Assembly (NCBI RefSeq): GCF_023023025.1
Contig: NZ_CP095481.1
Span: 1,798,001-1,862,000, forward strand
Source: Amycolatopsis sp. WQ 127309
GTDB lineage: Bacteria > Actinomycetota > Actinomycetes > Mycobacteriales > Pseudonocardiaceae
Reading direction: 5' to 3'
DNA: 64,000 bases
Positions 1 through 64,000 of the stretch are shown one piece after another. Numbering within the stretch: position 1 is the stretch's first letter; each line of letters opens with the position of its first letter. A model generated the notes under the pieces. That model was not told where the DNA came from, made no database searches, and saw only the letters and a program-made list of their open reading frames with translations. A program made the translations under genes and the position numbers.

Positions 1-371
1 TCGCCCTCGACCGGGAGCTCCTCGACTTCCAGGAGCTTGGACGACGGCTTCAGGCCCTGCTTGCGCATGTCCTCGGTGTAGGAGGACAACTGCAGCCGCT
101 GGGCGAGCTTCGGCTCGGCCGCAAAGGTGCCTTTTCCCTGCACACGGTGCAGCCGGCCCTCGGCGGTGAGGTCGGCCAGCGCCTGGCGCACGGTGGTGCG
201 GGAGACCGTGAACTCCCCGGCGAGCGCGCGTTCCGTCGGGATCGGCGACCCGGGCGGCAGCACGTCGAGCAGGTCCAGCAGGTGCTGTTTCAGTGCCCAG
301 TACTTGGGCTCTCGCTGACCGCGCATCCCGGCGACGGCACCCGCCTCGCCCGCGGTGGTGGTGTCCAACAT
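1..371 (-). CDS. dasR: GntR/HutC-family regulator, DasR-like (3' end outside window)
   Basis: Only the first 123 codons lie in the window. The ATG is at 371. Residues 20-85 form a GntR winged helix-turn-helix, with SRTTVRQAL at 57-65 as the recognition helix and the family wing QGKGTF at 78-83. The segment from about residue 88 is the start of a UTRA effector domain. DasR-type proteins repress GlcNAc and chitin use and are released by glucosamine-6-phosphate. The identification is strengthened by the divergent SIS and GlcNAc-kinase genes and by a dre-like palindrome in the 148-bp gap between them. NagR is the same functional class, so the symbol rests on actinobacterial context. Confidence 0.9.
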   Translation of the reverse strand, partial: MLDTTTAGEAGAVAGMRGQREPKYWALKQHLLDLLDVLPPGSPIPTERALAGEFTVSRTTVRQALADLTAEGRLHRVQGKGTFAAEPKLAQRLQLSSYTEDMRKQGLKPSSKLLEVEELPVEG

Positions 372-457
372 GCCCGACTCCCTATGTCTTCCCTCATAAC
401 ACGCCACGTCCCCGTAAGAAACGTACCCTTTTCCCCAAACGCGCCGCCCCACTAAGA

Positions 458-472
458 TTGGTCTAGACCTGA
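458..472. promoter_or_regulatory. dre-like DasR operator
   Basis: The perfect 10-bp palindrome GGTCTAGACC at 460-469 matches the core of the known DasR-responsive element (ACTGGTCTAGACCAGT). It lies between the divergent dasR and SIS starts, about 50 bp upstream of the SIS start. It probably autoregulates dasR and represses the GlcNAc genes. The outer bases deviate from the consensus on the right. Confidence 0.85.
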
Positions 473-519
473 CCGACGCCGCCTGAGTCCGGTACATAAT
501 GCCGGAGGTGGAGAGGAAA

Positions 520-1566
520 ATGATGACCGAACAACGGCCCGGCGAGCACATGGCCGCGGAGATCGCCCAGCAGCCGGACGTCTTGGCCGGACTGGTCGAG
601 CGTCAGGCGGAAATCGCCGGGGTGGCGGAAAAGATCTCACAACGCCCCCCGCGCTTCGCTTTGCTCGCCGCGCGTGGATCGAGTGACCACGCAGCGTTGT
701 ATGCGAAGTACCTGATCGAGGTAATGCTCGGCCTTCCGGCTGGTCTTGTCTCACCGTCCACGGCGACGCTGTACGGCGCGCGGCCCGATTTGCGGGACGT
801 GCTGTTCGTCACGGTCAGCCAGAGCGGTGGCTCACCTGACCTGATCGAGGTGACCGAGACGGCCCGGCGCCAGGGCGCGCTGACCGTGTCCGTCACCAAC
901 ACGCCCGAGTCACCGCTGCGCGCGGCGTCGGAGCTCGGCATCGACATCGGCGCCGGTGTCGAGACGGCCGTCGCCGCGACCAAGACGTACTCCGCCACCC
1001 TGATGGCGCTGTACCTGCTGATCGACGCGGTGCGCGGCGGCAAGGCGGCCGACGCCGAGAAGATCGGCGAGCTGGCCCAGCAGACCCTCGACGGCTCCGT
1101 CGAGGGCGTCCAGCGCGCGGTCGACCGCTACCGCTTCGTGGACCGCGTCCTCACGACCGGCCGCGGTTACTCCTACGCGTCCGCGCTCGAAGGCGCGCTC
1201 AAGCTGGCCGAGACCAGCTACCTCGCCGCCCGCGCGTACAGCGGCGCGGACCTGCTGCACGGCCCGGTCGCGGCGGTCAACGGCGAGACCGCCGTGCTCG
1301 CGGTGACCAGCGCCGGGCACGGCGGCCAGGCGATGCACGAGGTCCTCGAGGCCGTCGGCAAGCGCGGCGCGGACGTCCTCGCCGTCGGCTCGGCCGCCTC
1401 CGAGGTGCCCGCGGCGCTGCGCATCGACGTCGCGCCGACCGTCGAGGAGCTGGCGCCGATCCTGGAGATCCTGCCGCTCCAGCGGCTCGCGCTCGGCCTG
1501 TCGCTGGCCCGCGGCGGCGACCCGGACAGCCCGCGCGGCCTGCTGAAGGTGACCAAGACCCGGTGA
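520..1566 (+). CDS. SIS-domain aminosugar-phosphate isomerase/deaminase (GlmS/AgaS-like)
   Basis: The protein has two tandem SIS sugar-isomerase domains (about residues 35-170 and 200-335) and no glutamine amidotransferase domain. It is therefore not a full GlmS and is probably a GlcN-6-phosphate deaminase-type enzyme or related aminosugar isomerase. Visible signatures are ARGSSDHAA and SQSGGSPDL in the first domain, and GRGYSYASALEGALKLAE, very like the C-terminal isomerase half of GlmS, in the second. An ATG at 499 is open but sits inside a probable -10 (TACATAAT). The ATG pair at 520/523 is preceded by GGAGG and GAGAGG and is preferred. The stop overlaps the kinase GTG, so the two are co-translated. 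Confidence 0.85.
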   Translation: MMTEQRPGEHMAAEIAQQPDVLAGLVERQAEIAGVAEKISQRPPRFALLAARGSSDHAALYAKYLIEVMLGLPAGLVSPSTATLYGARPDLRDVLFVTVSQSGGSPDLIEVTETARRQGALTVSVTNTPESPLRAASELGIDIGAGVETAVAATKTYSATLMALYLLIDAVRGGKAADAEKIGELAQQTLDGSVEGVQRAVDRYRFVDRVLTTGRGYSYASALEGALKLAETSYLAARAYSGADLLHGPVAAVNGETAVLAVTSAGHGGQAMHEVLEAVGKRGADVLAVGSAASEVPAALRIDVAPTVEELAPILEILPLQRLALGLSLARGGDPDSPRGLLKVTKTR

Positions 1567-2528
1567 CCTTCGCTGTCGGCGTGGACGCCGGCGGCACGTC
1601 GACCAGGGCCGCACTGGTCGACGCCGCCGGCGTCGTGCTGGGTACCGGGCGCGGCGGCGGCGCCAACCCCAACGCGCACGCGCCCGAGGTGGCCGCGGGC
1701 CGGATCGCCGACGCGATCACCGCGGCCCTCGGCGGGCGCGACCCCGGCGGCGTGCGCGCGTGCGTCGTCGGCATGGCCGGGGTCAGCAAGCTGAGCGACC
1801 CGGCGATCGCGGCCGTGTTCGACGCGGCGTGGACCCGGATCGGGCTCACCGGCGTCGTGCGCACGGTCGCCGACGCCGAAGTGGCGTACGCGTCCGCGAC
1901 CGCCGCGCCGGACGGGACCGTGCTCGTCGCCGGCACCGGCTCGATCGCGGGCCGGATCCGCAAGCGGCGGCTGGCCGGCACCGCGGGCGGTTACGGCTGG
2001 CTGCTCGGTGACGAGGGGTCGGCGTTCTGGCTCGGCCGCGAAGCCGTCCGGTCCACTTTGGAGGCACTCGGGCGCGGGTTGTCACTCGACGGCCTCCCCT
2101 CGGCGGTGCTCGCCGAAGCGCTCGGACCGTCCGGTGTGGACGTCCGGACCGACGCCGAGCGGCTCGCCGCGTCCCGGGCGTTGATCACGAACGCCAACGC
2201 GGAGGCGCCGGTGCGGCTGGCCCGGTTCGCCCCCTTGGTGAGCGCGGCGCACGACGCCGGCGAGCCCGCGGCGGGCGAAATCGTGGCCCGCGGGGCCGGG
2301 CTACTGGTCGCGAACGCCCTCGCCGCGCGCGAGCCCGGCGAGTCGACCCCGGTCGTCCTCGTCGGTTCGGTGCTCACCGGGAGCAGCCCGGTCGGGGCGC
2401 TCGTGCGGCGTGGATTGACCGGTCTCGAGGTGCTGACCAGCTCCGATGGGGTGCTCGGGGCGGCCTGGCTGGCCGCCGTCGACGCCTTCGGCGAGGGGGC
2501 ACCGAGACCCGCGCTCCTGCGAAAATGA
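1563..2528 (+). CDS. N-acetylglucosamine kinase (BadF/BadG/BcrA ATPase family)
   Basis: This 321-residue ASKHA-fold kinase has the phosphate-1 loop DAGGTSTRAALVD near residue 8, VAGTGSIAGR near 122, and YGWLLGDEGSAFWLGREA near 140, which are hallmarks of BadF/BcrAD-type GlcNAc kinases. It would phosphorylate GlcNAc in the cytosol and feed the SIS enzyme. The GTG start overlaps the upstream TGA as GTGA, so translation is coupled. Control by the dre-like site upstream of the operon is expected. Glucosamine or a related amino sugar is an alternative substrate. Confidence 0.85.
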   Translation: MTFAVGVDAGGTSTRAALVDAAGVVLGTGRGGGANPNAHAPEVAAGRIADAITAALGGRDPGGVRACVVGMAGVSKLSDPAIAAVFDAAWTRIGLTGVVRTVADAEVAYASATAAPDGTVLVAGTGSIAGRIRKRRLAGTAGGYGWLLGDEGSAFWLGREAVRSTLEALGRGLSLDGLPSAVLAEALGPSGVDVRTDAERLAASRALITNANAEAPVRLARFAPLVSAAHDAGEPAAGEIVARGAGLLVANALAAREPGESTPVVLVGSVLTGSSPVGALVRRGLTGLEVLTSSDGVLGAAWLAAVDAFGEGAPRPALLRK

Positions 2529-2594
2529 GCAAAACGCGGCGCGAAGACGTGAAAACGTCGACTGAACCCGGGTAGTCCGGGTACCGTAGGCAGT

Positions 2595-2626
2595 GGCCCC
2601 CGGACCCTCCCCCCTCGCCGGGGGCC
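2595..2626. terminator. Bidirectional terminator-like hairpin
   Basis: A perfect 9-bp G+C stem (2595-2603 with 2618-2626) and a 14-nt loop lie between the convergent GlcNAc kinase and DUF3159 genes. A smaller hairpin, GACGT-GAAA-ACGTC, lies at 2546-2559. There is no U tract, as is usual for actinobacteria. Confidence 0.6.
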
Positions 2627-2629
2627 GCC

Positions 2630-3292
2630 TTATGCCCCGGGTACGTCCTCCGGCCGGGTTTCGGGGGTCAAGCGCAGGCCCGGGTGCTCCGGCGGCAACG
2701 CGCGGTAGAGCACCCAGCCACTGACCGCGACGGTCAGCGCGACCAGCGGCCACGACAGCACCGTGCGGGCCACGCCGAGCGCGATCACCTGGCCGGACCA
2801 CCACAGCAGGCCGTAGACGACGACGCGCAGCACGTACTGGCCGAACACCCACACCCAACTCGCCCTCGAGTAGGCCTTGAGCAGGACGGGGTCGCGGCGC
2901 CAGCGCGTCTTCTGGCCCAGCACCAGGCCCACGACGACACCGAGCAGCGGCCAGCGGACCACGATGCTGGCCGCCCAGAGCAGCGCGCTGGCCACATTGG
3001 ACATCAGCTGCAGCAGGAAGAAGTCCTGGGCGCGGCCGGTGTGCAGCGCGATCAGCGCGGCCGCGACGACGGCGGCGAGGCTGACCACGATCGCGCGGAT
3101 CTTGCCGCCGCGGGCGTACCGGAAGACCCCGAGCGCGACGGCGACCGCGATGGCGGCGCCGGCCCCCCAGGCGATGGACTGGCCGGCCGCGAGCCAGCCC
3201 ACGACGAAACCGACCGGCGGGATGCTGGCGTCGAGCGCACCTCGGCGGCCGCCGAGGATCTGCGCGAGCGACTCGCGGGGTTGTTCGGACAC
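2630..3292 (-). CDS. DUF3159 family integral membrane protein
   Basis: The 220-residue protein has about six hydrophobic segments after a short charged N-terminus. It contains DUF3159-type features: an N-terminal LAQILGGRRGALDASIPP, the mid-protein VLGQKTRWRRDPVL, and the YGLLWWSG region. The family is restricted to actinobacteria and no biochemical role is established. It is convergent with the GlcNAc kinase and divergent from the SGNH hydrolase gene, so it is probably a single-gene unit. Confidence 0.8.
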   Translation of the reverse strand: MSEQPRESLAQILGGRRGALDASIPPVGFVVGWLAAGQSIAWGAGAAIAVAVALGVFRYARGGKIRAIVVSLAAVVAAALIALHTGRAQDFFLLQLMSNVASALLWAASIVVRWPLLGVVVGLVLGQKTRWRRDPVLLKAYSRASWVWVFGQYVLRVVVYGLLWWSGQVIALGVARTVLSWPLVALTVAVSGWVLYRALPPEHPGLRLTPETRPEDVPGA

Positions 3293-3571
3293 GTGTCCAG
3301 CCTGCCGGATCAGCCCCGGAACGCCCCGGCCGGGGAGATCTTCGCCACATCGGGTGCCGGTTTTAACTCCGAGTGTGCTGTTTCACGGCATACCGAAGGT
3401 GAAGACTGCGTAATACAGAAGCGCGGAAGGCCGACAAGATAAGACACTGTTACCGCTGGCTGAACCCGCGGTGGCGGTGGGCGCATCGTGGGGGTGCGGC
3501 CCGATTCGTTAGTTGGGGTGTACAACTATATGTCGGGGTGGGTCGGTCGCAGGACGGGAAGGGGACCCAAC

Positions 3572-4390
3572 GTGTACGGATTCGACAGCTATGTGGCGCT
3601 CGGTGACAGCTTCACCGAGGGGCTCAACGACGCGTTGCCGGACGGTTCGTTCCGGGGCTGGGCCGATCGGCTAGCCGAGATCCTGGCGGCCGGGCGGTCC
3701 GACTTCCGGTACGCGAACCTGTCCCTGCGGGGCAAGATGCTCGACGAGATCATGGACGAGCAGCTGCCGATCGCGCTGGAGCTGAAGCCCGACCTGGTCA
3801 CGCTCTGCGCCGGCGGCAACGACATCATCGTCCCGGGCGCCGACGTCGAAGCGGTCGTCGAGCGGTTCGAGGAGGGCGTCGCGAAGCTGCGCGAGGCCGG
3901 CATCCCGGTACTGATCTTCAACGGCCCGGACACCAAGGTGCTGTCGGTGATGTCGGTGCTGCGCGGCAAGGTGGCGATCTACAACACGCACCTGTGGGCG
4001 ATCGCGGAGCGCCACGGAGCCCGCATGGTCGACCTGTGGACAATGGGCCCGCTACACGACCGCCGAGCCTGGAGCGACGATCGTCTCCACTTCTCCCCGG
4101 AGGCCCACCGCCGCATAGCCCTGAAGTCGGCGGAGGTCCTGGGCATCCCGGTGGCCAGCGACTGGCGCGAGCCGTGGCCATCGGAGGACACCCCGAGCCG
4201 CTGGATCGACTCGCGCAGGTCGGACCTGGCGTGGACGAAGGTGCACCTGCTGCCGTGGATCCGCCGCCAGCTACGAGGCGAGTCGATGGGGGACGGCCTG
4301 TCCCCGAAGCGGCCGCAGCTGGCGCCGTTGGTGCCGATCGAGGTTCTCGAAGCGGCGGAGAACGCTCAGCAACAGCAGCAGGCCAGCTGA
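3572..4390 (+). CDS. SGNH/GDSL-type hydrolase
   Basis: Block I, ALGDSFTEG, is at the very N-terminus. GGNDII supplies the block III Asn, and DRLHFSPEAHRR contains the block V Asp-x-x-His. The serine esterase/lipase triad of SGNH hydrolases is therefore complete. The protein is 272 residues with no signal peptide, so it is probably a cytosolic esterase or deacylase with unknown substrate. An upstream ATG at 3488 is open, but the GTG at 3572 has AAGGGGA just before it and puts block I in the normal place. The C-terminus is Gln/Ala-rich. Confidence 0.85.
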   Translation: MYGFDSYVALGDSFTEGLNDALPDGSFRGWADRLAEILAAGRSDFRYANLSLRGKMLDEIMDEQLPIALELKPDLVTLCAGGNDIIVPGADVEAVVERFEEGVAKLREAGIPVLIFNGPDTKVLSVMSVLRGKVAIYNTHLWAIAERHGARMVDLWTMGPLHDRRAWSDDRLHFSPEAHRRIALKSAEVLGIPVASDWREPWPSEDTPSRWIDSRRSDLAWTKVHLLPWIRRQLRGESMGDGLSPKRPQLAPLVPIEVLEAAENAQQQQQAS

Positions 4391-4797
4391 GGGTTGGGGT
4401 TTCCGGGGGTTGCCCTCGGGACGTCGGGGGTCTTCTCGCCTCGGGGCTGGTTGCTGCTGGGCTGGGGGTTGTTCTGCCCTGCGGTTTGTCCTGCTGCCTG
4501 CGGCTCTGTGGTTAGTTCTGCTGCCGCCCTGTGGCTGGTTCTGCTTGCCCGCCCTGCGGCTGATCTCGGTGCCGGTCCTAGCGGCACATATCTGTGGGCG
4601 CCCGGCACGGCTCAGGACCACCGGAACTCCGGCCGCCCGCGCACCTCAAGTCCGCCGAGCCGCCTGACGGCCGAAGGATCGCCTGACTGCAAGCCCTGCC
4701 GAACCCGACTTCGGGCTCAAGAGCCAAGCGAACTGCGAACCTCAGCCGAGCTGGAACATCAGCTTTAGCCCAAACTGCGGGCGCAACCGACCAGCGC
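4391..4797. other. Gene-free stretch with decayed short repeats
   Basis: No supportable gene was seen. Positions 4440-4560 contain an imperfect repeat of about 25-30 bp built around CTGCGGCT and GGTTCTGCTGCC on the + strand. The stretch leads into the stronger repeat tract that follows. Several open frames exist on both strands, but none has a ribosome binding site or recognisable residues. Confidence 0.5.
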
Positions 4798-5870
4798 TTG
4801 CACGTCTGCCACGCCCAGCTCGACGCCCTGTCTGGTCGGCTGCCGAGGTCTGTGGGGATCGGCAGCTCTGCCCGCCCACTCGGCTCTACCCGCCCGCTCC
4901 GCGCAGCTCGCTTGCTCTGCCCTGCCGCTCCGTGCAGTTCCGCCGCTCCGCTACACCTGACTCCGCTCCGTCCCACCCGCTCCGCCAGCCAGCCCGCGCG
5001 CTCCTCAGCCCCGCCGCCCGCTCCGCTCCGCTGCGCCAAGCTCGCCCACTCGCTCCGCTACGCCGGCTCCGCTCAGCTCCGCCCGTTGCACTGCACCAGG
5101 GCGCTGCTCCGCCCACCCGCTGCGCTCTGCTCCAGCAGCCAGCCAGCGCGCTCCGCTCAGCCCGACGCCTGCTCCGCTGCGCTCCACCAGGCTCGCTCCG
5201 CCTGCTCCCGCAGTTCCGCTCACTCGCCTCCGCCCGCTGCGCTGCTTCGCCCCACCAGCTGCGCCAGGCTCTGCTCTGCCCGCTGCGCCCGGCTGCGGTC
5301 CGCTGCTCCATTCGCTCCGCTCGGCCCACTCGCTCCGCTCGCTGCGCCAGGCTCCGCCGCTGCGCCGGACCCAGCTCCACCAGGTTCGCTTCGCTCACCC
5401 GCTCCGCTCGGCTCCGCCCGACTCCGCCGGACTGCTCAGCTCCGCCCGCCAGACTCTCGCCAGCCCGCTCCGCTCGCTGCGCCAGGCTCGCTCCGCCAGG
5501 CTGCACTCCGCTGCTCCACCCGCTGCGCTCCGTCCGCCTGCTGCACAAGGCTCGCTCGCTACACCAGACTCCGCTCAGCTCGCTTCGCTCAGCTCCGCCC
5601 GTTGCGCTCTGCTCCGCCCGCTCCACCAGGCTCGCCCCGCTGCGCCAGGCTCCGCCAGCTCGCGCAACGCCCGCCGCGCCAGACTCCGCTGCGCTGCTTC
5701 GCTCAGCTCCGCCCGTTGCGCTCTGCTCCGCCCGCTCCACCAGGCTCGCCCCGCTGGGCCAGGCTCCGCCAGCTCGCGCAACGCCCGCTGCGCTGCTTCG
5801 CTCCGCTGCGCCAGACTCCGCTTCGCTCAGCGACGACCACCCCCACCAACCTGCGAAAACCGCCCCCTGG
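4798..5870. repeat. Pyrimidine-biased degenerate minisatellite tract, about 1.1 kb
   Basis: The + strand is built almost entirely from variants of GCTCCGCT, CAGCTCCGCC and CAGGCTCGC, interspersed with GCTGCGCC. In one sampled line, 5461-5520, there are 40 pyrimidines, 15 G and 5 A. TA-containing words are rare, so frames on both strands stay open for hundreds of codons, including one of 330 codons on the minus strand (4886-5878). None has a plausible ribosome binding site or a known domain. I read the tract as non-coding repeat DNA lying between the SGNH gene and the ArfA-like operon. Confidence 0.7.
5583..5788. repeat. Recent 114-bp-offset tandem duplication inside the tract
   Basis: The 92 bp at 5583-5674 recur at 5697-5788 with one mismatch (C at 5643 against G at 5757). 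This is far more alike than neighbouring units, so it marks a recent duplication within an otherwise diverged tract. Confidence 0.85.
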
Positions 5871-5971
5871 TGACCCACAGACGTACCCCACCACTCCCAA
5901 GGGGGGCCGCCCGTCTCCAGCGTAACGAGGTGATCCGACAGAACGTGTCCGGACGATCACCGCAACTCCAG

Positions 5972-5980
5972 TTGTCCACA
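5972..5980 (+). promoter_or_regulatory. DnaA-box-like nonamer upstream of the ArfA-like gene
   Basis: TTGTCCACA is the preferred actinobacterial DnaA box. A near match in the opposite orientation starts at 6004 (TGTGGACGG). Both lie in the 190-bp leader region before the BON/OmpA gene at 6062. No dnaA or dnaN gene is nearby, so this is not oriC. A regulatory or titration site is possible. Confidence 0.4.
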
Positions 5981-6061
5981 TGTCGACCCGGCTGGGGACA
6001 AACTGTGGACGGACCGCTCTCCCAGGTCGCCAAGCCGCCTCGTCCGGCTTACAGTCGCTTC

Positions 6062-6799
6062 ATGTCCGGTGGGCGTGGCTGGATCCGGTTGATCCCGATC
6101 GCGGTGCTGGTCACGGCGCTGCTGGCGGGGGTCGTGACCTGGGCGCAGGCCGGGAGCGTCCAGCGCGACCTCACCACGAAGTCCCAGGACGCGCTCGCCG
6201 CCGCGGGGCTTCCCGCGGGCTCCGTCAGCTTCGACGGCCGGGATGCCACCCTCAGCGGCTTTCCGCCCGACAAGGCCTTGCGCGCCCTCGATGTGGTCCA
6301 GAACGTCGATGGCGTCCGGGCCGCGCAGATCTCCGGCGACGTCATCCCCGTGGCCCCGACACCGAGCCCCAGCCCCAGCCCCAGCCAGAGCCCGACAAGG
6401 ACAACACAACCGACGAAGACAACGAGCCCACCGCCGCCGCCCACCGACAAGGCCGGTGTGCAGGCCGAGATCGATCGGATGCTCGCCGAAGCGCCCATCG
6501 CCTTCGTACCGAACACCGCTCGGCTCACTCCCGAAGGCGAGCAGGCCGCCAAGGGCGTCGCCGTCGCGCTCGCGAAGTCGCCCGCGACCTTCCGGTACCG
6601 CGTCACCGGGCACGTCGCCCGGGGGCCCGGTGGCGAGAGCGCCGCTCTGAAACTCTCCCGGGACCGCGCCCGGGCCGTCGCGCGGATCCTCACGTCGAAC
6701 GGGCTGACCGCCGGGCGCGTGACGTCGCGGGGGCTGGGTGACACCCGGCCCGCCGCCGGTGGCGAAGAGGACCGGCGCGTCGAGATCACCGTCGTCTGA
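6062..6799 (+). CDS. ArfA-like BON + OmpA peptidoglycan-binding membrane protein
   Basis: The 245-residue protein starts with one transmembrane anchor (about 8-30) and a BON-type domain (about 35-95). A Pro/Ser/Thr linker (about 98-125) follows, then a C-terminal OmpA-like peptidoglycan-associated domain containing FVPNTARLTPEG, VTGHVARG, and the run LSRDRARAVARIL to the VEITVV end. This order matches ArfA (Rv0899) of Mycobacterium tuberculosis, an acid-adaptation membrane protein. The ATG at 6062 is preferred over an earlier open extension because it begins the membrane anchor. A short membrane-anchored gene follows 14 bp later, as in arfABC. Confidence 0.8.
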   Translation: MSGGRGWIRLIPIAVLVTALLAGVVTWAQAGSVQRDLTTKSQDALAAAGLPAGSVSFDGRDATLSGFPPDKALRALDVVQNVDGVRAAQISGDVIPVAPTPSPSPSPSQSPTRTTQPTKTTSPPPPPTDKAGVQAEIDRMLAEAPIAFVPNTARLTPEGEQAAKGVAVALAKSPATFRYRVTGHVARGPGGESAALKLSRDRARAVARILTSNGLTAGRVTSRGLGDTRPAAGGEEDRRVEITVV

Positions 6800-6813
6800 A
6801 GGGGTGTGAGCAG

Positions 6814-7209
6814 ATGGTGTGGCTGTTCGGGCAGATCTGGCTGTGGCTGATCGTCGCCTTCGCCCTCGGTGCGCTCTCCGCGTGGCTCGTCCTGCGCACC
6901 CAGCACACCGCGCCGGAGCCCACCCGGGAACCCGAGCCCTACTACGAGCCCACGCCCCGCGATGAAGCCGAGCAGACGCAGTTCATCCCCGCCGCGAACT
7001 TCCAGCCGACGGAGGAGTCCCGCTACGACGAGGACACCCCCGAGCCCGCCGGGCACCGGGAAGGGCACCTCCCGCTGCCGCCGCAACGCGGGGCCCAGGA
7101 CGAGTACTGGCCCGCCGAAGAGGAACCGGCCTGGCCCGAAGCGGACGACCTGCCCGACGCCACCCACCAGTGGCCGCAGGCTCCGCACCAGCCTGGGCGC
7201 GGTGCCTGA
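6814..7209 (+). CDS. Single-pass membrane protein with acidic/proline-rich tail (ArfB/C position)
   Basis: This 131-residue protein has one N-terminal membrane helix (WLFGQIWLWLIVAFALGAL region, about 3-27). A long hydrophilic tail follows, rich in Pro, Glu and Asp and with many Tyr/Trp. No catalytic motif is visible. AAGGGG lies upstream of the ATG, and the gene is 14 bp after the ArfA-like gene, so they form an operon. By position and topology it resembles ArfB/ArfC (Rv0900/Rv0901), but sequence support for orthology cannot be judged here. Confidence 0.65.
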   Translation: MVWLFGQIWLWLIVAFALGALSAWLVLRTQHTAPEPTREPEPYYEPTPRDEAEQTQFIPAANFQPTEESRYDEDTPEPAGHREGHLPLPPQRGAQDEYWPAEEEPAWPEADDLPDATHQWPQAPHQPGRGA

Positions 7210-7265
7210 CACCCATCCTGGTAAATTCGGCTACGCACTGTGAGCGAGGCTGAGAAGGGGGTGGC

Positions 7266-7742
7266 GTGGCGCTCCCCCATTGGACGCCCCAGCAGGTTCT
7301 GCCGCCGGGCCGCCACGCCGGCGACCTCGCCGACGTCTACGAGCGCCTGGTCTTCGACGCCCCGCACCAGAACGAGCGCGAGATCCTCTTCAGCGCGCTC
7401 AACAGCTACCTCGGCGTGGCCCGCCGGATCATGCCGTCGGGGCGCGCGTGGATCGGCGGCGAGCTGGTCACGCGCACCGCGCACCCGCCGCGCGGTCTCG
7501 ACGTCGTCCTCATCCCGGACGAGTGGGGCGCGCTGAAGCGGCTCGACGACGAAGGCCGGTCGGCGCTGTACGGCCTGCTGACCCTGCGCGGCGTGATCGT
7601 CGGGCAGCCCGCGATGTACCTGGACCAGGTGCAGCCGGTCGGGGGCATGCTGGACGGCTTCCTGTGCCGCCCCGGCGACGAGGACACCTGGGCCGAGGTC
7701 TGGGCCGCAGGCGGCAAGGGCTACCCGGAGATGATCTGGTGA
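7266..7742 (+). CDS. Nucleotidyltransferase-like protein of the DUF6932 type (tentative)
   Basis: The 158-residue protein contains WIGGELVTRTAHPPRGLDVV near residues 59-78. This resembles the DUF6932/minimal nucleotidyltransferase pattern, in which a G-G/S strand is followed by a strand carrying an acidic residue (LDVVLI). The usual DxD pair is not evident, so catalysis is uncertain. The start is GTG with GAGAAGGGGG in front. The stop overlaps the next GTG as GTGA, so the two genes are coupled. Minimal NTases often sit in toxin-antitoxin or defence modules. The role here is unknown. Confidence 0.5.
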   Translation: MALPHWTPQQVLPPGRHAGDLADVYERLVFDAPHQNEREILFSALNSYLGVARRIMPSGRAWIGGELVTRTAHPPRGLDVVLIPDEWGALKRLDDEGRSALYGLLTLRGVIVGQPAMYLDQVQPVGGMLDGFLCRPGDEDTWAEVWAAGGKGYPEMIW

Positions 7743-8623
7743 GGAACGAGTTCCGGCGCATCGCCGACGAGATCCCGGGCGGCACCTGGCTGGACGACCT
7801 GGCGCGCGCGTCGGCGATGGCCGCGAACGCCAAGTTCGAGCGGACGTCCCGCTCGCCGCTGCTGCACGTGTCCGTGATCGGCGAGCAGCACATCGACGCC
7901 TACACCTTCTCCGACATCAGCCGGGCGCTGCAGGACGCGACGGCCAAGATCGGGCACATCATCCGGAACCCCTCGGGCGAGGTCACCATCGTCCAGCAGG
8001 CCGACCGGGACAAGGCGCCGCTGATCCAGCGCGGCCAGGCCGGCAACGCGATCTTCTTCGGCTTCCCGGAGCTCGACGTCGCCGACGACGCGCTGATCGT
8101 GGACGGCATCGAGACGCTGTCCGAGCGGGCCGTGAAGGAGCTGTGCGACTTCCTGCCGGCCAACGGCTCGGACGACGGCGCGCTCGACGCCGTGCTGCTG
8201 CAGCGCGACACCGTCCGCAACGCCGTGAGCGACATCGTCAACGCCGTCGCCAAGAACGCCGGCATCGGGATGGCGCTGACGCCGACCGCCGGCGAGCAGG
8301 TCACCCGCAGCATGACGACCGAGCAGGCGCGGATCCTGCAGGGCAGCCTCCGGGAGTCCCGCGAGGCGGTCGGCTACGAGACGGTGCGCGGGCGGCTCGA
8401 CGGCGTCCGCACCCGGCGGCGGATCTTCTACCTCGACCGCGAGTCGGGCGGGACCATCCAGGGCGCCGTGGCCGAGGACCTGCTCGACGAGATCAAGGAG
8501 AACCTCGACCACCCGGTGACCGCCCGGCTGCGGGTCGTGCGCACGACCACGATCGACGGCCGCCGCGGCCGGCCGGTGTTCGAGCTCCTCGAGATCACTC
8601 CCGAAGTGAGTCTTTTCGACTGA
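7739..8623 (+). CDS. Uncharacterised protein, partner of the NTase-like gene
   Basis: I do not recognise the 294-residue family. The N-terminal half is mixed alpha/beta without a clear motif. The middle (about 135-215) looks helical. The C-terminal 80 residues (from GRLDGVRTRRRIFYLD to the end) alternate hydrophobic and charged residues like a small beta barrel, as in OB-type folds. There is no signal peptide or membrane segment. The GTG start overlaps the upstream stop by 4 nt, so the protein is translationally coupled to the NTase-like partner. It is followed by a possible terminator at 8676-8728 and a 304-bp gap. Confidence 0.6.
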   Translation: MRNEFRRIADEIPGGTWLDDLARASAMAANAKFERTSRSPLLHVSVIGEQHIDAYTFSDISRALQDATAKIGHIIRNPSGEVTIVQQADRDKAPLIQRGQAGNAIFFGFPELDVADDALIVDGIETLSERAVKELCDFLPANGSDDGALDAVLLQRDTVRNAVSDIVNAVAKNAGIGMALTPTAGEQVTRSMTTEQARILQGSLRESREAVGYETVRGRLDGVRTRRRIFYLDRESGGTIQGAVAEDLLDEIKENLDHPVTARLRVVRTTTIDGRRGRPVFELLEITPEVSLFD

Positions 8624-8927
8624 GAAGTCCGATATCCGGCCTGCACTCCGCGACCGACCCGCCACTCGTCGTAGGCCTCACGGCGGTGCCGGGATGTTCG
8701 TGCCGAATTTACGATACCGGCCGTGAGGTCGCGGAAGACCGCATCGGACAGTGGGAACTCCGATATTCTTCCCATTGATCACCGGGCCACACCCTGCGCG
8801 CGAGGTCAGGAAATACCGATACCCGGCGCAAAATGGTGGGACAATGACTTTTTCCAGAATGTAACAATTTCGTTCTGGGCCACACTTATGGGTTAACGTC
8901 GTCGCACTCCCATCCGAAGGGGCAGGC
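8624..8927. other. 304-bp intergenic region with hairpins and AT-richer promoter zone
   Basis: No gene was seen. A 9-bp inverted repeat (8676-8684 with 8720-8728) may end the upstream operon. From about 8820 the DNA becomes AT-richer and has a 6-bp inverted repeat, CCAGAA/TTCTGG (8854-8878). The promoter of the MmpS-like gene probably lies between 8840 and 8910. Confidence 0.45.
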
Positions 8928-9596
8928 ATGATGACCGACCCGCAGTACCCGCCGACCACCGCGCGCCACGGCAGCAGGCCGGCGCCGCCGGTGACGGCCA
9001 CTGAGCGTCGTCAAGCGAATGCGAAACCCGCCCGGAACATCCTGGCGATCGTCGGCCTGCTCCTCGGGATCGCGGCCCTGGCCGTCGCTTTCGTCCCGGA
9101 CATCGGGTTCGTCGCGTGGCCCCTGGGCGCGATCGGGCTGGTCCTGGGCGTCCTCGGGGTGGTCCAGGTCAAGAAGGGCACCGTGGGCGGCCGCGGGCTG
9201 GCGATCACCGCCGTCGTCGTCTCCGTCGTGGCGCTGCTCTCGACCGGCGGGATGCTGGTCTACTCGACCTTCCTCGGCGGCGGCAGCTCCGGGCTGCACA
9301 TGCCCGCGGCGGCCGGCGACAAGCACGCCGTGGTCTTCCAGGTGACCTCCGCCGGCGGCGCGACCGTGCGCTACGGCAGCCTCAGCGACCAGCGCACCGA
9401 AACCGCGCCCGCGAGCACCGACGCGTGGCAGGGCCAGGCTTCGTACAACAATGGTTCCTATCTTTTGACGCTCACCGCGGACACGCGCAATTCGAATTCA
9501 TACAACGATATCGCGTGCGCCATTCTCGTCGACGGCAAGAAGGTCGCGGAGAACAGCGGGACGAGCATCGCGCTCTGCACGGCCAACGTGGGCTGA
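8928..9596 (+). CDS. DUF4190 membrane protein with MmpS-like C-terminal domain
   Basis: The 222-residue protein has a Pro-rich cytoplasmic N-terminus, then two or three membrane helices (about 37-110) of DUF4190 type. An extracytoplasmic domain (about 125-222) carries MmpS-like features: VVFQVTSAGGATVRYGS, a central Trp, and the end pair of cysteines in CAILVDGKKVAE and ALCTANVG that could form a disulfide. MmpS proteins assist MmpL exporters, but no mmpL gene is nearby. Two ATG codons (8928, 8931) are possible starts. Confidence 0.7.
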   Translation: MMTDPQYPPTTARHGSRPAPPVTATERRQANAKPARNILAIVGLLLGIAALAVAFVPDIGFVAWPLGAIGLVLGVLGVVQVKKGTVGGRGLAITAVVVSVVALLSTGGMLVYSTFLGGGSSGLHMPAAAGDKHAVVFQVTSAGGATVRYGSLSDQRTETAPASTDAWQGQASYNNGSYLLTLTADTRNSNSYNDIACAILVDGKKVAENSGTSIALCTANVG

Positions 9597-9678
9597 TCGG
9601 CGGCACCCGCCTGGCGACCGGCCGGCCTACCCCCATCTCGGCCGGCCGGGCCGCCACGAGCCGCTCCTGGCGGCTCCC

Positions 9679-9706
9679 GGCCCCGCTGGGTTTCCCTCGC
9701 GGGGCC
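9679..9706. terminator. Terminator-like hairpin between convergent genes
   Basis: A perfect 8-bp stem GGCCCCGC/GCGGGGCC (9679-9686 with 9699-9706) with a 12-nt loop lies between the MmpS-like gene and the convergent AfsR-type gene. Confidence 0.55.
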
Positions 9707-9853
9707 TGGCACCGGCTTCAAAGCCTGCCCCTCCCCAGGGCTCCACCGGCACCGCCGAACCTACGCGGACGGCGGAGGCGGGCACTAAGAATCCACTAAG
9801 GATTCCCCGGTCACCGGGCGGCCGTGACCCGTTCGCAACCGCCGGCCGAATCG

Positions 9854-12607
9854 TCACTGCAGTTCAGCGAGTTCGGCGCGGACTTCGCCGACGAGCTTCG
9901 GGTGGACGCGTTCGTAAATGCGCACGGACATCGCGAGCTGCTCACGGGCGCCGGCCGGATCGCCTTTCGCCCGCAGGACCCGGCCCAAGGTCAGCCGCAA
10001 CGCGCCTTCGCGCGCGACGAACTCCCGGCTGATCGCGAGGTCGATCGCCTCGCGGACGTAGCGCTCGGCCGCCGGCCGATCTCCGGCCCGCAGGCTCAGC
10101 GCGGCCAGGTCGTCCAGCGAGCGGACGACCCGGTCGTCGTCGCCCAGCTCGCGGTCGATCCGCAGCGCGGCGAGCTGGTGGGCGATCGCGTCGGGGACAC
10201 GGCCCGCGCGCTGCTCCGCCGCCGCGCAGCTGCTGAGCGCCTGCCCGAGCAGCACGGCGTCGCCGTCGGCCGCCGCGATGACCGTGCGCAGCCGCTCGAC
10301 GGCCCGCTCGTGCTCGCCGAGCCGGCTCAGCGCGCGGCCGAGCTGCAGGTCGGCCGCGGTGGCGAGCCGGTCGTCGGCGAGCCCGGCGGCCAGCTCCCGC
10401 GCCCGCTCGGCGTCGGCGAGCCCGGCGCCCGGCAGCTCGAAGGTCAGCGCGATCTCGCACCGGGTGAGCCGCAGCCAGCACTGCCCGGCGACGTCCCCCG
10501 CGGCTTCGGCGGCGGCGACGCCGAGGTCGGCCATCCGCGTCCACTCGTCGAGCAGCGGGCACGCGACGCGGTAGGTGTGCGCGAGCAGGGCCAGCCGCCA
10601 GACGTCGTCGTAGCGGCCCGCGGCGTACGCGGCGTCGAGCACCGCCAGCAGGTTCGGCCACTCGGCTCCGAACCAGTCCTGCGCCTCGGCGAAGCCCGGC
10701 AGCGGCGGCATCACGTCTTCGGCGAGCACGCCGGCGAAGTCGAGCGGATCGACGACGCGGGCGAGCCGGCGCCGCGCCCGGTCGGCCACCGCCTGGTAGT
10801 AGCGGACCGTCCAGCCGAGCGTCTCGTCGCGCTCCTTCTCGGCGAGCTCCTGCTCCGCCAGCTCGCGCAGGTAGAGCCAGACGAGGTCGTGCGGGGCGAA
10901 GACGTCGCGGGCGGTCTCTTCGATGAGGTTGTGCGCGGCCAGCGCCCGCAGCCGGCGGCGGGCCTCGGCCACCGGGATCTGCGCGACGGCGGCCATCAGG
11001 TGCGGCCCGACCATCACCCCGGGCACCCCGCCCAGCTGCAGGAACGTCTCGGCGATCTCGCCGGGCAGGCCGCGGAAGGAGACGTCGAAGGCCGCGCGCA
11101 CCCCGTCTTCAGCGCCGTCGACCTGCAGCCCGGCCAGCCGCGTGCGCTCGTTGCCGAGCTCGTCGACGAGCTCCGCCGCGGTGCGCTGCGGGCTCGCCGA
11201 CAGCCGGGCGCCGGCGATGCGCAGCGCGAGCGGGAGGTAACCGCAGAGCCGCGCGAGCGTGTGGTTGTGCTCGGCCGGGCCGGCCAGCTCCTCGATCAGC
11301 CGGACGGCGTCGCCGGGGGCGAGCGTGCCGAGCACGCGCTGCTTGGCCGCGTTCGACACGGCGAGCCCGTCGAGGCGCGACCGGCTCGTCACCACGGTCA
11401 TCGTGCGCGCGCTCGGCGGCAGCAGCGGGCGCACCTGCTCGGCGGTGCGGGCGTCGTCGAGCAGCACGAGCATCCGGCGCCCGGCGATCAGCGACCGGTA
11501 CAGCGCGACGCGTTCGTGCAGCAGCTCCGGGACCTGCGCGGTTTCGACGCCCAAGCCGAGCAGGAACTGCGTCAGCAGCTCGGCGGGCTCCAGCGGCGGG
11601 TGGTGCGGGTCGAAGCCGCGCAGCGAGGCGAACAGGACGCCGTCCGGGAACCGCGCCGCGACGCGGTGGGCCCACCAGACGACCAGCGTGCTCTTGCCGA
11701 CGCCGGCGGTCCCGGTGACCACGGCGATCGTGGTCTCCCCGGCCTCGACGCGGGTGACCAGCGCGTCGAGCCAGTCGAGTTCGCCGGCCCGCCCGGCCAG
11801 GCTCGGCACCGCGGCGGGCAGCTGGGAAATCGCCTTCGCGGGCGCTTCGGCCGGTGCCGGGAGGTCGTCGTTGAGCACGCGCTCGTGGAGCCAGCGCAGC
11901 TCGGCGCCGGGTTCGACGCCCAGGGTGCCGACGGTGGCGCGGGAGACGGTCCGGTACAGCTCGAGCGCGTCCCCGCGGCGCCCGGCGTGGTAGAGCGCCC
12001 GCATCAGCTGCCCCGCGGTCCGCTCCTCCAGGGGATCGGCGAGCGGGCTCAGTTCGACGATCAGCTCGGCGTGCCGGCCCAGGTTCAGGTCCGCGTCGAC
12101 GCGGGCGCCGTGCACGGCCCGGCGCAACTCCGCCAGCTCGGGCGCCCGCACCGACTCGGGCACCCCGCCGAGCACCGGCCCCTGCCACAGCGCGAGCGCC
12201 TCGGCCAGCAGCGCGGCCGCCGTTTCGGGGTTCGCCACGGACGCCCGGTCCAGCAGCGTGCGCGCCCGGTGGGCGTCGATCTGCCCGGGCTCGGCCACCA
12301 GCCGGTAGCCGGGCGGGGTGGTGAGGATGGCGGCGTCGCTCTCGATGTCCCGCAGGACGCGCCGCAGGTGGGAGACGTTGCCGTGGATGATGGTCCGGGC
12401 CGTCGCGGGCGGGTCGTGGCCCCAGAGCGCGTCGATGATGTCGTCGAGCGCGACGACCTTGCCGGGCTGGAGGGCCAGCAGCGCGAGCAGCCCGCGGACG
12501 CCGGGGCCGCCGATGGGCACCGGGACGTCGCCGGCGAAGAGCTGGACGGGCCCGAGCAGCTGGAAGCGGGTTTCGGCCACGCTCGCGCCCACCTCCCCGG
12601 GGATCAC
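9854..12607 (-). CDS. AfsR/SARP-family transcriptional regulator with NB-ARC and TPR domains
   Basis: The protein has 917 residues. An OmpR-type winged helix (about 13-103) begins with the typical FQLLGPVQLFAGDVPVPIGG. It is followed by a bacterial transcriptional activation domain (about 110-245), an NB-ARC/AAA ATPase with P-loop VTGTAGVGKSTL (about 297-308) and Walker B LVLLDDA, and a C-terminal TPR-like helical region. This is the layout of AfsR, a global activator of secondary metabolism and phosphate/stress responses. No biosynthetic cluster is adjacent, so the targets are probably elsewhere. It is transcribed alone, with 484 bp between it and ectD. Confidence 0.9.
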   Translation of the reverse strand: MIPGEVGASVAETRFQLLGPVQLFAGDVPVPIGGPGVRGLLALLALQPGKVVALDDIIDALWGHDPPATARTIIHGNVSHLRRVLRDIESDAAILTTPPGYRLVAEPGQIDAHRARTLLDRASVANPETAAALLAEALALWQGPVLGGVPESVRAPELAELRRAVHGARVDADLNLGRHAELIVELSPLADPLEERTAGQLMRALYHAGRRGDALELYRTVSRATVGTLGVEPGAELRWLHERVLNDDLPAPAEAPAKAISQLPAAVPSLAGRAGELDWLDALVTRVEAGETTIAVVTGTAGVGKSTLVVWWAHRVAARFPDGVLFASLRGFDPHHPPLEPAELLTQFLLGLGVETAQVPELLHERVALYRSLIAGRRMLVLLDDARTAEQVRPLLPPSARTMTVVTSRSRLDGLAVSNAAKQRVLGTLAPGDAVRLIEELAGPAEHNHTLARLCGYLPLALRIAGARLSASPQRTAAELVDELGNERTRLAGLQVDGAEDGVRAAFDVSFRGLPGEIAETFLQLGGVPGVMVGPHLMAAVAQIPVAEARRRLRALAAHNLIEETARDVFAPHDLVWLYLRELAEQELAEKERDETLGWTVRYYQAVADRARRRLARVVDPLDFAGVLAEDVMPPLPGFAEAQDWFGAEWPNLLAVLDAAYAAGRYDDVWRLALLAHTYRVACPLLDEWTRMADLGVAAAEAAGDVAGQCWLRLTRCEIALTFELPGAGLADAERARELAAGLADDRLATAADLQLGRALSRLGEHERAVERLRTVIAAADGDAVLLGQALSSCAAAEQRAGRVPDAIAHQLAALRIDRELGDDDRVVRSLDDLAALSLRAGDRPAAERYVREAIDLAISREFVAREGALRLTLGRVLRAKGDPAGAREQLAMSVRIYERVHPKLVGEVRAELAELQ

Positions 12608-13047
12608 GGTTGTCCGACGTCTCCCTCGTCGGAAAATTCAACTTACCGTGACGGCAGGCGGACCTGTACCACCCAGTCGGGACGGCCACAGGCCGGTCAC
12701 CAGGAACTTCGTCACTCTGCGGATTCCGCTGCCGGGGCGCGACGGGCCTGCGGCTTCCGCCGGACATGACACGACCCCGCACCATCGGTCCCGATCCGCT
12801 GGTGCGGGGTCGTGAATGGAACTCCGGCCGGGCCGCCAGGGGGCGCGGTCCGCCCGTCGTCGCCGTGAGCGACCGGGTGGGGTCTGCTCACCCCGAGCGA
12901 AGCACCCGCCGGTCGTCCGCGAAGACGGTTCTCGCGCGGGCCACACGCCCTCGCGGTGGCGACACGGTAACAAAGCGCACCGGATCAGTCACCGCCGGGC
13001 TGACGCGAATTCGTCCCGACGGGCCCGAAAAGCCGACAGATACGCCA
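12608..13047. other. Gene-free region with a very strong isolated hairpin
   Basis: No supportable gene, tRNA or known RNA was seen. A perfect 15-bp inverted repeat (12770-12784 with 12800-12814, 15-nt loop) sits 163 bp upstream of the AfsR-type start. It is well separated from the ectoine terminator at 13048. The AfsR promoter should lie between 12608 and 12769. Confidence 0.5.
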
Positions 13048-13081
13048 AAAGCGGCCGACACGCGTGCGTGTCGGCCGCTTT
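13048..13081 (-). terminator. Intrinsic terminator of the ect operon
   Basis: A perfect 14-bp stem (13048-13061 with 13068-13081) and 6-nt loop lie 10 bp after the ectD stop. On the minus strand the stem is followed by TTTT, so it looks like a true intrinsic terminator. Confidence 0.85.
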
Positions 13082-13091
13082 CGGGTGCGCG

Positions 13092-13994
13092 TCAGCGCGA
13101 GATCGGCGTCGTGTCGCGGCCGGCGATGAACGACGGGCGCGGCCGGCTCGCGGCGTACGGCTCGGTCAAGGCGTTCTCCACGCTGTTGAACACCAGGAAG
13201 ATGTTCGAGCGCGGGTACGGCGTGATGTTGTTCCCCGAGCCGTGCATGAGGTTCGCGTCGAACCACAGGGCCGACCCGGCCTGCCCGGTGAACTGCTCGA
13301 TGCCGTGCTCGGCCGCCATCCTGGTGATGTCGTCCTCGGTCGGCACGCCCACCCGCTGGTCCTTGAGCGAGGCCTTGTGGTTCTCGGCCGGCGTCTCACC
13401 GGCGCACTGGACGAACGTCCGGTGCGAGCCCGGCATGATCATCAGGCCGCCGTTGAACGGGTAGTTGTCGGTCAGCGCGATGGAGCAGCTGACCGCGCGC
13501 GGGGCCGGCATGCCGTCCTCCGCGTGCCAGGTTTCGAAGTCCGAGTGCCAGTAGAACCCGGTGCCCTTGAACCCGGGCATGTAGTTCACCCGGCTCTGGT
13601 GCAGGTAGACGTCGGAGCCGAGCAGCTGCCGCGCCCGGTCCAGCACGCGCGGGTCGCGCACCAGCTCGCGGATCAGGTCCGAGATCACGTGGACGTCGAA
13701 GATCGACCGGACCTCGCCGGTCCGCGCCTCCGTGATCACGCGCTCGTCCTGCGCCGGCTCCCGGTTCGAGGACAGCCGCACCAGCTCCTGCCAGTACGTC
13801 TGGACCTCGCCGACCGAGAGCAGGTCGTCGTCCACCGTGTAGCCGCGGGCCTCGTGGTTCGCCAGGGTCGCGGCGTCGATCGGACCATCGGCTTCGGTAC
13901 CCCACACGGCAGGGTGCACGCGCGGAAGGTGCTCCGGCGCACCGGTGATCCGGGTCGGGTAACCGTCGTCGACCCGGGTGTCCATCAGCGTCAC
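13092..13994 (-). CDS. ectD: Ectoine 5-hydroxylase
   Basis: This Fe(II)/2-oxoglutarate dioxygenase converts ectoine to 5-hydroxyectoine in the cytosol. The 300-residue protein contains the EctD signature FYWHSDFETWHAEDG. The 2-His-1-carboxylate iron ligands are seen as His150, Asp152 and His251 (in ANLMHGSGNN). Length and ends match EctD. It is the last gene of ectABCD, 34 bp after ectC, and is followed by a strong terminator. The host should therefore make hydroxyectoine as a heat/osmotic protectant. Confidence 0.97.
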   Translation of the reverse strand: MTLMDTRVDDGYPTRITGAPEHLPRVHPAVWGTEADGPIDAATLANHEARGYTVDDDLLSVGEVQTYWQELVRLSSNREPAQDERVITEARTGEVRSIFDVHVISDLIRELVRDPRVLDRARQLLGSDVYLHQSRVNYMPGFKGTGFYWHSDFETWHAEDGMPAPRAVSCSIALTDNYPFNGGLMIMPGSHRTFVQCAGETPAENHKASLKDQRVGVPTEDDITRMAAEHGIEQFTGQAGSALWFDANLMHGSGNNITPYPRSNIFLVFNSVENALTEPYAASRPRPSFIAGRDTTPISR

Positions 13995-14028
13995 GGGCTT
14001 CGCCTCCTGTGTTGCCGCTCCGGTTCTC

Positions 14029-14421
14029 TTACGCGTCCTCGGTGATCAGCGGGTACACGCCGTTCTCGTCGTGCACCTCGCGGCCGGTCACCGGGGGGTT
14101 GAACACGCACACGCACTTGATCTCGGTCCGCGGCCGGACCTGGTGCTTGTCGTGGTCGTTGAGCAGGTACAGCGTGCCGGGCTTGAGCTCGTGCACCTTG
14201 CCGGTGGCGAGGTCCTCGACCTCACCCTCGCCCGAGGTGATGAACACGGCCTCGATGTGGTTCGCGTACCAGAAGTCGTTGACGGTCCCGGCGTAGAGCG
14301 TGGTCTCGTGCACCGAGAAACCGACGCCCTCCTTCGCCAGGATGATGCGCTTGCTGCGCCAGTTGGGGGTCTTGATGTCGGCGTCGGTGTCGGTCACCTC
14401 GTCGAGCGTGCGAACGAGCAC
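14029..14421 (-). CDS. ectC: Ectoine synthase
   Basis: This 130-residue cupin cyclises N-gamma-acetyl-diaminobutyrate to ectoine. It begins VRTLDEV and has the conserved [20 protein letters not shown] core with the metal/substrate pocket and the DHDKHQVR segment near the end. The GTG at 14421 is chosen because GAGGAG lies 6 nt upstream and it gives the normal EctC length. The frame remains open far upstream only because it shadows ectB. The gene is 11 bp after ectB. Confidence 0.97.
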
Positions 14422-14432
14422 GTCGTACTCCT

Positions 14433-15686
14433 CTACTTGGTCAGGACGGCCTTGACGGACTCGTCGATGATGGACAGACCCTGCGTCAGCTCGTCGTCGG
14501 TCAGGGTCAGGGGCGGCAGCAGCTTCATGACTTCGCCGTCCGGACCGGACGTCTCCATGAGCATGCCGCGGGCGAAGGCCTCGGCGCAGACGCGCCCGGC
14601 CAGGTCGCCGTTCTCGAACTCGAGCCCGCGCGCGAGACCCCGGCCCTTGGCGAACAGCTTCGCCTCCGGGTAGGCCTCGACGAGCCCGGAGAACGCACTG
14701 GCGATGCGCTCCCCGTTGGCCTTGGTCGACTTCTCCAGCTCGTCGTCGCGCCAGTAGGTGTCGATCGCCGCGGTGGCGGTGATGAACGCCGGGCTGATGC
14801 CGCGGAAGGTGCCGTTGTGCTCGCCGGGCTCCCAGACGTCGAGCTCCGGCTTGATCAGCGTCAGCGCCATCGGCAGGCCGTAGCCGCTGATGGACTTCGA
14901 CAGGCAGACGATGTCCGGCGAGATCCCGGCGTCCTCGAAGCTGAAGAACGGGCCGGTGCGGCCGCAGCCCATCTGGACGTCGTCGAGGATCAGCAGGATG
15001 TTGTGGCGCTTGCAGAGGTCGTCGAGACCCTTCAGCCACTCCAGGCGCGCGGCGTTGATGCCGCCTTCGCCCTGGACGCCCTCGACGATCACCGCGGCCG
15101 GCTCGTTGAGCCCGCTGCCGGAGTCTTCGAGCAGCTTTTCGAAGTACAGGAAGTCCGGCATCGCGCCGTCGAAGTACCGGTCGTACGGCATCGGCGTGGC
15201 GTGCACCAGCGGGATGCCCGCGGCGCCGCGCTTCATCGAGTTGCCGGTGACCGACAGCGCGCCGAGCGTCATGCCGTGGAAGGCGTTGGTGAAGTTGATG
15301 ACCGACTCCTTGCCGGTCACCTTCCGCGCGAGCTTCAGCGCGGCTTCGACGGCGTTCGCGCCACCCGGACCCGGGAACACGACCTTGTAGTTCAGGTTGC
15401 GCGGGTCGAGGATCCGGTCGCGGAAGGTCTGCAGGAAGTCGCGCTTGGCCACGGTGTACATGTCCAGCGCGTGCGTGACGCCGTCACGCTGGATGTAGTC
15501 GATCAGGGCCTGCTTCAGCACCGGGTTGTTGTGCCCGTAGTTGAGCGCGCCGGCCCCGGCGAAGAAGTCCAGATACGGCTTGCCGCTCTCGTCGTGGAGC
15601 CAGCTCCCCTGCGCGCGGTCGAACACGACGGGCCAGCCACGGCTGTAGCTGCGTACTTCGGATTCGAGCTCTTCGAAGATGCTCAT
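14433..15686 (-). CDS. ectB: Diaminobutyrate-2-oxoglutarate transaminase
   Basis: The PLP enzyme forms L-2,4-diaminobutyrate from aspartate semialdehyde using glutamate, the first ectoine step. It is 417 residues, normal for EctB. It has [20 protein letters not shown] for cofactor phosphate binding, [15 protein letters not shown] with the pyridine-contacting Asp, and CLSKSISG with the Schiff-base lysine at 264. It is 15 bp downstream of ectA in the ectABCD operon. Confidence 0.97.
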
Positions 15687-15701
15687 GACGTTTCTTTTCT
15701 C

Positions 15702-16211
15702 CTACTCGCCCGGATCTGTGCGTACCGATAGCGGACCGATGCGGTAAAGCTCTTCGGCCAGGTGCCCGGCTTCGGGGAATTCGTCCCCGCCGAACAGCAC
15801 GCTGGTTTCCACCGCGGTGTTCCAGCGCTTCGCGAACGACGTGAACAACCCGATGGACGCTTCGTTGTCCGGGGTGATGGTGGTCTCGAGGTAGCGCACC
15901 CCCGCGCCGACCAAGCGCGTGTACAACGCGTCGAGCAGGGCCCCGGCCAGGCCCTTCCCTCGTTGCGACGCGTCGACCGCGACCTGCCAGACGAGCGCGG
16001 CCCCGGGCTCGTCGGGCCGGCGGTAGGCGATCACGAACCCGACCGCCCTGCCGTCCTCGCGCGCGACCACCGATGTCTCGGCGAAATCGCGGCACCACAG
16101 CATGTATGCGTACGGCGAGTTGAGATCGAGCTTGGCGGAATCACGCGCGATTCGCCACAGCGCCGCGCCGTCCGCCTTGGTCGGCGATTCGATCAAGTGC
16201 GTTACGGACAT
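15702..16211 (-). CDS. ectA: L-2,4-diaminobutyrate acetyltransferase
   Basis: This GNAT-fold enzyme makes N-gamma-acetyl-diaminobutyrate for ectoine synthesis. The 169-residue protein carries the acetyl-CoA loop QRGKGLAGALLDAL (motif A), LETTITPDNEASIGLF, and the EctA-typical LNSPYAYMLWCRDF near the N-terminus. The ATG at 16211 gives the family length; the frame is open for 45 more codons upstream without support. It is the first gene of the operon, so osmotic control should act in 16212-16440. Confidence 0.96.
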   Translation of the reverse strand: MSVTHLIESPTKADGAALWRIARDSAKLDLNSPYAYMLWCRDFAETSVVAREDGRAVGFVIAYRRPDEPGAALVWQVAVDASQRGKGLAGALLDALYTRLVGAGVRYLETTITPDNEASIGLFTSFAKRWNTAVETSVLFGGDEFPEAGHLAEELYRIGPLSVRTDPGE

Positions 16212-16444
16212 ACTCAGGAAACGTAACAGAGAATTTTCCGGCCGCCAGCGACGCAGCTCACGCACCCCGCGATGACCTGGGGCGACGTGGAGTACCCGGT
16301 GAGGAGGCCCACAAACGTGTTTGGCGAGAGAAGTTCCGGGGCACACGGCGGCTCAGGTCGCGTCCTCGTTGTCCGTGACCTACCCGCACCATGAACCCCC
16401 GGGCCGAAGATCGCAAGGCGCCGGGCCGAATCCCCGCGGGTGAC
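16212..16444 (-). promoter_or_regulatory. Probable promoter region of ectABCD
   Basis: This 233-bp gap between ectA and the patatin terminator must hold the ect promoter. TTACGT, about 12-17 nt before the ATG on the minus strand, is a possible -10. A small inverted repeat, CAAAC-GT-GTTTG, lies at 16312-16323. I could not assign a sigma factor or osmo-regulator site. Confidence 0.35.
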
Positions 16445-16476
16445 CTCGCGGCACTCTCACGTGAAAGTACCGCGAG
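16445..16476 (-). terminator. Near-perfect palindromic terminator after the patatin gene
   Basis: A 32-bp palindrome starts directly after the stop codon. It has 14 paired positions, two symmetric mismatches and no loop, with outer arms CTCGCGG/CCGCGAG and a central CACGTG. It shares the ACTxTC...GAAAGT style with the hairpin at 23021-23087. Confidence 0.6.
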
Positions 16477-19400
16477 TCAGGGGCGACGGCGGTGGCGGAG
16501 ACGTCGCCAGGCCCCGCTCACCGGCATCACGACCGCCGGGAGGATCAGCAGGCCGGAGACCACCAGCCACCACACCGCGCCGTCGCCGCGGCGCCAGCCG
16601 GCCACCACGTTGCCGAGCCAGCCGAAGAACGGCCTCGCGATCGGGGGCAGGAACGCGGCCAGCAGCAGCGCCGCCACCGCCAGGGCCCCGAGCACGCCGA
16701 CCAGCCGCCGTGGCGTGCGGCCCATCGTGAGCAGGGCCGTCGCCAGGTAGACGACCGCGCCGGCCAGCACCGGGAGGCCGATCCACTGCAGGATCGCGCC
16801 GCTGCTGTCGCCGATGACCAGCCCGGCCAGCAGCGCCAGCACGCCCGCCGCCAGCGAGCCGAGCGTGCCCAGCTTGGACGCGCTCTGCGAGACCTTCGCC
16901 GAGCTGCGGGCCACCGTCCGCAGGATGCCCGCCACCGTCTTCGGCCAGCCGCCGGGCAGCCGGAACGCGACCGTGCCGGCGTTGACCACGGCCGCGCCGA
17001 GCTTGACCAGGGTCCGCGTCAGCTGCGGGGTGCCCTGCTCGCCGGCGAGCTTCTCCGCCGAGACCTGGCAGGCCTGGAAGACGCGCTGGGCGGTGTCCGC
17101 GTCGCCGATCGGCCGCGCGCTCCGCGCCCGGAACGCCGCCGACGCCGCGCCGCTGCAGCCGCCGACCTCGACGTCGGCCTGGGCCTGCTCGGCGACCACC
17201 GGCAGCTCCTCCGCGGCGATCCGCGCCTGCCGCGTCCGCGCGAGCACCATGGCCGTCACCGGCATGCTGATCGGCGGGTCGTCCGAGAACTTCGCGACCG
17301 GCTTCAGCGCGCAGTCCAGCCCGAGGAACGCCAGTTCGGCGCTCAGCTGGTCCTTGAGCTGCTGCAGTTCGGCCGGCTCGGCGTTGTCGGCGGGGTCCGG
17401 CTCGCGCCAGAGCGGCCCCAGCGCCGCGACGAACTCAGCGCGGAACGCCTCGGGCCCGATCAGGTCGCGCAGCGTCGCCAGCCGGGCCGGGTCGAGCAGG
17501 CACTGGACCAGCCAGCCGGCGCCGTCGACGCGCCCCCACATCCAGTCGCTGGCCCGCCAGGATGCCTTGTAGAACGCGCCGAAGTCGTCGGCCTGCATCC
17601 CGGTCAGCTTGTCCCCCGACCGGCGCCGCTTCAGGTCCAGCAGCGTCCGGGAGTCGGCGCTGACCTGCACGAGCTCGACGCGCTGGTCGACCGACGGCGC
17701 CTGCGCGAGCAGCCCGCGCGTCGCGACGTGCAGGCCCAGCAACCGCGCCTGGACGACGTTGTCGGCGCCGTTCTCCAGGGCCAGCCAGTCCAGCAGGACC
17801 GAGACGGTGTCGGCGGTCTCGATGGCCGCGTTGGCGGACTCGAGGGCGCCGTTGGCGAGCGCCCGCGACGTCGGTGCCGTCGCGTTCCGCAGGGCCGCGT
17901 TGGCGAGCGTGCGCAACGTCGGCGTCGCCGCCCGCAGCGCCGCCACGACCAGCGGCCAGGCCTCGACGACGGCGTCCGACCGGCCGAGCCCGGCCCACTC
18001 CTGGGCGAGCTCGCCGATCCACACCTCGAGGGTGCTGCTCGCGCCCGGCCCGTCGTGCGCGGCGATCCACTGCGCCAGCCGCACCCCGCGGGCCGACGTC
18101 TTCCGCGCCGCGTGCAGCCCCGCCCGCGCGTCGTTGAGCTCCTTGGCCTCCTTGGGGTCCGGCCCGAGCCGGAACCCGGCGTTGATCAGCTGCAATCCGG
18201 TCGCCACGGCGTCGTCGAGCGCGCTCGTGCGGTAGCCGACCAGCTCGGGCACGGACATGCTCGTCGACGGCGGCGCGAGCGGGATGCCGGCGCTGAGCCC
18301 GCCGACGGCGACCGCGCGCAGCTGCTGCGACATCCCGGACGCCCACTCGCGGTCCTCGGTGTCCACATCGGACAGTGCGTACCGCCGGCTGGCCACCTGG
18401 ACCAGCTCGGCGGCGTCCTCGGCCGTCCGCCGGTCCAGGTACGCCGTGGCCAGCCGCTTGTCGATCAGCGCCTCCGGCCCGCCGCGCAGCCCGAGCGCGG
18501 CCAGCGAGACGCGGGTGTCGCGGGTGCGGACGACGGCGTCGTTGTGCCGGGTCAGCTCCTCCAGCTCGGCGCTGATCGACTGGCTCATCACCGTGGAGAC
18601 GACCTTGCTCATCGCGTTCGCCAGCAACGGCGGGGCCGCCGGGTCGCAGGCGATCGCCGTCGTGTCCTTCTCGCCGGTGGGCACGACGTAGAGCAGCAGC
18701 CGCCGGACGTCCGCGTGGGACGGGCGCTCGAAGATCTCCCGCAGCGCCGGCCGCAGCGGCTTGTTGAGCAGCACCCCGCCGTCGGTCAGCCAGTGCGACC
18801 GGGTCAGGTCGGTGTAGGCCGTCATGTCGGGGTGCAGCGCGTCGGTGCCCTCGGTGCCGATCGGCAGCCGGGCCAGCTCGAACGCGCCGGGGAACGACGC
18901 GGTGGCGCGCGCGGCGAGCGCCAGCGGCCCCTGCACCCCTTCCGTCCACAGTGGACCTTCGAAGCGGAAGAGCATCCGGTGTTCGGTGTCGCGCACCAGG
19001 TTCCCCAGCGCGTCGTCGAACCGGGTCGTCTCACCGTCGATCATCGTGCCGGTGAGCAGCACGGTGATATCCGGCGGTTCGGCGGGCGGCGTGCCCGGGC
19101 CGGTGATCTCGTGCAGGGCCTGCGCCAGGTCACCGAGCAGCACGCGGTCGCCGTCCAGCACCGACCGCGGCTGCGCCTCCGCGGGGTCGCGGAGGAGGTT
19201 CTCCAGCGAGCCGATCCGGATCCAGGTGTCACGCAGCACCTGTGGCGTCGAGCCGAACGCCTCCGCCAGCCCGAGGCAGGCCGCGTTGATCCCGCCGGCG
19301 CTGGTGCCGGTCAGGACGTCGATCGACACCGTGGCGCGCAGCAGGTCGAGCAGCCCGCGGTAGAGCCCCGCCTCGGCGTCGCCCCGGGACTCCCGCAGCA

Positions 19401-19512
19401 GCTGGGAGGTCTCGGTGGCGACGCCGCCCATCCAGATGGCGAGGCTGGCGCCACCGACCATCGTCATGGCCAGGCGGATCTCCTGCTGCCACGGTTCCGC
19501 TTGCTCCGCCAT
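16477..19512 (-). CDS. Large patatin-like phospholipase with DUF3376-type C-terminus
   Basis: The protein has 1011 residues. The N-terminal patatin domain shows the oxyanion region MVGGASLAIWMGG (about 18-30), the nucleophile elbow GTSAGG with Ser71, and the catalytic-dyad DGG with Asp244. A long helical middle follows, and a C-terminal region (about 850-1000) has several hydrophobic segments. This matches actinobacterial patatin/DUF3376 proteins, whose lipid substrate is unknown. It is probably membrane-attached by its C-terminus. It is a single-gene unit ending in a palindromic terminator. Confidence 0.85.
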   Translation of the reverse strand: MAEQAEPWQQEIRLAMTMVGGASLAIWMGGVATETSQLLRESRGDAEAGLYRGLLDLLRATVSIDVLTGTSAGGINAACLGLAEAFGSTPQVLRDTWIRIGSLENLLRDPAEAQPRSVLDGDRVLLGDLAQALHEITGPGTPPAEPPDITVLLTGTMIDGETTRFDDALGNLVRDTEHRMLFRFEGPLWTEGVQGPLALAARATASFPGAFELARLPIGTEGTDALHPDMTAYTDLTRSHWLTDGGVLLNKPLRPALREIFERPSHADVRRLLLYVVPTGEKDTTAIACDPAAPPLLANAMSKVVSTVMSQSISAELEELTRHNDAVVRTRDTRVSLAALGLRGGPEALIDKRLATAYLDRRTAEDAAELVQVASRRYALSDVDTEDREWASGMSQQLRAVAVGGLSAGIPLAPPSTSMSVPELVGYRTSALDDAVATGLQLINAGFRLGPDPKEAKELNDARAGLHAARKTSARGVRLAQWIAAHDGPGASSTLEVWIGELAQEWAGLGRSDAVVEAWPLVVAALRAATPTLRTLANAALRNATAPTSRALANGALESANAAIETADTVSVLLDWLALENGADNVVQARLLGLHVATRGLLAQAPSVDQRVELVQVSADSRTLLDLKRRRSGDKLTGMQADDFGAFYKASWRASDWMWGRVDGAGWLVQCLLDPARLATLRDLIGPEAFRAEFVAALGPLWREPDPADNAEPAELQQLKDQLSAELAFLGLDCALKPVAKFSDDPPISMPVTAMVLARTRQARIAAEELPVVAEQAQADVEVGGCSGAASAAFRARSARPIGDADTAQRVFQACQVSAEKLAGEQGTPQLTRTLVKLGAAVVNAGTVAFRLPGGWPKTVAGILRTVARSSAKVSQSASKLGTLGSLAAGVLALLAGLVIGDSSGAILQWIGLPVLAGAVVYLATALLTMGRTPRRLVGVLGALAVAALLLAAFLPPIARPFFGWLGNVVAGWRRGDGAVWWLVVSGLLILPAVVMPVSGAWRRLRHRRRP

Positions 19513-19620
19513 GAACTCCCCAAGCCGGTTGTCGTCCCTGCCCGACGCAGACTAGAGGCGGAAGGTTAGGCGCGGGATACGCGTGGGTGTACGGCCGTTC
19601 GGGTGGAGTTGATCGGCTTC

Positions 19621-19930
19621 TCAGCCGACCGTGACCACCACCTTGCCGAACTGGCCGTTCGCTTCGAGGTACCGGTGCGACTCAGCGACGTCGAAGAGGT
19701 CGAACGTCCGGTCCACCCGGGGCCGGAAGGTGCCCGCGCGGACGCCGGCCCGGATGAAGTGCCCCGCCCGGACCAGCCGCTCCGGGTTCATGGTCAGGTC
19801 GAACGCGGTGAACATCCGCATGGTCGGCGGCGTCCACAGCGGGAACGGCGTCTCGGGGACGTCGAGCGCGCCGTAGACGACCAGCGTGCCGCCCTTGGCC
19901 GTCGCGTCGGACAGCGCGCGCACGCGCTGG
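19621..19930 (-). pseudogene. 3' remnant of a zinc-type alcohol dehydrogenase/quinone oxidoreductase
   Basis: Reading from about 19930, the protein resembles only the C-terminal 100 residues of medium-chain dehydrogenases: ATAKGGTLVVYGAL, then FDLFDVAESHRYLEANGQFG and KVVVTVG at the end. The catalytic N-terminal domain and the nucleotide-binding GxGxxG are missing. The open frame continues into sequence that is antisense to an HxlR remnant and has no homology to the family. The gene is clearly truncated. Confidence 0.8.
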
Positions 19931-20081
19931 ACGGCGTCTCCCGGCGGATGCTGTCCCTGACGTTGCGCGGCTTGGAGCCCACGCGGCGGAGCTGGACGAG
20001 CCGCTGCACGCGCTCTCGGCGTGGGCGGCCAAGCACCGCTCGAAGGTGGCCGAAGCGCGGAAGGCGTACGACTTCGCCTAA
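19921..20081 (+). pseudogene. Remnant of an HxlR-family winged-helix regulator
   Basis: Residues HALDGVSRRMLSLTLRGLE (19921-19977) match the recognition-helix region of HxlR regulators. At 19977 the frame shifts. The family C-terminus continues as AHAAELDEPLHALSAWAAKH and ends at TAA 20079-20081, which overlaps the DUF445 stop. The N-terminal half and about 20 residues of the wing are missing. It faces the dehydrogenase remnant head to head. Confidence 0.75.
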
Positions 20082-21313
20082 GCCGCCAGGTGTTCCAGCA
20101 GCAGGACCTGCGCCTCACCGACCGCGAAGCCCAGCACCGCGCCCGTGGCGATGAGGATCCATTCGTCCTGCTCGAAGGCCGGGCGCAGCAGGCGCTCGAA
20201 CTCGTGCGGGGACAGCTCCTTCATCTTCGTCACCAGGACGTTGCGGATGTCCATCGCGTCCGTCGCGTAGTCCTCGATGTAGCGCATCGTCTCCGGCAGG
20301 CGGTTCATGATCTGCGACGCGATCGACAGCTTCATGTCCTGGTACTTGCGGCTGCCCACGGCGAACACCACCAGCGGCCGCGCGACCCGGCCGAGCTCGG
20401 CGTCCAGCTGGCGCTGGATCAGCGCGAGGACGCGGTCGGACAGCGGGCCGTGCAGGATCGCCTCGATGACGTTGTGCGGCGTGATGATCTCCTTCGCGAT
20501 CAGCTCGCCGTACGCCTCCGCGACCTCCTTGCGCCGCTTGAGGAACAGCCCCTGCCACTCGACACCGAAGTACTTCTTGGGCTCGATCGGGAAGAAGATC
20601 ATCCGCAGCGCGAGCCAGTCGGTGAACCAGCCCGTGAACAGGCCGAACACCGGCATGATCAGCGGGAACTTGAACAGGATCCAGGCGATCATCTGGATCA
20701 CGCCGATCGCGCCGCCGAACACCAGGCCCGACCGCGCGATGAACTTGAACTCCTGCGCGCCGGCCTCCTGGAAGATCCGGTTCAGCAGCCGCTTGTCCTT
20801 GACCAGGCTGGTGACCACCATGCCCTTGAGGTCGAACACACTGTCCACATCGGACTTGATCAGGTCGAGCACGGCGGCCACCATCCGCGGCGACTCGTGC
20901 TGGACGCGCTCGATCACCAGCCGCTGCACCCGCACCGGGAGCGACTCCCACAGCCCCGGCTGGTAGTGCCCGGCGACCTCGCGCACGATGTCCTCGACGC
21001 CCGCGAGCAGCGGTTTCTCGATCTCCCGGGCGATGCGACCGGCGTCGAGGCGGGCGACGACCTCGGCCGGCTTGATCAGCTGCTCGGTCATCGTGTCGCA
21101 GGCGATGCTCGCCATCCGCGCGGCGCGCTTGGGCACGATGCCCTGCCAGCCGAAGAACGGCTTGACGCCGATGAACTCGACCGGCTGGAACATCATCCGG
21201 ATGGCCACGAGCTTGGTGCCGTAGCCGATCAGGGCGGCGACGATCGGGATCGAGACGTACAGGGGCCAGTGCTGGGCGAAGTCGGCGACGATGCCGGCGA
21301 GGAACGACCCCAT
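20078..21313 (-). CDS. DUF445 family membrane protein
   Basis: The 411-residue protein has an N-terminal hydrophobic segment (about 12-32) followed by GTKLVAIRMMFQP. A central hydrophobic pair lies around 205-245, with the related GWFTDWLALRMIFFP. The last segment lies near the C-terminus. These repeated xTxxxAxRMxFxP elements are the hallmark of DUF445 (YheB-like) proteins, whose function is not known. The ATG is 4 bp after the DUF4393 gene, so the two form an operon. Its stop overlaps that of the HxlR remnant. Confidence 0.85.
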   Translation of the reverse strand: MGSFLAGIVADFAQHWPLYVSIPIVAALIGYGTKLVAIRMMFQPVEFIGVKPFFGWQGIVPKRAARMASIACDTMTEQLIKPAEVVARLDAGRIAREIEKPLLAGVEDIVREVAGHYQPGLWESLPVRVQRLVIERVQHESPRMVAAVLDLIKSDVDSVFDLKGMVVTSLVKDKRLLNRIFQEAGAQEFKFIARSGLVFGGAIGVIQMIAWILFKFPLIMPVFGLFTGWFTDWLALRMIFFPIEPKKYFGVEWQGLFLKRRKEVAEAYGELIAKEIITPHNVIEAILHGPLSDRVLALIQRQLDAELGRVARPLVVFAVGSRKYQDMKLSIASQIMNRLPETMRYIEDYATDAMDIRNVLVTKMKELSPHEFERLLRPAFEQDEWILIATGAVLGFAVGEAQVLLLEHLAA

Positions 21314-21317
21314 GGGG

Positions 21318-22115
21318 TCAGCCGAGACTCGGGTCGCAGGCCTGCCAGAACTCCGCGCCGAGGCGCGAGACGTGGATCGTCCGCTTGACGAACTTCGCGC
21401 GCTTGACGTGCTTCTCGGCGTCGCGCACCGTCTCGTCCGTCATCAGGATCTCGTACTGCGTCTCGAGCGACGGCACCTCTTCGTCGAGGTCGACCAGGCC
21501 GAGCCCGATCAGCCGCGTGACGTAGCCGGGCACCTGGTCGGGCAGTGAGACGCCGGCGACCTTGCCGACGGTCGACGCGTTGCGCAGCACGAGCCGGCCC
21601 GCGCCGCCGAGGCTGGTGCGCTCGGCGACGTCGATCGCCGGGAACGGCGAGCCGTCCGACAGCGCCGAGAGGATGCGGGCCTCGTCCGGCGTCAGCTGGC
21701 GCAGGATGATCGCGTAGAAGTACTCGCGGGCCCGGGCGCGGCCGAAGCCGATGGAGTGGTTGAGCAGCTCGGCCATCGCGGCGCGCAGCGGCTCGGCGTG
21801 GTTGTCGCGCGCGGGCACGAGCGTGACGGTGGCTTCGATGGGCCGCGAGCCGGACGCCGCCGGGCGGTTCATCGCGGACGCCGCGGTGAGCGCCGCGTGG
21901 TACGGGTCGTCGACCTCGTCGAGCCGCCGCCGCAGCTCGCCCAGCAGCTGGCGTTCCACCTGCCGCACCCCGCGTTCGGCGGTCTCCACGCCGGGCAGCC
22001 GGCGGGTGAACGCGAAGCCGGTGCGCGCGGCCCAGCCGGCCAGCTGACCGGCGCGGCGGGCCAGGTCGGCCACCTCGTCGCCGGTGCCCCGGCCGTTCGG
22101 TCGCTCTGCGTTCAC
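21318..22115 (-). CDS. DUF4393 (Abi-alpha) domain protein
   Basis: The 265-residue protein has a variable N-terminus, then a helical region with LRAAMAELLNHSI and the core LTPDEARILSALSDGSPFP that is typical of Abi-alpha/DUF4393 proteins. The C-terminal segment (GYVTRLIGLGLVDLDEEV) resembles a winged helix. The family was named from abortive-infection genes, but most chromosomal members have no tested role. It is co-transcribed with the DUF445 gene and divergent from the mycothiol-dependent-type gene. A phage-defence role is possible but unproven. Confidence 0.65.
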   Translation of the reverse strand: MNAERPNGRGTGDEVADLARRAGQLAGWAARTGFAFTRRLPGVETAERGVRQVERQLLGELRRRLDEVDDPYHAALTAASAMNRPAASGSRPIEATVTLVPARDNHAEPLRAAMAELLNHSIGFGRARAREYFYAIILRQLTPDEARILSALSDGSPFPAIDVAERTSLGGAGRLVLRNASTVGKVAGVSLPDQVPGYVTRLIGLGLVDLDEEVPSLETQYEILMTDETVRDAEKHVKRAKFVKRTIHVSRLGAEFWQACDPSLG

Positions 22116-22196
22116 GGGCGGACTCCCCTCTGCTTACGCGGTGATGCTACCTGTGAGTAGGCCGAATGGGCGTGTGACGACCGGCATGATGGGGCC

Positions 22197-23018
22197 ATGA
22201 ATCCTTGGGGTCCGCCGATCGACGTCCTCCCGTACTTCGCGAAGGAGGAGCAGTCGCTGATGACGTTGCTCAGCGCGCTGACTCCCGAGGACTGGACACG
22301 GCCCACGATGTGCGTCGGCTGGTCGGTCAAGGACATCGCGGCTCACCTGCTGGGCGACAAGGTCGGCCGCCTGTCCCGCGGCCGCGACGGCCACCAGTCG
22401 GACGGCCCGCGTCACGGCGAGGCGTTCCCGCGGTTCATCGACCGGCTCAACGACGAGTGGGTCGTCGCCTGCCGGCGGCTCTCGACGGACGTCCTGCTCA
22501 CGATGCTGTACGAGTTCATGGGCCAGACCACCGACTACTGGGCGAAGCTCGACCTCGACGTCCTGGGCGACCCAGTGAGCTGGGCGGGCGACGCGCCGGC
22601 ACCGCGCTGGCTGGACGCGGCCCGCGACTATTCGGAGTTCTGGGTGCACCACGTGCAGCTGCGCGAGGCCCTGGAGCACACGCCGCTGGAGGCCGAGCAC
22701 GCCGAGCCGATCGCCGACACGTTCGTCCGGGCGCTGCCGCACACCCTGCGCGGGGTCGAGGCCCGCGTCGGCAAGCAGGTCGGCTACACGGTGACCGGCG
22801 CGGGCGGCGGCAAGTGGCACGCCCGCCTGGAGCGTGACGGCTGGGTCCTCGACCGCGGCGCCCCGCCGTCCCGCACACCGCTGGCCACGGTGACGACGGA
22901 CGCGGACACGTTCTGGCGGCTCTGCACCCGCAACGCACCCGACGTCAGCCGCGTGAAGACCTCAGGCGACGAAAACGTTTGCGCAGTGGTCCTCGGCATG
23001 ACGTCCATCATCGTCTAA
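22197..23018 (+). CDS. Maleylpyruvate isomerase-family (mycothiol-dependent-type) protein
   Basis: The 273-residue protein begins with a DinB/MDMPI helical bundle (about 10-165). It contains WTRPTMCVGWSVKDIAAHLLGD, the family N-terminal signature with a metal-binding His, and further His residues in SEFWVHHVQLREAL. The C-terminal third resembles an SCP2-like domain. Members include mycothiol-dependent maleylpyruvate isomerase and many uncharacterised mycothiol S-transferases. The substrate is unknown. The gene ends 2 bp before a remarkable 27-bp inverted repeat. Confidence 0.8.
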   Translation: MNPWGPPIDVLPYFAKEEQSLMTLLSALTPEDWTRPTMCVGWSVKDIAAHLLGDKVGRLSRGRDGHQSDGPRHGEAFPRFIDRLNDEWVVACRRLSTDVLLTMLYEFMGQTTDYWAKLDLDVLGDPVSWAGDAPAPRWLDAARDYSEFWVHHVQLREALEHTPLEAEHAEPIADTFVRALPHTLRGVEARVGKQVGYTVTGAGGGKWHARLERDGWVLDRGAPPSRTPLATVTTDADTFWRLCTRNAPDVSRVKTSGDENVCAVVLGMTSIIV

Positions 23019-23020
23019 GA

Positions 23021-23087
23021 CGTCACTTTCCCTAGGAAAGATGCGTCTGAAGGCCCCCTGGACGCATCTTTCCTAGGGAAAGTGACG
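23021..23087. terminator. 27-bp perfect inverted repeat, probable bidirectional terminator
   Basis: Arms 23021-23047 and 23061-23087 are perfect reverse complements, with a 13-nt loop (TGAAGGCCCCCTG). Each arm contains CTTTCCCTAGGAAAG, itself nearly palindromic, so a cruciform or two smaller hairpins are also possible. It sits between convergent genes. The length is well beyond an ordinary terminator. Confidence 0.7.
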
Positions 23088-23090
23088 ACC

Positions 23091-23555
23091 TCAGCGGTGG
23101 CGGGGGCGGCGAGCCTGCTTCCGCAGCTGCAGGATGCGGGCGCCGCCGATCAGCGCGACCAGCGCCGCGCCGCCCAGGGCCGAGAACAGCATCGCGATGG
23201 CCAGCGGCAGGCTGCCTTCGGCGCCGAAGAAGTGGACCGTCGCCGGGTCGAGGTTCTGCAGGATGAACACCAGTAGCACGGTCAGCACCAGCAGCCCGGC
23301 GATCACCGCGACCCAGGTGCCGCTGATCCGCGTCGGCCGAGCCTTGCCCCGGCTCGTTGTCGACGACGTGCCGACCCGGGTGGGCGCCGGCCGCACCGGC
23401 GTCACCTCCTCCGGGCCCGGCCGGACGTCGCCGGCGCGCAGCTCGGCGGGCTCCAAGGCGCCTTCCGGCACCTCGGTGCCGGGCAGGTTCCCGGGCAGGT
23501 CGTGGTCTGCGGAGCCGGTGGGGTGGCCGGCCGCGTCCCCGCGCGCGTGCGTCAT
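23091..23555 (-). CDS. LapA-domain (DUF1049) membrane protein
   Basis: This 154-residue protein has a hydrophilic N-terminus of about 80 residues and two membrane helices (about 88-110 and 122-143). The LapA signature FILQNLDPATVHFFG lies between them, and a basic end RKQARRPRHR follows. LapA proteins of Gram-negatives act in envelope assembly; the actinobacterial role is not known. The ATG at 23555 is preferred to the upstream open frame. It is the downstream neighbour of the dipeptidase, 46 bp away. Confidence 0.75.
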   Translation of the reverse strand: MTHARGDAAGHPTGSADHDLPGNLPGTEVPEGALEPAELRAGDVRPGPEEVTPVRPAPTRVGTSSTTSRGKARPTRISGTWVAVIAGLLVLTVLLVFILQNLDPATVHFFGAEGSLPLAIAMLFSALGGAALVALIGGARILQLRKQARRPRHR

Positions 23556-23601
23556 GTCTCCAGTGTCCGTCCAGCACGCGGGGACCGCTGCGTCAAACCC
23601 C

Positions 23602-24741
23602 CTAACGGGTGTACGCGTCGACATCCCGGAGCACGCGGAGCGTGTTCTTCCCGGCCAGTTTGGCGCAGTCGTCGTCACTCCACCCCCGGTCGAGCAGCGC
23701 GGCGAACAACACCGGGTACTTGGACGTGTCCTCCAGCCCCTCCGGCAGCGTGCCGACGCCGTCGTAGTCGCCGCCGAGGCCGATGTGGTCGATCCCGGCC
23801 ACCTCGCGGGCGTGCTCGACGTGCGCGACGACGTCGTCGACGGTCGCCTTCGGCTTGACCGGCGCGTCCCACTCCGCGACGAACTTCCCGCGCTGGGTGA
23901 GGTTGCGGTAGTCCTGCCCGGCCTCGGCCATGGCCGCCTTGAGCTGCTCGTCCCAGGCGGCGACCTTCGGCGAGATGAACGCGGGCACGAAGGTGACCAT
24001 CGCGACGCCGCCGTTGCCGGGCAGCTTCGCGAGGACGTCGTCGGGGATGTTGCGCGGGTGGTCGTTGACCGCGAGGCAGGAGGAGTGGCTGAAGATCACC
24101 GGCACCGAGCTGATCTCGATCGCCGCGCGCATCGTCGACGGCGCGACGTGCGAGAGGTCGACCATCATGCCGATCTTGTTCATCTCGCGCACGACGTCGC
24201 GGCCGAACCCGGTGAGCCCGCCGTGGGCCGGCTCGTCGGTGCCCGAGTCGGCCCAGGTGGTGTTGAAGTTGTGCGTCAGCGTCATGTACCGGACGCCGAG
24301 GCGGCGCAGGCACCGCAGCACCCCGAGCGACTCGGCGATGCTGTGCCCGCCTTCGGCGCCGAGCAGCGACGCGATCCGGCCGTCGGCGAACGCGGCCTCG
24401 GCCTCCTCGGCGGTGTCGACCAGCCGGAGCCGGTCGGGGTAGCGCTCGGCGAGCTGGTGGACGACCTCGATCTGCTCCAGCACGGCGGTCACCGCGCTGT
24501 GGCCTTCGAACTCGCACGGCACGTACACCGACCAGAACTGCATGCCCAGCTTCCCGTCGGCGAGCTTCGGGAAGTCGGTGTGGAGGGCGGGCTGCCGAAC
24601 GGTCAGGTCGAGCGAGGCGACCGCCTCGACCGGGTTCGCGCCACCGTGCTGCCGCAGCTCCCACGGCAGGTCGTTGTGCCCGTCGGCGAGGATGACCCCG
24701 TCCAGCAGTTCGGTAGCACGCTGTAGTGCCTCGTTAGTCAT
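23602..24741 (-). CDS. Membrane dipeptidase (renal dipeptidase, peptidase M19)
   Basis: This zinc dipeptidase of the amidohydrolase superfamily is about 380 residues. Visible metal ligands are the DGHND motif near residue 22, the Glu of LLGAEGGHS (about 128), and His residues in MMVDLSH and VIFSHSS; DHIGLGGDYDG lies near the end. The full M19 length is present with no signal peptide, so it is probably cytosolic. It would cleave dipeptides, possibly with D-residues. The ATG at 24741 is used; a GTG directly before it is equally possible. Confidence 0.9.
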   Translation of the reverse strand: MTNEALQRATELLDGVILADGHNDLPWELRQHGGANPVEAVASLDLTVRQPALHTDFPKLADGKLGMQFWSVYVPCEFEGHSAVTAVLEQIEVVHQLAERYPDRLRLVDTAEEAEAAFADGRIASLLGAEGGHSIAESLGVLRCLRRLGVRYMTLTHNFNTTWADSGTDEPAHGGLTGFGRDVVREMNKIGMMVDLSHVAPSTMRAAIEISSVPVIFSHSSCLAVNDHPRNIPDDVLAKLPGNGGVAMVTFVPAFISPKVAAWDEQLKAAMAEAGQDYRNLTQRGKFVAEWDAPVKPKATVDDVVAHVEHAREVAGIDHIGLGGDYDGVGTLPEGLEDTSKYPVLFAALLDRGWSDDDCAKLAGKNTLRVLRDVDAYTR

Positions 24742-24783
24742 CACCCGATCCTAGGGTGACGCCGTATACGCTCCGTACAATCG

Positions 24784-25386
24784 CTACGGCGCAAGCCACT
24801 TCGCCGCCGCGCGGACACCGTCCACAGTGACCTGATGCCCGCCGGGGTGACGATCCGTGACGACGTCGGCACCCCGCTCACGCAGCAGCCGGATCAGCTC
24901 TTCGGTGGACGCGAGCGGCGCCATCGGGTCGTGCTCGCCGTTGGCCAGGAAGATCCGCGACGCGCTCAAGTCGTGGGCCGGCGGGTCCGGCACCGGCGAC
25001 ATCGCCGCGAACAGCGCGGCTTCGCGCACGACCTCGGGCCGCAGCAGCGCGACGGCGGCCGCGATGTTGGCGCCGTTCGAGAAGCCCACGGCGACCAGCC
25101 GCCGGTCGCCGAAGCCGTACTTCTCCCGCGCCTCGACGACGAAGTCCGCCAGCTCGTGGGCTCGCTTGACGACGTCCTCGTGGTCGAACACGCCTTCCTC
25201 GAGCCGCCGGAACCAGCGCGCGGCGCCGTGCTCCGACACCGGCCCGGCGGGCGCCAGGGTCGTGGCGCCCGGGGCCAGCTCGCGCGCCAGGCCGAGCAGG
25301 TCGTCCGGGCCGCCGCCGGTGCCGTGCAGCAGGAGCAGCACCGGCGCCTCCGGCGCGCCCTCGACGTACTTGTGCACCAGCGTCAT
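24784..25386 (-). CDS. Alpha/beta-hydrolase, phospholipase/carboxylesterase family
   Basis: The 200-residue serine hydrolase has the oxyanion HGTGGGPDDL (21-30), the nucleophile elbow GFSNGAN with Ser103, an Asp in GEHDPMAPL and a His in PGGHQVTVDG. It resembles the small esterases found beside MhqO-type dioxygenases (MhqD), which are linked to quinone and aromatic stress. Its ATG overlaps the stop of the dioxygenase gene as ATGA, so they are co-translated. The frame is open far upstream only because it shadows the dioxygenase. Confidence 0.85.
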   Translation of the reverse strand: MTLVHKYVEGAPEAPVLLLLHGTGGGPDDLLGLARELAPGATTLAPAGPVSEHGAARWFRRLEEGVFDHEDVVKRAHELADFVVEAREKYGFGDRRLVAVGFSNGANIAAAVALLRPEVVREAALFAAMSPVPDPPAHDLSASRIFLANGEHDPMAPLASTEELIRLLRERGADVVTDRHPGGHQVTVDGVRAAAKWLAP

Positions 25387-26348
25387 GACAGCTCCGGGTT
25401 GTTCTCGGCGGGGAGGTTCAGCTTCGGGAGCATGTGCCGGATCTCGTCGCGGCGCGGCTCCAGCCACGGCGGCAGCTTGAGCGCGCGGCCCAGCTCCAGC
25501 AGCGGCTCGTCGATGGCGAACCCGGGCTCGTCGGTCGCGACTTCGAGGAGCGTGCCGCCCGGCTCGCGGAAGTAGATCGAGCGGAAGTACTGCCGGTCCA
25601 AAATGGACGTCACGGTGACGCCCTTGTCCACGAGCTCCTCGCGCCACGTCTTCTGCGTCGCCTCGTCGGGCGCGCGCCAGGCCACGTGGTGCACGGTGCC
25701 CGCGGCGACCAGCCCGCGCGGCGCGTCCGGCGTCACGAGGACGTCGACCAGCGCGCCCGGCCCGCCGTCGCCGGCGGCGAACCGCAGGCGGTTGCCGTCC
25801 TGGCCGGTGAAACCGAGGCCGAGGCCGTCGGTGAGCATGCCCGCGGTGGCGTCCTCCTTGGTGACCGACAGCGTCACGGAGTGCAGGCCGCGGACAGCGT
25901 GCTCGGCGGGCACCAGCTCGGTGTCCCACGGGTCGCGCGGGTCGCCCTGCGGGTGCGCGACGAGCGCGAGCTGCAGGCCGTCCGGGTCGCGGAAGGTCAG
26001 CGTGTCCTCGTCGTCGGCGTTGCGCACCTCGCCGGTCTCGATCTGCTGCGCGTTCAGGTGCTGCTTCCACCAGCCGATGGACGCCTCGGGCACGGAGAAC
26101 GACGTGGTCGTCGCCTGGCCGGTGCCGTGGCGGCCGCTCGGTGCGTCGGGCCACGGGAAGAACGTCATCAGCGAGCCCGGCTTGCCCGAGCTGTCGCCGT
26201 AGTAGAGGTGGTAGGTGCCCGGATCGTCGAAGTTCACGGTGGTCTTCACCAGCCGCAGTCCGAGGGTCCGGAGGTAGAAGTCGGCGTTGCGCTGCGGGTC
26301 GCCGCCGATGGCGGTGACGTGGTGCAGGCCGGACGTCTTGATCGACAT
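25383..26348 (-). CDS. VOC-family ring-cleaving dioxygenase (MhqO-like)
   Basis: This 321-residue protein consists of two tandem vicinal-oxygen-chelate modules. Metal-ligand candidates are His in GLHHVTAIGGDP, HSVTLSV and TVHHVAWRA, and Glu in GGTLLEVATD. It opens with the typical NADFYLRTLGLRLVKKT-like segment (here RLVKTTVNFDDPGTYHLYYG). This is the glyoxalase/extradiol-type family that includes hydroquinone-specific MhqO. The ATG at 26348 follows GAGGAGG. A MarR gene is divergent, and a motif shared with 47287-47309 lies in between. Confidence 0.85.
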   Translation of the reverse strand: MSIKTSGLHHVTAIGGDPQRNADFYLRTLGLRLVKTTVNFDDPGTYHLYYGDSSGKPGSLMTFFPWPDAPSGRHGTGQATTTSFSVPEASIGWWKQHLNAQQIETGEVRNADDEDTLTFRDPDGLQLALVAHPQGDPRDPWDTELVPAEHAVRGLHSVTLSVTKEDATAGMLTDGLGLGFTGQDGNRLRFAAGDGGPGALVDVLVTPDAPRGLVAAGTVHHVAWRAPDEATQKTWREELVDKGVTVTSILDRQYFRSIYFREPGGTLLEVATDEPGFAIDEPLLELGRALKLPPWLEPRRDEIRHMLPKLNLPAENNPELS

Positions 26349-26379
26349 GGAGTGCCTCCTCTGGCCAAGGTAACCGGAG

Positions 26380-26402
26380 AACCTCTCGCGCGCAAGATAT
26401 AT
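26380..26402. promoter_or_regulatory. Putative MarR operator shared with 47287-47309
   Basis: This 23-bp stretch in the divergent dioxygenase/MarR gap is identical at 19 of 23 positions, without gaps, to 47287-47309. It contains the imperfect palindrome TCTCGCGCGCAAGA (26384-26397). It lies close to the dioxygenase start and upstream of the MarR -10, where a repressor could block both. Confidence 0.45.
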
Positions 26403-26432
26403 TCCGGGCAGACTCTCCGCTAGGCTGTTCGC

Positions 26433-26888
26433 GTGACACCCGATCCGAAGACCGACGACGACGAGATCGTCACCTGGTGGGGCCTGGTCATCGAGGGCTA
26501 CCTGGCCACCCAGGACAAGCTGATGGGCGAGATCGCGGAGCGCTTCGGCCTCGCGCCCGCGTCGTTCGACATCCTGATGCGGCTGGTCCGCTCGCCCGAG
26601 CACCGGATGCCGATGACCCGCCTCGCGACCGAGGCCGCGCTGTCCAGCGGCGGCTTCACGAAGGTCGCGGACCGCCTGGTGGCGGCCGACCTGATCTGCC
26701 GCGTCCCGAGCCCGGACGACCGCCGCGTCACGTTCGCGTCGCTGACCGACCACGGCCTGGAGGTGGCGAACAAGGCCCGGGCGGCGGCCGCGAACATCCT
26801 GCGCCGCATCGTCCTGACCCCGCTGGGCGACGACGCGGCCGGCCTCGCCGAGGCGATGCGGACCCTGCGGACGTTCAACGGCGGGTGA
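26433..26888 (+). CDS. MarR-family transcriptional regulator
   Basis: The 151-residue protein has a central winged helix with FGLAPASFDILMRLVRSPEH, the recognition region MTRLATEAALSSGGFTKVAD and the wing VPSPDDRRVTFASLT, flanked by dimerisation helices. It is divergent from the dioxygenase-esterase pair and is likely its aromatic- or quinone-responsive repressor. TAGGCT at 26421-26426 lies 6 nt before the GTG, so the transcript is probably leaderless. Confidence 0.85.
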   Translation: MTPDPKTDDDEIVTWWGLVIEGYLATQDKLMGEIAERFGLAPASFDILMRLVRSPEHRMPMTRLATEAALSSGGFTKVADRLVAADLICRVPSPDDRRVTFASLTDHGLEVANKARAAAANILRRIVLTPLGDDAAGLAEAMRTLRTFNGG

Positions 26889-26894
26889 GCCGGT

Positions 26895-27716
26895 TCAGGA
26901 AGCGGCCGGTGCCGTCCACATCGCCAGCAGCTCCAGCGCCGACGCCGCCGGGCTCGCCGGTTCCGGGCTGAACGCCACCAGCCGCTGCCCGGTCTCCCCG
27001 GGCAGGTCGAAGTGCTCGAACCGCAGGGTCAGCTCGCCGACGACGGGGTGCCGGAAGCGCTTGTTCCCGTGCGCGCGCTGCCGGACGTCCCGCCCGGCCC
27101 ACCACGTCCGGAACGGCTCGCTCTTCATCATCAGCTCGCCGAGCAACGTCGCGAGCGCTTCGTCGTCGTAGTGCCGGCTGGTCGCCAGGCGCAGCGCCCC
27201 GACGGTCGCGCGCGCGACCTCCGGCCAGTCGGCGAACCGCTCTTCGCCGGCCGCGTCGAGGAAAGCGAAGCGGGCGAGGTTGCGCTCGCGCGGCGTCACC
27301 GCGGCGAAGTCGAAGAACAGCTGGGCGGCCAGCGGGTTCCAGGCCAGGACGTCCATCCGGTGGTTGATGACCAGCGCCGGCACCCGGTCCATCATGCCGA
27401 GCAGCTGCGTCAGCTCGGCACGGACGCGCTCGGGCCGCGGCCGGCCCGAAGGCCGCGGGCGAGCGAGGCCGTCGAGGTAACGGCGCTCGTCGACGTCGAG
27501 GCGCAGCGCGCGGCCGATCGCGCCGAGCACGGCTTCCGACGGCCGGGACGCGCGCCCCTGCTCGAGCCGGACGTAGTACTCGACGCTGATCCCGGCGAGC
27601 GCGGCGACCTCCTCCCGCCGCAGCCCGGCGACGCGACGGCGGGCGTCGGCCCGGCCGGGAGCGATCCGGGCCCGGCGCGACTTGAGGAACCGGCCCAGCT
27701 CGTTGTGCTCGCTCAT
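26895..27716 (-). CDS. XRE-family regulator with MmyB-like ligand domain
   Basis: In this 273-residue protein, an N-terminal Cro/C1 helix-turn-helix (about 1-75) contains RRVAGLRREEVAALAGISVEYYVRLEQG in pieces typical of the family. A PAS-like MmyB domain follows, with ALVINHRMDVLAWNPLA and WWAGRDVRQRAHG. Such regulators usually control a neighbouring oxidoreductase or hydrolase in response to a small ligand. Here the divergent dienelactone-hydrolase gene is the obvious candidate. An in-frame GTG 18 nt upstream is possible; the ATG at 27716 fits the family. Confidence 0.85.
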   Translation of the reverse strand: MSEHNELGRFLKSRRARIAPGRADARRRVAGLRREEVAALAGISVEYYVRLEQGRASRPSEAVLGAIGRALRLDVDERRYLDGLARPRPSGRPRPERVRAELTQLLGMMDRVPALVINHRMDVLAWNPLAAQLFFDFAAVTPRERNLARFAFLDAAGEERFADWPEVARATVGALRLATSRHYDDEALATLLGELMMKSEPFRTWWAGRDVRQRAHGNKRFRHPVVGELTLRFEHFDLPGETGQRLVAFSPEPASPAASALELLAMWTAPAAS

Positions 27717-27845
27717 CAAGCCAGTGTGCGACACCCGCGTGGTTCGAGCGTGGTCCTGCCAGTACCAGTAACGGCCGTCCGGGGGTCACGCCGGGAGCTG
27801 GCTGCCCGGGTGGCGCGCCCCGAAACTGGCGCTCTGCGAAAGGAC

Positions 27846-28457
27846 ATGTGTCACAGCACGGACAGCCGTCCACCCGCGTTGCCGAACCCCGGCGAGATCG
27901 CCCGGAGCGGCGCGCTCGAACTCACCTCCGCGGACGGCACGGTGTTCTCGGCCCTGGAAGCGATCCCGGCCGAACCCGACGGCGTCCGGATCGTCATCCT
28001 GCCGGACATCCGCGACACGCACCCCTACTACCAAGCGCCGTCGGTCCGGCCGGACGACGTCGCCACCGACGTCGAGGCGGCGGCCGCGCACCTGGGCGAA
28101 GGACCGCTGTTCACGGTCGGCTTCTGCTTCGGCGGCGGCCAGTCCTGGCGCCTGGCCGCGAGCGACCTCGGCGTCCGCGGCGTGATCGGCTTCTACGGCC
28201 TGCCGCAGCCGGCCACCGAAGTCGTCGACGACATTTCGGCGCCGCTCCTGCTGCTGCTCGCCGGCGCCGACGTCGCGACGTCACCGGCGGAGTTCGACAC
28301 GTTCACGGCCCGCCTCGACCAGGCGGGCAAGCCGTACGAGAGGCAGGTGTACGAGGGCGCCCCGCACTCGTTCTTCGACGCGGCCTACGAGGAGTGGCAG
28401 GACGCGTGCGACGACGCCTGGAGCCGGACACTCGCGTTCATCGGGAAGCACCGTTGA
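27846..28457 (+). CDS. Dienelactone hydrolase family protein, internally short
   Basis: The alpha/beta-hydrolase has a Cys nucleophile (VGFCFGGGQ, Cys94), Asp142 and His174 (GAPHSFFD), the dienelactone-hydrolase triad. At 203 residues it is shorter than the usual 230-250. The segment after ILPDIRDTHPYY jumps straight to SVRPDDVATDVEAAAAHL, so the usual stretch of about 40 residues (helix plus AIDYFGRT-like strand) appears to be missing in frame. The active site is intact but the fold may be compromised. GAAAGGAC precedes the ATG. It is divergent from the XRE regulator. Confidence 0.75.
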   Translation: MCHSTDSRPPALPNPGEIARSGALELTSADGTVFSALEAIPAEPDGVRIVILPDIRDTHPYYQAPSVRPDDVATDVEAAAAHLGEGPLFTVGFCFGGGQSWRLAASDLGVRGVIGFYGLPQPATEVVDDISAPLLLLLAGADVATSPAEFDTFTARLDQAGKPYERQVYEGAPHSFFDAAYEEWQDACDDAWSRTLAFIGKHR

Positions 28458-28584
28458 AAAACCGGTGCTGGCCAGGGCTCTCGAGCAGGCGCACGATGGG
28501 GTGAGCGACGTCTGGGGGCCATGGGGACGCCGGTGCGGCCCACGCCAGGGCCGAAGTGGCCGCACCGGCGCTCCCCGTGGTCAA
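28458..28584. other. Short gap with terminator before the inserted segment
   Basis: No gene was seen. It holds the strong hairpin at 28523-28576 that ends the dienelactone-hydrolase transcript, followed by the left 19-bp repeat of the insert. The remaining gene-free part, 28604-28821, belongs to the insert. Confidence 0.5.
28523..28576 (+). terminator. Extended terminator hairpin
   Basis: A perfect 13-bp stem (28528-28540 with 28558-28570) and 17-nt loop is extended outward by GGGG/CCCC (28523-28526 with 28573-28576) past one mismatch and a G-T pair. It lies about 65 bp after the hydrolase stop. Confidence 0.6.
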
Positions 28585-28603
28585 GCGAGCGACGGCATCA
28601 GCT
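28585..28603 (+). repeat. Left copy of 19-bp direct repeat (attL-like)
   Basis: The copy starts GCGAGCGACGGCATCAG and ends CT. It is identical over 19 bp to 29126-29144, and similarity stops abruptly on both sides. Confidence 0.85.
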
Positions 28604-28821
28604 ATCCAAAATAGTGACAAGCATCATATGGCTCCGCACTGCGCAGGCCAGAAATCCATCTTCTCGACCTGCGGAAACACGCCCGTCCGACAAAGTCTGA
28701 GCGATGACCTCAGCACCGGGAATGCTTTCAATCAGCTGTCGACAGGACGCCTTTTTTTCGCACGACCGTGCCACTTTTGGAGAAGCTGGCGCTGCTGAAT
28801 GAGACTGCCTAAAATCGCCTC

Positions 28822-29049
28822 ATGATCACGAAAAGAGAGACTCCCGAGATCACTGTCGACTGGGACGCGAGTGTCGATCTCGTATGGGCGCAGTGTTCGT
28901 GTGCCGAGTGGGTCAGTGCCCGAGTTTCATCGGAAGACGAACTAAGGCCTCTGATGGGCGAGCACGCTGTGGCGTCGCACAGCGAAACAGGGGTCAGCCT
29001 GAACTACGGCCCCTTTGAACGTTTCCACCGGGGCGCCTCTTGGATGTAG
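28822..29049 (+). CDS. Small uncharacterised protein within the insert
   Basis: The 75-residue acidic protein is not recognised. It contains CSCAEWV near residue 25, two cysteines that might bind metal or form a disulfide, and a Gly/Arg/Trp end. There is no membrane segment. TAAAAT at 28810-28815 is exactly 6 nt before the ATG, which suggests a leaderless transcript. Base composition is less GC-rich than neighbouring genes, consistent with transfer. It is the only credible gene of the repeat-flanked insert. Confidence 0.5.
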   Translation: MITKRETPEITVDWDASVDLVWAQCSCAEWVSARVSSEDELRPLMGEHAVASHSETGVSLNYGPFERFHRGASWM

Positions 29050-29121
29050 CAAGTGGACTCACCTAGCAGCGAAATACCCCGGTCAGTAGATTGATCTACT
29101 CAAACACAAGCCACGGACGAA

Positions 29122-29976
29122 CTACGCGAGCGACGGCATCAGCTTGATCGCGTTGCCCGACAACACCCCGGTCAGCACGTCCTCGGGCCACCCCAGCCCG
29201 GCCAGCGACCGGACGTTCTTCGCCACCGACGGCACCCCCGGCCAGTCCGTGCCGAACACGAACTTCCCGGCCAGCCGGGCCAGGTCGAAGCGCTGGTAGT
29301 ACTCCGGCAGCTTCTTCGGCGGCAGGCCCGCGAGGTCGAGCCAGACGTTGTCGCGGGCCAGCGCGAGGAACGCCGCGACGTCGTACCACCAGCCGCGGCC
29401 GCCGTGGGCGAACACGAACTGCAGGGCCGGAAAGTCCTCGACCACATCGGACAGCAGCTCGGGATTGCCGAAACTGGTGCGGGAACCGGGAAAGCTCGAC
29501 GTTCCCGAGTGGAGGATCACCGGCACGCCGCGCTCGAGGCACAGCTGGTAGACCGGGTACAGCTCCTTGTCCGCCGGCGAGAACGCGCCGTGCACCGGGT
29601 GGAGCTTCAGCGCCACCGCCCCCAGGTCCAGCTGCCGCGCGACCTCGGCCGCGGCCGGGTGGTGCAGGTACGGGTTGACGTTGGCCACGAGCCGGAACCG
29701 CGAAGGGTTGTGCTCCACCAGCGGCAGGTTGTCCTCGATCGCCTGGATCCCGGTGGCCCGCGGGCTGTACTCGCAGAACAGCAGGACCCGGTCGACACCT
29801 TCTTGCGCCATCAGGTCGTCCATCGCCGCCGGGATCACCGAGCCGTCGTCGGCGTACACCGAACGCCACGGGTGCGCCCCGGCGAAGTCGTGCGCCCACT
29901 GCAGCCACGCGGGTTTGAGCGTCGGCAGGCGCGGGGTGTGCACGTGCGCGTCGACCACGAAGTGCCCGTCGATCAC
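29122..29976 (-). CDS. Amidohydrolase (metal-dependent TIM-barrel), box-cluster associated
   Basis: The 284-residue amidohydrolase_2/ACMSD-like protein has metal-ligand candidates DAHVHTP near the N-terminus, KLHPVHG, VILHSGTS, FVFAHGGRG, and the late Asp in FGTDWPGVPS. The GTG at 29976 overlaps the ligase stop as GTGA, so it is translationally coupled to the benzoate-CoA ligase. A hydrolytic or decarboxylating step in benzoate breakdown is plausible; box clusters need a lactone or aldehyde-handling enzyme. The exact reaction is unknown. Its extreme 3' end is the att-like sequence. Confidence 0.75.
   Translation of the reverse strand: MIDGHFVVDAHVHTPRLPTLKPAWLQWAHDFAGAHPWRSVYADDGSVIPAAMDDLMAQEGVDRVLLFCEYSPRATGIQAIEDNLPLVEHNPSRFRLVANVNPYLHHPAAAEVARQLDLGAVALKLHPVHGAFSPADKELYPVYQLCLERGVPVILHSGTSSFPGSRTSFGNPELLSDVVEDFPALQFVFAHGGRGWWYDVAAFLALARDNVWLDLAGLPPKKLPEYYQRFDLARLAGKFVFGTDWPGVPSVAKNVRSLAGLGWPEDVLTGVLSGNAIKLMPSLA
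29126..29144 (+). repeat. Right copy of 19-bp direct repeat, within the amidohydrolase 3' end
   Basis: On the minus strand it encodes the C-terminal KLMPSLA region of the amidohydrolase. It is identical to 28585-28603. Confidence 0.85.
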
Positions 29977-31517
29977 GGGCTGGGCACCACCAGCAGCGCG
30001 TCGCGGACCTGCTCGCGGATCACGTTGCGGCGGATCTTCCCGGTCGCCGTCTTCGGCAGCTCGGCCAGTTCGACCACCCCTCGGGGACGCTTGAACGCCG
30101 CGAGCCCTTCGCGGCAGAACTCGATCAGCTCTTCCGCGTCCACCGTAACCCCGGGAGCCGCCACCACGCACGCCACGGGCTTGTCGAGGCCGTCGGCGTC
30201 CGGCGCGGCGACGACCGCGACCTCGGCCACCGCCGGGTGCAACCGCAGCCGTTCCTCCACTTCGGACGGTGACACCCAGATCCCGCCCGCCTTCAGCATG
30301 TCCCCGAAGCGGCCGAGACAGCTGTACGTGCCGTCTTCGTTGCGCACGTAGCTGTCGCCGGTGCGCAGCCAGTCGCCCTGGAACACGAGCTTCGTCGCGT
30401 CGTAACGCGCCCAGTACCCGGTCGCCGTCGACGGCCCCGACACGAACAGCTCGCCGGGCTTGCCGACGGCGTCGATCACCGCGCCCGCCTCGTCGCGGAT
30501 CTGGACGGCGTATCCCGGCACGGGGACGCCGGTGCTGCCGGGGCGCACCGAGCCCGGCAGGTTCGACAGGAAGATGTGCAGCGCCTCGGTCGACCCGATG
30601 CCGTCGAGGACCTCCAGGCCGAAGCGCGCGCGAAACCGTTCGAACAGCGACGCGGGCAGCGGCTCACCTGCCGAAACGGCGTACCGCACCGAGGCGAACG
30701 AGTCGTCCGGGACGTCACTGGCGAGCAACGCCGCGTAGAACGTCGGAACGGCGAAGAACAACGTCGGCCGCTCTTCACGAGCGCGTCGCGCGAACAACGC
30801 CGGTGTCGGGCGCGATGGCTCCAGCAGCGTCGTCCCGCCCGCGGCGAGCGGGAAGAAGCACGAGTTTCCCAGCCCGTAGGCGAAAAACAGCTTCGGCACG
30901 GACAGGACCCGGTCGGTCGCGACGGTTCCCAGCACTTCGCGGCCGTAGGTTTCGCAGACCGCCCGGATGCTCGCGTGTCGGTGCATCGCGCCCTTCGGCT
31001 GCCCCGTCGTCCCCGACGTGTACAGCCACAACGCGGGCGAGTCCGCCCACGTCCGTCCACTTCGGAACTCGCCGCCCAGCTCGGACCACTTGTGCGTCCG
31101 GACGCCGAACCCGGTCGCCTCGGCGCGGTCGAGCAGGACGTCGGTGACCTCGGGCGCGAGGCCGAGCGCGGTCACGGCCTGCTCGGCGAACTCACCCGAG
31201 ACGCACAGCAGCCGCGCCCGCGAGTCGGCGAGCACCTTGCCCAGCTCCAGGCCGGTGACCATGGTCGACACCGGCACCGCGACGGCGCCCGCGAGCATCG
31301 CGCCGAGGATGCCGGTGAGCAGCTCGACGTCGTCGACCATGCAGAACATGACCCGCTCTTCGGGACGCACCCCCAGCCCGGTGAGCCCGGCGGCGACCCG
31401 GCGGGACTCCGCCGCCAGCTCGGCGTAGGTCAGCGAACGGCGCGGCGAGACGACCGCGATCGCGTCCGGCCGCCCGGCCGAGAGCAGGTACTCGGCCGCG
31501 TTGAACCCTGTCGCCAC
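29973..31517 (-). CDS. Benzoate-CoA ligase family protein
   Basis: The 514-residue adenylate-forming enzyme has ATP-loop ALWLYTSGTTGQPKGAMH (about 170-187), the aryl-CoA-ligase-like VPKLFFAYGLGNSCFFPL, the adenine region IGSTEALHIFLSN, and the C-terminal GRFGDMLKAGGIWVSP and LPKTATGKIRR with the catalytic lysine. It would activate benzoate to benzoyl-CoA, the substrate of BoxA/BoxB. It lies 9 bp after boxB and is coupled to the amidohydrolase. 2-aminobenzoate or another aryl acid is an alternative substrate. Confidence 0.88.
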   Translation of the reverse strand: MATGFNAAEYLLSAGRPDAIAVVSPRRSLTYAELAAESRRVAAGLTGLGVRPEERVMFCMVDDVELLTGILGAMLAGAVAVPVSTMVTGLELGKVLADSRARLLCVSGEFAEQAVTALGLAPEVTDVLLDRAEATGFGVRTHKWSELGGEFRSGRTWADSPALWLYTSGTTGQPKGAMHRHASIRAVCETYGREVLGTVATDRVLSVPKLFFAYGLGNSCFFPLAAGGTTLLEPSRPTPALFARRAREERPTLFFAVPTFYAALLASDVPDDSFASVRYAVSAGEPLPASLFERFRARFGLEVLDGIGSTEALHIFLSNLPGSVRPGSTGVPVPGYAVQIRDEAGAVIDAVGKPGELFVSGPSTATGYWARYDATKLVFQGDWLRTGDSYVRNEDGTYSCLGRFGDMLKAGGIWVSPSEVEERLRLHPAVAEVAVVAAPDADGLDKPVACVVAAPGVTVDAEELIEFCREGLAAFKRPRGVVELAELPKTATGKIRRNVIREQVRDALLVVPSP

Positions 31518-31526
31518 CCAGGCCTC

Positions 31527-32948
31527 CTACGTGAGGTACACGTACTCGTAGTCGAACGGCTTGCCGTTGATGCCCTGCCGCGGCGGCGCCACCCAGCTCG
31601 CGATCTTCCCCCGCTCGTACACCGGGTGCATGAGCGAGCGGACGAACGCGAGGTCCTCGGTCGTGGGCAGCCACTTGTCCTTGCCGGCCAGCCACGTCGT
31701 CTCGTCGACGATCGTCCCGTCGGGAGTGACGTGGTGGCCGGAGTTTATGCCCACATCCCGGTTGAAACCAGGGTGTGGCAACCGGAACGTGAAGTCGATC
31801 CCGGCCTCGCTGAGGATCTTGTTCCAGCGCTTCACGCCGGTCTGGCAGTCGGCGGTGTACTCGCCGCGCAGGTCGAGGTTCAGCAGCAGGATCGCCTGCA
31901 GCTCCTCGGACGTCCAGGTGCCGTCGCCGGCCGGTTTGTCCAGCGTGCGGGCGTCCTCGGTGAGCTTGTGGTCGTCCTTGCGGCGGGTCTCCTGCCAGCG
32001 GCCCTTGAGCCCGGCGGTGTAGTAGTTCGCCGCGTTCGTCGACGTCTCGCTGCCGAACAGGTCGAGCGAGACGGTGTAGTGGAAGTTGATGTAGCGCTGG
32101 ATCAGCTCCAGCGGGATGCCGCCGTGCGGGCCGATGTCGCGCGTGTCGTGCTCGCGGATCAGCTCGGCGCTGCGCATCACCACGCGGTCGACGCCGGTGG
32201 TGCCGACGAACATGTGGTGCGCTTCCTCCTTCAGCATGAACTCGCAGGTGCGCGAGAGCGGGTCGAAGGAGGACTCCTTGAGCGTGCCGAGCTGGTACTT
32301 CCCGTCGCGGTCGGTGAAGTAGGTGAACATGTAGAACGCCAGCCAGTCGGCGGTTTCCTCGTTGAACGCGCCGAGGATGCGGGGCGCGTCCGGGCTGCCG
32401 GAGTTGCGCAGCAGCAGCCCTTCGGCCTCGTCCCGGCCTTCGCGGCCGAAGTAGGCGTGCAACAGGTAAACCATCGCCCACAGGTGACGACCCTCTTCGA
32501 CGTTGACCTGGAACAGGTTCCGCAGGTCGTAGAGGCTCGGCGCGGTGAGGCCGAGGAGCTTCTGCTGCTCGACGGACGCCGGTTCGGTGTCGCCCTGGAT
32601 GACGATCAGCCGTTGCAGGTCGGCGCGGTATTCGCCGGGCACCTGCTGCCACACGGGCTCGCCCTTGTGCTCGCCGAAGGAGATCCGCCGGTCGGGGTCG
32701 CGCTCGGCGAGGAAGATGCCCCAGCGGTAGTCCGGCACGTTGACGTGGTCGAAGTGCGCCCAGCCCTCGCGGCCCACGCTGATCGCGGTCCGCAGGTAGA
32801 CGCCCTGGGTTTCGAGCGTCGGGCCCATCTCGCCCCACCAGTGCATGAACTTCGGCTGCCAGCCCTCCAGCGCGCGCTGCAGCCGGCGGTCGTCGGCGAG
32901 GCTGACGTTGTTGGGGATCTTGGCGTCGTAGTCGATTTTCTCGGGCAT
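31527..32948 (-). CDS. boxB: Benzoyl-CoA 2,3-epoxidase, oxygenase subunit
   Basis: BoxB is the diiron oxygenase that, with reductase BoxA, epoxidises benzoyl-CoA. The 473-residue protein contains EEGRHLWAMVYLL and FMLKEEAHHMFVG, whose EExxH-like Glu and His residues supply diiron ligands. It also has long BoxB-specific segments such as KFMHWWGEMGP near the start and YTADCQTGVKRWNKILSEAG near the end. The ATG at 32948 is 5 bp after the boxC stop. Length and both ends agree with BoxB. Confidence 0.95.
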   Translation of the reverse strand: MPEKIDYDAKIPNNVSLADDRRLQRALEGWQPKFMHWWGEMGPTLETQGVYLRTAISVGREGWAHFDHVNVPDYRWGIFLAERDPDRRISFGEHKGEPVWQQVPGEYRADLQRLIVIQGDTEPASVEQQKLLGLTAPSLYDLRNLFQVNVEEGRHLWAMVYLLHAYFGREGRDEAEGLLLRNSGSPDAPRILGAFNEETADWLAFYMFTYFTDRDGKYQLGTLKESSFDPLSRTCEFMLKEEAHHMFVGTTGVDRVVMRSAELIREHDTRDIGPHGGIPLELIQRYINFHYTVSLDLFGSETSTNAANYYTAGLKGRWQETRRKDDHKLTEDARTLDKPAGDGTWTSEELQAILLLNLDLRGEYTADCQTGVKRWNKILSEAGIDFTFRLPHPGFNRDVGINSGHHVTPDGTIVDETTWLAGKDKWLPTTEDLAFVRSLMHPVYERGKIASWVAPPRQGINGKPFDYEYVYLT

Positions 32949-32953
32949 GGGCG

Positions 32954-34573
32954 CTAGACCCGCTTCCTGTCGAAGACGGCCTTCTGACCAGTACCGTATC
33001 GGCGCAGCGCGCCTTCCGGTCCGGATGCGTTCGGCCGGGTGAAAATCCAGTTCTGCCAAGCCGCCAAGCGGCCGAAGATCTTGGTCTCGATGGTCTCCGG
33101 GCCGACGAACCGGTGGTTGGCCTCCATGCCGGTCAGCGCGTCCGGGCTGAGCGACGCCCGGCCCTCCAGCGCGATCCGGATCTCGTCCTCCCAGTCGAGG
33201 TCGTCCGGCGCGTCGGTGACCAGGCCGAGTTCGACGGCTTCCGCGGCGCTGAGGTCGTGGTCCTTCTCCCGCGCGAGCCAGGCGAGGTGGTCGTCGTCGC
33301 CGTAGAAGCGCGTCTGCAGCCGGGTCAGGCCGTTGCCCATGGGGAACGCGCCGAAGTTGGCCTCGCTGAGCCGGATCGACGCGCGGGCGTCGCTGTCTTC
33401 GTCGTCGATCGGCGGCCCGTCGAGGATGTACTGCCGGTCCGCGGCCAGCGCGACCTCCAGCAGCGCGCCGGCGAAGCAGCTACCGGGTTCGATGAGCGCG
33501 ATCAGGCTGCGGCTGGTGACGTCGAGGCGTTTGAGCGTGCGCTTGAAGTAGTGCGTGATCTCGTTGGCCAGCCAGTCCTTCCCGCCGAGGACGGCCTGCT
33601 CGTGCGCGAGGACCTTCACCGGGTCGCCCTGGCTCCGCAGGATCCAGGTGCCGGCTTCGACCTCGTTGGTGCGCAGCCGCAGGATGGCGTCGTCCAGCTC
33701 GCGCGTCATGGCGAGGAACCAGCCGTCCGCGCCCTCTTCGTGCAGGTCACCCGGATCGTTCTCGGGCCCCTTGACGGTGATGATGGCCTGGTCTTTTCCG
33801 ACTTCGACGTCGACGTAGCGGTGTTCGAGCGGCGTCAGCTCGATGCCGCCCTCGCCGGTCCGGCCGGACTCGCGCGCGATCTCCCGGGCCCGCTGCAGCA
33901 CGGTCTCGCGGAACCCCTGACGCGGCACCAGCTCGTCGACCAGCCGCCAGTCGACGGCTGTCTTCCCCTTGACGCCGTCCGAGCGCGTCGCGAAGACGTC
34001 GGCGAGGTCGCGCCGGACGCGCCGCTTGTCCACCACGCGCGTCAGCCCGCCGGTGCCGGGCAGCACGCCCAGCAGCGGCACCTCCGGCAGCGCGACGGTC
34101 GAGGAGTTGTCGTCGATCAGCAGGATCTTTTCGCAGGCCAGCGCGATCTCGTACCCACCGCCGGCGCACGTCCCGTTGACCGCGGCGACGTAGGTCTGGC
34201 CGGAGTGCGCGGTCGCGTCCTCCATGCCGTTGCGGGTCTCGTTGGTGAACTTGCAGAAGTTCACCTTCCAGTGGTGCTCGGACGCGGCGAGCATCCGGAT
34301 GTTCGCGCCGGCGCAGAACACCTTGTCCTTCGCGCTGGTCACGATGACCACACGCACCTCGGGGTGCTCGAACCGCAGCCGCTGCGTGGCGTCGTACAGC
34401 TCGATGTCGACGCCCAGGTCGTAGGAGTTGAGCTTGAGCTCGTAACCCGGGACCAGCCCGCCCTGCTCGTCGACGTCCAGCTCGAGCCAGGCCACCTCCC
34501 CGTCGAGGCTGAGCCGCCAGTGGCGGTACTCGTCCGGACGGCGGCCGAAGTCAACCGGTGTGGTGGTGGTCAC
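32954..34573 (-). CDS. boxC: Benzoyl-CoA-dihydrodiol lyase (2,3-epoxybenzoyl-CoA dihydrolase)
   Basis: The 539-residue protein is a double crotonase-fold enzyme that opens the ring of 2,3-epoxybenzoyl-CoA with loss of formate. It has the crotonase oxyanion segments VFCAGANIRMLA and NGTCAGGGYEIALACE, and the later EPGSCFAGALLEVALAADR in the second half. It is the first gene of boxC-boxB-ligase-amidohydrolase. The GTG start directly follows GGAGGG, and a good promoter ends 8 bp upstream, so translation may be nearly leaderless. Confidence 0.95.
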   Translation of the reverse strand: MTTTTPVDFGRRPDEYRHWRLSLDGEVAWLELDVDEQGGLVPGYELKLNSYDLGVDIELYDATQRLRFEHPEVRVVIVTSAKDKVFCAGANIRMLAASEHHWKVNFCKFTNETRNGMEDATAHSGQTYVAAVNGTCAGGGYEIALACEKILLIDDNSSTVALPEVPLLGVLPGTGGLTRVVDKRRVRRDLADVFATRSDGVKGKTAVDWRLVDELVPRQGFRETVLQRAREIARESGRTGEGGIELTPLEHRYVDVEVGKDQAIITVKGPENDPGDLHEEGADGWFLAMTRELDDAILRLRTNEVEAGTWILRSQGDPVKVLAHEQAVLGGKDWLANEITHYFKRTLKRLDVTSRSLIALIEPGSCFAGALLEVALAADRQYILDGPPIDDEDSDARASIRLSEANFGAFPMGNGLTRLQTRFYGDDDHLAWLAREKDHDLSAAEAVELGLVTDAPDDLDWEDEIRIALEGRASLSPDALTGMEANHRFVGPETIETKIFGRLAAWQNWIFTRPNASGPEGALRRYGTGQKAVFDRKRV

Positions 34574-34580
34574 CCCTCCG

Positions 34581-34609
34581 ATTGTCTACACGAATTCTGC
34601 GAACGTCAA
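34581..34609 (-). promoter_or_regulatory. Promoter of the box operon with overlapping inverted repeat
   Basis: On the minus strand, TTGACG (34604-34609) and GACAAT (34581-34586) are separated by 17 bp, a good housekeeping promoter. A 7-bp inverted repeat, TCTACAC/GTGTAGA (34585-34591 and 34614-34620), brackets it and may be an operator. No regulator gene lies next to it. Confidence 0.6.
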
Positions 34610-35046
34610 TGTTGTGTAGAAACTTGATCTCGCAAGGTCACCCGGTTGAGCGTCGCCCAGGCCCAGATGAGGAACACCCAGAGCGCCAAGCCGGCCGCGG
34701 AGTCCGTGAAGATCGTGGCGAACCAGAACGCCGGGATCCGCGGCACGCCCGTCAGGAAGTGGCCAAGGGTGATCATCCCGGCCAGCGAGTAGACGAGCAA
34801 GAACGCCAGCGCCCGCGGGTAGCGCCCCCGCGTGTAGGCGCGGTAGCCGAGGTAGCCGAACGTCGTGAAGAGCACCCAGCCGAACGCCACGACGACGCCC
34901 GCCACCACGGCCGGGACGCCGGGCAACTGCGGGTAGTCCGCGACGCGGATCGTGTTGTGCGTGTAGTGCAGCGTGGTGCTGAGCAGGGAGAAGCCGAGGA
35001 TCACGCGAAGCGGCGTCAGCCCCTTCTCCTGAAGAACGTCCATCAC
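34606..35046 (-). CDS. Four-helix integral membrane protein of unknown function
   Basis: The 146-residue protein has four predicted membrane segments (about 13-30, 45-68, 80-100, 112-132). Between the first and second is a conserved-looking LHYTHNTIRVADYPQLPG with a His pair. I do not recognise the family. It is upstream of boxC on the same strand, but a separate boxC promoter overlaps its 3' end. An ATG one codon downstream is equally possible. Confidence 0.65.
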   Translation of the reverse strand: MMDVLQEKGLTPLRVILGFSLLSTTLHYTHNTIRVADYPQLPGVPAVVAGVVVAFGWVLFTTFGYLGYRAYTRGRYPRALAFLLVYSLAGMITLGHFLTGVPRIPAFWFATIFTDSAAGLALWVFLIWAWATLNRVTLRDQVSTQH

Positions 35047-35132
35047 GGGCCCCCGGAGTCGACTAGATAGATCGCTCTAGCGACGGTACCGCGCGGCGGC
35101 CGTGCCAGGCAAGACACGGCCGCCGCGGGCTC

Positions 35133-36035
35133 TCAGACCAGATCGATGCGGTGCTGCGTCACCGGGTAGCCCGCCTTCGCAAAGGCCTTCGCCATCGGGA
35201 TGTTCGGGACGTCGGTGGCCGCGACGATCCGGTCGGCGCCCTGCGCGACCAGGTCGTGCGTGGCCTCGACCAGCAGGTCGTACGCGTAACCGTGCCCCCG
35301 CTGCCCGGGCACCACGGCGATGTAGCCGACCACCGGGTCGTAGTGGTTGCGGCTCGGCAACGCGAAGCCGACCAGGTCGCCTTCGCGCGTGTACGCGAGC
35401 CGCCACCACTCCCGCGGCGCCGGCATCCACCGCATGATGTCGAGGTCCTCCTGCGCGGCGGCCTCGACGCCCTGCTCGGCCACCACGCGGCGGACGTGCG
35501 CGTCGAGGCTGTCCGCGTTGACCTTGCGGAAGACGTCGAGGATGACGTCGTCGTCCGGTTCGGGCCGGAACTCGAGCCGTCCGGGCCGCTCCGGCAGGCC
35601 GTTTTCCGGCGTCCAGCAGTACCGGTAGCGCTCGACGAGCTTGCGGTAGCCCGCCTTCTCCGCCGCTTCGACGCGGATGGTCACCTCGTGGGCGACGTCC
35701 GGGTCGTCCTGCCACGCAGGCGGCGTGGTCAGCGAGTACTCCGCCCGGAACGGCGCCGTCGTCAGCAGCTGCACGGCGGCGTCGAGGTCGGTGAAGTCGA
35801 ACCAGTCGAGCGCGATCGGCTCTTCGTCGTCAGGCCCTGCCCACCAGGCGGCCCGCGCCACGACGACGCCGTCGCGCAGCGCGACCCACGACCAGCCGGG
35901 CCGGTACTCGCCCCGGAGGGCCATCTCGGCGTAGTCCTTGCCGAGCAGCTTGCGGCCGACGAGACCGCGGTCGGGCAGGGAGGTGAACAGTGTTTCTTCG
36001 CCCGCTTCGAGCGGGCGCACGACCAGATCGGTCAT
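35133..36035 (-). CDS. GNAT-family N-acetyltransferase under a leader-peptide-type 5' region
   Basis: The 300-residue protein has a degenerate GNAT-like N-terminal half and a typical GNAT C-terminal half. IAVVPGQRGHGYAYDLLVEA (motif A, acetyl-CoA pyrophosphate loop) lies near 236-255 and TDVPNIPMAKAFAKAGY (motif B) near 275. The substrate is unknown; antibiotics or other amines are typical. SD GGAAGGA is 5 nt before the ATG and partly inside a hairpin. The 5' region carries an 18-codon ORF with a perfect SD and two mutually exclusive hairpins, so expression is probably controlled by translation of that leader. Confidence 0.82.
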   Translation of the reverse strand: MTDLVVRPLEAGEETLFTSLPDRGLVGRKLLGKDYAEMALRGEYRPGWSWVALRDGVVVARAAWWAGPDDEEPIALDWFDFTDLDAAVQLLTTAPFRAEYSLTTPPAWQDDPDVAHEVTIRVEAAEKAGYRKLVERYRYCWTPENGLPERPGRLEFRPEPDDDVILDVFRKVNADSLDAHVRRVVAEQGVEAAAQEDLDIMRWMPAPREWWRLAYTREGDLVGFALPSRNHYDPVVGYIAVVPGQRGHGYAYDLLVEATHDLVAQGADRIVAATDVPNIPMAKAFAKAGYPVTQHRIDLV

Positions 36036-36045
36036 GGAAATCCTT

Positions 36046-36108
36046 CCGGGAGTACGCGCGCGCTCCCGGTCTACGGACTGGGCACCCTCGTTGCGAGGTG
36101 GGAGCGCG
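36046..36108 (-). promoter_or_regulatory. Candidate attenuator: two mutually exclusive hairpins
   Basis: Hairpin A pairs 36059-36067 with 36100-36108 (9 bp, perfect) and encloses a small CCTCG/CGAGG stem (36086-36098). Hairpin B pairs 36046-36052 with 36063-36069 (7 bp, perfect). Both use 36063-36067, so they cannot coexist. A's 5' arm lies inside the leader ORF, and B covers the edge of the GNAT SD (36041-36047). Ribosome position on the leader would choose between them. Confidence 0.55.
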
Positions 36109-36127
36109 TGATCGGTTGCGTGATCAT
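36071..36127 (-). CDS. Putative 18-residue leader peptide upstream of GNAT
   Basis: The ORF encodes MITQPITRSHLATRVPSP and ends in TAG. It is preceded by AAGGAGG (36136-36142), 8 nt from the ATG, the best Shine-Dalgarno site seen in the window. It ends 35 bp before the GNAT ATG. It is not a domain-bearing protein; its likely purpose is to be translated in cis so that ribosome progress sets the RNA fold. The start at 36127 is fixed by the SD. Confidence 0.6.
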   Translation of the reverse strand: MITQPITRSHLATRVPSP

Positions 36128-36166
36128 CGGACCCACCTCCTTTCGCCGGTCAAGGGTGCGAGGCAG

Positions 36167-36196
36167 AACCTACGGGCCGCCTGCGCCGGGCGTCAA
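36167..36196 (-). promoter_or_regulatory. Promoter of the leader-GNAT transcript
   Basis: On the minus strand, TTGACG (36191-36196) and TAGGTT (36167-36172) are separated by 18 bp. The -35 overlaps the stop codon of the GH3 gene. Transcription would begin near 36160, about 20 nt before the leader SD. Confidence 0.6.
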
Positions 36197-38619
36197 CGGA
36201 TTTTCTGCAGCACGGTCCGCGTGCTCAGCCGGGGCTCGGCGTAGGAGTGCGACGCCTCGAGGACGTACTCGCCGGCGATGTGCTGCCAGCCGTCGCGCCA
36301 GGTCGAGACCGAGCGCGGCACGATCGCGATCTCGGCGTCCACCGCCTCTCCCGGGCCGGCTTCGACGCTCGCGAAGCCGGCGAGCCAACGGTGCGGGCGG
36401 TCGCCGCGTTCGGTCGGGACCAGGTAGAGCTGGACGACTTCGCGGCCCTTGCGCGTCCCGGTGTTGCGGAGGCGGACGCGCACCTTCGCGCCGCCTTCGT
36501 CGTCCGGGAAGACGTCCAGCTCGTCGTAGGACCAGGTCGTGTAACCGCGGCCGTGGCCGAACCAGTAGGCGGGCTGCTTCTCGGAACGGGCCCACGCGCT
36601 GTAGCCGATGTAGACGCCTTCTTCGTACGGCAGCACGCTTTCTTCGGGCGTCACGCGGGTGACGGGGGCGTCTTCGAGCTTGGCCGGCCAAGTCGTCGGC
36701 AGCCGTCCGCCGGGCTCTTCGCGGCCGAAGAGGACGTCGGCGAGCGCGTCGCCGCCGGCCTGGCCGGGGAACCAGGTGAGCAGCACCGCGGCGACGTCGT
36801 CGCGCCACGGCAGCTCGACCGGCGAACCGGCGTTGACGACGACCACGGTGTTCGGGTTGGCCCGCGCGACGCGCGTGACGAGCTCGTCCTGCCTTCCTGG
36901 CAGAGCCAGGGAAGTCCGGTCGAAACCCTCGCTCTCGACCTCGGCGGTGGTGCCGACCACGACGATCGCGACGTCGGACTTCCCGGCCAGCGCAACGGCT
37001 TCGTCGAGCGCGGCGTCCGGGTCGAGCACCGGGCCGCGGTGCCCGAGCGCGAAGGTGACCCAGGCGAAGGTGCCGCGCGCGAACTCCGCCATCTCCGACG
37101 GGACCCAGTAGGTCAGGCTGACCTCGACCGGTTCGCCCGCGGTCAGCTCGACGTCCCGCCGCTGCTCGATGACCTGCATGATCGACGTGAAGACGTCACC
37201 GCCTTCGGGCAGGTTGACGCCGTCGAAGAGGGTCTGCCCGCCGACGACCAGGCGGAGGTCGCCGGGGCCGGTGAGGCCGAAGGTGTGCGTGCCGGTGGTC
37301 TCCGGGAAGAACGTGCCGTCGATCTCGACGCTCGCGAGCGTGGCCAGGTCGAGGCCGGCCGGCAGCTCGCCGATCCAGTCGATTCTCGCCTCTCGCAACG
37401 AAAATTCAGCCAATCGGGTGCCATCTGCGGCTTTGGCGGTCGCACGGAGCCGGAAATTGTCGGTGGCCGGCGGTAGCGTCGTTCGCGGATCGGCACCGAT
37501 GGCGTAAGTGAGTTCGGTGCCAACGGGAACGGCCTTCCGGAGGCCGTCGAGAGGGGAGACCACGTGGTCGGGAAACACGGTGGCACTGCCGCCGCCGAGG
37601 ATCTTCGGGTCCGCGGCCAGCGCACCGATCAGGGCGATGCGCTTTGGTTCACGCAGCGGAAGCGCGCCGGTTTCGTTGCTAAGCAACACGAACGACCGGT
37701 GCGCGATCTCACGCGCGACCGCTTCACCGTCCACAGTGGAGTCTTGTCCCGCCGGGCTTTCGCCGAGCGCGCCGGTCCGGTGGGCCAGCAGGAGCACGCG
37801 GCGGACCATGTCGTCGACGACGTCGGAGTCGACCTCGCCGCCGCGCACGGCTTCGGCGAGCCGGTCGCCGAACACGGTGCGCGGGCCCGGCATCGCGACG
37901 TCGAGCCCACCGTTGGCGGACGCCACGGTGTCGCGCGCGGCCAGCCAGTCGGAGACGACGAAGCCGTCGAAGCCCCACTCGTCGCGCAGCACGCCGTTGA
38001 GCAGGTCGCCGTGCTGGGTCATCGTGATGCCGTTGACGCTGTTGTAGGCGGCCATGATCCCCCACGGCTTCGCCCGCCGGACGATGAGTTCGAACGGCGC
38101 GAGGTAGAGCTCGCGCAGCGCGCGTTCGCCGACGCGGACGTCGGCGGTGAAGCGTTCGGTCTCGAAGTCGTTGGCGACGAAGTGCTTGACCGTGACGCCG
38201 ACCCCGCCGTCCTGCACGCCGGTGACGTAACCGGCGCCGACCATCCCGGTGAGGAGGGGATCTTCGGAGTAGCACTCGAAGTGCCGGCCGCCCAGCGGTG
38301 AGCGCTGGAGGTTGACCGTGGGCGCGAGGAGCACGTGCACGCCCTTGCGGCGGGCCTCCTGCGCGAGCAGCCGCCCGGCGCGCACGGCCAGGCGCGGATC
38401 CCAGGCGGCGGCGAGCGCCGTCGGGCTGGGCAGGGTGACAGACGGGTCGTCCGGGCTCCACCGCACGCCGCGGACGCCGACCGGGCCGTCGGAGAGGACG
38501 AGCGACCGGAGCCCGATCTCCGGCCGGGCGGGCAGGCTCCAGACGTCCTGACCGGCGAGCAGGCTCGCCTTGGCGTCCAGGTCGAGTTCGTCCAGCAGCG
38601 CGTCGACGTCGAAGCTCAT
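36193..38619 (-). CDS. Family 3 beta-glucosidase with PA14 domain
   Basis: In this 808-residue GH3 enzyme, the N-terminal TIM-like domain (about 1-290) has KHFVANDFETER and the nucleophile region GFVVSDW with Asp224. A PA14 carbohydrate-binding insert (about 385-520) interrupts the second alpha/beta domain, as in KglI-type glucosidases. A fibronectin-III-like domain ends the protein. No signal peptide is seen, so it probably acts on imported oligosaccharides. beta-Xylosidase or other aryl-glycosidase activity is possible. It is transcribed alone, divergent from a TetR gene. Confidence 0.92.
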   Translation of the reverse strand: MSFDVDALLDELDLDAKASLLAGQDVWSLPARPEIGLRSLVLSDGPVGVRGVRWSPDDPSVTLPSPTALAAAWDPRLAVRAGRLLAQEARRKGVHVLLAPTVNLQRSPLGGRHFECYSEDPLLTGMVGAGYVTGVQDGGVGVTVKHFVANDFETERFTADVRVGERALRELYLAPFELIVRRAKPWGIMAAYNSVNGITMTQHGDLLNGVLRDEWGFDGFVVSDWLAARDTVASANGGLDVAMPGPRTVFGDRLAEAVRGGEVDSDVVDDMVRRVLLLAHRTGALGESPAGQDSTVDGEAVAREIAHRSFVLLSNETGALPLREPKRIALIGALAADPKILGGGSATVFPDHVVSPLDGLRKAVPVGTELTYAIGADPRTTLPPATDNFRLRATAKAADGTRLAEFSLREARIDWIGELPAGLDLATLASVEIDGTFFPETTGTHTFGLTGPGDLRLVVGGQTLFDGVNLPEGGDVFTSIMQVIEQRRDVELTAGEPVEVSLTYWVPSEMAEFARGTFAWVTFALGHRGPVLDPDAALDEAVALAGKSDVAIVVVGTTAEVESEGFDRTSLALPGRQDELVTRVARANPNTVVVVNAGSPVELPWRDDVAAVLLTWFPGQAGGDALADVLFGREEPGGRLPTTWPAKLEDAPVTRVTPEESVLPYEEGVYIGYSAWARSEKQPAYWFGHGRGYTTWSYDELDVFPDDEGGAKVRVRLRNTGTRKGREVVQLYLVPTERGDRPHRWLAGFASVEAGPGEAVDAEIAIVPRSVSTWRDGWQHIAGEYVLEASHSYAEPRLSTRTVLQKIR

Positions 38620-38712
38620 GCCGCCCCTTCCGGAGGTCCTGCTGTCACCCTACCTGGCGCCGAGTAGTGAAAGTTACGCTTCCGTGACAGGTTGTCCCGT
38701 AGGCTCGGGATC

Positions 38713-39282
38713 ATGACCCGGGCCAGGGGCGCCGACCGCCGCACGAGCATCGTCCGTGCCGCGTTCGAGGTGATAGCCGAGCGCGGTTACCGGGCCACGT
38801 CCCTGGCCGCGGTGGCCGACCGGGTGGGCCTGACCCAGCAGGGCTTGATGCACTACTTCCCGACCAAGGAAGACCTGCTCACGGCGGTACTGGAAACCCG
38901 CGACGAATGGGACCTGCTCCACTTCGGCCGCGACTCGTCGGCCATGACGGTCAACCAGCTGGCCGACTTGGTCGACTACAACGCGACCCGCAAGGGGATA
39001 GTCCAGACGTACACGGTCCTGGCCGCGGACAGCGTCACGGACGGCCACCCGGCGAGGTCGTACTTCCAGGACCGCTACACCCGGGTCCGAGCCGGAATGA
39101 CGGAGATGCTCGAGCGCCACCGCGACGAGCTACCCCCGGGCTCAACGCCGGAACAACTGGCCCCCTTGGCAATAGCAGTCCTGGACGGCCTGCAACTGCA
39201 GTGGCTGCTGGCGCCGGAGGAGGTCGACATGTCGGCAGGCTTCCGCACATTCCTGACCCTGCTGGGCATCAAGCCGGACTGA
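38713..39282 (+). CDS. TetR-family transcriptional regulator
   Basis: The 189-residue protein has an N-terminal helix-turn-helix, with IVRAAFEVIAERGYRATSLA and VGLTQQGLMHYFPTKEDLL. A helical ligand domain follows. TAGGCT at 38700-38705 lies exactly 7 nt before the ATG at 38713, so the mRNA is probably leaderless; this decides the start against an earlier in-frame codon. It is divergent from the GH3 beta-glucosidase 93 bp away and is its likely repressor, with a sugar or glycoside as probable effector. Confidence 0.88.
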   Translation: MTRARGADRRTSIVRAAFEVIAERGYRATSLAAVADRVGLTQQGLMHYFPTKEDLLTAVLETRDEWDLLHFGRDSSAMTVNQLADLVDYNATRKGIVQTYTVLAADSVTDGHPARSYFQDRYTRVRAGMTEMLERHRDELPPGSTPEQLAPLAIAVLDGLQLQWLLAPEEVDMSAGFRTFLTLLGIKPD

Positions 39283-39301
39283 CCCAGGCCCGGGCACCAA
39301 A

Positions 39302-39414
39302 CGCCCCAATGTGGCGTTGGGTGCGTCCAACGCACCCAATGTGGCGTTCGGTGCGTCCAGCGCACCCAACGCGGCGTTCGGTGCATCCAACGCACCCAAC
39401 GCCACATTGGGGCG
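39302..39414. repeat. 30-bp-unit array with 24-bp terminal inverted repeats (copy 1)
   Basis: Three tandem 30-bp units (39305-39334, 39335-39364, 39365-39394) are followed by a 20-bp partial unit. The first 24 bp (39302-39325) and last 24 bp (39391-39414) are perfect reverse complements. A second member at 52630-52712 has the same architecture with exactly one unit fewer. It sits between the convergent TetR and MarR genes and could act as a terminator. Confidence 0.85.
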
Positions 39415-39496
39415 TATCCCGGAGCCGGTCGCCGCGGCCAGCGCGGCGCCGCCCGGCCAGCAGCACTCCACCGGGGCAACCGTTCGCCACCTTGCC

Positions 39497-39551
39497 CGTC
39501 GCGGCACATTCCTCCCGCCGCAACCTGCTCCCACACGTCGCGGCACATTCC
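39497..39551. repeat. 16-bp direct repeats
   Basis: CGTCGCGGCACATTCC occurs at 39497-39512 and again at 39536-39551. The surroundings are also related (CCCG follows after one base). Confidence 0.7.
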
Positions 39552-39601
39552 GCCCGGCCAAGCGAGCCGCACCCCCAGCGCAGCTCGCCCAGTCGAACCC
39601 C

Positions 39602-40045
39602 TCACAACCGCGGCCGCACCGCCAGCTCCCGCAGCCGCCGCAACGTTCGCAGCGTCACCTCCAGATCCTCCTCCGGCACCTCCGCCGCCAGCTCCTCCGC
39701 CCACTCGACCTGCGCCGCGCCCAGCTCGGCCATCGCCGCCTTCGCGCGTCGCGTCAACACCAGCAACGGTGCCCGCGCGTCCCCCGGATTCGGCGAGCGT
39801 TCCAGCATTCCGTTGCGCAGCAAGCGGTTCACCGTCTCCTGCACACTCTGCCGGCGCAACCCTCGCCGCCGCGCGACGTCCGCAGCGGTCGCCGCGCCGT
39901 CCTCCAGGAAGCCCAGCACCTGCCACTGCGCCGCCGTCAGGCCGACCGGCGACGTCAGCGCGTCGCCCGCGGCGAGGAAGCCGCCGTTGCACGCGAAGAC
40001 CGCGTCGATCACCCGGGTGAACGTCTCGGCTCGCGGGGAACGCAT
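39602..40045 (-). CDS. MarR-family transcriptional regulator
   Basis: The 147-residue protein has a winged-helix core with LTAAQWQVLGFLEDGA, ADVARRRGLRRQSVQETVNRLL and the wing RSPNPGDARAPLLVLT, framed by N- and C-terminal dimerisation helices. The ATG at 40045 gives the family length. It is divergent from the DUF1579 gene. An 18-bp palindrome with 8-bp arms in the 49-bp gap is the probable operator for both genes. Confidence 0.87.
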   Translation of the reverse strand: MRSPRAETFTRVIDAVFACNGGFLAAGDALTSPVGLTAAQWQVLGFLEDGAATAADVARRRGLRRQSVQETVNRLLRNGMLERSPNPGDARAPLLVLTRRAKAAMAELGAAQVEWAEELAAEVPEEDLEVTLRTLRRLRELAVRPRL

Positions 40046-40063
40046 GCGTGCTAGCCTCGCACA

Positions 40064-40081
40064 TCGACAGGCACCTGTCGA
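40064..40081. promoter_or_regulatory. Palindromic MarR operator
   Basis: TCGACAGG-CA-CCTGTCGA is a perfect 8+8-bp inverted repeat with a 2-bp centre, midway between the divergent MarR and DUF1579 starts. Size and symmetry suit a MarR dimer. It lies 13 bp before the DUF1579 ATG. Confidence 0.7.
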
Positions 40082-40094
40082 ACGGAGGCGAACC

Positions 40095-40562
40095 ATGGAC
40101 CTGCCCACCCTCGGCCCCGCGCACGACGCCCTGAAGGCCTTCGTCGGCGATTGGACCGGCACTGAAGACCTCGCCGCGTCCCCGTGGGCGCCGGCCTCGA
40201 CGGCGCGCGCCGACTGCGAATACCGCTTGCAGCTCAACGGTTTCGTGCTGGTCCAGCAGTACCGTCAGCGCCGCGAAGACGGGACGGAGTTCCTGGGCCA
40301 CAACGTCTTCACCGCGGACCCGCAGACCGGCGAGACGCTCTGGTACGGCTTCGACAGCTACGGCTTCCCGCCCGAGTCCCCGGCCCGCGGCGGCTGGGAC
40401 GGCGCGACGCTCGTCCTGGGCAAGCGGACCGCCCGCGGCGTGGCCCGGCACCGGCTCACCCCGGACGGTGACACCCTCACGCACGAAATCGACGTGATGA
40501 TGGGCGAAGACCGCGAATTCAGCCCATTCCTGCGCGCCCGGTACACCCGCGAAAACGGGTAG
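40095..40562 (+). CDS. DUF1579 family protein
   Basis: The 155-residue protein resembles the DUF1579/lipocalin-like family: HDALKAFVGDWTGTEDLA at the start (the family F-x-G-x-W-x-G), LNGFVLVQQYRQRRE, LWYGFDSYGFPP and the FLRARYTR end. No catalytic residues are known for the family. GGAGG precedes the ATG. It is divergent from a MarR gene with a palindromic operator between them, so it is probably induced by a small ligand. Confidence 0.75.
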   Translation: MDLPTLGPAHDALKAFVGDWTGTEDLAASPWAPASTARADCEYRLQLNGFVLVQQYRQRREDGTEFLGHNVFTADPQTGETLWYGFDSYGFPPESPARGGWDGATLVLGKRTARGVARHRLTPDGDTLTHEIDVMMGEDREFSPFLRARYTRENG

Positions 40563-40563
40563 C

Positions 40564-40613
40564 GGAAACAGGCGACGCCCCTCCCCCCTTACACGAGGAC
40601 GTCACCTGTTTCC
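40564..40613 (+). terminator. Terminator-like hairpin after DUF1579
   Basis: 13-bp arms (40564-40576 with 40601-40613) pair with one mismatch around a 24-nt C-rich loop. The right arm ends in CTGTTTCC. Confidence 0.55.
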
Positions 40614-40832
40614 GGTCTCCACCACCACATCCGCGGACTCGCTCGACACGAGAGGTCCGGCGGCGGGACAATTCCACAACGATTGTTAGTTATTCAGTCG
40701 TGCGCTTTCAGGCTATGCAGCGAGTGTGTCCTCGAAGCCGCGATCAGCCCAGAGAAAACGATTACTTTCACCCGGATGGCGGAACGTCGACTCCGAACCG
40801 TGTCCCCGAGGGCGGACGCCGGGCGCCCGAAA

Positions 40833-40855
40833 CTGTCGTACCCCCGGAGTACACC
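40833..40855 (+). promoter_or_regulatory. RecA-independent DNA-damage (PafBC)-type promoter
   Basis: CTGTC at 40833-40837 and TACACC at 40850-40855 have the same spacing as the TTGTC...TANNNT pattern of mycobacterial PafBC (RecA-NDp) promoters. The GTG at 40863 follows the -10 by exactly 7 nt, which fits a leaderless transcript. The match is by eye and the central bases differ from the mycobacterial consensus. Confidence 0.4.
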
Positions 40856-40862
40856 TGAACGC

Positions 40863-42818
40863 GTGCGCAGATCCGCCGGACCACCCCAGGACACCCCGGA
40901 CTCGCCCCCGCTGATCGGGGTCGAGAACATGAAGATGCCCGAATGGGCGCGGGTCGACGAACGCGTGGCCGGCGCCGGGTTCGGGCGGGCCGTGCGCGCG
41001 TTGCCCGCCGCGATCGCCGTCGTGCTGCGGCTGGCGTGGCGGACATCGCCGCGGCTGACCCTGCTGGCCGGGGTGGTGCACGTCGTCTCCGGCTGCGTCA
41101 CCGCGTTCGGGCTGCTCGCCACCGCGAACGTCTTCACCGCGCTCCTCCAGCAGGGCCCGACCCCGGAGCGGGTCATGCAGTCGCTGCCCGCGATCGCCGT
41201 CGTCACCGGCTCGTACGCGGCGCGCGCGGTGCTCGACGCCGCGGTCGCCGCCGTCGAAGGCGCGCTGCGCCCGCAGGTCACCGCGGCGGCGGACGACGCG
41301 GTGACGGCGGCGGTCGTGCGCGTCGGGCTGATCGCCTTCGAAGACGCGGACTTCCGCGAGCTGGCCCGCCAAGGCGCGCGCTACGGCGTCCGCGCGATCG
41401 AGACCAGCCTGCGCCGGGTGGCGGACCTGACGTCGTCGGCGATCTCGCTCGCGGCGGCGATGCTCACGGCCGGGCTGCTCAACCCGTGGCTGGCGCCGGT
41501 CCTGCTGCTCGCGGCGGCGGCCGACGGCTGGTCCGCGGCGCGCGTGGCCAAGCTGAACTACCGGCACTTCCTCGACACGGTCGGGCGCAACATCCGCAAG
41601 TCGATCGTGGAGGAGGTCGCCACCTGGCGGTCGATGGCCCTCGAACGCCACGCGCTCACGCTCCAGGAGCCGCTGCTCGGTGAGTACCGGCGCATCTCGC
41701 GCAGCCTGACGCGCGAGGAGATCCGGCTCGCGCACCGCAGCAACCTGGTCCGCACGAGCGGGCGCGCCGCGGCCGGCCTCGGCACCGCCGTCGCCTACCT
41801 GGTGCTCGGCTGGCTGCTCTACGCCGGCGGGATGGAGCTGGCCCTGGCCGGCACCGCGGTGCTGGCGATGCGCACGGCGTCGACGGCGCTGTCGAACACC
41901 ATGCGCGCGGTCAACTCGCTGTACGAGGACTCGTTCTACATCGGGTTCTACAACCAGCTGCTGCTGGAGTCGGCGAAGCTGCGCCCGCCACCGACGGCGC
42001 TGACCGCACCCGCCGACCCGGCCGAGATCCGGCTCGAGGGCGTCACCTTCACCTACCCCGGCCAGAAGAAGCCGGCACTGCGGGACATCTCCCTGACGAT
42101 CCGGCGCGGCGAGGTGATCGCGCTCGTCGGCGAGAACGGCTCAGGCAAGACCACCCTCGGCAAGCTGCTGACCGGCCTCTACCCGCCGGACGAAGGCACC
42201 GTGCACTGGGACGACGTCGATCTCGCGCGGGCCAACCCGGAATCGGTGCACACGAACATCGCGGTGATCGCGCAGGAACCGGCGGAGTGGCCGATGACCG
42301 CGGCGAACAACATCACGGTCGGCCGCCTGGGCCGCCCCGACCCGGACCGCCGGGCGTGGCGCGAAGCGGTCGACCACTCCGGCGCCGGCGAGGTGATCGA
42401 TTCGTTGCCACGCCAGGAAAACACGGTGCTGTCGAAGAAGTTCGACGAAGGCCACGACCTGTCCGGCGGCCAGTGGCAACGCATGGGCATCGCCCGCGGC
42501 ATCTACCGCGACGCGTCGGTCCTGGTGGCCGACGAGCCGACCGCGGCCCTCGACGCCCGCGCCGAAGCGAAGGTGTTCGCGGGCCTGCAACACGCGAGCA
42601 CGTCGAGCCGCGGCCGCCGCACCACGGTCCTGGTGACCCACCGGCTGGCCAACATCAAGTCCGCGGACCGCATCCTGGTCCTGGAGAAGGGCCGGTTGAT
42701 CGAGGAGGGAACGCACGAGGACCTGATCCGCATCGGCGGGGTCTACCACGAGCTGTACGAGATCCAGGCCCGCGCCTACCGCACCGGCTCGGCCCGACCA
42801 GCCAAGCCCTCAGCCTGA
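40863..42818 (+). CDS. ABC exporter (transmembrane + ATPase half transporter)
   Basis: The protein has 651 residues from the leaderless GTG at 40863; an ATG at 40929 would give 629. An ABC-transporter membrane domain with about six helices (about 60-390) precedes the ATPase with Walker A GENGSGKTTLGK, Q-loop IAQEP, signature DLSGGQ, Walker B VLVADEPTAALD and the H-loop VTHRL. This is the multidrug/lipid/peptide exporter type acting as a homodimer. Substrate is unknown. The promoter resembles a DNA-damage-responsive type, so a stress-export role is possible. It is transcribed alone. Confidence 0.88.
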   Translation: MRRSAGPPQDTPDSPPLIGVENMKMPEWARVDERVAGAGFGRAVRALPAAIAVVLRLAWRTSPRLTLLAGVVHVVSGCVTAFGLLATANVFTALLQQGPTPERVMQSLPAIAVVTGSYAARAVLDAAVAAVEGALRPQVTAAADDAVTAAVVRVGLIAFEDADFRELARQGARYGVRAIETSLRRVADLTSSAISLAAAMLTAGLLNPWLAPVLLLAAAADGWSAARVAKLNYRHFLDTVGRNIRKSIVEEVATWRSMALERHALTLQEPLLGEYRRISRSLTREEIRLAHRSNLVRTSGRAAAGLGTAVAYLVLGWLLYAGGMELALAGTAVLAMRTASTALSNTMRAVNSLYEDSFYIGFYNQLLLESAKLRPPPTALTAPADPAEIRLEGVTFTYPGQKKPALRDISLTIRRGEVIALVGENGSGKTTLGKLLTGLYPPDEGTVHWDDVDLARANPESVHTNIAVIAQEPAEWPMTAANNITVGRLGRPDPDRRAWREAVDHSGAGEVIDSLPRQENTVLSKKFDEGHDLSGGQWQRMGIARGIYRDASVLVADEPTAALDARAEAKVFAGLQHASTSSRGRRTTVLVTHRLANIKSADRILVLEKGRLIEEGTHEDLIRIGGVYHELYEIQARAYRTGSARPAKPSA

Positions 42819-42842
42819 CCAGCTGCGCCCCCACCACACCGT

Positions 42843-42865
42843 GCCCCCACCACACCCAGGGGGGC
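42843..42865 (+). terminator. Terminator-like hairpin after the ABC exporter
   Basis: GCCCCC (42843-42848) pairs with GGGGGC (42860-42865). The 14-bp sequence GCCCCCACCACACC occurs twice in tandem (42827-42840, 42843-42856). A related CCCCACCAC...GGGGGG sequence lies near 5884-5908. Confidence 0.45.
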
Positions 42866-42921
42866 GTGCCCAGTTCCAGTTTATCGGCCACCCCCTCCTC
42901 GACCGGGTGACGCGGCAAATC

Positions 42922-42949
42922 TGTGGACAACCGGACCCGATGTGGACAA
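42922..42949 (-). promoter_or_regulatory. Two perfect DnaA-box nonamers, 19 bp apart
   Basis: TGTGGACAA occurs at 42922-42930 and 42941-42949, the reverse complement of the TTGTCCACA DnaA box. They share orientation and are offset by 19 bp, nearly two helical turns. They lie upstream of the WS/DGAT gene. DnaA titration or control of this transcript is possible. Confidence 0.45.
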
Positions 42950-43088
42950 CTCGCCGCGCCACGACAACACGCCACGAAAACGTTTGTCGCGACAGAGCCA
43001 TCTGAGCTGCACCCCCGCACCCTCCTAGCGGATTTACGCCCGTCACCCCGCCGGGCAGACTGGCCTGCCGAGTCCCCGAGGAGGCCCG

Positions 43089-44564
43089 ATGCGCCAGCTC
43101 ACCGCCCTGGACGTGCAGTTCCTCAACGCCGAGTCGACCACCACCACCGGGCACGTCGGCGGGCTGTCGATCCTCGATCCGGCCACCGCGCCGGGCGGCA
43201 CCGTGACCGTCGACGACCTGCGGGAGCTCATCGGCTCGCGGCTGCACCTGGCCAAGCCCCTGCGGTGGCGGCTGCTGCCGGTGCCGCTCGGGCTCGACCA
43301 CCCCTACTGGATCGACGATCCCGAGTTCGACCTCGAGTACCACGTCCGCGAGATCGCGCTGCCCGCGCCGGGAGACGAACGGCAGCTCGCCGAGCAGATC
43401 GCGCGGCTCACCGCGCGGCCGCTCGACCGGCGGCGGCCGCTCTGGGAGGCCTACCTGGTGCAGGGCCTGCGCGACGGCAACGTCGCCGTCTACACGAAGG
43501 TGCACCACAGCGCGATCGACGGCGTCTCCGGGGCCGAGCTGATCGGCGTCCTCATGGACGTCACCCCCGAGCCGCGCCGGGTGAACCCGCCCGGGGAGCC
43601 ACGAACAGACGACATCCCGACACCCGTCGAACTCGCGCTCAACGGCGTGAAACGGCTCGCGCTGCACCCCGTCAAGGCTGCGCTGCAGGTGCCGAAGCTG
43701 CTCCAGCACATCGACGAGGTGCCCGGCCTCGCCCGCTATCCCGGCGTCGGGCTGCTCGCGAAGGCCGGCAGCGTGCTCAACCGCGTCACCCGCCAAGGCG
43801 CCGGACGCCACGAGGCCGACCGGCCGCGGCTGGTCGCGCCGGCCACGCCGTTCAACGGCCCGATCGGCCCGCACCGCCGGTTCGCGTACGGCTCGCTGCC
43901 GCTCGACGAGGTCAAGCGGGTCAAGAACACCTTCGGCGTCACGGTGAACGACGTCGTGATGGCGCTGTGCGCGACCGTCATGCGCCGGTGGCTCGTCGAC
44001 CACGACGCGCTGCCGGACCAGCCGCTCGTGACGCTGGTTCCGCTGTCGGTGCGCACGCCCGAGCAGGCGAAGGACGCCGGGAACCAGGTGTCGGTGATGC
44101 TGGCGCCGCTGCCGACGCACCTCGCGGACCCCGCCGCACGGCTGGCCGAGGTCACCAGCGCGATGGTCGCCGCGAAGCAGCGGTACCAGCCGCTGCCGGC
44201 GTCGTGGCTGGTCGACTTCAGCGGGATGCTCCCGGCCGCTCTCGGCGGGCTCGCCGCCCGCGCCACCATGAAGTACCTCGGCGCGACCACGCCGGTCGTC
44301 AACCTCGTCGTGTCGAACGTCCCGGGCGCGCAAGTGCCGCTCTACCTGGCCGGCGCCCGGCTGCTCGCCAACTACCCGGTGTCCGCGATCACCGACGCGA
44401 GTGGCGGGCTGAACATCACCGTGATGTCCTACGACGGCAAGCTGGACTTCGGGCTCGTCGCGTGCCGCGAGCTGATCCCGGACGTCTGGGACCTGATCGA
44501 CCACCTGCACGACGCGCTGGCCGAGCTCACCAAGCTGGCCGCCGAGCACACCCGGGAGGCCTGA
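43089..44564 (+). CDS. Wax ester synthase/diacylglycerol acyltransferase (WS/DGAT)
   Basis: The 491-residue bifunctional acyltransferase makes wax esters or triacylglycerol at the membrane. It shows the catalytic HHSAIDG motif (HHxxxDG, residues 139-145), the N-terminal LTALDVQFLNAES, the NDVVMALCATVMRRWL helix and the C-terminal VVNLVVSNVPGAQVPLY region. Length is normal for actinobacterial Tgs proteins. The stop overlaps the hydrolase ATG (TGATG), so the two are co-translated, suggesting a lipid-handling operon. Confidence 0.92.
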   Translation: MRQLTALDVQFLNAESTTTTGHVGGLSILDPATAPGGTVTVDDLRELIGSRLHLAKPLRWRLLPVPLGLDHPYWIDDPEFDLEYHVREIALPAPGDERQLAEQIARLTARPLDRRRPLWEAYLVQGLRDGNVAVYTKVHHSAIDGVSGAELIGVLMDVTPEPRRVNPPGEPRTDDIPTPVELALNGVKRLALHPVKAALQVPKLLQHIDEVPGLARYPGVGLLAKAGSVLNRVTRQGAGRHEADRPRLVAPATPFNGPIGPHRRFAYGSLPLDEVKRVKNTFGVTVNDVVMALCATVMRRWLVDHDALPDQPLVTLVPLSVRTPEQAKDAGNQVSVMLAPLPTHLADPAARLAEVTSAMVAAKQRYQPLPASWLVDFSGMLPAALGGLAARATMKYLGATTPVVNLVVSNVPGAQVPLYLAGARLLANYPVSAITDASGGLNITVMSYDGKLDFGLVACRELIPDVWDLIDHLHDALAELTKLAAEHTREA

Positions 44565-45439
44565 TGGCGGAGCGCGTCGCGGCGGTCAACGGCGTCGAGC
44601 TGTGCCACGAGACGTTCGGCGACGCGGGCGGGCGGCCGCTGCTGCTCGTGATGGGGCTCGGCGCGCCGATGATCTGGTGGGACGAGGAGTTCTGCGATTC
44701 CCTTGCCGCGCAAGGCTTCCACGTGATCCGCTTCGACAACCGCGACTCCGGGCGGTCGAGCCGGATGCGTGGCCAGGCCAACCTCGCGCAGGCGTACCTG
44801 CTGCGCGTCGCGCCGTACTCGCTCGCCGACATGGCCGCCGACGCCGCCGGGCTGCTGGACCACCTCGGCGTTCCGGCGGCGCACGTCGCCGGCGCGTCGA
44901 TGGGCGGGATGATCGCGCAGACGCTGGCGATCCGGTACCCGTCGCGGGTGCTTTCGCTGACGTCGATCATGTCGACCACCGGGAGCCGGCTGGTCGGCCG
45001 CCCGAGCCCGAAGGCGATGTCGATGCTGCTCGGCGCCCGGCCGCGCGACCGCGCCGAGTACGTCGAGCTGGCGGTCCGGACGTTCCGCGTGATCGGCTCG
45101 CCGGGCTACCCCTTCGACGAGGCCCGGATGCGCGAGCGGGCCGAGCGGACGTTCGACCGCGGCGTCCACCCGGGCGGCACGGTCCGCCAGCTCGCGGCGA
45201 TCGTGGCCGACCGCGACCGGACGCCGAAGCTGCGCAAGGTGCGCGTGCCGGCCCTGGTGGTGCACGGATCGCGGGACCCGCTGGTCCACGTCTCCGGCGG
45301 CCGCGCGACGGCCCGCGCGATCCCGGGCGCCGACCTCGACATCGTCCCCGGCATGGGCCACGACCTGCCCCGCGCGGTCTGGCCCCGGGTGGTCGCAGGC
45401 ATCACCCGCATCGCCGACCGAGCCAAAGTAACCACCTGA
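44564..45439 (+). CDS. Alpha/beta-fold hydrolase
   Basis: The 291-residue protein has the oxyanion region LVMGLGAPMIWWD, the nucleophile elbow AGASMGGM with Ser112, the acid in VVHGSRDPLV and His in PGMGHDLPR. It resembles the lipase/esterase and aclacinomycin-methylesterase-like branch often found with WS/DGAT genes. It is translationally coupled to WS/DGAT, so a lipase or acylglycerol hydrolase role is plausible. The substrate cannot be told from sequence. Confidence 0.85.
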   Translation: MAERVAAVNGVELCHETFGDAGGRPLLLVMGLGAPMIWWDEEFCDSLAAQGFHVIRFDNRDSGRSSRMRGQANLAQAYLLRVAPYSLADMAADAAGLLDHLGVPAAHVAGASMGGMIAQTLAIRYPSRVLSLTSIMSTTGSRLVGRPSPKAMSMLLGARPRDRAEYVELAVRTFRVIGSPGYPFDEARMRERAERTFDRGVHPGGTVRQLAAIVADRDRTPKLRKVRVPALVVHGSRDPLVHVSGGRATARAIPGADLDIVPGMGHDLPRAVWPRVVAGITRIADRAKVTT

Positions 45440-45560
45440 CCCGCACCCGGCGGGTTGGTTCACGTACTCAGGCAGTCGGCTCACGTGTCTGGACGGTCGG
45501 CTCGCCGTGCTCAGACAGTCGGGCCGACCCTTCAGGTACGCCAGTTCGCTGGGCCGGTTC

Positions 45561-45644
45561 GCGTAACTCACGTGATCCGGGACGTGACTCGCGTGATTGA
45601 GGGCGTGACTCGCGTGATTGGGCGCGTGTCTCGCGTGATTGGAG
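45561..45644 (+). repeat. Four tandem 21-bp units
   Basis: Units start at 45561, 45582, 45603 and 45624 and vary around CGTGACTCGCGTGATTGRGG. The preceding 45468-45540 has weaker related repeats (CAGTCGG, CTCACGTG). Because 21 bp is seven codons, an open frame here reads a heptad-like VTRVI repeat. I see no start signal and treat it as intergenic repeat between convergent genes. Confidence 0.7.
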
Positions 45645-45657
45645 GGGCATCACGGGG

Positions 45658-46419
45658 TTAGGCGGAGAGGGTTACTGAGCCTAGGTGGGAGAAGTGGGCC
45701 GCTACTCGGGAACCCGGGTTGAGCGGGACTGCGTCTGTCATGCCGCCTGTCAGGACCAGCCAGCCCGGCTCCAAGGCCAGGCCGCGGGTCGCCAGGGTGT
45801 TCGCGGCCAGGGCCAGGGCCTCCGCTGGGTGGCCTTGGACCGCTGCGCCCGTCGCTGTGTCGACGATCTGGCCGTCGACCTCCAGGAGGGCCGCTTCCAG
45901 GGTGAGGTCCAGGGCAGAAGGTGAGAGGCCGATCGGGCCCAGGGTGAAGTGAGACGACGAGCCGTTGTCCGCGACCGCGTCCGGGAGGGTGAAGCGGTAG
46001 TCCGCGTAGCGGCTGTCGATGATCTCCATCCCGCCGTAGACCCGGTCGACGGCGGCCAGCGCCGTCGCCGCGGTGACGCCGGGGCCGGACAGCCGACGGC
46101 CCAGCACGAAGACCAGCTCCGGCTCCGCGCGCGGGTGGAGCAGCGAAGACGACGGCACGGGCACCCCCGCGGGCAGCACCATCGCGTCGGTCAGCCAGGC
46201 CAGCAACGGCGAGTCGATGCCCATCCGCTGCTGCTTCGCCCGGGACGTCAGGCCCAGCTTGACGCCGATCAGCGTCTCGCCGCGGGCCCGGCGCTGGCGC
46301 AGGGCCTCGTCCTGGATCGCGTACGCCGTGTCGACGTCGAGGTCCGGCCAGTCCGCCGAGAGCGGCGGGCGCTCCGACTCCGTGGCCAGCAGGGCGGCCG
46401 CCGCTTCGCGCACGTTCAT
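45658..46419 (-). CDS. 4-oxalocrotonate decarboxylase / 2-hydroxypentadienoate hydratase family
   Basis: The 253-residue protein belongs to the hydratase/decarboxylase (FAH-like fold) family. It has IGVKLGLTSRAKQQRMGIDSP near residue 50, the metal-site Glu pair in RAEPELVFVLGRRL and the EIIDSRYADYRF segment. It is coupled to a close paralogue upstream by an ATGA overlap; such pairs are dmpE/dmpH-like hydratase and decarboxylase of the catechol meta-cleavage route. This member is the likelier decarboxylase, but the two cannot be separated firmly. Confidence 0.8.
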   Translation of the reverse strand: MNVREAAAALLATESERPPLSADWPDLDVDTAYAIQDEALRQRRARGETLIGVKLGLTSRAKQQRMGIDSPLLAWLTDAMVLPAGVPVPSSSLLHPRAEPELVFVLGRRLSGPGVTAATALAAVDRVYGGMEIIDSRYADYRFTLPDAVADNGSSSHFTLGPIGLSPSALDLTLEAALLEVDGQIVDTATGAAVQGHPAEALALAANTLATRGLALEPGWLVLTGGMTDAVPLNPGSRVAAHFSHLGSVTLSA

Positions 46420-47213
46420 GATTCCTCCGAAGGGGCGAACACCGCGGTGACGCTGCCGATGCCGGCGATGGTGGCGACGACCGTGTCGCCCGGCGACACC
46501 GGGATCGCGCGGGTCATCGAGCCCGGCAGCACGACGTGCCCGGGTTCCAGCGTGACGCCCAGCGGGCCGACCGTGTTCGCCAGCCACACCAGCGAGTTCA
46601 ACGGCGACCCGAGCACCGCACCGCCCGCGCCGGTCGCCGCGATCGACCCGTTCTGGTAGAGCACACAACCGGCCAGCCGCAGGTCTACCGCACCCAGCGC
46701 CGTCGGGCTGCTGCCCAGCACCACGCCGCCGGACGACGCGTTGTCCGCGATCGTGTCGAACAGCGTGATCTTCCAGTCCTGGATCCGCGAGTCGACGATC
46801 TCCAGCGACGGCAGCACAAAATCAACCGCTCGCACGGCGTCGGCGACGGTGACGCCGGGGCCGCGCAACGCCGACCCGAGCACGAACGCGATCTCCGGCT
46901 CGATCCGCGGCTGCAGGAACGCCGACGTCGGGATCGGCTGGTGCTCGAGGTGGAACATGCTGCCGGTCAGGTGCCCGTAGTCGGGCTGGTCGACGCCCAT
47001 CTGCCGCTGCATCGCCGCCGACGCGAGGCCGACCTTGTGCCCGCGGACGGCGTCACCCGCGGCCGTCCAGTGCCGCACCTGCTCCTGCTGGATCCGGTAG
47101 GCGTCCTCGACGGTCGCCTCCGGGAAGGTCTTGATCAGCGGCTCGATCGGCTCGCGCGTCGCGTAGGCCCCGGCCAGAACGGCGGCGGCCTCCTGCACTC
47201 TGCTGGCGTCCAC
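46416..47213 (-). CDS. 2-keto-4-pentenoate hydratase family protein
   Basis: The 265-residue protein has the family segments GHKVGLASAAMQRQMGVDQP, RIEPEIAFVLG (metal Glu pair) and EIVDSRIQDWKI. It would hydrate 2-hydroxypenta-2,4-dienoate to 4-hydroxy-2-oxovalerate after meta ring cleavage. The GTG at 47213 gives normal length; the frame stays open further upstream into the promoter. It is the first gene of the pair and divergent from a VOC gene, with the shared 23-bp motif between them. Aldolase and aldehyde dehydrogenase genes of the route are not in the window. Confidence 0.82.
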   Translation of the reverse strand: MDASRVQEAAAVLAGAYATREPIEPLIKTFPEATVEDAYRIQQEQVRHWTAAGDAVRGHKVGLASAAMQRQMGVDQPDYGHLTGSMFHLEHQPIPTSAFLQPRIEPEIAFVLGSALRGPGVTVADAVRAVDFVLPSLEIVDSRIQDWKITLFDTIADNASSGGVVLGSSPTALGAVDLRLAGCVLYQNGSIAATGAGGAVLGSPLNSLVWLANTVGPLGVTLEPGHVVLPGSMTRAIPVSPGDTVVATIAGIGSVTAVFAPSEES

Positions 47214-47286
47214 GCTCGGGAACTCTGCCCTCGGCGGCAGCCGCACACAAGCCCGGGTGTTCCACCCAGCGGAACTCTCGCCAGAC

Positions 47287-47309
47287 AACCTCTTGCGCGA
47301 GAGATAAAT
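47287..47309. promoter_or_regulatory. Putative MarR operator shared with 26380-26402
   Basis: The 23-bp stretch matches the dioxygenase/MarR control region at 19 of 23 positions. It contains CTCTTGCGCGAGAG (47290-47303), an imperfect palindrome. It lies between the divergent hydratase and VOC genes. Confidence 0.45.
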
Positions 47310-47353
47310 CGAGCGTAGCTTTGACACCACCACCGAGAAGGGACGTGAAGGAC

Positions 47354-47857
47354 ATGGCACCGACACAGGCCGAGGTCACCAAGCTCGCCGAGGTCCGTGA
47401 CGAGCTGCGCGAGCGCCACCTGCGCCCGGCCGCCGACCGGCCCGAAACCAACGGCCGCGGCATCCACCACACCGCGCTGATCTCCAGCGACGTCGAGCGG
47501 ACCATCGGGTTCTACCAGGACATCCTCGGCTTCCCGCTCACCGAGCTGATCGAGAACCGCGACTACCCCGGCTCCAGCCACTTCTTCTTCGACGTCGGCA
47601 ACGGCAACGCGGTCGCCTTCTTCGACCTGCCCGGCCTGGACCTCGGCCCGTACGCGGAGGTCCTCGGCGGACTGCACCACCTCGCGCTGTCCGTCACGCC
47701 GGAGCGGTGGAGCGTCATCAAGGACAAGCTCGACGAAGCCGGCGTGCAGTACCTGCTCGAGAGCGAGACGTCGATCTACCTGGCCGACCCCGACGGCGCC
47801 CGCGTCGAGCTGATCTCCGACCCGCTGGGCGAGATGTACGGCGAGAAGATCGGCTGA
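47354..47857 (+). CDS. VOC-family protein (glyoxalase/extradiol dioxygenase-like)
   Basis: The 167-residue single VOC protein has ligand candidates His in GIHHTALISSDVERTIGFYQ, His in GLHHLALSV and Glu in DGARVELISDPLG. One chain has two half modules. It may be a small extradiol dioxygenase or isomerase acting with the divergent hydratase/decarboxylase pair. GAAGG lies just before the ATG at 47354. A short in-frame upstream extension is unlikely. Confidence 0.78.
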   Translation: MAPTQAEVTKLAEVRDELRERHLRPAADRPETNGRGIHHTALISSDVERTIGFYQDILGFPLTELIENRDYPGSSHFFFDVGNGNAVAFFDLPGLDLGPYAEVLGGLHHLALSVTPERWSVIKDKLDEAGVQYLLESETSIYLADPDGARVELISDPLGEMYGEKIG

Positions 47858-47913
47858 AAGCGTGGTCTGGACGTCGCGGGCGATCTACCCTGTCCGCGAC
47901 GTCTGGAGGTCCG

Positions 47914-48483
47914 ATGGCCGATTGGTCGCTTTCCCGCGCGAAGGCCCGGCTCGACCGCCGTGAGCACCTCGACGAGCTCACCGCCCGCACCCGGTTCGAG
48001 GTGCGGCTGCACCTGAACGAGCCCGCGGAGTACGGCAGCTACGACGACGTGGAGAGCATCTTCGCGATCGGTCACGACGAGTGCGCCGCGTTGCTCGCGC
48101 ACCGCCGCGTCCTCCCGCTGTGGGAACGGCTGCTGCTCGCCCGCTACGCCCGGCGGCTGCACGGCAAGGCGATCACCCGCAGCGTCGGCGCGGTCCCCAG
48201 CGGGGCGTCCGGGATCGCGCGCGCCTTCGGGGCCGAGATCCTCGAACTCGCCCCCGACTCCGGCGACACCGGCGCCAAGTACGACCTGCAGGGCCGCGGC
48301 CTGCTGACGGTGTTCCGCATCGCCGTCGGCGCCAAGGGCGAGGCGTGGCCGGACCGGCACGAGGTGTCGACGACGTCCGCGCGCAACATCCTGACCTGCT
48401 GCGCGACGTTCGCCCACCGGAAGCCGTGGCACGTGCTCTGGCCCGTCTACCGCGTCCGCGGCCTGCGGCTCTGGAAGCTTTGA
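47914..48483 (+). CDS. Uncharacterised protein
   Basis: The 189-residue basic protein has no family I recognise. The N-terminal 70 residues are charged and helical (SRAKARLDRREHLDELTART). The middle has a Gly-rich VPSGASGIARAFGAEILEL that might bind a nucleotide or cofactor. The C-terminus ends in aromatic/basic residues (WHVLWPVYRVRGLRLWKL). There is no signal peptide. CTGGAGG precedes the ATG. It lies between the VOC and CoA-binding genes on the same strand. Confidence 0.6.
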   Translation: MADWSLSRAKARLDRREHLDELTARTRFEVRLHLNEPAEYGSYDDVESIFAIGHDECAALLAHRRVLPLWERLLLARYARRLHGKAITRSVGAVPSGASGIARAFGAEILELAPDSGDTGAKYDLQGRGLLTVFRIAVGAKGEAWPDRHEVSTTSARNILTCCATFAHRKPWHVLWPVYRVRGLRLWKL

Positions 48484-48506
48484 CGCACGCCGGGCGTTCC
48501 ACCCGC

Positions 48507-48908
48507 ATGAACGCTGAAGAGATCTTGGCGAACGCGAAGACGATCGCGGTCGTCGGCCTGAGCCGCGACCCGGCCAAGGCCGCGCACGGCGTGCCGGCGG
48601 TGCTGCAGGCCCACGGCTTCCGCATCATCCCGGTCCACCCGACCGCGACCGAGCTGCTCGGAGAGAAGGTCTACCGGTCCTTGAAGGACATCCCCGAGCC
48701 GGTCGACCTGGTCGACGTCTTCCGCCCGTCCGCCGAGGCGCCGGGGATCGCGCGCGACGCCGTCGAGATCGGCGCCAAGGCATTGTGGCTGCAGCAGGGC
48801 ATCACCTCCGCCGAGGCGCGCCGCATCGCCGAGGAGGGCGGGCTGGAGTTCGTGCAGAACCGCTGCACCGCGGTGGTCCGCGCGACAGCGTCGATCTCGA
48901 AGAGCTAG
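48507..48908 (+). CDS. CoA-binding domain protein (YccU-like)
   Basis: The 133-residue Rossmann-fold protein has ILANAKTIAVVGLSRDPAKA at the start (nucleotide-binding loop), VDLVDVFRPSAEAPGIA in the middle and ALWLQQGITSAEA near the end. It is the complete length of the single-domain CoA_binding_2/YccU family, whose physiological role is not established. Its stop overlaps that of the convergent NHL gene (TAG at 48906-48908). Confidence 0.85.
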   Translation: MNAEEILANAKTIAVVGLSRDPAKAAHGVPAVLQAHGFRIIPVHPTATELLGEKVYRSLKDIPEPVDLVDVFRPSAEAPGIARDAVEIGAKALWLQQGITSAEARRIAEEGGLEFVQNRCTAVVRATASISKS

Positions 48909-49726
48909 CCGCCGAAGCTGACGACGCGGTGGTGCCCGGCGTCGGTGACCCAGATCCCGCCGGTCGCGTCGACGGCCACGCCGAACGGGGCGCCGAGCGC
49001 GTCCGAGCCGAACTCCACGTGGCACGAGCCGGTGGTGTCGAACCGCGTGATCCGGCCGTGGTCCGGCGACGTCACGTACGCGTCGCCCGACGCGGTCACG
49101 GCGACGTCCGCCGCGCCGGCCCGGCCGCACCCGATGGACCCGATGGCCCGGCCGTCGGCGTTGTACCGCACGACCGCGACGTCGCCGTCCGCCGGATGTC
49201 CGTTGTGGACGATCCAGACACCGCCCGCGCCGTCGCCGGCGATGCCGCGCGGGCAGCCGACCTTCTCGGTGATGTCGCTCAGCGCCCCGCCGGTGCGGGT
49301 GTCGAAGCGCGCGACGCGCTGGTGCCCGGGGTCGGCGACGAGCAGACGGCCGGCCGAATCGAGCGCGATGCCGCACGGGCTGCCGAGCTCGCCGGTGCCG
49401 AACTCCCGGACGAACCCGCCCCACCACGCGTACTGCGCGACGCGGTGGTTGCCGGTGTCGGCGACGTAGACGTTGCCCGCCGCGTCGACCGCGACGGCTT
49501 CCGGTGCCTTGAGCCGCCCGGCCAGCACGCGCACGAGCTTGCCGTCGCGGGTGAACGCCTGGACGCGGTCGTTGCCGGTGTCGGCCACCCACAGCTGCCC
49601 GCGCGCGTCGACCGTGATCCCGGCCGGGCCGGCGAACTGCCCCGGCCCGGGGCCGACGCGGCCGAACGCGCCGCGGTACTCCGGCGGCGGGGTCTGCTGG
49701 TCGGTGCGGGTCGCGATCATGGCCAC
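48905..49726 (-). CDS. NHL-repeat beta-propeller protein
   Basis: The 273-residue protein is made of about six NHL repeats, recognised by GITVDARGQLWVADTGNDRV, AVDAAGNVYVADTGNHRV and ALDSAGRLLVADPGHQRV, spaced about 42-45 residues apart. There is no signal peptide or kinase domain, so it is a stand-alone cytosolic propeller and probably a binding scaffold. The start may be GTG 49726 or ATG 49720. It lies 90 bp downstream of the orphan GvpL/F gene on the same strand and may be co-transcribed. Confidence 0.8.
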   Translation of the reverse strand: MAMIATRTDQQTPPPEYRGAFGRVGPGPGQFAGPAGITVDARGQLWVADTGNDRVQAFTRDGKLVRVLAGRLKAPEAVAVDAAGNVYVADTGNHRVAQYAWWGGFVREFGTGELGSPCGIALDSAGRLLVADPGHQRVARFDTRTGGALSDITEKVGCPRGIAGDGAGGVWIVHNGHPADGDVAVVRYNADGRAIGSIGCGRAGAADVAVTASGDAYVTSPDHGRITRFDTTGSCHVEFGSDALGAPFGVAVDATGGIWVTDAGHHRVVSFGG

Positions 49727-49800
49727 GGCGTCAGGATCACCGACAAAAGGCCACCGTGACCAGCTACGTCAGGACTGTTCAGCAAGTGTTCCGCCGTCGC

Positions 49801-50310
49801 TCACCGCCGGTCGACGAAGCTGTACGCGGGCAGCGGCCCGAGCCAGTCGGCGCCGTGCCCGGCGACCGCCTCCCGGACGACGAGCAGGTCGCCCAAGCCC
49901 ACCAGGAACGCCCAGCGCTCGTCGGCGTGCTCCCCCGCCGGCAGCGACACCGAGTCGCGGGCCCGTTCCGCCACCTCCGCGAGCAGGCCCACCCCCGACA
50001 CGGAGTCGCCGAACCGCAGGCAGACGTGCACCTCGGCCAGGCCGTCGAGGCGCGCGAGGTCGGCGCGGTACTCGTCGGCGGCCGGGGCGAGCACCTCGCG
50101 GCGGACGGCCTCTTCGTCCTCCGCGACCGCGCCGAACCGGGCGGGCAGCACCGGGCCACCTTCGACGAGCGACGACACCACGGCCAGGTGCGCGGCCGGG
50201 TCCGGGTCGGCGGGCGCCTCGCCGACGACCATCGCGATGTCCTCCCAGCGCACCGCGCGCGGCACCCTCGGATGACCGGCCCGGACCACCCCGAACAACT
50301 GCAGCGCCAC
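49801..50310 (-). CDS. GvpL/GvpF family gas-vesicle protein, orphan
   Basis: The 169-residue protein begins LQLFGVVRAG. It has the GvpL/F landmark VLPARFGAVAEDEEAVRREV near residue 70 and EVHVCLRFGDSVSG at 111-124, and ends in YSFVDRR. GvpF/L proteins are minor gas-vesicle components needed for assembly. No gvpA, gvpN or other gvp gene is within the window on either side. The GTG at 50310 gives the family N-terminus; the frame is open for 28 codons further. Function outside gas vesicles is unknown. Confidence 0.75.
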   Translation of the reverse strand: MALQLFGVVRAGHPRVPRAVRWEDIAMVVGEAPADPDPAAHLAVVSSLVEGGPVLPARFGAVAEDEEAVRREVLAPAADEYRADLARLDGLAEVHVCLRFGDSVSGVGLLAEVAERARDSVSLPAGEHADERWAFLVGLGDLLVVREAVAGHGADWLGPLPAYSFVDRR

Positions 50311-50504
50311 GGTTCTCCGTTCTCGTTCGACAATTGCTCTCGACACCGCGGCGAAACTGCGGGAAATCGGCTCCTTCGCCGGCCGGACCGTCACCGTAGC
50401 AACGTCGGCGCCGCAGCACTAATGCCGTTCACACCGTGGTTTTCACCGGTTCGCCGAGTTCGGCCACCCGGTTGGCGGTGACTGCGCCGAAAAGGTGATT
50501 CCGG

Positions 50505-51179
50505 TTAATTTCCACCGGCCAGCCGATAACCGACCCCGCGGACCGTTTCGATGGTGTGGGTGCCGAACGGCACGTCGATCTTGCGGCGGAGGTAGCCGAT
50601 GTAGACCTCGACGACGTTCTCGTCGCCGTCGTAGTGCGCGTCCCAGACGTGGCCGAGGATCTCGTTCTTCGTCAGCGCGGTGCCCGCCCGGCGCAGCAGG
50701 AACTCCAGCAGCCCGAACTCGCGCGCGGTCAGCTCGATCCGCTTTTGTCCTCTGTGGACAGTACGGGCCGACGGGTCGAGCCGCAGGTCACCGGCCTCCA
50801 GCACGGCCGGGCGGGCCGGGGCACCGCGCCGGAGCAGGGCCCGCAGCCGGGCGATGAGCACGACGAACGAGAACGGTTTCGACAGGTAGTCGTCGGCGCC
50901 GAGGTCGAACGCGTCGGCCTCGTCGTACTCGCCGTCCTTCGCGGTCAGCATCAGCACCGGCGTCCAGTTCTCGGCCGCCCGCAGGCGTTTGAGCACCTCG
51001 TAGCCGGACAGCTCGGGCAGCATGATGTCGAGCACGATGACGTCGTACTCCTGCTCGGTCGCCGACCACAGGCCGTCCTTGCCGGTGTGCGCGACGTCCA
51101 CGGTGAACCCCTCGGCGACCAGGCCGCGCCGAAGCGTCTCCGCGAACTCGCGCCCGTCCTCCACGATCAGCAGGCGCAC
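50505..51179 (-). CDS. OmpR/MprA-type response regulator
   Basis: The 224-residue protein has a receiver domain with the acidic pair ED at 7-8, phospho-acceptor Asp51 in IVLDIMLPE and Lys101 in YLSKPF. The winged-helix effector (about 128-222) ends in RGVGYRLAG. It is most like MprA/TcrA-type actinobacterial regulators. The GTG at 51179 begins one base after the stop of the sensor kinase gene, so the two are translated from one mRNA. Confidence 0.92.
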   Translation of the reverse strand: MRLLIVEDGREFAETLRRGLVAEGFTVDVAHTGKDGLWSATEQEYDVIVLDIMLPELSGYEVLKRLRAAENWTPVLMLTAKDGEYDEADAFDLGADDYLSKPFSFVVLIARLRALLRRGAPARPAVLEAGDLRLDPSARTVHRGQKRIELTAREFGLLEFLLRRAGTALTKNEILGHVWDAHYDGDENVVEVYIGYLRRKIDVPFGTHTIETVRGVGYRLAGGN

Positions 51180-51180
51180 G

Positions 51181-52575
51181 TCAGTCCTCCTCCTCTTCCG
51201 GCACGGCGATGACGGGCAGCTCGATCACGAACCGCGCGCCCGGTTCGCCCGACGCGGCGTAGCGCGCCCGGCCGCCGTGGCGCGCCGCGATGCCGGCGAC
51301 GATCGGCAGGCCCAGCCCGGTGCCGCCGTGGCCGCGCTGGCGGGACGCGTCGAGCCGGACGAACCGCTCGAAGATCCGGTCGCGGTCGGCCTCGCCGACG
51401 CCGGGGCCGTCGTCGCTCACCTCGACGACGGCGAGGTCGCCGTGCACCGAGCTGGCGACGCGGATCCGGTCCCGCGCGTGGCCGCGCGCGTTGTCGACGA
51501 GGTTGCGCACGGCGCGGCGCAGCTGGGCCTCACTGCCGTAGACCTTCGCCGGGCCGGCCCGGACTTCGACGTCGAGCGCGCATTCGCCGCGCACGCGTTC
51601 GGCTTCGGCGCGGACGATGTCGTCGAGGTCGACCTCGGTGCGCGACGGCCGGTCGGTGGCGTCGTCGGTGCGGGCGAGCATCAGCAGGTCGTCGACCAGT
51701 TCGCGCAGCCGCGCGGTCTCGCGGGCGATCACCGGCACCAGCTCCTCGGTGCTCTCCGGGTGCCGGCCGGAGACGTCGAGCGCGGTGCTGATCGTCGAGA
51801 GCGGCGACCGGAGCTCGTGGCTGGCGTCCGCGACGAACCGGCGTTGCGCCGCCTGCGCGGACGCGAGCCGGCCGAGCATTTCGTTCAGCGTCACGGCAAG
51901 CCGGTGCACCTCGTCGCCACCCGGCGGCAACGGGACGCGGGCTTCGAGGTCGCGCGTCGAGATCTCGGCGACGGTCCGGCGCATCCGCTCGACCGGCCGC
52001 AGAGCGGAGCCGACCGCGCGGTAGACGGCGAGACCGGAGATGGCCAGCAGCGGGACGGCGATCAGGCCGAGCAGCAACGTCAGCCGCGTCGACGCCTCCG
52101 TCACCGGTTCCAGCGAGCGCGCGGAGATCACCGTGAACGGCCCGCCCGGCCCGTTCACCTCCTGGGAGACGACGCGGTAGTCGTCGCCGTCGCCGTTGAG
52201 ACCGAGCGGGAGCGTCTCGACGGTTTCGTGCCCGATCGTCGGGCGGGCGGACGTCAGCGGCGGGTGCCCGACGATCGCCGGGTCGCTCGCGATCGGCTGG
52301 CCCTGGGCGTTGAGCACCTGCGTGACGGCTTCGGTGTCGCCGGTGCTCGCGACGTCGCTCGCGCTCAGGTCCCGCGCGCCTTCCCGGACGAGCTGGATCG
52401 CGACCTGGCGGCCGGTGCTGCGGGCACTCTCGGTGACGCTCCGGTCGAGCGACTCCTCCAGCAGCACGACGACGATCGCGAGCGCCGCCGCGATGGCCAG
52501 CGCGAGCGCGAACACCGCCACCGCGGTGGTGCGCATCCGGACGCCGGTCGCGGCGATCACCTTGCCCAGTTTCAC
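51181..52575 (-). CDS. HAMP-containing sensor histidine kinase
   Basis: The 464-residue protein has transmembrane helices at about 15-40 and 163-188 that flank an extracytoplasmic sensor of about 120 residues. It continues with HAMP, a DHp domain with His253 in DASHELRSPLS, and an ATPase with NLVDNARGH (N box), DDGPGVG and GGTGLGLPIV (G boxes). The GTG at 52575 follows TACGCT by 6 nt, a probable leaderless start. It precedes its regulator gene, the reverse of the usual order. A palindromic repeat array lies 55 bp upstream. Confidence 0.92.
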   Translation of the reverse strand: MKLGKVIAATGVRMRTTAVAVFALALAIAAALAIVVVLLEESLDRSVTESARSTGRQVAIQLVREGARDLSASDVASTGDTEAVTQVLNAQGQPIASDPAIVGHPPLTSARPTIGHETVETLPLGLNGDGDDYRVVSQEVNGPGGPFTVISARSLEPVTEASTRLTLLLGLIAVPLLAISGLAVYRAVGSALRPVERMRRTVAEISTRDLEARVPLPPGGDEVHRLAVTLNEMLGRLASAQAAQRRFVADASHELRSPLSTISTALDVSGRHPESTEELVPVIARETARLRELVDDLLMLARTDDATDRPSRTEVDLDDIVRAEAERVRGECALDVEVRAGPAKVYGSEAQLRRAVRNLVDNARGHARDRIRVASSVHGDLAVVEVSDDGPGVGEADRDRIFERFVRLDASRQRGHGGTGLGLPIVAGIAARHGGRARYAASGEPGARFVIELPVIAVPEEEED

Positions 52576-52629
52576 CAACTCAGCGTAACCACGACGCGGC
52601 CGCGAAGCCCGGCTGCGGCGCGCCCCGAG

Positions 52630-52712
52630 CGCCCCAATGTGGCGTTGGGTGCGCTGGACGCACCCAATGTGGCGTTGGGTGCGTTGGATGCACCGAACGC
52701 CACATTGGGGCG
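52630..52712. repeat. 30-bp-unit array with terminal inverted repeats (copy 2)
   Basis: Two 30-bp units (52633-52662, 52663-52692) plus a 20-bp end unit are present. The terminal 24-bp arms (52630-52653, 52689-52712) pair with two mismatches. It is the same family as 39302-39414 but exactly 30 bp shorter. It lies between the GatD stop and the kinase start, close to the kinase promoter. Confidence 0.85.
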
Positions 52713-52805
52713 CCGGCGGGTGGCCGACAGCGGCGGCCGAGGTGCGCGCTGACCAGAGGCGGAGCCGGGTCGCCGGGGTGGCGTCCCCGGCTCGGGGCAC
52801 ACGGG

Positions 52806-53528
52806 TCACGACGTCCGGCGGCGGCGCGAAGTGGTGAGCCGCTCCCCGCGCAGCCGGTCGACCTCGGGCACCGGCAACGCCGGCAGCGGGTGCCCGGCCG
52901 TCCAGGCGAGCAGCAGGTCCGCGAGCGCCGGGTTGCGGGCGAGCGCCGGGCCGTGCAGGTAGGTGCCGATGACCCGGTCGGTCACCGCGCCCTCGGTGCC
53001 GTCGCCGTTGCCGGTGCCGCGCACGACCTGGCCCAGCGGGACGCTGTCGGCGCCGAGCTTGCTGACGCCCAAGTGGTTCTCGAAACCGGTCAGCGGCGAG
53101 TTCCCCAGGAGCGCGGACGACGTCGCGACCAGCTCGGCGACCGACCGGCGCTCGCCGGGTTCGGTGGTGACGTCGAGCAGGCCGAGGCCGTCGTGGTCGA
53201 CGCCGTCGAGGCCGCGGAAGCGGGTGCCGAGCACCTGCAGCCCGGCGCAGACGCCGAACACCACGGCACCCTGGGCCACCGCGCGCCGCAGCCCGGGGTA
53301 CTTCCGCAGGTGCGCGGCGGCCAGCACCTGCGCGCCGTCCTCGCCGCCGCCGAGCAGGTAGAGGTCCAAAGTGGACGGCACCGGCACGCCGAGCCCGACC
53401 GGCACGACCTCGGCGTCGAAACCGCGCCACTGCAGCCGTTTGCACAGCACCTGCGCGTTGCCGGAATCGCCGTAGGTGCCGAGCACCTCGGGCAGCAGCA
53501 GTCCAATGTGGACGATCGACTCAGCCAC
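52806..53528 (-). CDS. gatD: Lipid II isoglutaminyl synthase, glutaminase subunit
   Basis: The 240-residue class-I glutamine amidotransferase supplies ammonia to MurT for amidation of the D-Glu in lipid II. The nucleophile is Cys94 in FGVCAGLQVLG, and the catalytic His192 is in GTYLHGP. LLPEVLGTYGDSGNAQVL near the start is typical of GatD. Its start overlaps the murT stop by 8 nt. The pair acts on the cytosolic face of the membrane during peptidoglycan synthesis. CobQ-like amidotransferases are the nearest alternative, but MurT context settles it. Confidence 0.93.
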   Translation of the reverse strand: MAESIVHIGLLLPEVLGTYGDSGNAQVLCKRLQWRGFDAEVVPVGLGVPVPSTLDLYLLGGGEDGAQVLAAAHLRKYPGLRRAVAQGAVVFGVCAGLQVLGTRFRGLDGVDHDGLGLLDVTTEPGERRSVAELVATSSALLGNSPLTGFENHLGVSKLGADSVPLGQVVRGTGNGDGTEGAVTDRVIGTYLHGPALARNPALADLLLAWTAGHPLPALPVPEVDRLRGERLTTSRRRRTS

Positions 53529-54741
53529 CGGGCAGCCTGCCGACCAGGTCGCGGAACGCGGTGTAGTTGGCGACCAGCTCGACCGCGCCGGGCGGCAGCG
53601 TGTCGATCGCGGCGACCGGGTCCGGTTCGGCCCAGTGCGCCACCTCGGCGTAGCAGAGCCGGACGGCCAGGTCGGCGCAGCGTTCGCCGGTGACGACGAC
53701 CTGGCGCCCGCGCAGCCGTTCGAAGTGGACGTCCCAGAGCCAGGACAGGTCGCGCCCGTCGGCCTCCTGGGCGTTGACCGCGACCACCACCGGCGTGTCT
53801 TCGTCCAGCACGCGCAGGGTTTCCACCCAGCCGGCCGGGTTCTTCGCCAGCATCAGCCGCACGGAATGGCGGGTCCGGCGGACCGTGCGGTAGCGCCCGC
53901 CGATGTCGGTGATGGTCCGCAGCCGGGCCGCGGCGGTGTGCGGCGGCACGCCGAGCCGGTGCGCCGCGGCCAGCGCGAGCGCGGCGTTCCCGCGGTTCGC
54001 GTCGCCGGGCAGCCGCAGGTCGAGGTCGACCTGGCGGCCACCGGGCGTGCGGACGAGGTCGCCTTCGAGCGTCCAGCTGGGTTCCGGGCGGCTCAGGCCG
54101 CAGCCGCAGCTCCAGTGCCGGTCGGTCTCGGCGATCAGGCCTTCGCAACGCGGGCACGCGGTCGCGTCGCCGGTCCAGCGGCGGCCCGTGCTCACCCACA
54201 CCGGCTTCGCGGCCGCGCTCGCGGCGGACGTCACGAGGACGTCGTCGCAGTTGGCGACGACCAGCGTGCCGGGCAGCGCGGCGATCGCGGCGCGCAGGTC
54301 GCGTTCGGTCGCGCGGACCTCGCCGACCCGGTCGAGCTGGTCGCGGCTCAGGTTGAGCAGCACCAGGACCGCGGGCTGGACCTGGTCCGCGACCTGCGGC
54401 ACGTAGGTCTCGTCGACTTCGAGGACCGCGTACGGCGCGTCCGGGCGGGCGGTGAGCGCGGCGAGGACGCCGTCGGGCATGTTCGCGCCGTCGCCGTTGG
54501 AGGCGACCTCGGCCAGCGCTTCGAGCGCGCGGGTGAGCATCAGCGACGTCGTCGTCTTGCCGTTGGTGCCGGTGACGAGCACGACGGTGCGTTCCCGGCC
54601 GAGGCGGCGCAGCGCCCGCGGGTCGAGCGCGAGGGTGACGCGCCCGCCGATCATCCCGCCCGAGCCGAGCCCGGCGCTGCGGGACAGCCACGCGGTCAGC
54701 CGGCCGGCGGCCACGGACGCGCGGGTACGCAGGACGGTCAT
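53521..54741 (-). CDS. murT: Lipid II isoglutaminyl synthase, MurT ligase subunit
   Basis: The 406-residue Mur-ligase-like protein has P-loop VTGTNGKTTTS (about 56-66). A Cys4 zinc ribbon insert (CPRC and CGCG) distinguishes MurT, and the C-terminal DUF1727 domain ends with PPGAVELVANYTAFRDL. It binds lipid II and ATP while GatD provides ammonia. The ATG at 54741 is preferred to upstream open codons. It is the first gene of murT-gatD. Confidence 0.94.
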   Translation of the reverse strand: MTVLRTRASVAAGRLTAWLSRSAGLGSGGMIGGRVTLALDPRALRRLGRERTVVLVTGTNGKTTTSLMLTRALEALAEVASNGDGANMPDGVLAALTARPDAPYAVLEVDETYVPQVADQVQPAVLVLLNLSRDQLDRVGEVRATERDLRAAIAALPGTLVVANCDDVLVTSAASAAAKPVWVSTGRRWTGDATACPRCEGLIAETDRHWSCGCGLSRPEPSWTLEGDLVRTPGGRQVDLDLRLPGDANRGNAALALAAAHRLGVPPHTAAARLRTITDIGGRYRTVRRTRHSVRLMLAKNPAGWVETLRVLDEDTPVVVAVNAQEADGRDLSWLWDVHFERLRGRQVVVTGERCADLAVRLCYAEVAHWAEPDPVAAIDTLPPGAVELVANYTAFRDLVGRLPGG

Positions 54742-55080
54742 GCCGCAGACGGTGCCCGGAAGGCGCTGTGAGTTTCCTGAGCGCGTGACGGCGGTCTCCG
54801 CACGGGTGACCAATGGTCACTCCGAATTGCCCACTCGTTCGGCCGAATGTTCACGGATATGAACGTGGGCCACCGCCTAGCGTGACGTGACCGCCGCCAC
54901 AACCGCCTTAGGTAGGAAACCTAACCATCGGAGGTTGTACCAATTAGCCGAGCTAACATTCCGCGCTATTGCGAGTTATTCCAAGATCTTCCCCGCATAC
55001 ATCGGAGGTGTTACCGTCCAAACCCGCCCAGCGGAAATACGTACCGCTGAGCGGGAACGGAACGTCCAACGGAGGGCAAC
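54742..55080. other. 339-bp divergent control region (murT / iclR)
   Basis: No gene was seen. The centre (54895-55010) is AT-richer. It contains TTAGGT-AGGAA-ACCTAA at 54908-54924, a perfect 6+6 inverted repeat that resembles an iron-regulator (DtxR/IdeR) box shortened by 2 bp. The sequence CATCGGAGGT recurs (about 54927 and 55001). Promoters for murT-gatD and iclR-lctP are expected here. Confidence 0.45.
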
Positions 55081-55863
55081 GTGGGACCGGAGCGCGGGCT
55101 GGAACAGAGCGGAACTCTCGAGCGCGGGCTCGCGGTGCTGGAGCACGTGGGTCGTCACCAGGAGATTTCCACCAACGCGATCGCGCGGCAACTGGGGCTT
55201 TCCCGCAGTGCCGCCTACCGCATCGTCGGCACCCTGAAGAACCTCGAATACCTCGAAGCCGACCAGGTCACCGGCCGGGTGCGGCTGGGGACGCGGCTCG
55301 TCGAACTGGGTGCCCGGGCGATGGCCGCGACCGATCTGCACCGGTGCGCGCCGCGGTACCTCGCGTCGCTCGCCGAACGCTCCGGCGAGACGACCTACCT
55401 GGCCGTGCCGGACAACGACACCATGGTCTACGTCGCCACCGAACGCAGCGCCAGCGCCGTCACCCTGGCCTGCCGCCTCGGCACGCGGCGCCCGCAGCAC
55501 GCGACGTCGCTGGGCAAGGCCTGGCTCGCCGCGCTGCCGGAGCCCGACCGCGCCGAGCGCGTCCGCCGGATGAAGCTGGACTCCCTCACGCTCAAGACGA
55601 TCATCGACCCGCACCGGCTGCTCGACGAGCTCGCGCGGACGTGCCGTCGTGGCTGGGCCATCGACGAGGTCGAGAACGAGCCGGACGTCGGCTGCGTCGC
55701 CGCCGCCGTCCGCGACCACTCGGGCCGGCCGATCGCCGCCATCAGCGTCGCCGGGCCGGCACCGCGGGTGCTGCGCCGGCTGGACGAACTGGGTGCCTCC
55801 GTGGCCGGGACCGCCGCCGCCCTGTCGCTGAGGCTCGGGTACGTGCGAGGGCAAAGGAGCTGA
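55081..55863 (+). CDS. IclR-family transcriptional regulator
   Basis: The 260-residue protein has an N-terminal winged helix (LERGLAVLEHVGRHQEISTN, LGLSRSAAYRIVGTLKNLEY) and a GAF-like effector domain with HATSLGKAWLAAL and GWAIDEVENEPDVGCVAAAV, typical of IclR. GGAGGG is 4 nt before the GTG. The lactate-permease gene starts 1 bp after its stop, so the two are one operon. It probably responds to lactate, glycolate or a related hydroxy acid. Confidence 0.88.
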   Translation: MGPERGLEQSGTLERGLAVLEHVGRHQEISTNAIARQLGLSRSAAYRIVGTLKNLEYLEADQVTGRVRLGTRLVELGARAMAATDLHRCAPRYLASLAERSGETTYLAVPDNDTMVYVATERSASAVTLACRLGTRRPQHATSLGKAWLAALPEPDRAERVRRMKLDSLTLKTIIDPHRLLDELARTCRRGWAIDEVENEPDVGCVAAAVRDHSGRPIAAISVAGPAPRVLRRLDELGASVAGTAAALSLRLGYVRGQRS

Positions 55864-55864
55864 C

Positions 55865-57556
55865 GTGACCTGGATCCAGGACTACCAGCCGGCGGGCGGG
55901 CTGTGGGTGTCGGCGCTGCTGGCCGCGCTCCCGATCATCGTGCTGCTGGTGGCGCTCGGGGTGGTCCGCCTGTCGGCGCACCTGTCGGCGGCGCTCGCCC
56001 TGGTCACCGCGCTGGGCGTCGCCCTGCTGCTGTACGGGATGCCGGCCGGGCTGGCGTTCGACTCGGCGGCGATGGGCGTGGTGTTCGGCGTCTGGTCGGT
56101 GGCCTGGATCGCGTTCCACGCGGTGTACTTCCACAACGTCACGGTCGCGACCGGCCGGTTCGACTCGATCAAGCGGGTGCTGGCCGGGTTCAGCGAGGAC
56201 CGGCGGCTGCAGGCGCTGCTGATCGCGTTCGGCTTCGGCGCGCTCCTGGAAGGCGTCGCCGGCGGTGGGTCGCCGATCGCGATCACCGCGGCGATGATGG
56301 CGGCGCTCGGCTTCCCGCCGGTGAAGGCCGTCGTGCTGGCGTTGCTGGCGAACACCGCGCCGGTGGCGTTCGGCGGCCTCGGCAACCCGCTGATCGTGCT
56401 GGGCCGGCTGACCGCGCCGATCATGCACTTGAAACCCGAGCAGGCGACGGACGCGTTCTCGGCGATGGTCGGGCGGCAGGTTCCGGTGCTGGCGCTGATC
56501 ATCCCGGCGTTCCTGGTCGTCGTGCTGGCCGGCTTCAAGCGCATGGTCGAGGTGTGGCCGGCCGTGCTGACCGCGGGTCTGGCGTTCGCGGCCATGCAGT
56601 TCGTGGCGTCGAACTACATCAGCGCCAGCCTCGTCGACGTCCTCGCCGCGCTCACCGCGATGGCCGCGCTGTGGATCCTGACCCGCTTCTGGCAGCCCGC
56701 GTCGGTGTGGCGCTTCGAGGGCGAGTCGCCGGTTCCCGCATCGTCGAACTTGGGCGCGGCCAAGGCTTCGCGGGGTGCGTTCTACGCGTGGATGCCCTAC
56801 ATCATCCTGATCGCGGCGATCTTCCTGACCCGGATCGGCACGATCTTCAAGAACCTGCCGGTGTGGCTGGACCTGACGAAGCTGCTGCACAAGGCCGACT
56901 GGATCTTCGCCTGGCCGGGGCTGCACAACCACGTGATCCAGCACCCGCCGATCACCGCGAAGAACGCGCCGTACGCGGCGACGTTCACGGTGGACTTCCT
57001 GTTCTCGCCGGGCACGGTCGCGCTGGTCGCGGCGGTGATCGCCGGGTTCGCGATGGGCGCGAAGCCGGGGCTGCTGCTTTCGACGTACCGCAAGACGTTG
57101 CACCAGATGCGCTGGGCGCTCGCGACGATCTTCATGATCCTGGCGATCGCGTTCGTGATGAACTACTCGGGTGCGACGCAGACCCTCGGCCTCGCCCTGG
57201 CCACGACCGGTGCGGTGTTCCCGCTGTTCTCGGCGTACATCGGCTGGCTGGGCGTGTTCCTGACCGGGTCGGACGCGTCGACGAACAGCCTGTTCGGCCC
57301 GATGCAGGTGATTTCGGCCCAGCAGCTGCACATCGACCCGATCCTGGCCGGCGCGACGAACACGTCGGGCGGCGTGATGGGCAAGATGATCTCGCCGCAG
57401 AACCTGTCGATCGGCGCGACGGCGATCGGGCAGACCGGCAAGGAGGGCTCGCTGCTGCGGCAGACGTTCCTGTGGTCGTTCGCGCTGACCGCGGTGGTGG
57501 GCGTGATTTCCCTCTTGCAGGCGACGATCCTCACGGCGATGATCCCGTCGCCCTAG
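55865..57556 (+). CDS. lctP: L-lactate permease family transporter
   Basis: The 563-residue membrane protein has 12-14 hydrophobic segments and strong LctP/GlcA landmarks: FGFGALLEGVAGGGSPIAI, AFGGLGNPLIVLG, MNYSGATQTLGLAL, SDASTNSLFGPMQ and ATNTSGGVMGKMISPQN. It would import L-lactate or glycolate by proton symport. The GTG start follows the iclR stop directly (TGACGTG). No lactate dehydrogenase gene is adjacent. Confidence 0.92.
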   Translation: MTWIQDYQPAGGLWVSALLAALPIIVLLVALGVVRLSAHLSAALALVTALGVALLLYGMPAGLAFDSAAMGVVFGVWSVAWIAFHAVYFHNVTVATGRFDSIKRVLAGFSEDRRLQALLIAFGFGALLEGVAGGGSPIAITAAMMAALGFPPVKAVVLALLANTAPVAFGGLGNPLIVLGRLTAPIMHLKPEQATDAFSAMVGRQVPVLALIIPAFLVVVLAGFKRMVEVWPAVLTAGLAFAAMQFVASNYISASLVDVLAALTAMAALWILTRFWQPASVWRFEGESPVPASSNLGAAKASRGAFYAWMPYIILIAAIFLTRIGTIFKNLPVWLDLTKLLHKADWIFAWPGLHNHVIQHPPITAKNAPYAATFTVDFLFSPGTVALVAAVIAGFAMGAKPGLLLSTYRKTLHQMRWALATIFMILAIAFVMNYSGATQTLGLALATTGAVFPLFSAYIGWLGVFLTGSDASTNSLFGPMQVISAQQLHIDPILAGATNTSGGVMGKMISPQNLSIGATAIGQTGKEGSLLRQTFLWSFALTAVVGVISLLQATILTAMIPSP

Positions 57557-57565
57557 GCTGGCGGC

Positions 57566-58123
57566 ATGAGTGCTGACGCCTTGGCCGCTTTCGGTTACGA
57601 ACTCGGGGTGCTGAAACGCATCCGGCGGTCGGGGTGGTGGCAGGCGGGCGTCCGCGACCCGGAGTCGGTCGGCGAGCACAGCCTACGGGCGGCGCAGCTG
57701 GCCGCGTTGCTCGCGGCGGAGGAGGGCGCGTCCCCGGAACGGGCGGCGTTCTTGGCACTGTGGCACGACACGCAGGAAACCCGCACCGGCGACCTGCCGC
57801 ACACGGCCGTGGCGTACCTGCGGAAGCCGGAACCGCGGGAGATCACCGCGGACCAGACGGCGGGGCTGCCGGTGTCTTCGCGAGACGTCGTGCGCGCGGC
57901 CGTCGACGAATATGAGTCACGGGAATCGCCCGAAGCGCTTTGCGCCAAGGACGCGGACAAGCTGGAGATGCTGCTGCAGGCGCTCGAGTACCAGCACGCC
58001 GGCGTCCGGCCGGTCGGCGAGTGGATCGAATCCGGCCGAACGGGTCTCACCACGGAGACCGCCCGCAGGATCGCCGCGGCGGCGGTGGCGCTTTCCCCGC
58101 TTTCGTGGCGGGAAATCCGTTAA
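57566..58123 (+). CDS. HD-domain phosphohydrolase (YfbR/HDDC2-like)
   Basis: In this 185-residue HD hydrolase, metal-binding residues are visible as His in VGEHSLRAAQLAAL, the HD pair in LALWHDTQETRTGDL and Asp in CAKDADKLEMLLQAL. This spacing is that of 5'-deoxynucleotidases of the YfbR/HDDC2 group. It would dephosphorylate dNMPs in the cytosol. It starts 9 bp after lctP, perhaps by read-through, but is functionally unrelated. Confidence 0.82.
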   Translation: MSADALAAFGYELGVLKRIRRSGWWQAGVRDPESVGEHSLRAAQLAALLAAEEGASPERAAFLALWHDTQETRTGDLPHTAVAYLRKPEPREITADQTAGLPVSSRDVVRAAVDEYESRESPEALCAKDADKLEMLLQALEYQHAGVRPVGEWIESGRTGLTTETARRIAAAAVALSPLSWREIR

Positions 58124-58220
58124 CCGCGTCCGGCGGTATCGCGGTTGTTTCCACTGTGGTCACTGGTCTGTCCGGGTGGAAAGCGAACGGATCAATGGCC
58201 GGGCGTCCTACCGTTGTCGT

Positions 58221-59090
58221 ATGCCCATGACGCTGATCAAAGGTACGTTCCAGCTCGTCGGAGCTTCGCCGGACGGCGATTCCGTGCGGTTCTACCCGGA
58301 CGATCCCGAGGCGACGAAGAAGGCCGGGCTGAAGGTCCGGCTCAATTCCCGCGGCGGCATGCAGCTGCGGCTCGACGCGATCGACGCGCTGGAGACGCAC
58401 TACCGCCCGCACGGCGGCCCGATGCTGCACCAGCCGGTCGCCCTGGGCACGGCGGCCGCCGACCGGCTGGTCGCGGTGCTGGGATTCACCGACGTTCGTC
58501 GGGCCGACGACGGCAAGGTGAAGTCGGCGACGCCGGACAAGGTGACCGGCCACATTCTGACCCGTTTCGCCGACAAGTACGGCCGCGCGGTCGCGTTCGC
58601 GTTCCCCGGGCAACGACCGGGCCGTTCGGTCGACGGCAGCCTCGTGCACCTGGACGTCAAGCAGCTCAAGAACTCCGTCAACTTCCGGATGATCACCGAA
58701 GGCCTGGCGTACCCGACGTTCTATTCGCTGCTGTACCCGGATCTCCGCCAGGCCCTGTCGGACGCGGCGGTCGCGGCCCGGAAGTCCGGCAGCGGCGTGT
58801 GGGCGTCGGACGTCACGACGTCGGGCTTCAAGCTGAGCAACCGCGCCCAGCTGAGCGACGACCTGGTCCTGCTGCCGAAACTGTTCCGCAGGCTGGCCGA
58901 CTACCTGGTCCTCGACGAAACGGGCGGCGCGTCCCTGTCGGGTTTCGCGCATTTCCTGGACACGAGGAACGACCGCCTGTTCACGGTCCCCGGCGGCCAC
59001 GCCACGGAGCTCTCGACGCTGGTGGAGGTGAAACGGCAGAGCGTGAAGCTGACGATGCCACCGGAACAGATCGTGTTCATCGAGGCCTAG
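58221..59090 (+). CDS. Staphylococcal-nuclease-fold (SNase) nuclease with C-terminal extension
   Basis: The 289-residue protein has an SNase domain (about 5-190). The catalytic trio is conserved: Arg50, Asp55 and Glu58 in QLRLDAIDALETHY align with SNase Arg35/Asp40/Glu43, and Arg122 in KYGRAVAF aligns with Arg87. GLAYPTFY and GSGVWASD match the late SNase helices. About 95 C-terminal residues are unassigned. No signal peptide is seen, so it may be intracellular. TACCGT at 58209-58214 is 6 nt before the ATG, suggesting a leaderless mRNA. Confidence 0.8.
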   Translation: MPMTLIKGTFQLVGASPDGDSVRFYPDDPEATKKAGLKVRLNSRGGMQLRLDAIDALETHYRPHGGPMLHQPVALGTAAADRLVAVLGFTDVRRADDGKVKSATPDKVTGHILTRFADKYGRAVAFAFPGQRPGRSVDGSLVHLDVKQLKNSVNFRMITEGLAYPTFYSLLYPDLRQALSDAAVAARKSGSGVWASDVTTSGFKLSNRAQLSDDLVLLPKLFRRLADYLVLDETGGASLSGFAHFLDTRNDRLFTVPGGHATELSTLVEVKRQSVKLTMPPEQIVFIEA

Positions 59091-60352
59091 CGACCGACCG
59101 CCGTCGCGCGGGACAGGAGCAGGGCTCGCTCTCGGGCGTTCTCCGTCATCTCCGCCGCGCGGCGGAACTCCTGCTCGGCCTCTTCCAGCCGGCCCAGTTT
59201 GCGCAGCAGGTCGCCGCGGACGCTCGGCAGGAGGTGGTAGTCCTTCAGCGCCGGCTCGTCGGCCACCGCGTCGACGACCGCCAGGCCCGCCTCGGGGCCG
59301 TACGCCATCGCCACCGCGACCCCGCGGTTCAGCTCGACCACCGGGGACGGCTGGAGCTTGCCGAGTCCTTCGTAGAGCGCCGCGATGCGCGCCCAGTCCG
59401 TCTCGTCGGCCTTGCGGGCGCGCGCGTGGCAGGCCGCGATCGCCGCCTGGGCCGAATACGGGCCGTACGCGCCTTCGGCGATCTGCTCCGACAGCGTCAG
59501 CGCGGCGAGGCCGTGCTGGATCAGCAGCCGGTCCCAGCGGGCGCGGTCCTGGTCCAGCAGCAGCACCGGCTCGCCGGCCGGGCCGGTACGGGCCTTCGAC
59601 CGGGACGACTGCAGTTCCATCAGCGCGACGAGGCCGTGCACCTCGGACTCGCCCGGCATCAGCCCGGCCAGCACGCGGCCGAGCCGCATGGCCTCCTCGC
59701 ACAGCGCCGGGCGCATCCAGTCGTCGCCGCGGGTGGCCGAATAACCCTCGTTGAACACCAGGTAGAGCACCTCGAGCACGGACGACACCCGGGCGACCCG
59801 CTCGTCGCCTTCGGGCACCTCGAACGGGACCTTCGCCGCCGCGAGGGCCTTCTTCGCGCGGACGATCCGCTGCGCGATCGTCGACTCGCGGACGAGGAAG
59901 GCGCGCGCGATCTCGTCGGTCGTCAGGCCGCCGAGCATCCGCAGCGTCAGCGCGACGCGCGCCTGGGTGTTGAGCACCGGGTGGCACGCGACGAACAGCA
60001 GCCGCAGCAGGTCGTCCTCGATGTGGTCGTCGAGCGCCGCGTCGAAGTCCGGCAGCACGCCCTCGCCGACCTGCTGGTCGCGGCCGACCTCCACGAGCTT
60101 CTCGGCGTACCGCTCGTTGCGGCGGAACTGGTCGACGGCGCGGCGTTTCGCGGTGGTCATCAGCCACGCGCCGGGGTTGCGCGGCACGCCGGACTCCGGC
60201 CACTGCTCCAGCGCCGCGACGAGCGCGTCCTGCGCCAGCTCCTCGGCGAGCCCCACGTCGCCGCGGGCCATCCGGGCCAAGCCCGCGATGAGCCGCGGCG
60301 ACTCGATCCGCCAAACCGCTTCGACCGTGCTCCGGGTGTCCGCTACCGTCAC
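59087..60352 (-). CDS. ECF42-type RNA polymerase sigma factor
   Basis: The 421-residue protein has sigma region 2 (about 15-85, with AEELAQDALVAALEQWP and NPGAWLMTTAKRRAVDQFRR) and region 4 (about 115-170, LTLRMLGGLTTDEIARAFLV, TIAQRIVRAKKAL). A long C-terminal TPR-like helical domain (DUF6596 type) follows. This layout and two adjacent YCII/DGPF genes define the ECF42 group, which has no classical anti-sigma factor; the C-terminal domain is thought to control activity. It is the last gene of the operon. Confidence 0.9.
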   Translation of the reverse strand: MTVADTRSTVEAVWRIESPRLIAGLARMARGDVGLAEELAQDALVAALEQWPESGVPRNPGAWLMTTAKRRAVDQFRRNERYAEKLVEVGRDQQVGEGVLPDFDAALDDHIEDDLLRLLFVACHPVLNTQARVALTLRMLGGLTTDEIARAFLVRESTIAQRIVRAKKALAAAKVPFEVPEGDERVARVSSVLEVLYLVFNEGYSATRGDDWMRPALCEEAMRLGRVLAGLMPGESEVHGLVALMELQSSRSKARTGPAGEPVLLLDQDRARWDRLLIQHGLAALTLSEQIAEGAYGPYSAQAAIAACHARARKADETDWARIAALYEGLGKLQPSPVVELNRGVAVAMAYGPEAGLAVVDAVADEPALKDYHLLPSVRGDLLRKLGRLEEAEQEFRRAAEMTENARERALLLSRATAVGR

Positions 60353-60391
60353 CCGGCCATCAGACAGGCTGCGCCCGCCCGGTGCAACCCA

Positions 60392-60739
60392 CTACTCGGC
60401 GATGGGGCGGATCTCGATCACGCCGCCCTGCTCCTCCGGGTTCGGCGCCCGCTTCATCAGCTCGACGACGTCGTCGAGCGATTCGCCGTTGAGCACCCAC
60501 ACCCCGGCGACGAGCTCCTTCGACTCCGCGAACGGCCCGTCGATGAGCTTCGGTTCCGCGTCGCCTTCGAACAGGACGCGCACGCCTTCCGCGCTGGCGG
60601 TGAGCCCCTCGGCCAGCACGATCCGGTCGTCGGCCAGCAGTTCCTCGTTGAACTTCGCCATCTCTTCGAGCAGGACGGCGTTCGGCGGCGCGCCCGTTTC
60701 CGACTCTGGGCTCGACTTGACCATCACCAGGAAGCGCAT
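60392..60739 (-). CDS. YCII/DGPF-domain protein (ECF42 partner 2)
   Basis: This 115-residue protein has the YCII-like fold with MRFLVMVKSSPESE at the start, the DGPFAESKELVAGVWVL signature near 67-83 and a short C-terminus. DGPF proteins are the conserved partners and targets of ECF42 sigma factors, with unknown catalysis. Its ATG overlaps the stop of the paralogous upstream gene by one base, and the sigma gene follows after 39 bp. Confidence 0.87.
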   Translation of the reverse strand: MRFLVMVKSSPESETGAPPNAVLLEEMAKFNEELLADDRIVLAEGLTASAEGVRVLFEGDAEPKLIDGPFAESKELVAGVWVLNGESLDDVVELMKRAPNPEEQGGVIEIRPIAE

Positions 60740-61164
60740 CACGCCTCCCCGGACGTCTTCGCGCGCAGCTGCGCCTCGATCTCGGCGACCTCCGGGCTCA
60801 GGTTGTCGAAGTCGGCCGCCTCGGCGACGCGCCGGATCTCGACCTCGTGGGTCGAGCCGTCGGTGTTCGGCATCCGCTTGATCCACTCGACCGCCTCTTC
60901 GCGGTTGCGGACCTGCAGGATCCAGAAGCCGCCGACGAGCTCCTTGGTCTCGGCGAACGGCCCGTCGACGACCTTGGGCTCCTCCTTGCCGGAGAACACG
61001 ATGCGCGCGCCCTGCGAGCTCGGCGTGAGCCCCTCGCCGGCGAGCAGGATGCCGGCCTTCAGCATCTCTTCGTTGAACTTCGCCATCTCTTCCAGCAGCT
61101 CGGCGCTGGGACCCTGCCCGCCCTCGAACTCCTCCGACGCCTTGACGATGACCATGAACCGCAT
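60739..61164 (-). CDS. YCII/DGPF-domain protein (ECF42 partner 1)
   Basis: The 141-residue paralogue of the next gene has MRFMVIVKASEEFEGG, DGPFAETKELVGGFWIL and a longer acidic C-terminal tail (residues about 115-141). The duplicate pair plus the ECF42 sigma gene form a three-gene operon. It is the first gene; GAGGAGA precedes the ATG at 61164. Autoregulation by the sigma factor from the promoter upstream of 61164 would be typical. Confidence 0.87.
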   Translation of the reverse strand: MRFMVIVKASEEFEGGQGPSAELLEEMAKFNEEMLKAGILLAGEGLTPSSQGARIVFSGKEEPKVVDGPFAETKELVGGFWILQVRNREEAVEWIKRMPNTDGSTHEVEIRRVAEAADFDNLSPEVAEIEAQLRAKTSGEA

Positions 61165-61575
61165 CGCGGTCTCCTCTCGCTTCTGCCTACGCGTCGAACA
61201 GCGGGACGCCGGATCGACGGGTGCGCCGGAAAACTTTTCGCGCCCGGAAAGTAGCAGCTCAGGGTGCGTGGAGCCGGGACGATCCGGACAGGGCTCCCGG
61301 GCCGCGGTCGTGAGCTGGCTCGGACGCGGCGGGCTGGGAGCGACTTGGACGAGATCACGCGGTACGGGATGCGCCGGTTCATGGTCCGGCTCCCGAACGC
61401 GGCGGCGGTCCGGCGGATCACCTGCGGCTCCCGTCCCGGCTCGGACGAGCCCGCCGGCTGATCGAGCGGACCGCTGACCGAGCGGACCGCTGACCGAGCG
61501 TGGCGCTGAACCAGGAACCGGGACGCCAAGCCCTGGTGATCGGCCGGAGCCGCCGTCAGGGGAGAATCGACGGCC
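61165..61575. other. 411-bp divergent gap upstream of the ECF42 operon and Rsm22-like gene
   Basis: No supportable gene was seen. It holds two perfect tandem copies of a 16-bp unit, GAGCGGACCGCTGACC (61464-61479, 61480-61495), plus GAGCG of a third. The ECF42-operon promoter should be at 61170-61260. Short open frames lack start signals. Confidence 0.5.
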
Positions 61576-62559
61576 GTGGCCGTACTCCCCGACGATCTCT
61601 CCGCCGCGCTCGACGACGAGCTGGCCAAACACCACCTCCACCGGCTCACGCAGGCCTTCGACCGGCTCAGTGCGCGCTACCGGCAGGGTGACGCGGCCAC
61701 GTCGCCGATCCTCGCCTCCGACGTCGACGTCGCGGCCTACGCCGGTTACCGCATGCCCGCGACCTACGCCGCCGTGCACGCCGTGCTCGCCGAAGCCGCT
61801 TCGCGTGCTCCCGGCTTCGAGCCGCGTACGCAGGTCGACGTCGGCGGGGGGACCGGCGCCGCTGTCTGGGCCGCCGCGGAGGTCTGGCCTTCGCTCGAGA
61901 AGTGCGCCGTCGTGGAGCAGGTCGCCGGGGCCATCGGGCTCGGGAAACGGCTGGCCGCCGGGGCGCGGAAGCCCGCCGTCCGGGGCGCCGAGTGGCGGCG
62001 CGAGCTCGTCGACCCGGCCGCGCCCGCGCCGGAAGCGGACCTCGTGACGCTGTCCTACGTCCTCGGCGAGCTGCCGGAGGCGGACCGCGAAGACGTCGTC
62101 CGGTGGCTCGCCGCGAAAGCCGGGGCCGTCGCGGTGGTCGAGCCCGGCACGCCGGCCGGTTACGAGCGGATCCGGGCCGCGCGCGCCCAGCTCATCGCGC
62201 TCGGCCTGCAGGTCGTCGCGCCGTGTCCGCACGACGGCGAGTGCCCGATCACGCCCGGCAAGGACTGGTGCCACTTCGCCGCGCGGCTGCCGCGGTCCAA
62301 CCTGCACCGCCGGATGAAGACCGCCACGCTCGGGTTCGAGGACGAGAAGTTCGCCTACGTCGTCGCCGGGCGGTTCACGCCGGCGCGGCCGGACGCGCGG
62401 ATCATCCGGCACCCGAAGAAGCACAAGGGCTGGGTCGCACTCGACCTCTGCACCGCAGGCGACGGCCTCGAGAGCGGCGTCGCCGTGTCGAAGAAGCAGG
62501 GCCCCCGCTACCGCGCCGCCCGCGACGTCGAGTGGGGCGACGGCTGGCCGACGACCTGA
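61576..62559 (+). CDS. Rsm22-family small-ribosomal-subunit methyltransferase-like protein
   Basis: The 327-residue protein has a SAM-binding VDVGGGTGAAVWAAAEVWP (about 88-106). It has LVTLSYVLGELPEADRE and a Cys/His cluster, CPHDGECPITPGKDWCHF, characteristic of Rsm22 proteins and probably binding an Fe-S cluster or zinc. RSNLHRRMK and DEKFAYVVAGR are also family segments. Mitochondrial homologues act in small-subunit assembly; the bacterial target is unproven. The GTG follows AGGGGAGA by a suitable distance. Confidence 0.85.
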   Translation: MAVLPDDLSAALDDELAKHHLHRLTQAFDRLSARYRQGDAATSPILASDVDVAAYAGYRMPATYAAVHAVLAEAASRAPGFEPRTQVDVGGGTGAAVWAAAEVWPSLEKCAVVEQVAGAIGLGKRLAAGARKPAVRGAEWRRELVDPAAPAPEADLVTLSYVLGELPEADREDVVRWLAAKAGAVAVVEPGTPAGYERIRAARAQLIALGLQVVAPCPHDGECPITPGKDWCHFAARLPRSNLHRRMKTATLGFEDEKFAYVVAGRFTPARPDARIIRHPKKHKGWVALDLCTAGDGLESGVAVSKKQGPRYRAARDVEWGDGWPTT

Positions 62560-62622
62560 CCGAGCCGGCGAGCACGGGTGCCTGCGCGTCGAGCCGGTCC
62601 ACCGTGAGTAGGAAAGACCGCA

Positions 62623-62664
62623 GCGGTAACCGGCCAGTCGGGGGGCGTGCCGGCCGGTTACCGC
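62623..62664 (+). terminator. Terminator hairpin of the Rsm22-like gene
   Basis: A perfect 13-bp stem (62623-62635 with 62652-62664) with a 16-nt loop lies 64 bp after the stop. Confidence 0.65.
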
Positions 62665-62751
62665 CGCATGGAAGAAGAGGGCACCTCGCCTCAGGTATGA
62701 CGCGCGCTCTCGCGCTTCACCCGATCGAGTGAGGCCGTGGCATTCGGCCCA

Positions 62752-62778
62752 AGCGCCCCGAGGTGGCCTCGGGGCGCT
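62752..62778 (-). terminator. Terminator hairpin after the first DUF4232 gene
   Basis: A perfect 12-bp stem (62752-62763 with 62767-62778) and 3-nt loop lie 9 bp beyond the stop of the minus-strand DUF4232 gene. Confidence 0.75.
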
Positions 62779-62787
62779 CGGTACCGG

Positions 62788-63378
62788 TCAGGCCGGGTCG
62801 GCGAGGATGCCGTTCACGTAGGTGCCCGGGTGGGTCGCCGCGTCCTGGCGCAGGACCGGGAGGCCGGCCGGCCAGTCGGCCGTCAGCGGCTGGGTCTGGC
62901 CCGGCGGGATCGTCTTGAGCGACGTCGGCGTCCAGGACGCGCCGCCCTCCGACGGCGTCAGGACCGTGATCGTCGCCGACGCCGTGGTGCCCGCCGGGAC
63001 CTCGTTGTACTTCACGCCGTTGTCCTCGCGCGGCAGGTGGTAGACCGGGCCGAACGTCGCGTCGTCCGGGCCGAGGAGATCGACGCCCGGGACGCCGTAC
63101 AGGCCGCACGTGTGGTCCGAGGTGTTGCGGTAGGTCAGCGGCACGTCGAACTGGCCCGGCGCGTCGGTCTTCCCGGCCGGCTTGCCCAGCGAGACCGCCA
63201 GGTCGGCCGTGGTGCAGCGCGGCGTCGCGGTGGACGCGGCCGGAGCCACGGCGCCCCCGGCCGTCCCCGCGGCCCCCGCCGCTCCGGACGACGGCTGCGT
63301 CGCGGCCCCCGCCGCGCCACAAGCGGTCAGCGCGGCCATCCCCGCCGCGGCCCCGATCCCCGTCAAGATGCGCTTCAT
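62788..63378 (-). CDS. DUF4232 lipoprotein
   Basis: The 196-residue protein has a signal peptide ending in the lipobox LTAC (Cys at about 20). An Ala/Gly/Ser/Thr-rich linker follows, then a DUF4232 beta-domain with two cysteines (RCTTADL, HTCGLYGVPG) likely to form a disulfide. It is anchored outside the membrane. The function of DUF4232 is unknown. A paralogous exported protein lies immediately upstream in the same direction. Confidence 0.82.
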   Translation of the reverse strand: MKRILTGIGAAAGMAALTACGAAGAATQPSSGAAGAAGTAGGAVAPAASTATPRCTTADLAVSLGKPAGKTDAPGQFDVPLTYRNTSDHTCGLYGVPGVDLLGPDDATFGPVYHLPREDNGVKYNEVPAGTTASATITVLTPSEGGASWTPTSLKTIPPGQTQPLTADWPAGLPVLRQDAATHPGTYVNGILADPA

Positions 63379-63413
63379 GACATTCCTCCCTGTGTCCGGA
63401 AAGCCGGCGAGAT

Positions 63414-63908
63414 TCAGCTGCTGACGGGCGTGACCTGCACGGAGTCACCCCTGACCGGCGCACCCGCCGGCCAGTCGACGCTCACCGGCTGGCCGTACGG
63501 GCCGGTCGGCAGGTCGAACGTGACGGTCGTCGGCACGACCGGCGACGGCGTCGCGGCCGAGCGCTGCACGATCCGCGACACGGCCGGGTGGCCGGCACGC
63601 AGGTTCACCGGCAGCGCCTCGGCCCCGTCGACCGTGGTGGCGATCGGCAGCCGCTGCCCGTCGGCGACGAAGGTCAACGCCGTCGGCGCGCCCTGGAGCT
63701 TGCAGTTCGTGGTCGGCGAGGTCGCGGTGTAGGTCAGGACGTAGGCCTCGTGGCCGGCCGCGTTCGACGGGTCCTTCGCGACCGTCACGTGCACGTCGGA
63801 CGCGCCGCACGGGGTGTCGCTCGGCATGGCGTTCGCGGCGCCGGCCGCCAGGAACAGGCCCCCGGCCACCAGGCCACCGACGGCGATCGCGGTAACAGTG
63901 CGCTTCAT
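63414..63908 (-). CDS. Exported DUF4232-like protein
   Basis: The 164-residue protein has a basic start (MKRTVTAIAV) and a signal peptide with a probable cleavage site after AANA (about residue 27). The mature domain has two cysteines (PCGASDVHV, TNCKLQGAPTALTF) in the same places as its downstream paralogue. There is no lipobox Cys, so it is secreted, not lipidated. It is 35 bp upstream of the lipoprotein gene and probably co-transcribed. The ATG at 63908 is chosen because it starts the signal peptide. Confidence 0.75.
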   Translation of the reverse strand: MKRTVTAIAVGGLVAGGLFLAAGAANAMPSDTPCGASDVHVTVAKDPSNAAGHEAYVLTYTATSPTTNCKLQGAPTALTFVADGQRLPIATTVDGAEALPVNLRAGHPAVSRIVQRSAATPSPVVPTTVTFDLPTGPYGQPVSVDWPAGAPVRGDSVQVTPVSS

Positions 63909-64000
63909 GGTGCTCTCCCTCGTTCCGTCAACAACTTTCGGACTCATGAGGAAGATGCCCAAGTGATCACCGAGGATGCGTCCCGATGGGGTCGATCACC

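Follow-up and report, generated by a model that had tools for sequence, protein, structure and literature searches.

The acetyltransferase locus and its leader

A stretch of 64,000 nucleotides from the 11.13 Mb genome of Amycolatopsis sp. WQ 127309 (hereafter the window) encodes a GNAT acetyltransferase that scored above the Pfam cut-offs for PF00583 (37 bits vs a cut-off of 20.7) and PF13302. Its best solved relative was a nourseothricin acetyltransferase (E 0.007), a match to part of the protein that is little informative. Matches to the GNAT at E ≤ 0.001, many of them distant, were detected in 53 of 80 genomes of the genus, 71 of 249 of the family and 63 of 296 of the class.

An imperfect, operator-like palindrome, GATAGATCGCTCTAGCGA (35066-35083, plus strand), lies 3' of the GNAT gene and 5' of a 146-aa gene (35046-34606, minus strand); it has one match in the window (0.00 expected) and is exact in 29 of 30 same-genus loci (L003-L032). 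The adjoining genes at 31527-33059 and 32954-34573 (both minus strand) exceeded the NCBIfam cut-offs for BoxB (benzoyl-CoA epoxidase) and BoxC (2,3-epoxybenzoyl-CoA dihydrolase), respectively, of the aerobic benzoyl-CoA pathway.

A leader of about 125 nt separates the promoter from the GNAT gene, and the whole element lies, like the gene, on the minus strand. Its features, in the direction of transcription, are the following:

36167..36205, minus strand: promoter GAAAAT-CCG-TTGACG-18-TAGGTT, matching the WblC/WhiB7 consensus (TTGACG at 36196-36191, spacer of 18, TAGGTT at 36172-36167)
36151..36159, minus strand: arm a, GCACCCTTG, pairing with d (covariation)
36132..36143, minus strand: leader Shine-Dalgarno sequence (SD), AAAGGAGGTGGG
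36139-36132, minus strand: arm b, GAGGTGGG, within the leader SD and able to pair with c
36071..36127, minus strand: leader open reading frame (ORF) of 18 codons, MITQPITRSHLATRVPSP (open reading frame and stop-frame test)
36095..36108, minus strand: arm c, CGCGCTCCCACCTC, leader codons 7-11 (covariation)
36082..36090, minus strand: arm d, CGAGGGTGC, late in the leader, pairing with a
36059..36069, minus strand: arm e, CCGGGAGCGCG, past the leader stop, with c or f as partner
36052-36046, minus strand: arm f, CTCCCGG, partner of e and part of the feature 36041..36052
36047-36041, minus strand: SD of the acetyltransferase gene, GGAAGGA, its first two bases overlapped by arm f
35133..36035, minus strand: GNAT acetyltransferase gene, 300 aa

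The original prediction had placed at this site a promoter TTGACG-18-TAGGTT, an 18-codon leader ORF and two mutually exclusive hairpins sharing 36063-36067, the first with an arm inside the ORF and the last touching the SD of the GNAT gene, and all of these features were found on the minus strand. Hairpin A (c-e) joins CGCGCTCCC (36108-36100), inside the ORF (36127-36071), with GGGAGCGCG (36067-36059), and hairpin B (e-f) joins CCGGGAG (36069-36063) with CTCCCGG in arm f, which reaches into the gene's SD. The leader ORF has a strong SD, and its stop codon, TAG, lies one base 5' of arm e. The transcript would be expected to begin at arm a, 7-8 nt past the -10 hexamer.

Two more helices were recognized in addition to those predicted, a-d (GCACCCTTG/CGAGGGTGC) and b-c (GAGGTGGG/CCCACCTC). 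Arm c takes part in both states of the element, its CGCGCTCCC part pairing with e in the open state and its CCCACCTC part (36102-36095) with the leader SD, b, in the closed state. In the lowest-energy fold a-d encloses b-c and is followed by e-f; the region 36030-36160 folds with -58 kcal/mol (z -3.41), and 1 of 200 shuffled sequences folded equally well. Chance folding was rejected by this shuffle test and by the covariation found in relatives, compared with slid and shuffled controls.

Conservation and covariation at GNAT loci

The element was recognized in 66 of 74 distinct loci of the GNAT and its relatives, two of which (L065 and L070) carry an altered form; it is present in the same-genus genome G052. 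These loci derive from a set of 76 (L003-L078) that includes two duplicates (L056, L058), one gene with an unresolved start (L034) and seven loci without the element. The latter are six GNAT relatives with 38-42% identity (L047-L052) and L035, where no element was recognized and a covariance model gave a weak match (E 0.065). R1, a covariance model built on the closed state, found the element in 13 of 13 class-level orthologues (L132-L144, E 0.0008 or better), twelve of them in the genus g68 and one (L132) in another family, and also at L145; no match at E ≤ 0.1 was obtained at L047-L052, L034 or L148.

The 66 leaders of the GNAT class (type I) were aligned (alignment A1). Of the a-d cells 74% are paired, and 8 of the 9 pairs change on both sides. 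The c-e helix, taken in two halves, is paired in 97.3 and 98.5% of the cells, and one of its 8 pairs changes on both sides (C-G to U-A). For e-f the values are 92% and 4 of 6 pairs, and for b-c, which covaries little, 85% and 2 of 9 pairs. Slid controls, in which the partner was moved by 1-3 columns, gave 34-62% of paired cells. In 500 partner shuffles the observed percent paired, covariation score and number of both-side-changing cells were never reached; the number of both-side-changing pairs was matched in 35 of 500 shuffles in a first test and 0 of 500 in a second, and the further pair types in 296 and 39 of 500, respectively. When run unguided, RNAalifold proposed b-c together with e-f on this alignment. 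Some rows of A1 (L020, L023, and L077 among them) have arm a or arm e misplaced by MAFFT, as do the PrmC rows of the second alignment (A2, see below) for arm a, and the pair percentages are lowered in the affected rows for this reason.

The helices c-e and e-f, which exclude each other, are both kept across A1. The comparison points to two alternative folds, one of which would mask the SD of the gene. The check for covariation and leader conservation in relatives that had been proposed with the prediction found the helices kept, as well as the frame and stop of the leader.

A second type of element before other genes

Most of the elements located before genes other than the window's GNAT share a second layout (type II), which reads GACCGTGAC - GAGGAGGTGAG - CCCATGAACGC - GTGGGTGCTCCC - GTCACGGTC - stop - GGTGTCGC - CGGGAGCGC - CTCCCG - AAAGG. 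In an alignment of 75 of the 135 listed second-type elements (A2), 79% of the a-d cells are paired and 8 of the 9 pairs change on both sides; for c-e the figure is 99.7%, and 7 of 9 pairs are invariant; for e-f it is 91%, with 1 of 9 pairs changing on both sides; and for an extra helix, g-h, over the spacer of the gene's SD, it is 66%. Slid controls were paired in 36-48%. The cells with both-side changes were not above those of the best slid control (58 vs 60 and 39 vs 39), so that the support given by this alignment comes from the percent paired and the covariation score. Unguided RNAalifold proposed c-e on A2.

Matches to R1 at E ≤ 0.01 were found in 100 of the 249 family genomes, the weaker ones often before other genes. 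A pattern of leader SD, c and e was present in 59 of these 249 genomes, and its reversed form gave none among the matches listed for them. The same pattern was found in at least 118 stretches across 84,980 species genomes; among the 80 matches listed, 79 belong to Actinomycetota and one to a Dyella without a target gene. The genera among the matches listed include Streptomyces, Micromonospora, Nonomuraea, Actinomadura, Rhodococcus, Mycobacterium, Nocardia, Arthrobacter, Kribbella, and others.

The targets of these 80 listed matches are an esterase-like hydrolase (22), a rifampin-monooxygenase-like protein (18), a second GNAT (11), a patatin-like protein (10), a PrmC-related methyltransferase (10) and the window's GNAT (4); five were left unclassified, four of them genes cut off by the end of the stretch and the fifth that of Dyella. 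In the family, 78 classified loci comprise rifampin-monooxygenase-like (27), esterase-like (23), second GNAT (19), window's GNAT (6), PrmC-related (2) and patatin-like (1) targets. They come from 88 loci (L161-L248), two of which (L174, L236) were dropped as wrong-strand matches and eight of which (L167, L171, L175, L176, L178, L185, L227, and L238) failed the layout pattern; several of these eight show the element on direct reading. Among representatives of the classes, L165 scored 803 bits against the cut-off of 800 of the NCBIfam rifampin monooxygenase model NF033145 (one representative scanned), L178 exceeded the NCBIfam cut-off for the PrmC-related methyltransferase, L167 and L161 those of Pfam for patatin and GNAT, respectively, and the product of L175 resembles an esterase of known structure (E 2e-37). 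The esterase-like gene L175 lies in the window's own genome, preceded by a second element (G000:C1:125060-125213) that R1 matched with E 0.005 in the family search and 4e-5 in a smaller search. At L176 (G080:C5:211616-211777) a recognizable element precedes a GNAT remnant, which matches in pieces with stops.

Among 44 rifampin-monooxygenase-like proteins, counted with repeated places, twelve are extended at the N-terminus by 25 aa or more, and nine of these extensions gave a match to N-termini of esterase-like proteins (E ≤ 1e-3). Of the nine, six show 61-74% identity over 40-45 positions, L181 and L288 giving the same match, and the remaining ones are weaker or shorter; the extension-bearing loci include L262, L282, L288, L311, L317, and L181. 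Since the monooxygenase extensions match esterase N-termini, it seems that the leader and the first codons of one target were moved together before another target.

Searches of Rfam release 15 gave no match in the window at the gathering scores and none at E ≤ 1 in six element-bearing loci. Among the matches listed in a search of the open-access full-text literature, no description of the element was found. Judged from these comparisons, the window element is one member of a widespread actinobacterial leader-switch family without an Rfam match.

Promoters of the elements

The consensus reported for WblC of Streptomyces coelicolor in a passage of PMC7157823 reads GAAAWY-3-TKGMNN-16..19-TANNNT. 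WhiB7 is described as responding to ribosome-targeting drugs and controlling GNATs. Considering either strand, this consensus is met once in the window, at 36205-36167, by the element promoter; GNATs are described as part of the WblC/WhiB7 regulon. A generic sigma-70 scan of 35500-37200 reported nothing, the element promoter being below the threshold of that scan. The strict consensus was found in 30 of 66 type I elements and in none of 50 shuffle rounds.

Strict and relaxed forms of the consensus were detected, respectively, in 31 and 48 of 69 promoters of the window's GNAT class, 2 and 21 of 28 of the second GNAT class, 2 and 27 of 39 of the monooxygenase class, 2 and 29 of 45 of the esterase class, 0 and 2 of 11 of the patatin class, and 0 and 0 of 12 of the PrmC class. 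Second-type elements overall met the strict form in 6 of 138 cases; unsplit second-type promoter sets (73 and 79) include a few GNAT-class elements, which the counts by class separate. Judging by these counts, promoters of the WhiB7 type are likely in no more than the first four classes (two GNATs, monooxygenase and esterase). In the genome of the window, ten Pfam Whib matches were obtained, and one of nine examined, L375, carries both GVWGGE and an AT-hook, which are marks of WhiB7. The window gene is probably transcribed under WhiB7/WblC control.

Translation of the leader

The leader SD is followed by an ATG, GTG or TTG triplet in 191 of 207 distinct elements. The first in-frame stop falls just before arm e in 194 of the 201 elements entering the stop test, earlier in 3 and later in 4, compared with 31 and 33 of 201 for the other two frames in the same stretch (in the other elements of the 207 a start or arm e was not identified). 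In the window's class the stretch covers 6 start positions and the counts were 57, 0 and 0 of 64; for the other classes it covers 28 start positions. Apart from the non-AUG leaders, variation at the start triplet is nearly confined to ATG and GTG. Starts of AUC, AUU or GUU were found in 11 of 12 PrmC-class elements (L253, L256, L261, L265, L268, L276, L301, L315, L319, L324, and L213); in the esterase class, 3 of 45 elements begin with AUC or AUU. All 11 non-AUG PrmC leaders still reach their first in-frame stop immediately before e, the picture that would be expected of non-AUG starts. By every comparative sign tested, the leader is translated.

In 197 of 206 elements the distance from the first base of the start codon to the beginning of arm c is 18-24 nt, most often 21-22 nt, and this holds in all three frames. 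For comparison, start-stalled ribosomes of Escherichia coli are described in a passage of PMC12121999 as ending at +16 to +18.

Predicted effect of ribosome position on the folds

Folding was modeled with only the RNA downstream of the ribosome allowed to fold and nothing pairing across it, for 59 type I elements of 64 entered and for 117 of 138 distinct second-type elements. For the window element the numbers of c-e and e-f pairs were 0 and 8.5 without a ribosome and 8.8 and 0.02 with a ribosome on the start codon; neither helix was full at codons 4, 5 and 10 (about 2 pairs), e-f mostly returned from codon 6, and both helices were blocked at the leader end. The accessibility of its gene SD rose only from 0.30 to 0.36 with the ribosome at the start. 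Type I means (n = 59) for c-e and e-f were 0.4 and 6.8 without a ribosome, 5.5 and 2.8 at codon 1, and 0.1 and 7.1 at codon 7, and SD accessibility increased by more than 0.1 at codon 1 in 33 of 59. Type II hardly switches: with the ribosome at the start c-e reached 1.1 and e-f 8.2 (n = 117), accessibility increased by more than 0.1 in only 11 of 117, and e-f decreased to 6.1 with the ribosome at the leader end. Accessibility at the leader end vs the start was 0.50 vs 0.43 in type I and 0.49 vs 0.42 in type II, and a ribosome on the last sense codon raised it by more than 0.1 in 44 of 59 type I and 52 of 117 type II elements. An alternative fold with the footprint entered as unpaired bases gave weaker effects, because pairs could close around the ribosome. 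Folding at equilibrium, from which folding during transcription could depart, thus supports a start-codon model for the window's type; for the second type only the anatomy of the element supports it.

The original prediction had hairpin B favoured and the gene SD partly masked when the leader is covered by a ribosome, and allowed for a logic different from that of the erm type. On average the in silico folds agree with the former for a mid-leader ribosome and give the opposite for one on the start codon. Since a start-codon ribosome would free the gene, the leader SD acting as a fourth arm, the predicted logic is instead erm-like, with the start codon as the sensing place.

Proposed mechanism and alternative explanations

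The element is fairly probably a ribosome-mediated translational attenuator opened by a ribosome held at the leader start. Ribosome-mediated attenuation as such, the layout that had been proposed from the sequence, is well supported by the conserved leader frame and stop, the retention of both exclusive helices and a promoter fitting an antibiotic-stress regulator. In the absence of a ribosome a-d and b-c would be paired, burying the leader SD, and e-f would form and mask the SD of the gene. A ribosome on the leader start codon would cover b and leave c free just beyond its leading edge; c would then pair with e, releasing f and the gene SD, and e-f would form again once an elongating ribosome lies over c. 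If a ribosome is held at the end of the leader instead, it would cover e and perhaps open the attenuator as well. As occupancy of the start codon would be enough to free c and open the gene, the signal sensed would be ribosomes stopped on the leader start or shortly after it, such as inhibitors of early translation would cause, and no particular nascent peptide. Given the probable WhiB7/WblC promoter and the leader, production of the enzyme would require translation stress twice over, to activate the promoter and to open the leader. Comparison among the elements supports the helices, the frame and stop of the leader, the start-to-c distance and the promoter match, and the switch of the window's type is seen only in silico; the inducer, the WhiB7 dependence and the substrate of the enzyme are what we infer.

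An unlikely alternative, and the one that survives best, is termination coupling, in which a ribosome finishing the leader covers e and breaks e-f, the gene is loaded or reinitiated, and control lies in access to the leader SD (b-c and a-d) with no stalling. The position of the first in-frame stop just before e and the greater opening by a last-codon than by a start-codon ribosome (in the 44 of 59 and 52 of 117 elements mentioned above) are as it would have them; however, it leaves unexplained the best-kept helix, c-e (97.3-99.7% paired), which is broken in that state, and the frame-independent distance of c from the start.

An arrest of the ErmCL kind, in which the nascent leader peptide stalls a drug-bound ribosome, has little probability. 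Unchanged MITQPITRSH at 21 of the 28 nearest loci (L003-L030) and the recurrent N-terminal MNA or MIT are what such an arrest might require, but all three frames of the core GCTCCC are used among 206 elements, giving RSH, WVLP, GAP or CSP, and the C-termini vary among elements. Peptide-specific arrest was rejected as a general mechanism on the grounds of this reading in all three frames; with the leader frame and stop kept, it is translation that appears to be selected and not the peptide.

Lower still is the probability that the element is a ligand-binding riboswitch or protein-binding RNA, with SD-like and start-like sequences as part of the receptor. Sequence kept outside the helices, around GAGGAGGTGAG and CCCATGAACGC, and the non-AUG/GUG starts of the PrmC and esterase classes could be read in this way, yet the PrmC leaders keep their stop before e, elsewhere variation of the start is nearly confined to ATG and GTG, and six loci gave no Rfam match even at E 1. 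Least probable is transcriptional attenuation via Rho or a terminator, with the folds deciding the progress of RNA polymerase: terminators are described for actinobacterial whiB7/wblC and ABCF leaders (passages of PMC11550727 and PMC12421871) and masking is coupled to Rho in toiL (a passage of PMC12121999), but arm f overlaps the gene SD and no long U-run follows e-f. A terminator-type attenuator found no support in the scan of 35500-37200, which gave 0 intrinsic-terminator-like sites.

Relation to known systems

Attenuators of the erm/cat type alternate between 1-2/3-4 and 2-3 pairing, the last arm masking the SD of the gene. The attenuator proposed here follows the same scheme, with the last arm over the gene SD, and differs from them in that arm 1 is the leader SD instead of leader codons and in that the peptide is unconserved across elements.

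According to the parts of PMC12121999 concerned with it, the toiL uORF of topAI in E. coli responds to tetracycline, which holds ribosomes at the start codon and so opens a masked ribosome-binding site, and retapamulin induces too. A short uORF, an RNA structure masking a downstream ribosome-binding site and, in the mechanism proposed here, opening by start-codon-held ribosomes are common to both systems; compared by description, toiL is one gamma-proteobacterial locus, whereas the present element belongs to an actinobacterial family with arms a-f and several target classes. Leaders of whiB7/wblC and of ARE5 ABCF genes (tiaA, are5sc) are likewise actinobacterial uORFs; they answer ribosome-targeting drugs, and are5scL1 and tiaAL are described as stalling at the start codon (passages of PMC11550727, PMC10727445, and PMC12421871); they differ in their terminator/antiterminator folds. 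The cplR leader of Clostridioides difficile also has a very short uORF and reported translational attenuation, to which, in the portion of PMC10201436 concerned, transcriptional attenuation is added, and it belongs to another phylum and has another target.

Significance

The family would probably represent a portable switch for making these enzymes under ribosome trouble, some of the targets being of the antibiotic-modifying type. More tentatively, it is possible that a single portable device across Actinomycetota senses start-codon-held ribosomes regardless of peptide and frame. It would have come to precede six or more enzyme classes unrelated to each other, some of which combine it with a promoter of the WhiB7 type; occasionally the opening codons of another target would accompany it. 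Because the PrmC leaders start with AUC, AUU or GUU and their promoters are not WhiB7-like, the PrmC version would read the state of initiation, that is, start-codon selection, and not drug arrest.

If this holds, one shared ribosome-sensing RNA switch of actinobacteria would put unrelated enzymes, including rifampin monooxygenase homologues, under the control of translation stress, and would provide a handle on the possible silence of such enzymes in ordinary screens. Candidate stress enzymes would then be findable by the leader alone, the esterase-like, patatin-like and two GNAT classes being such candidates, and the family would constitute a natural sensor of start-codon occupancy whose rules may be read from 207 distinct variants.
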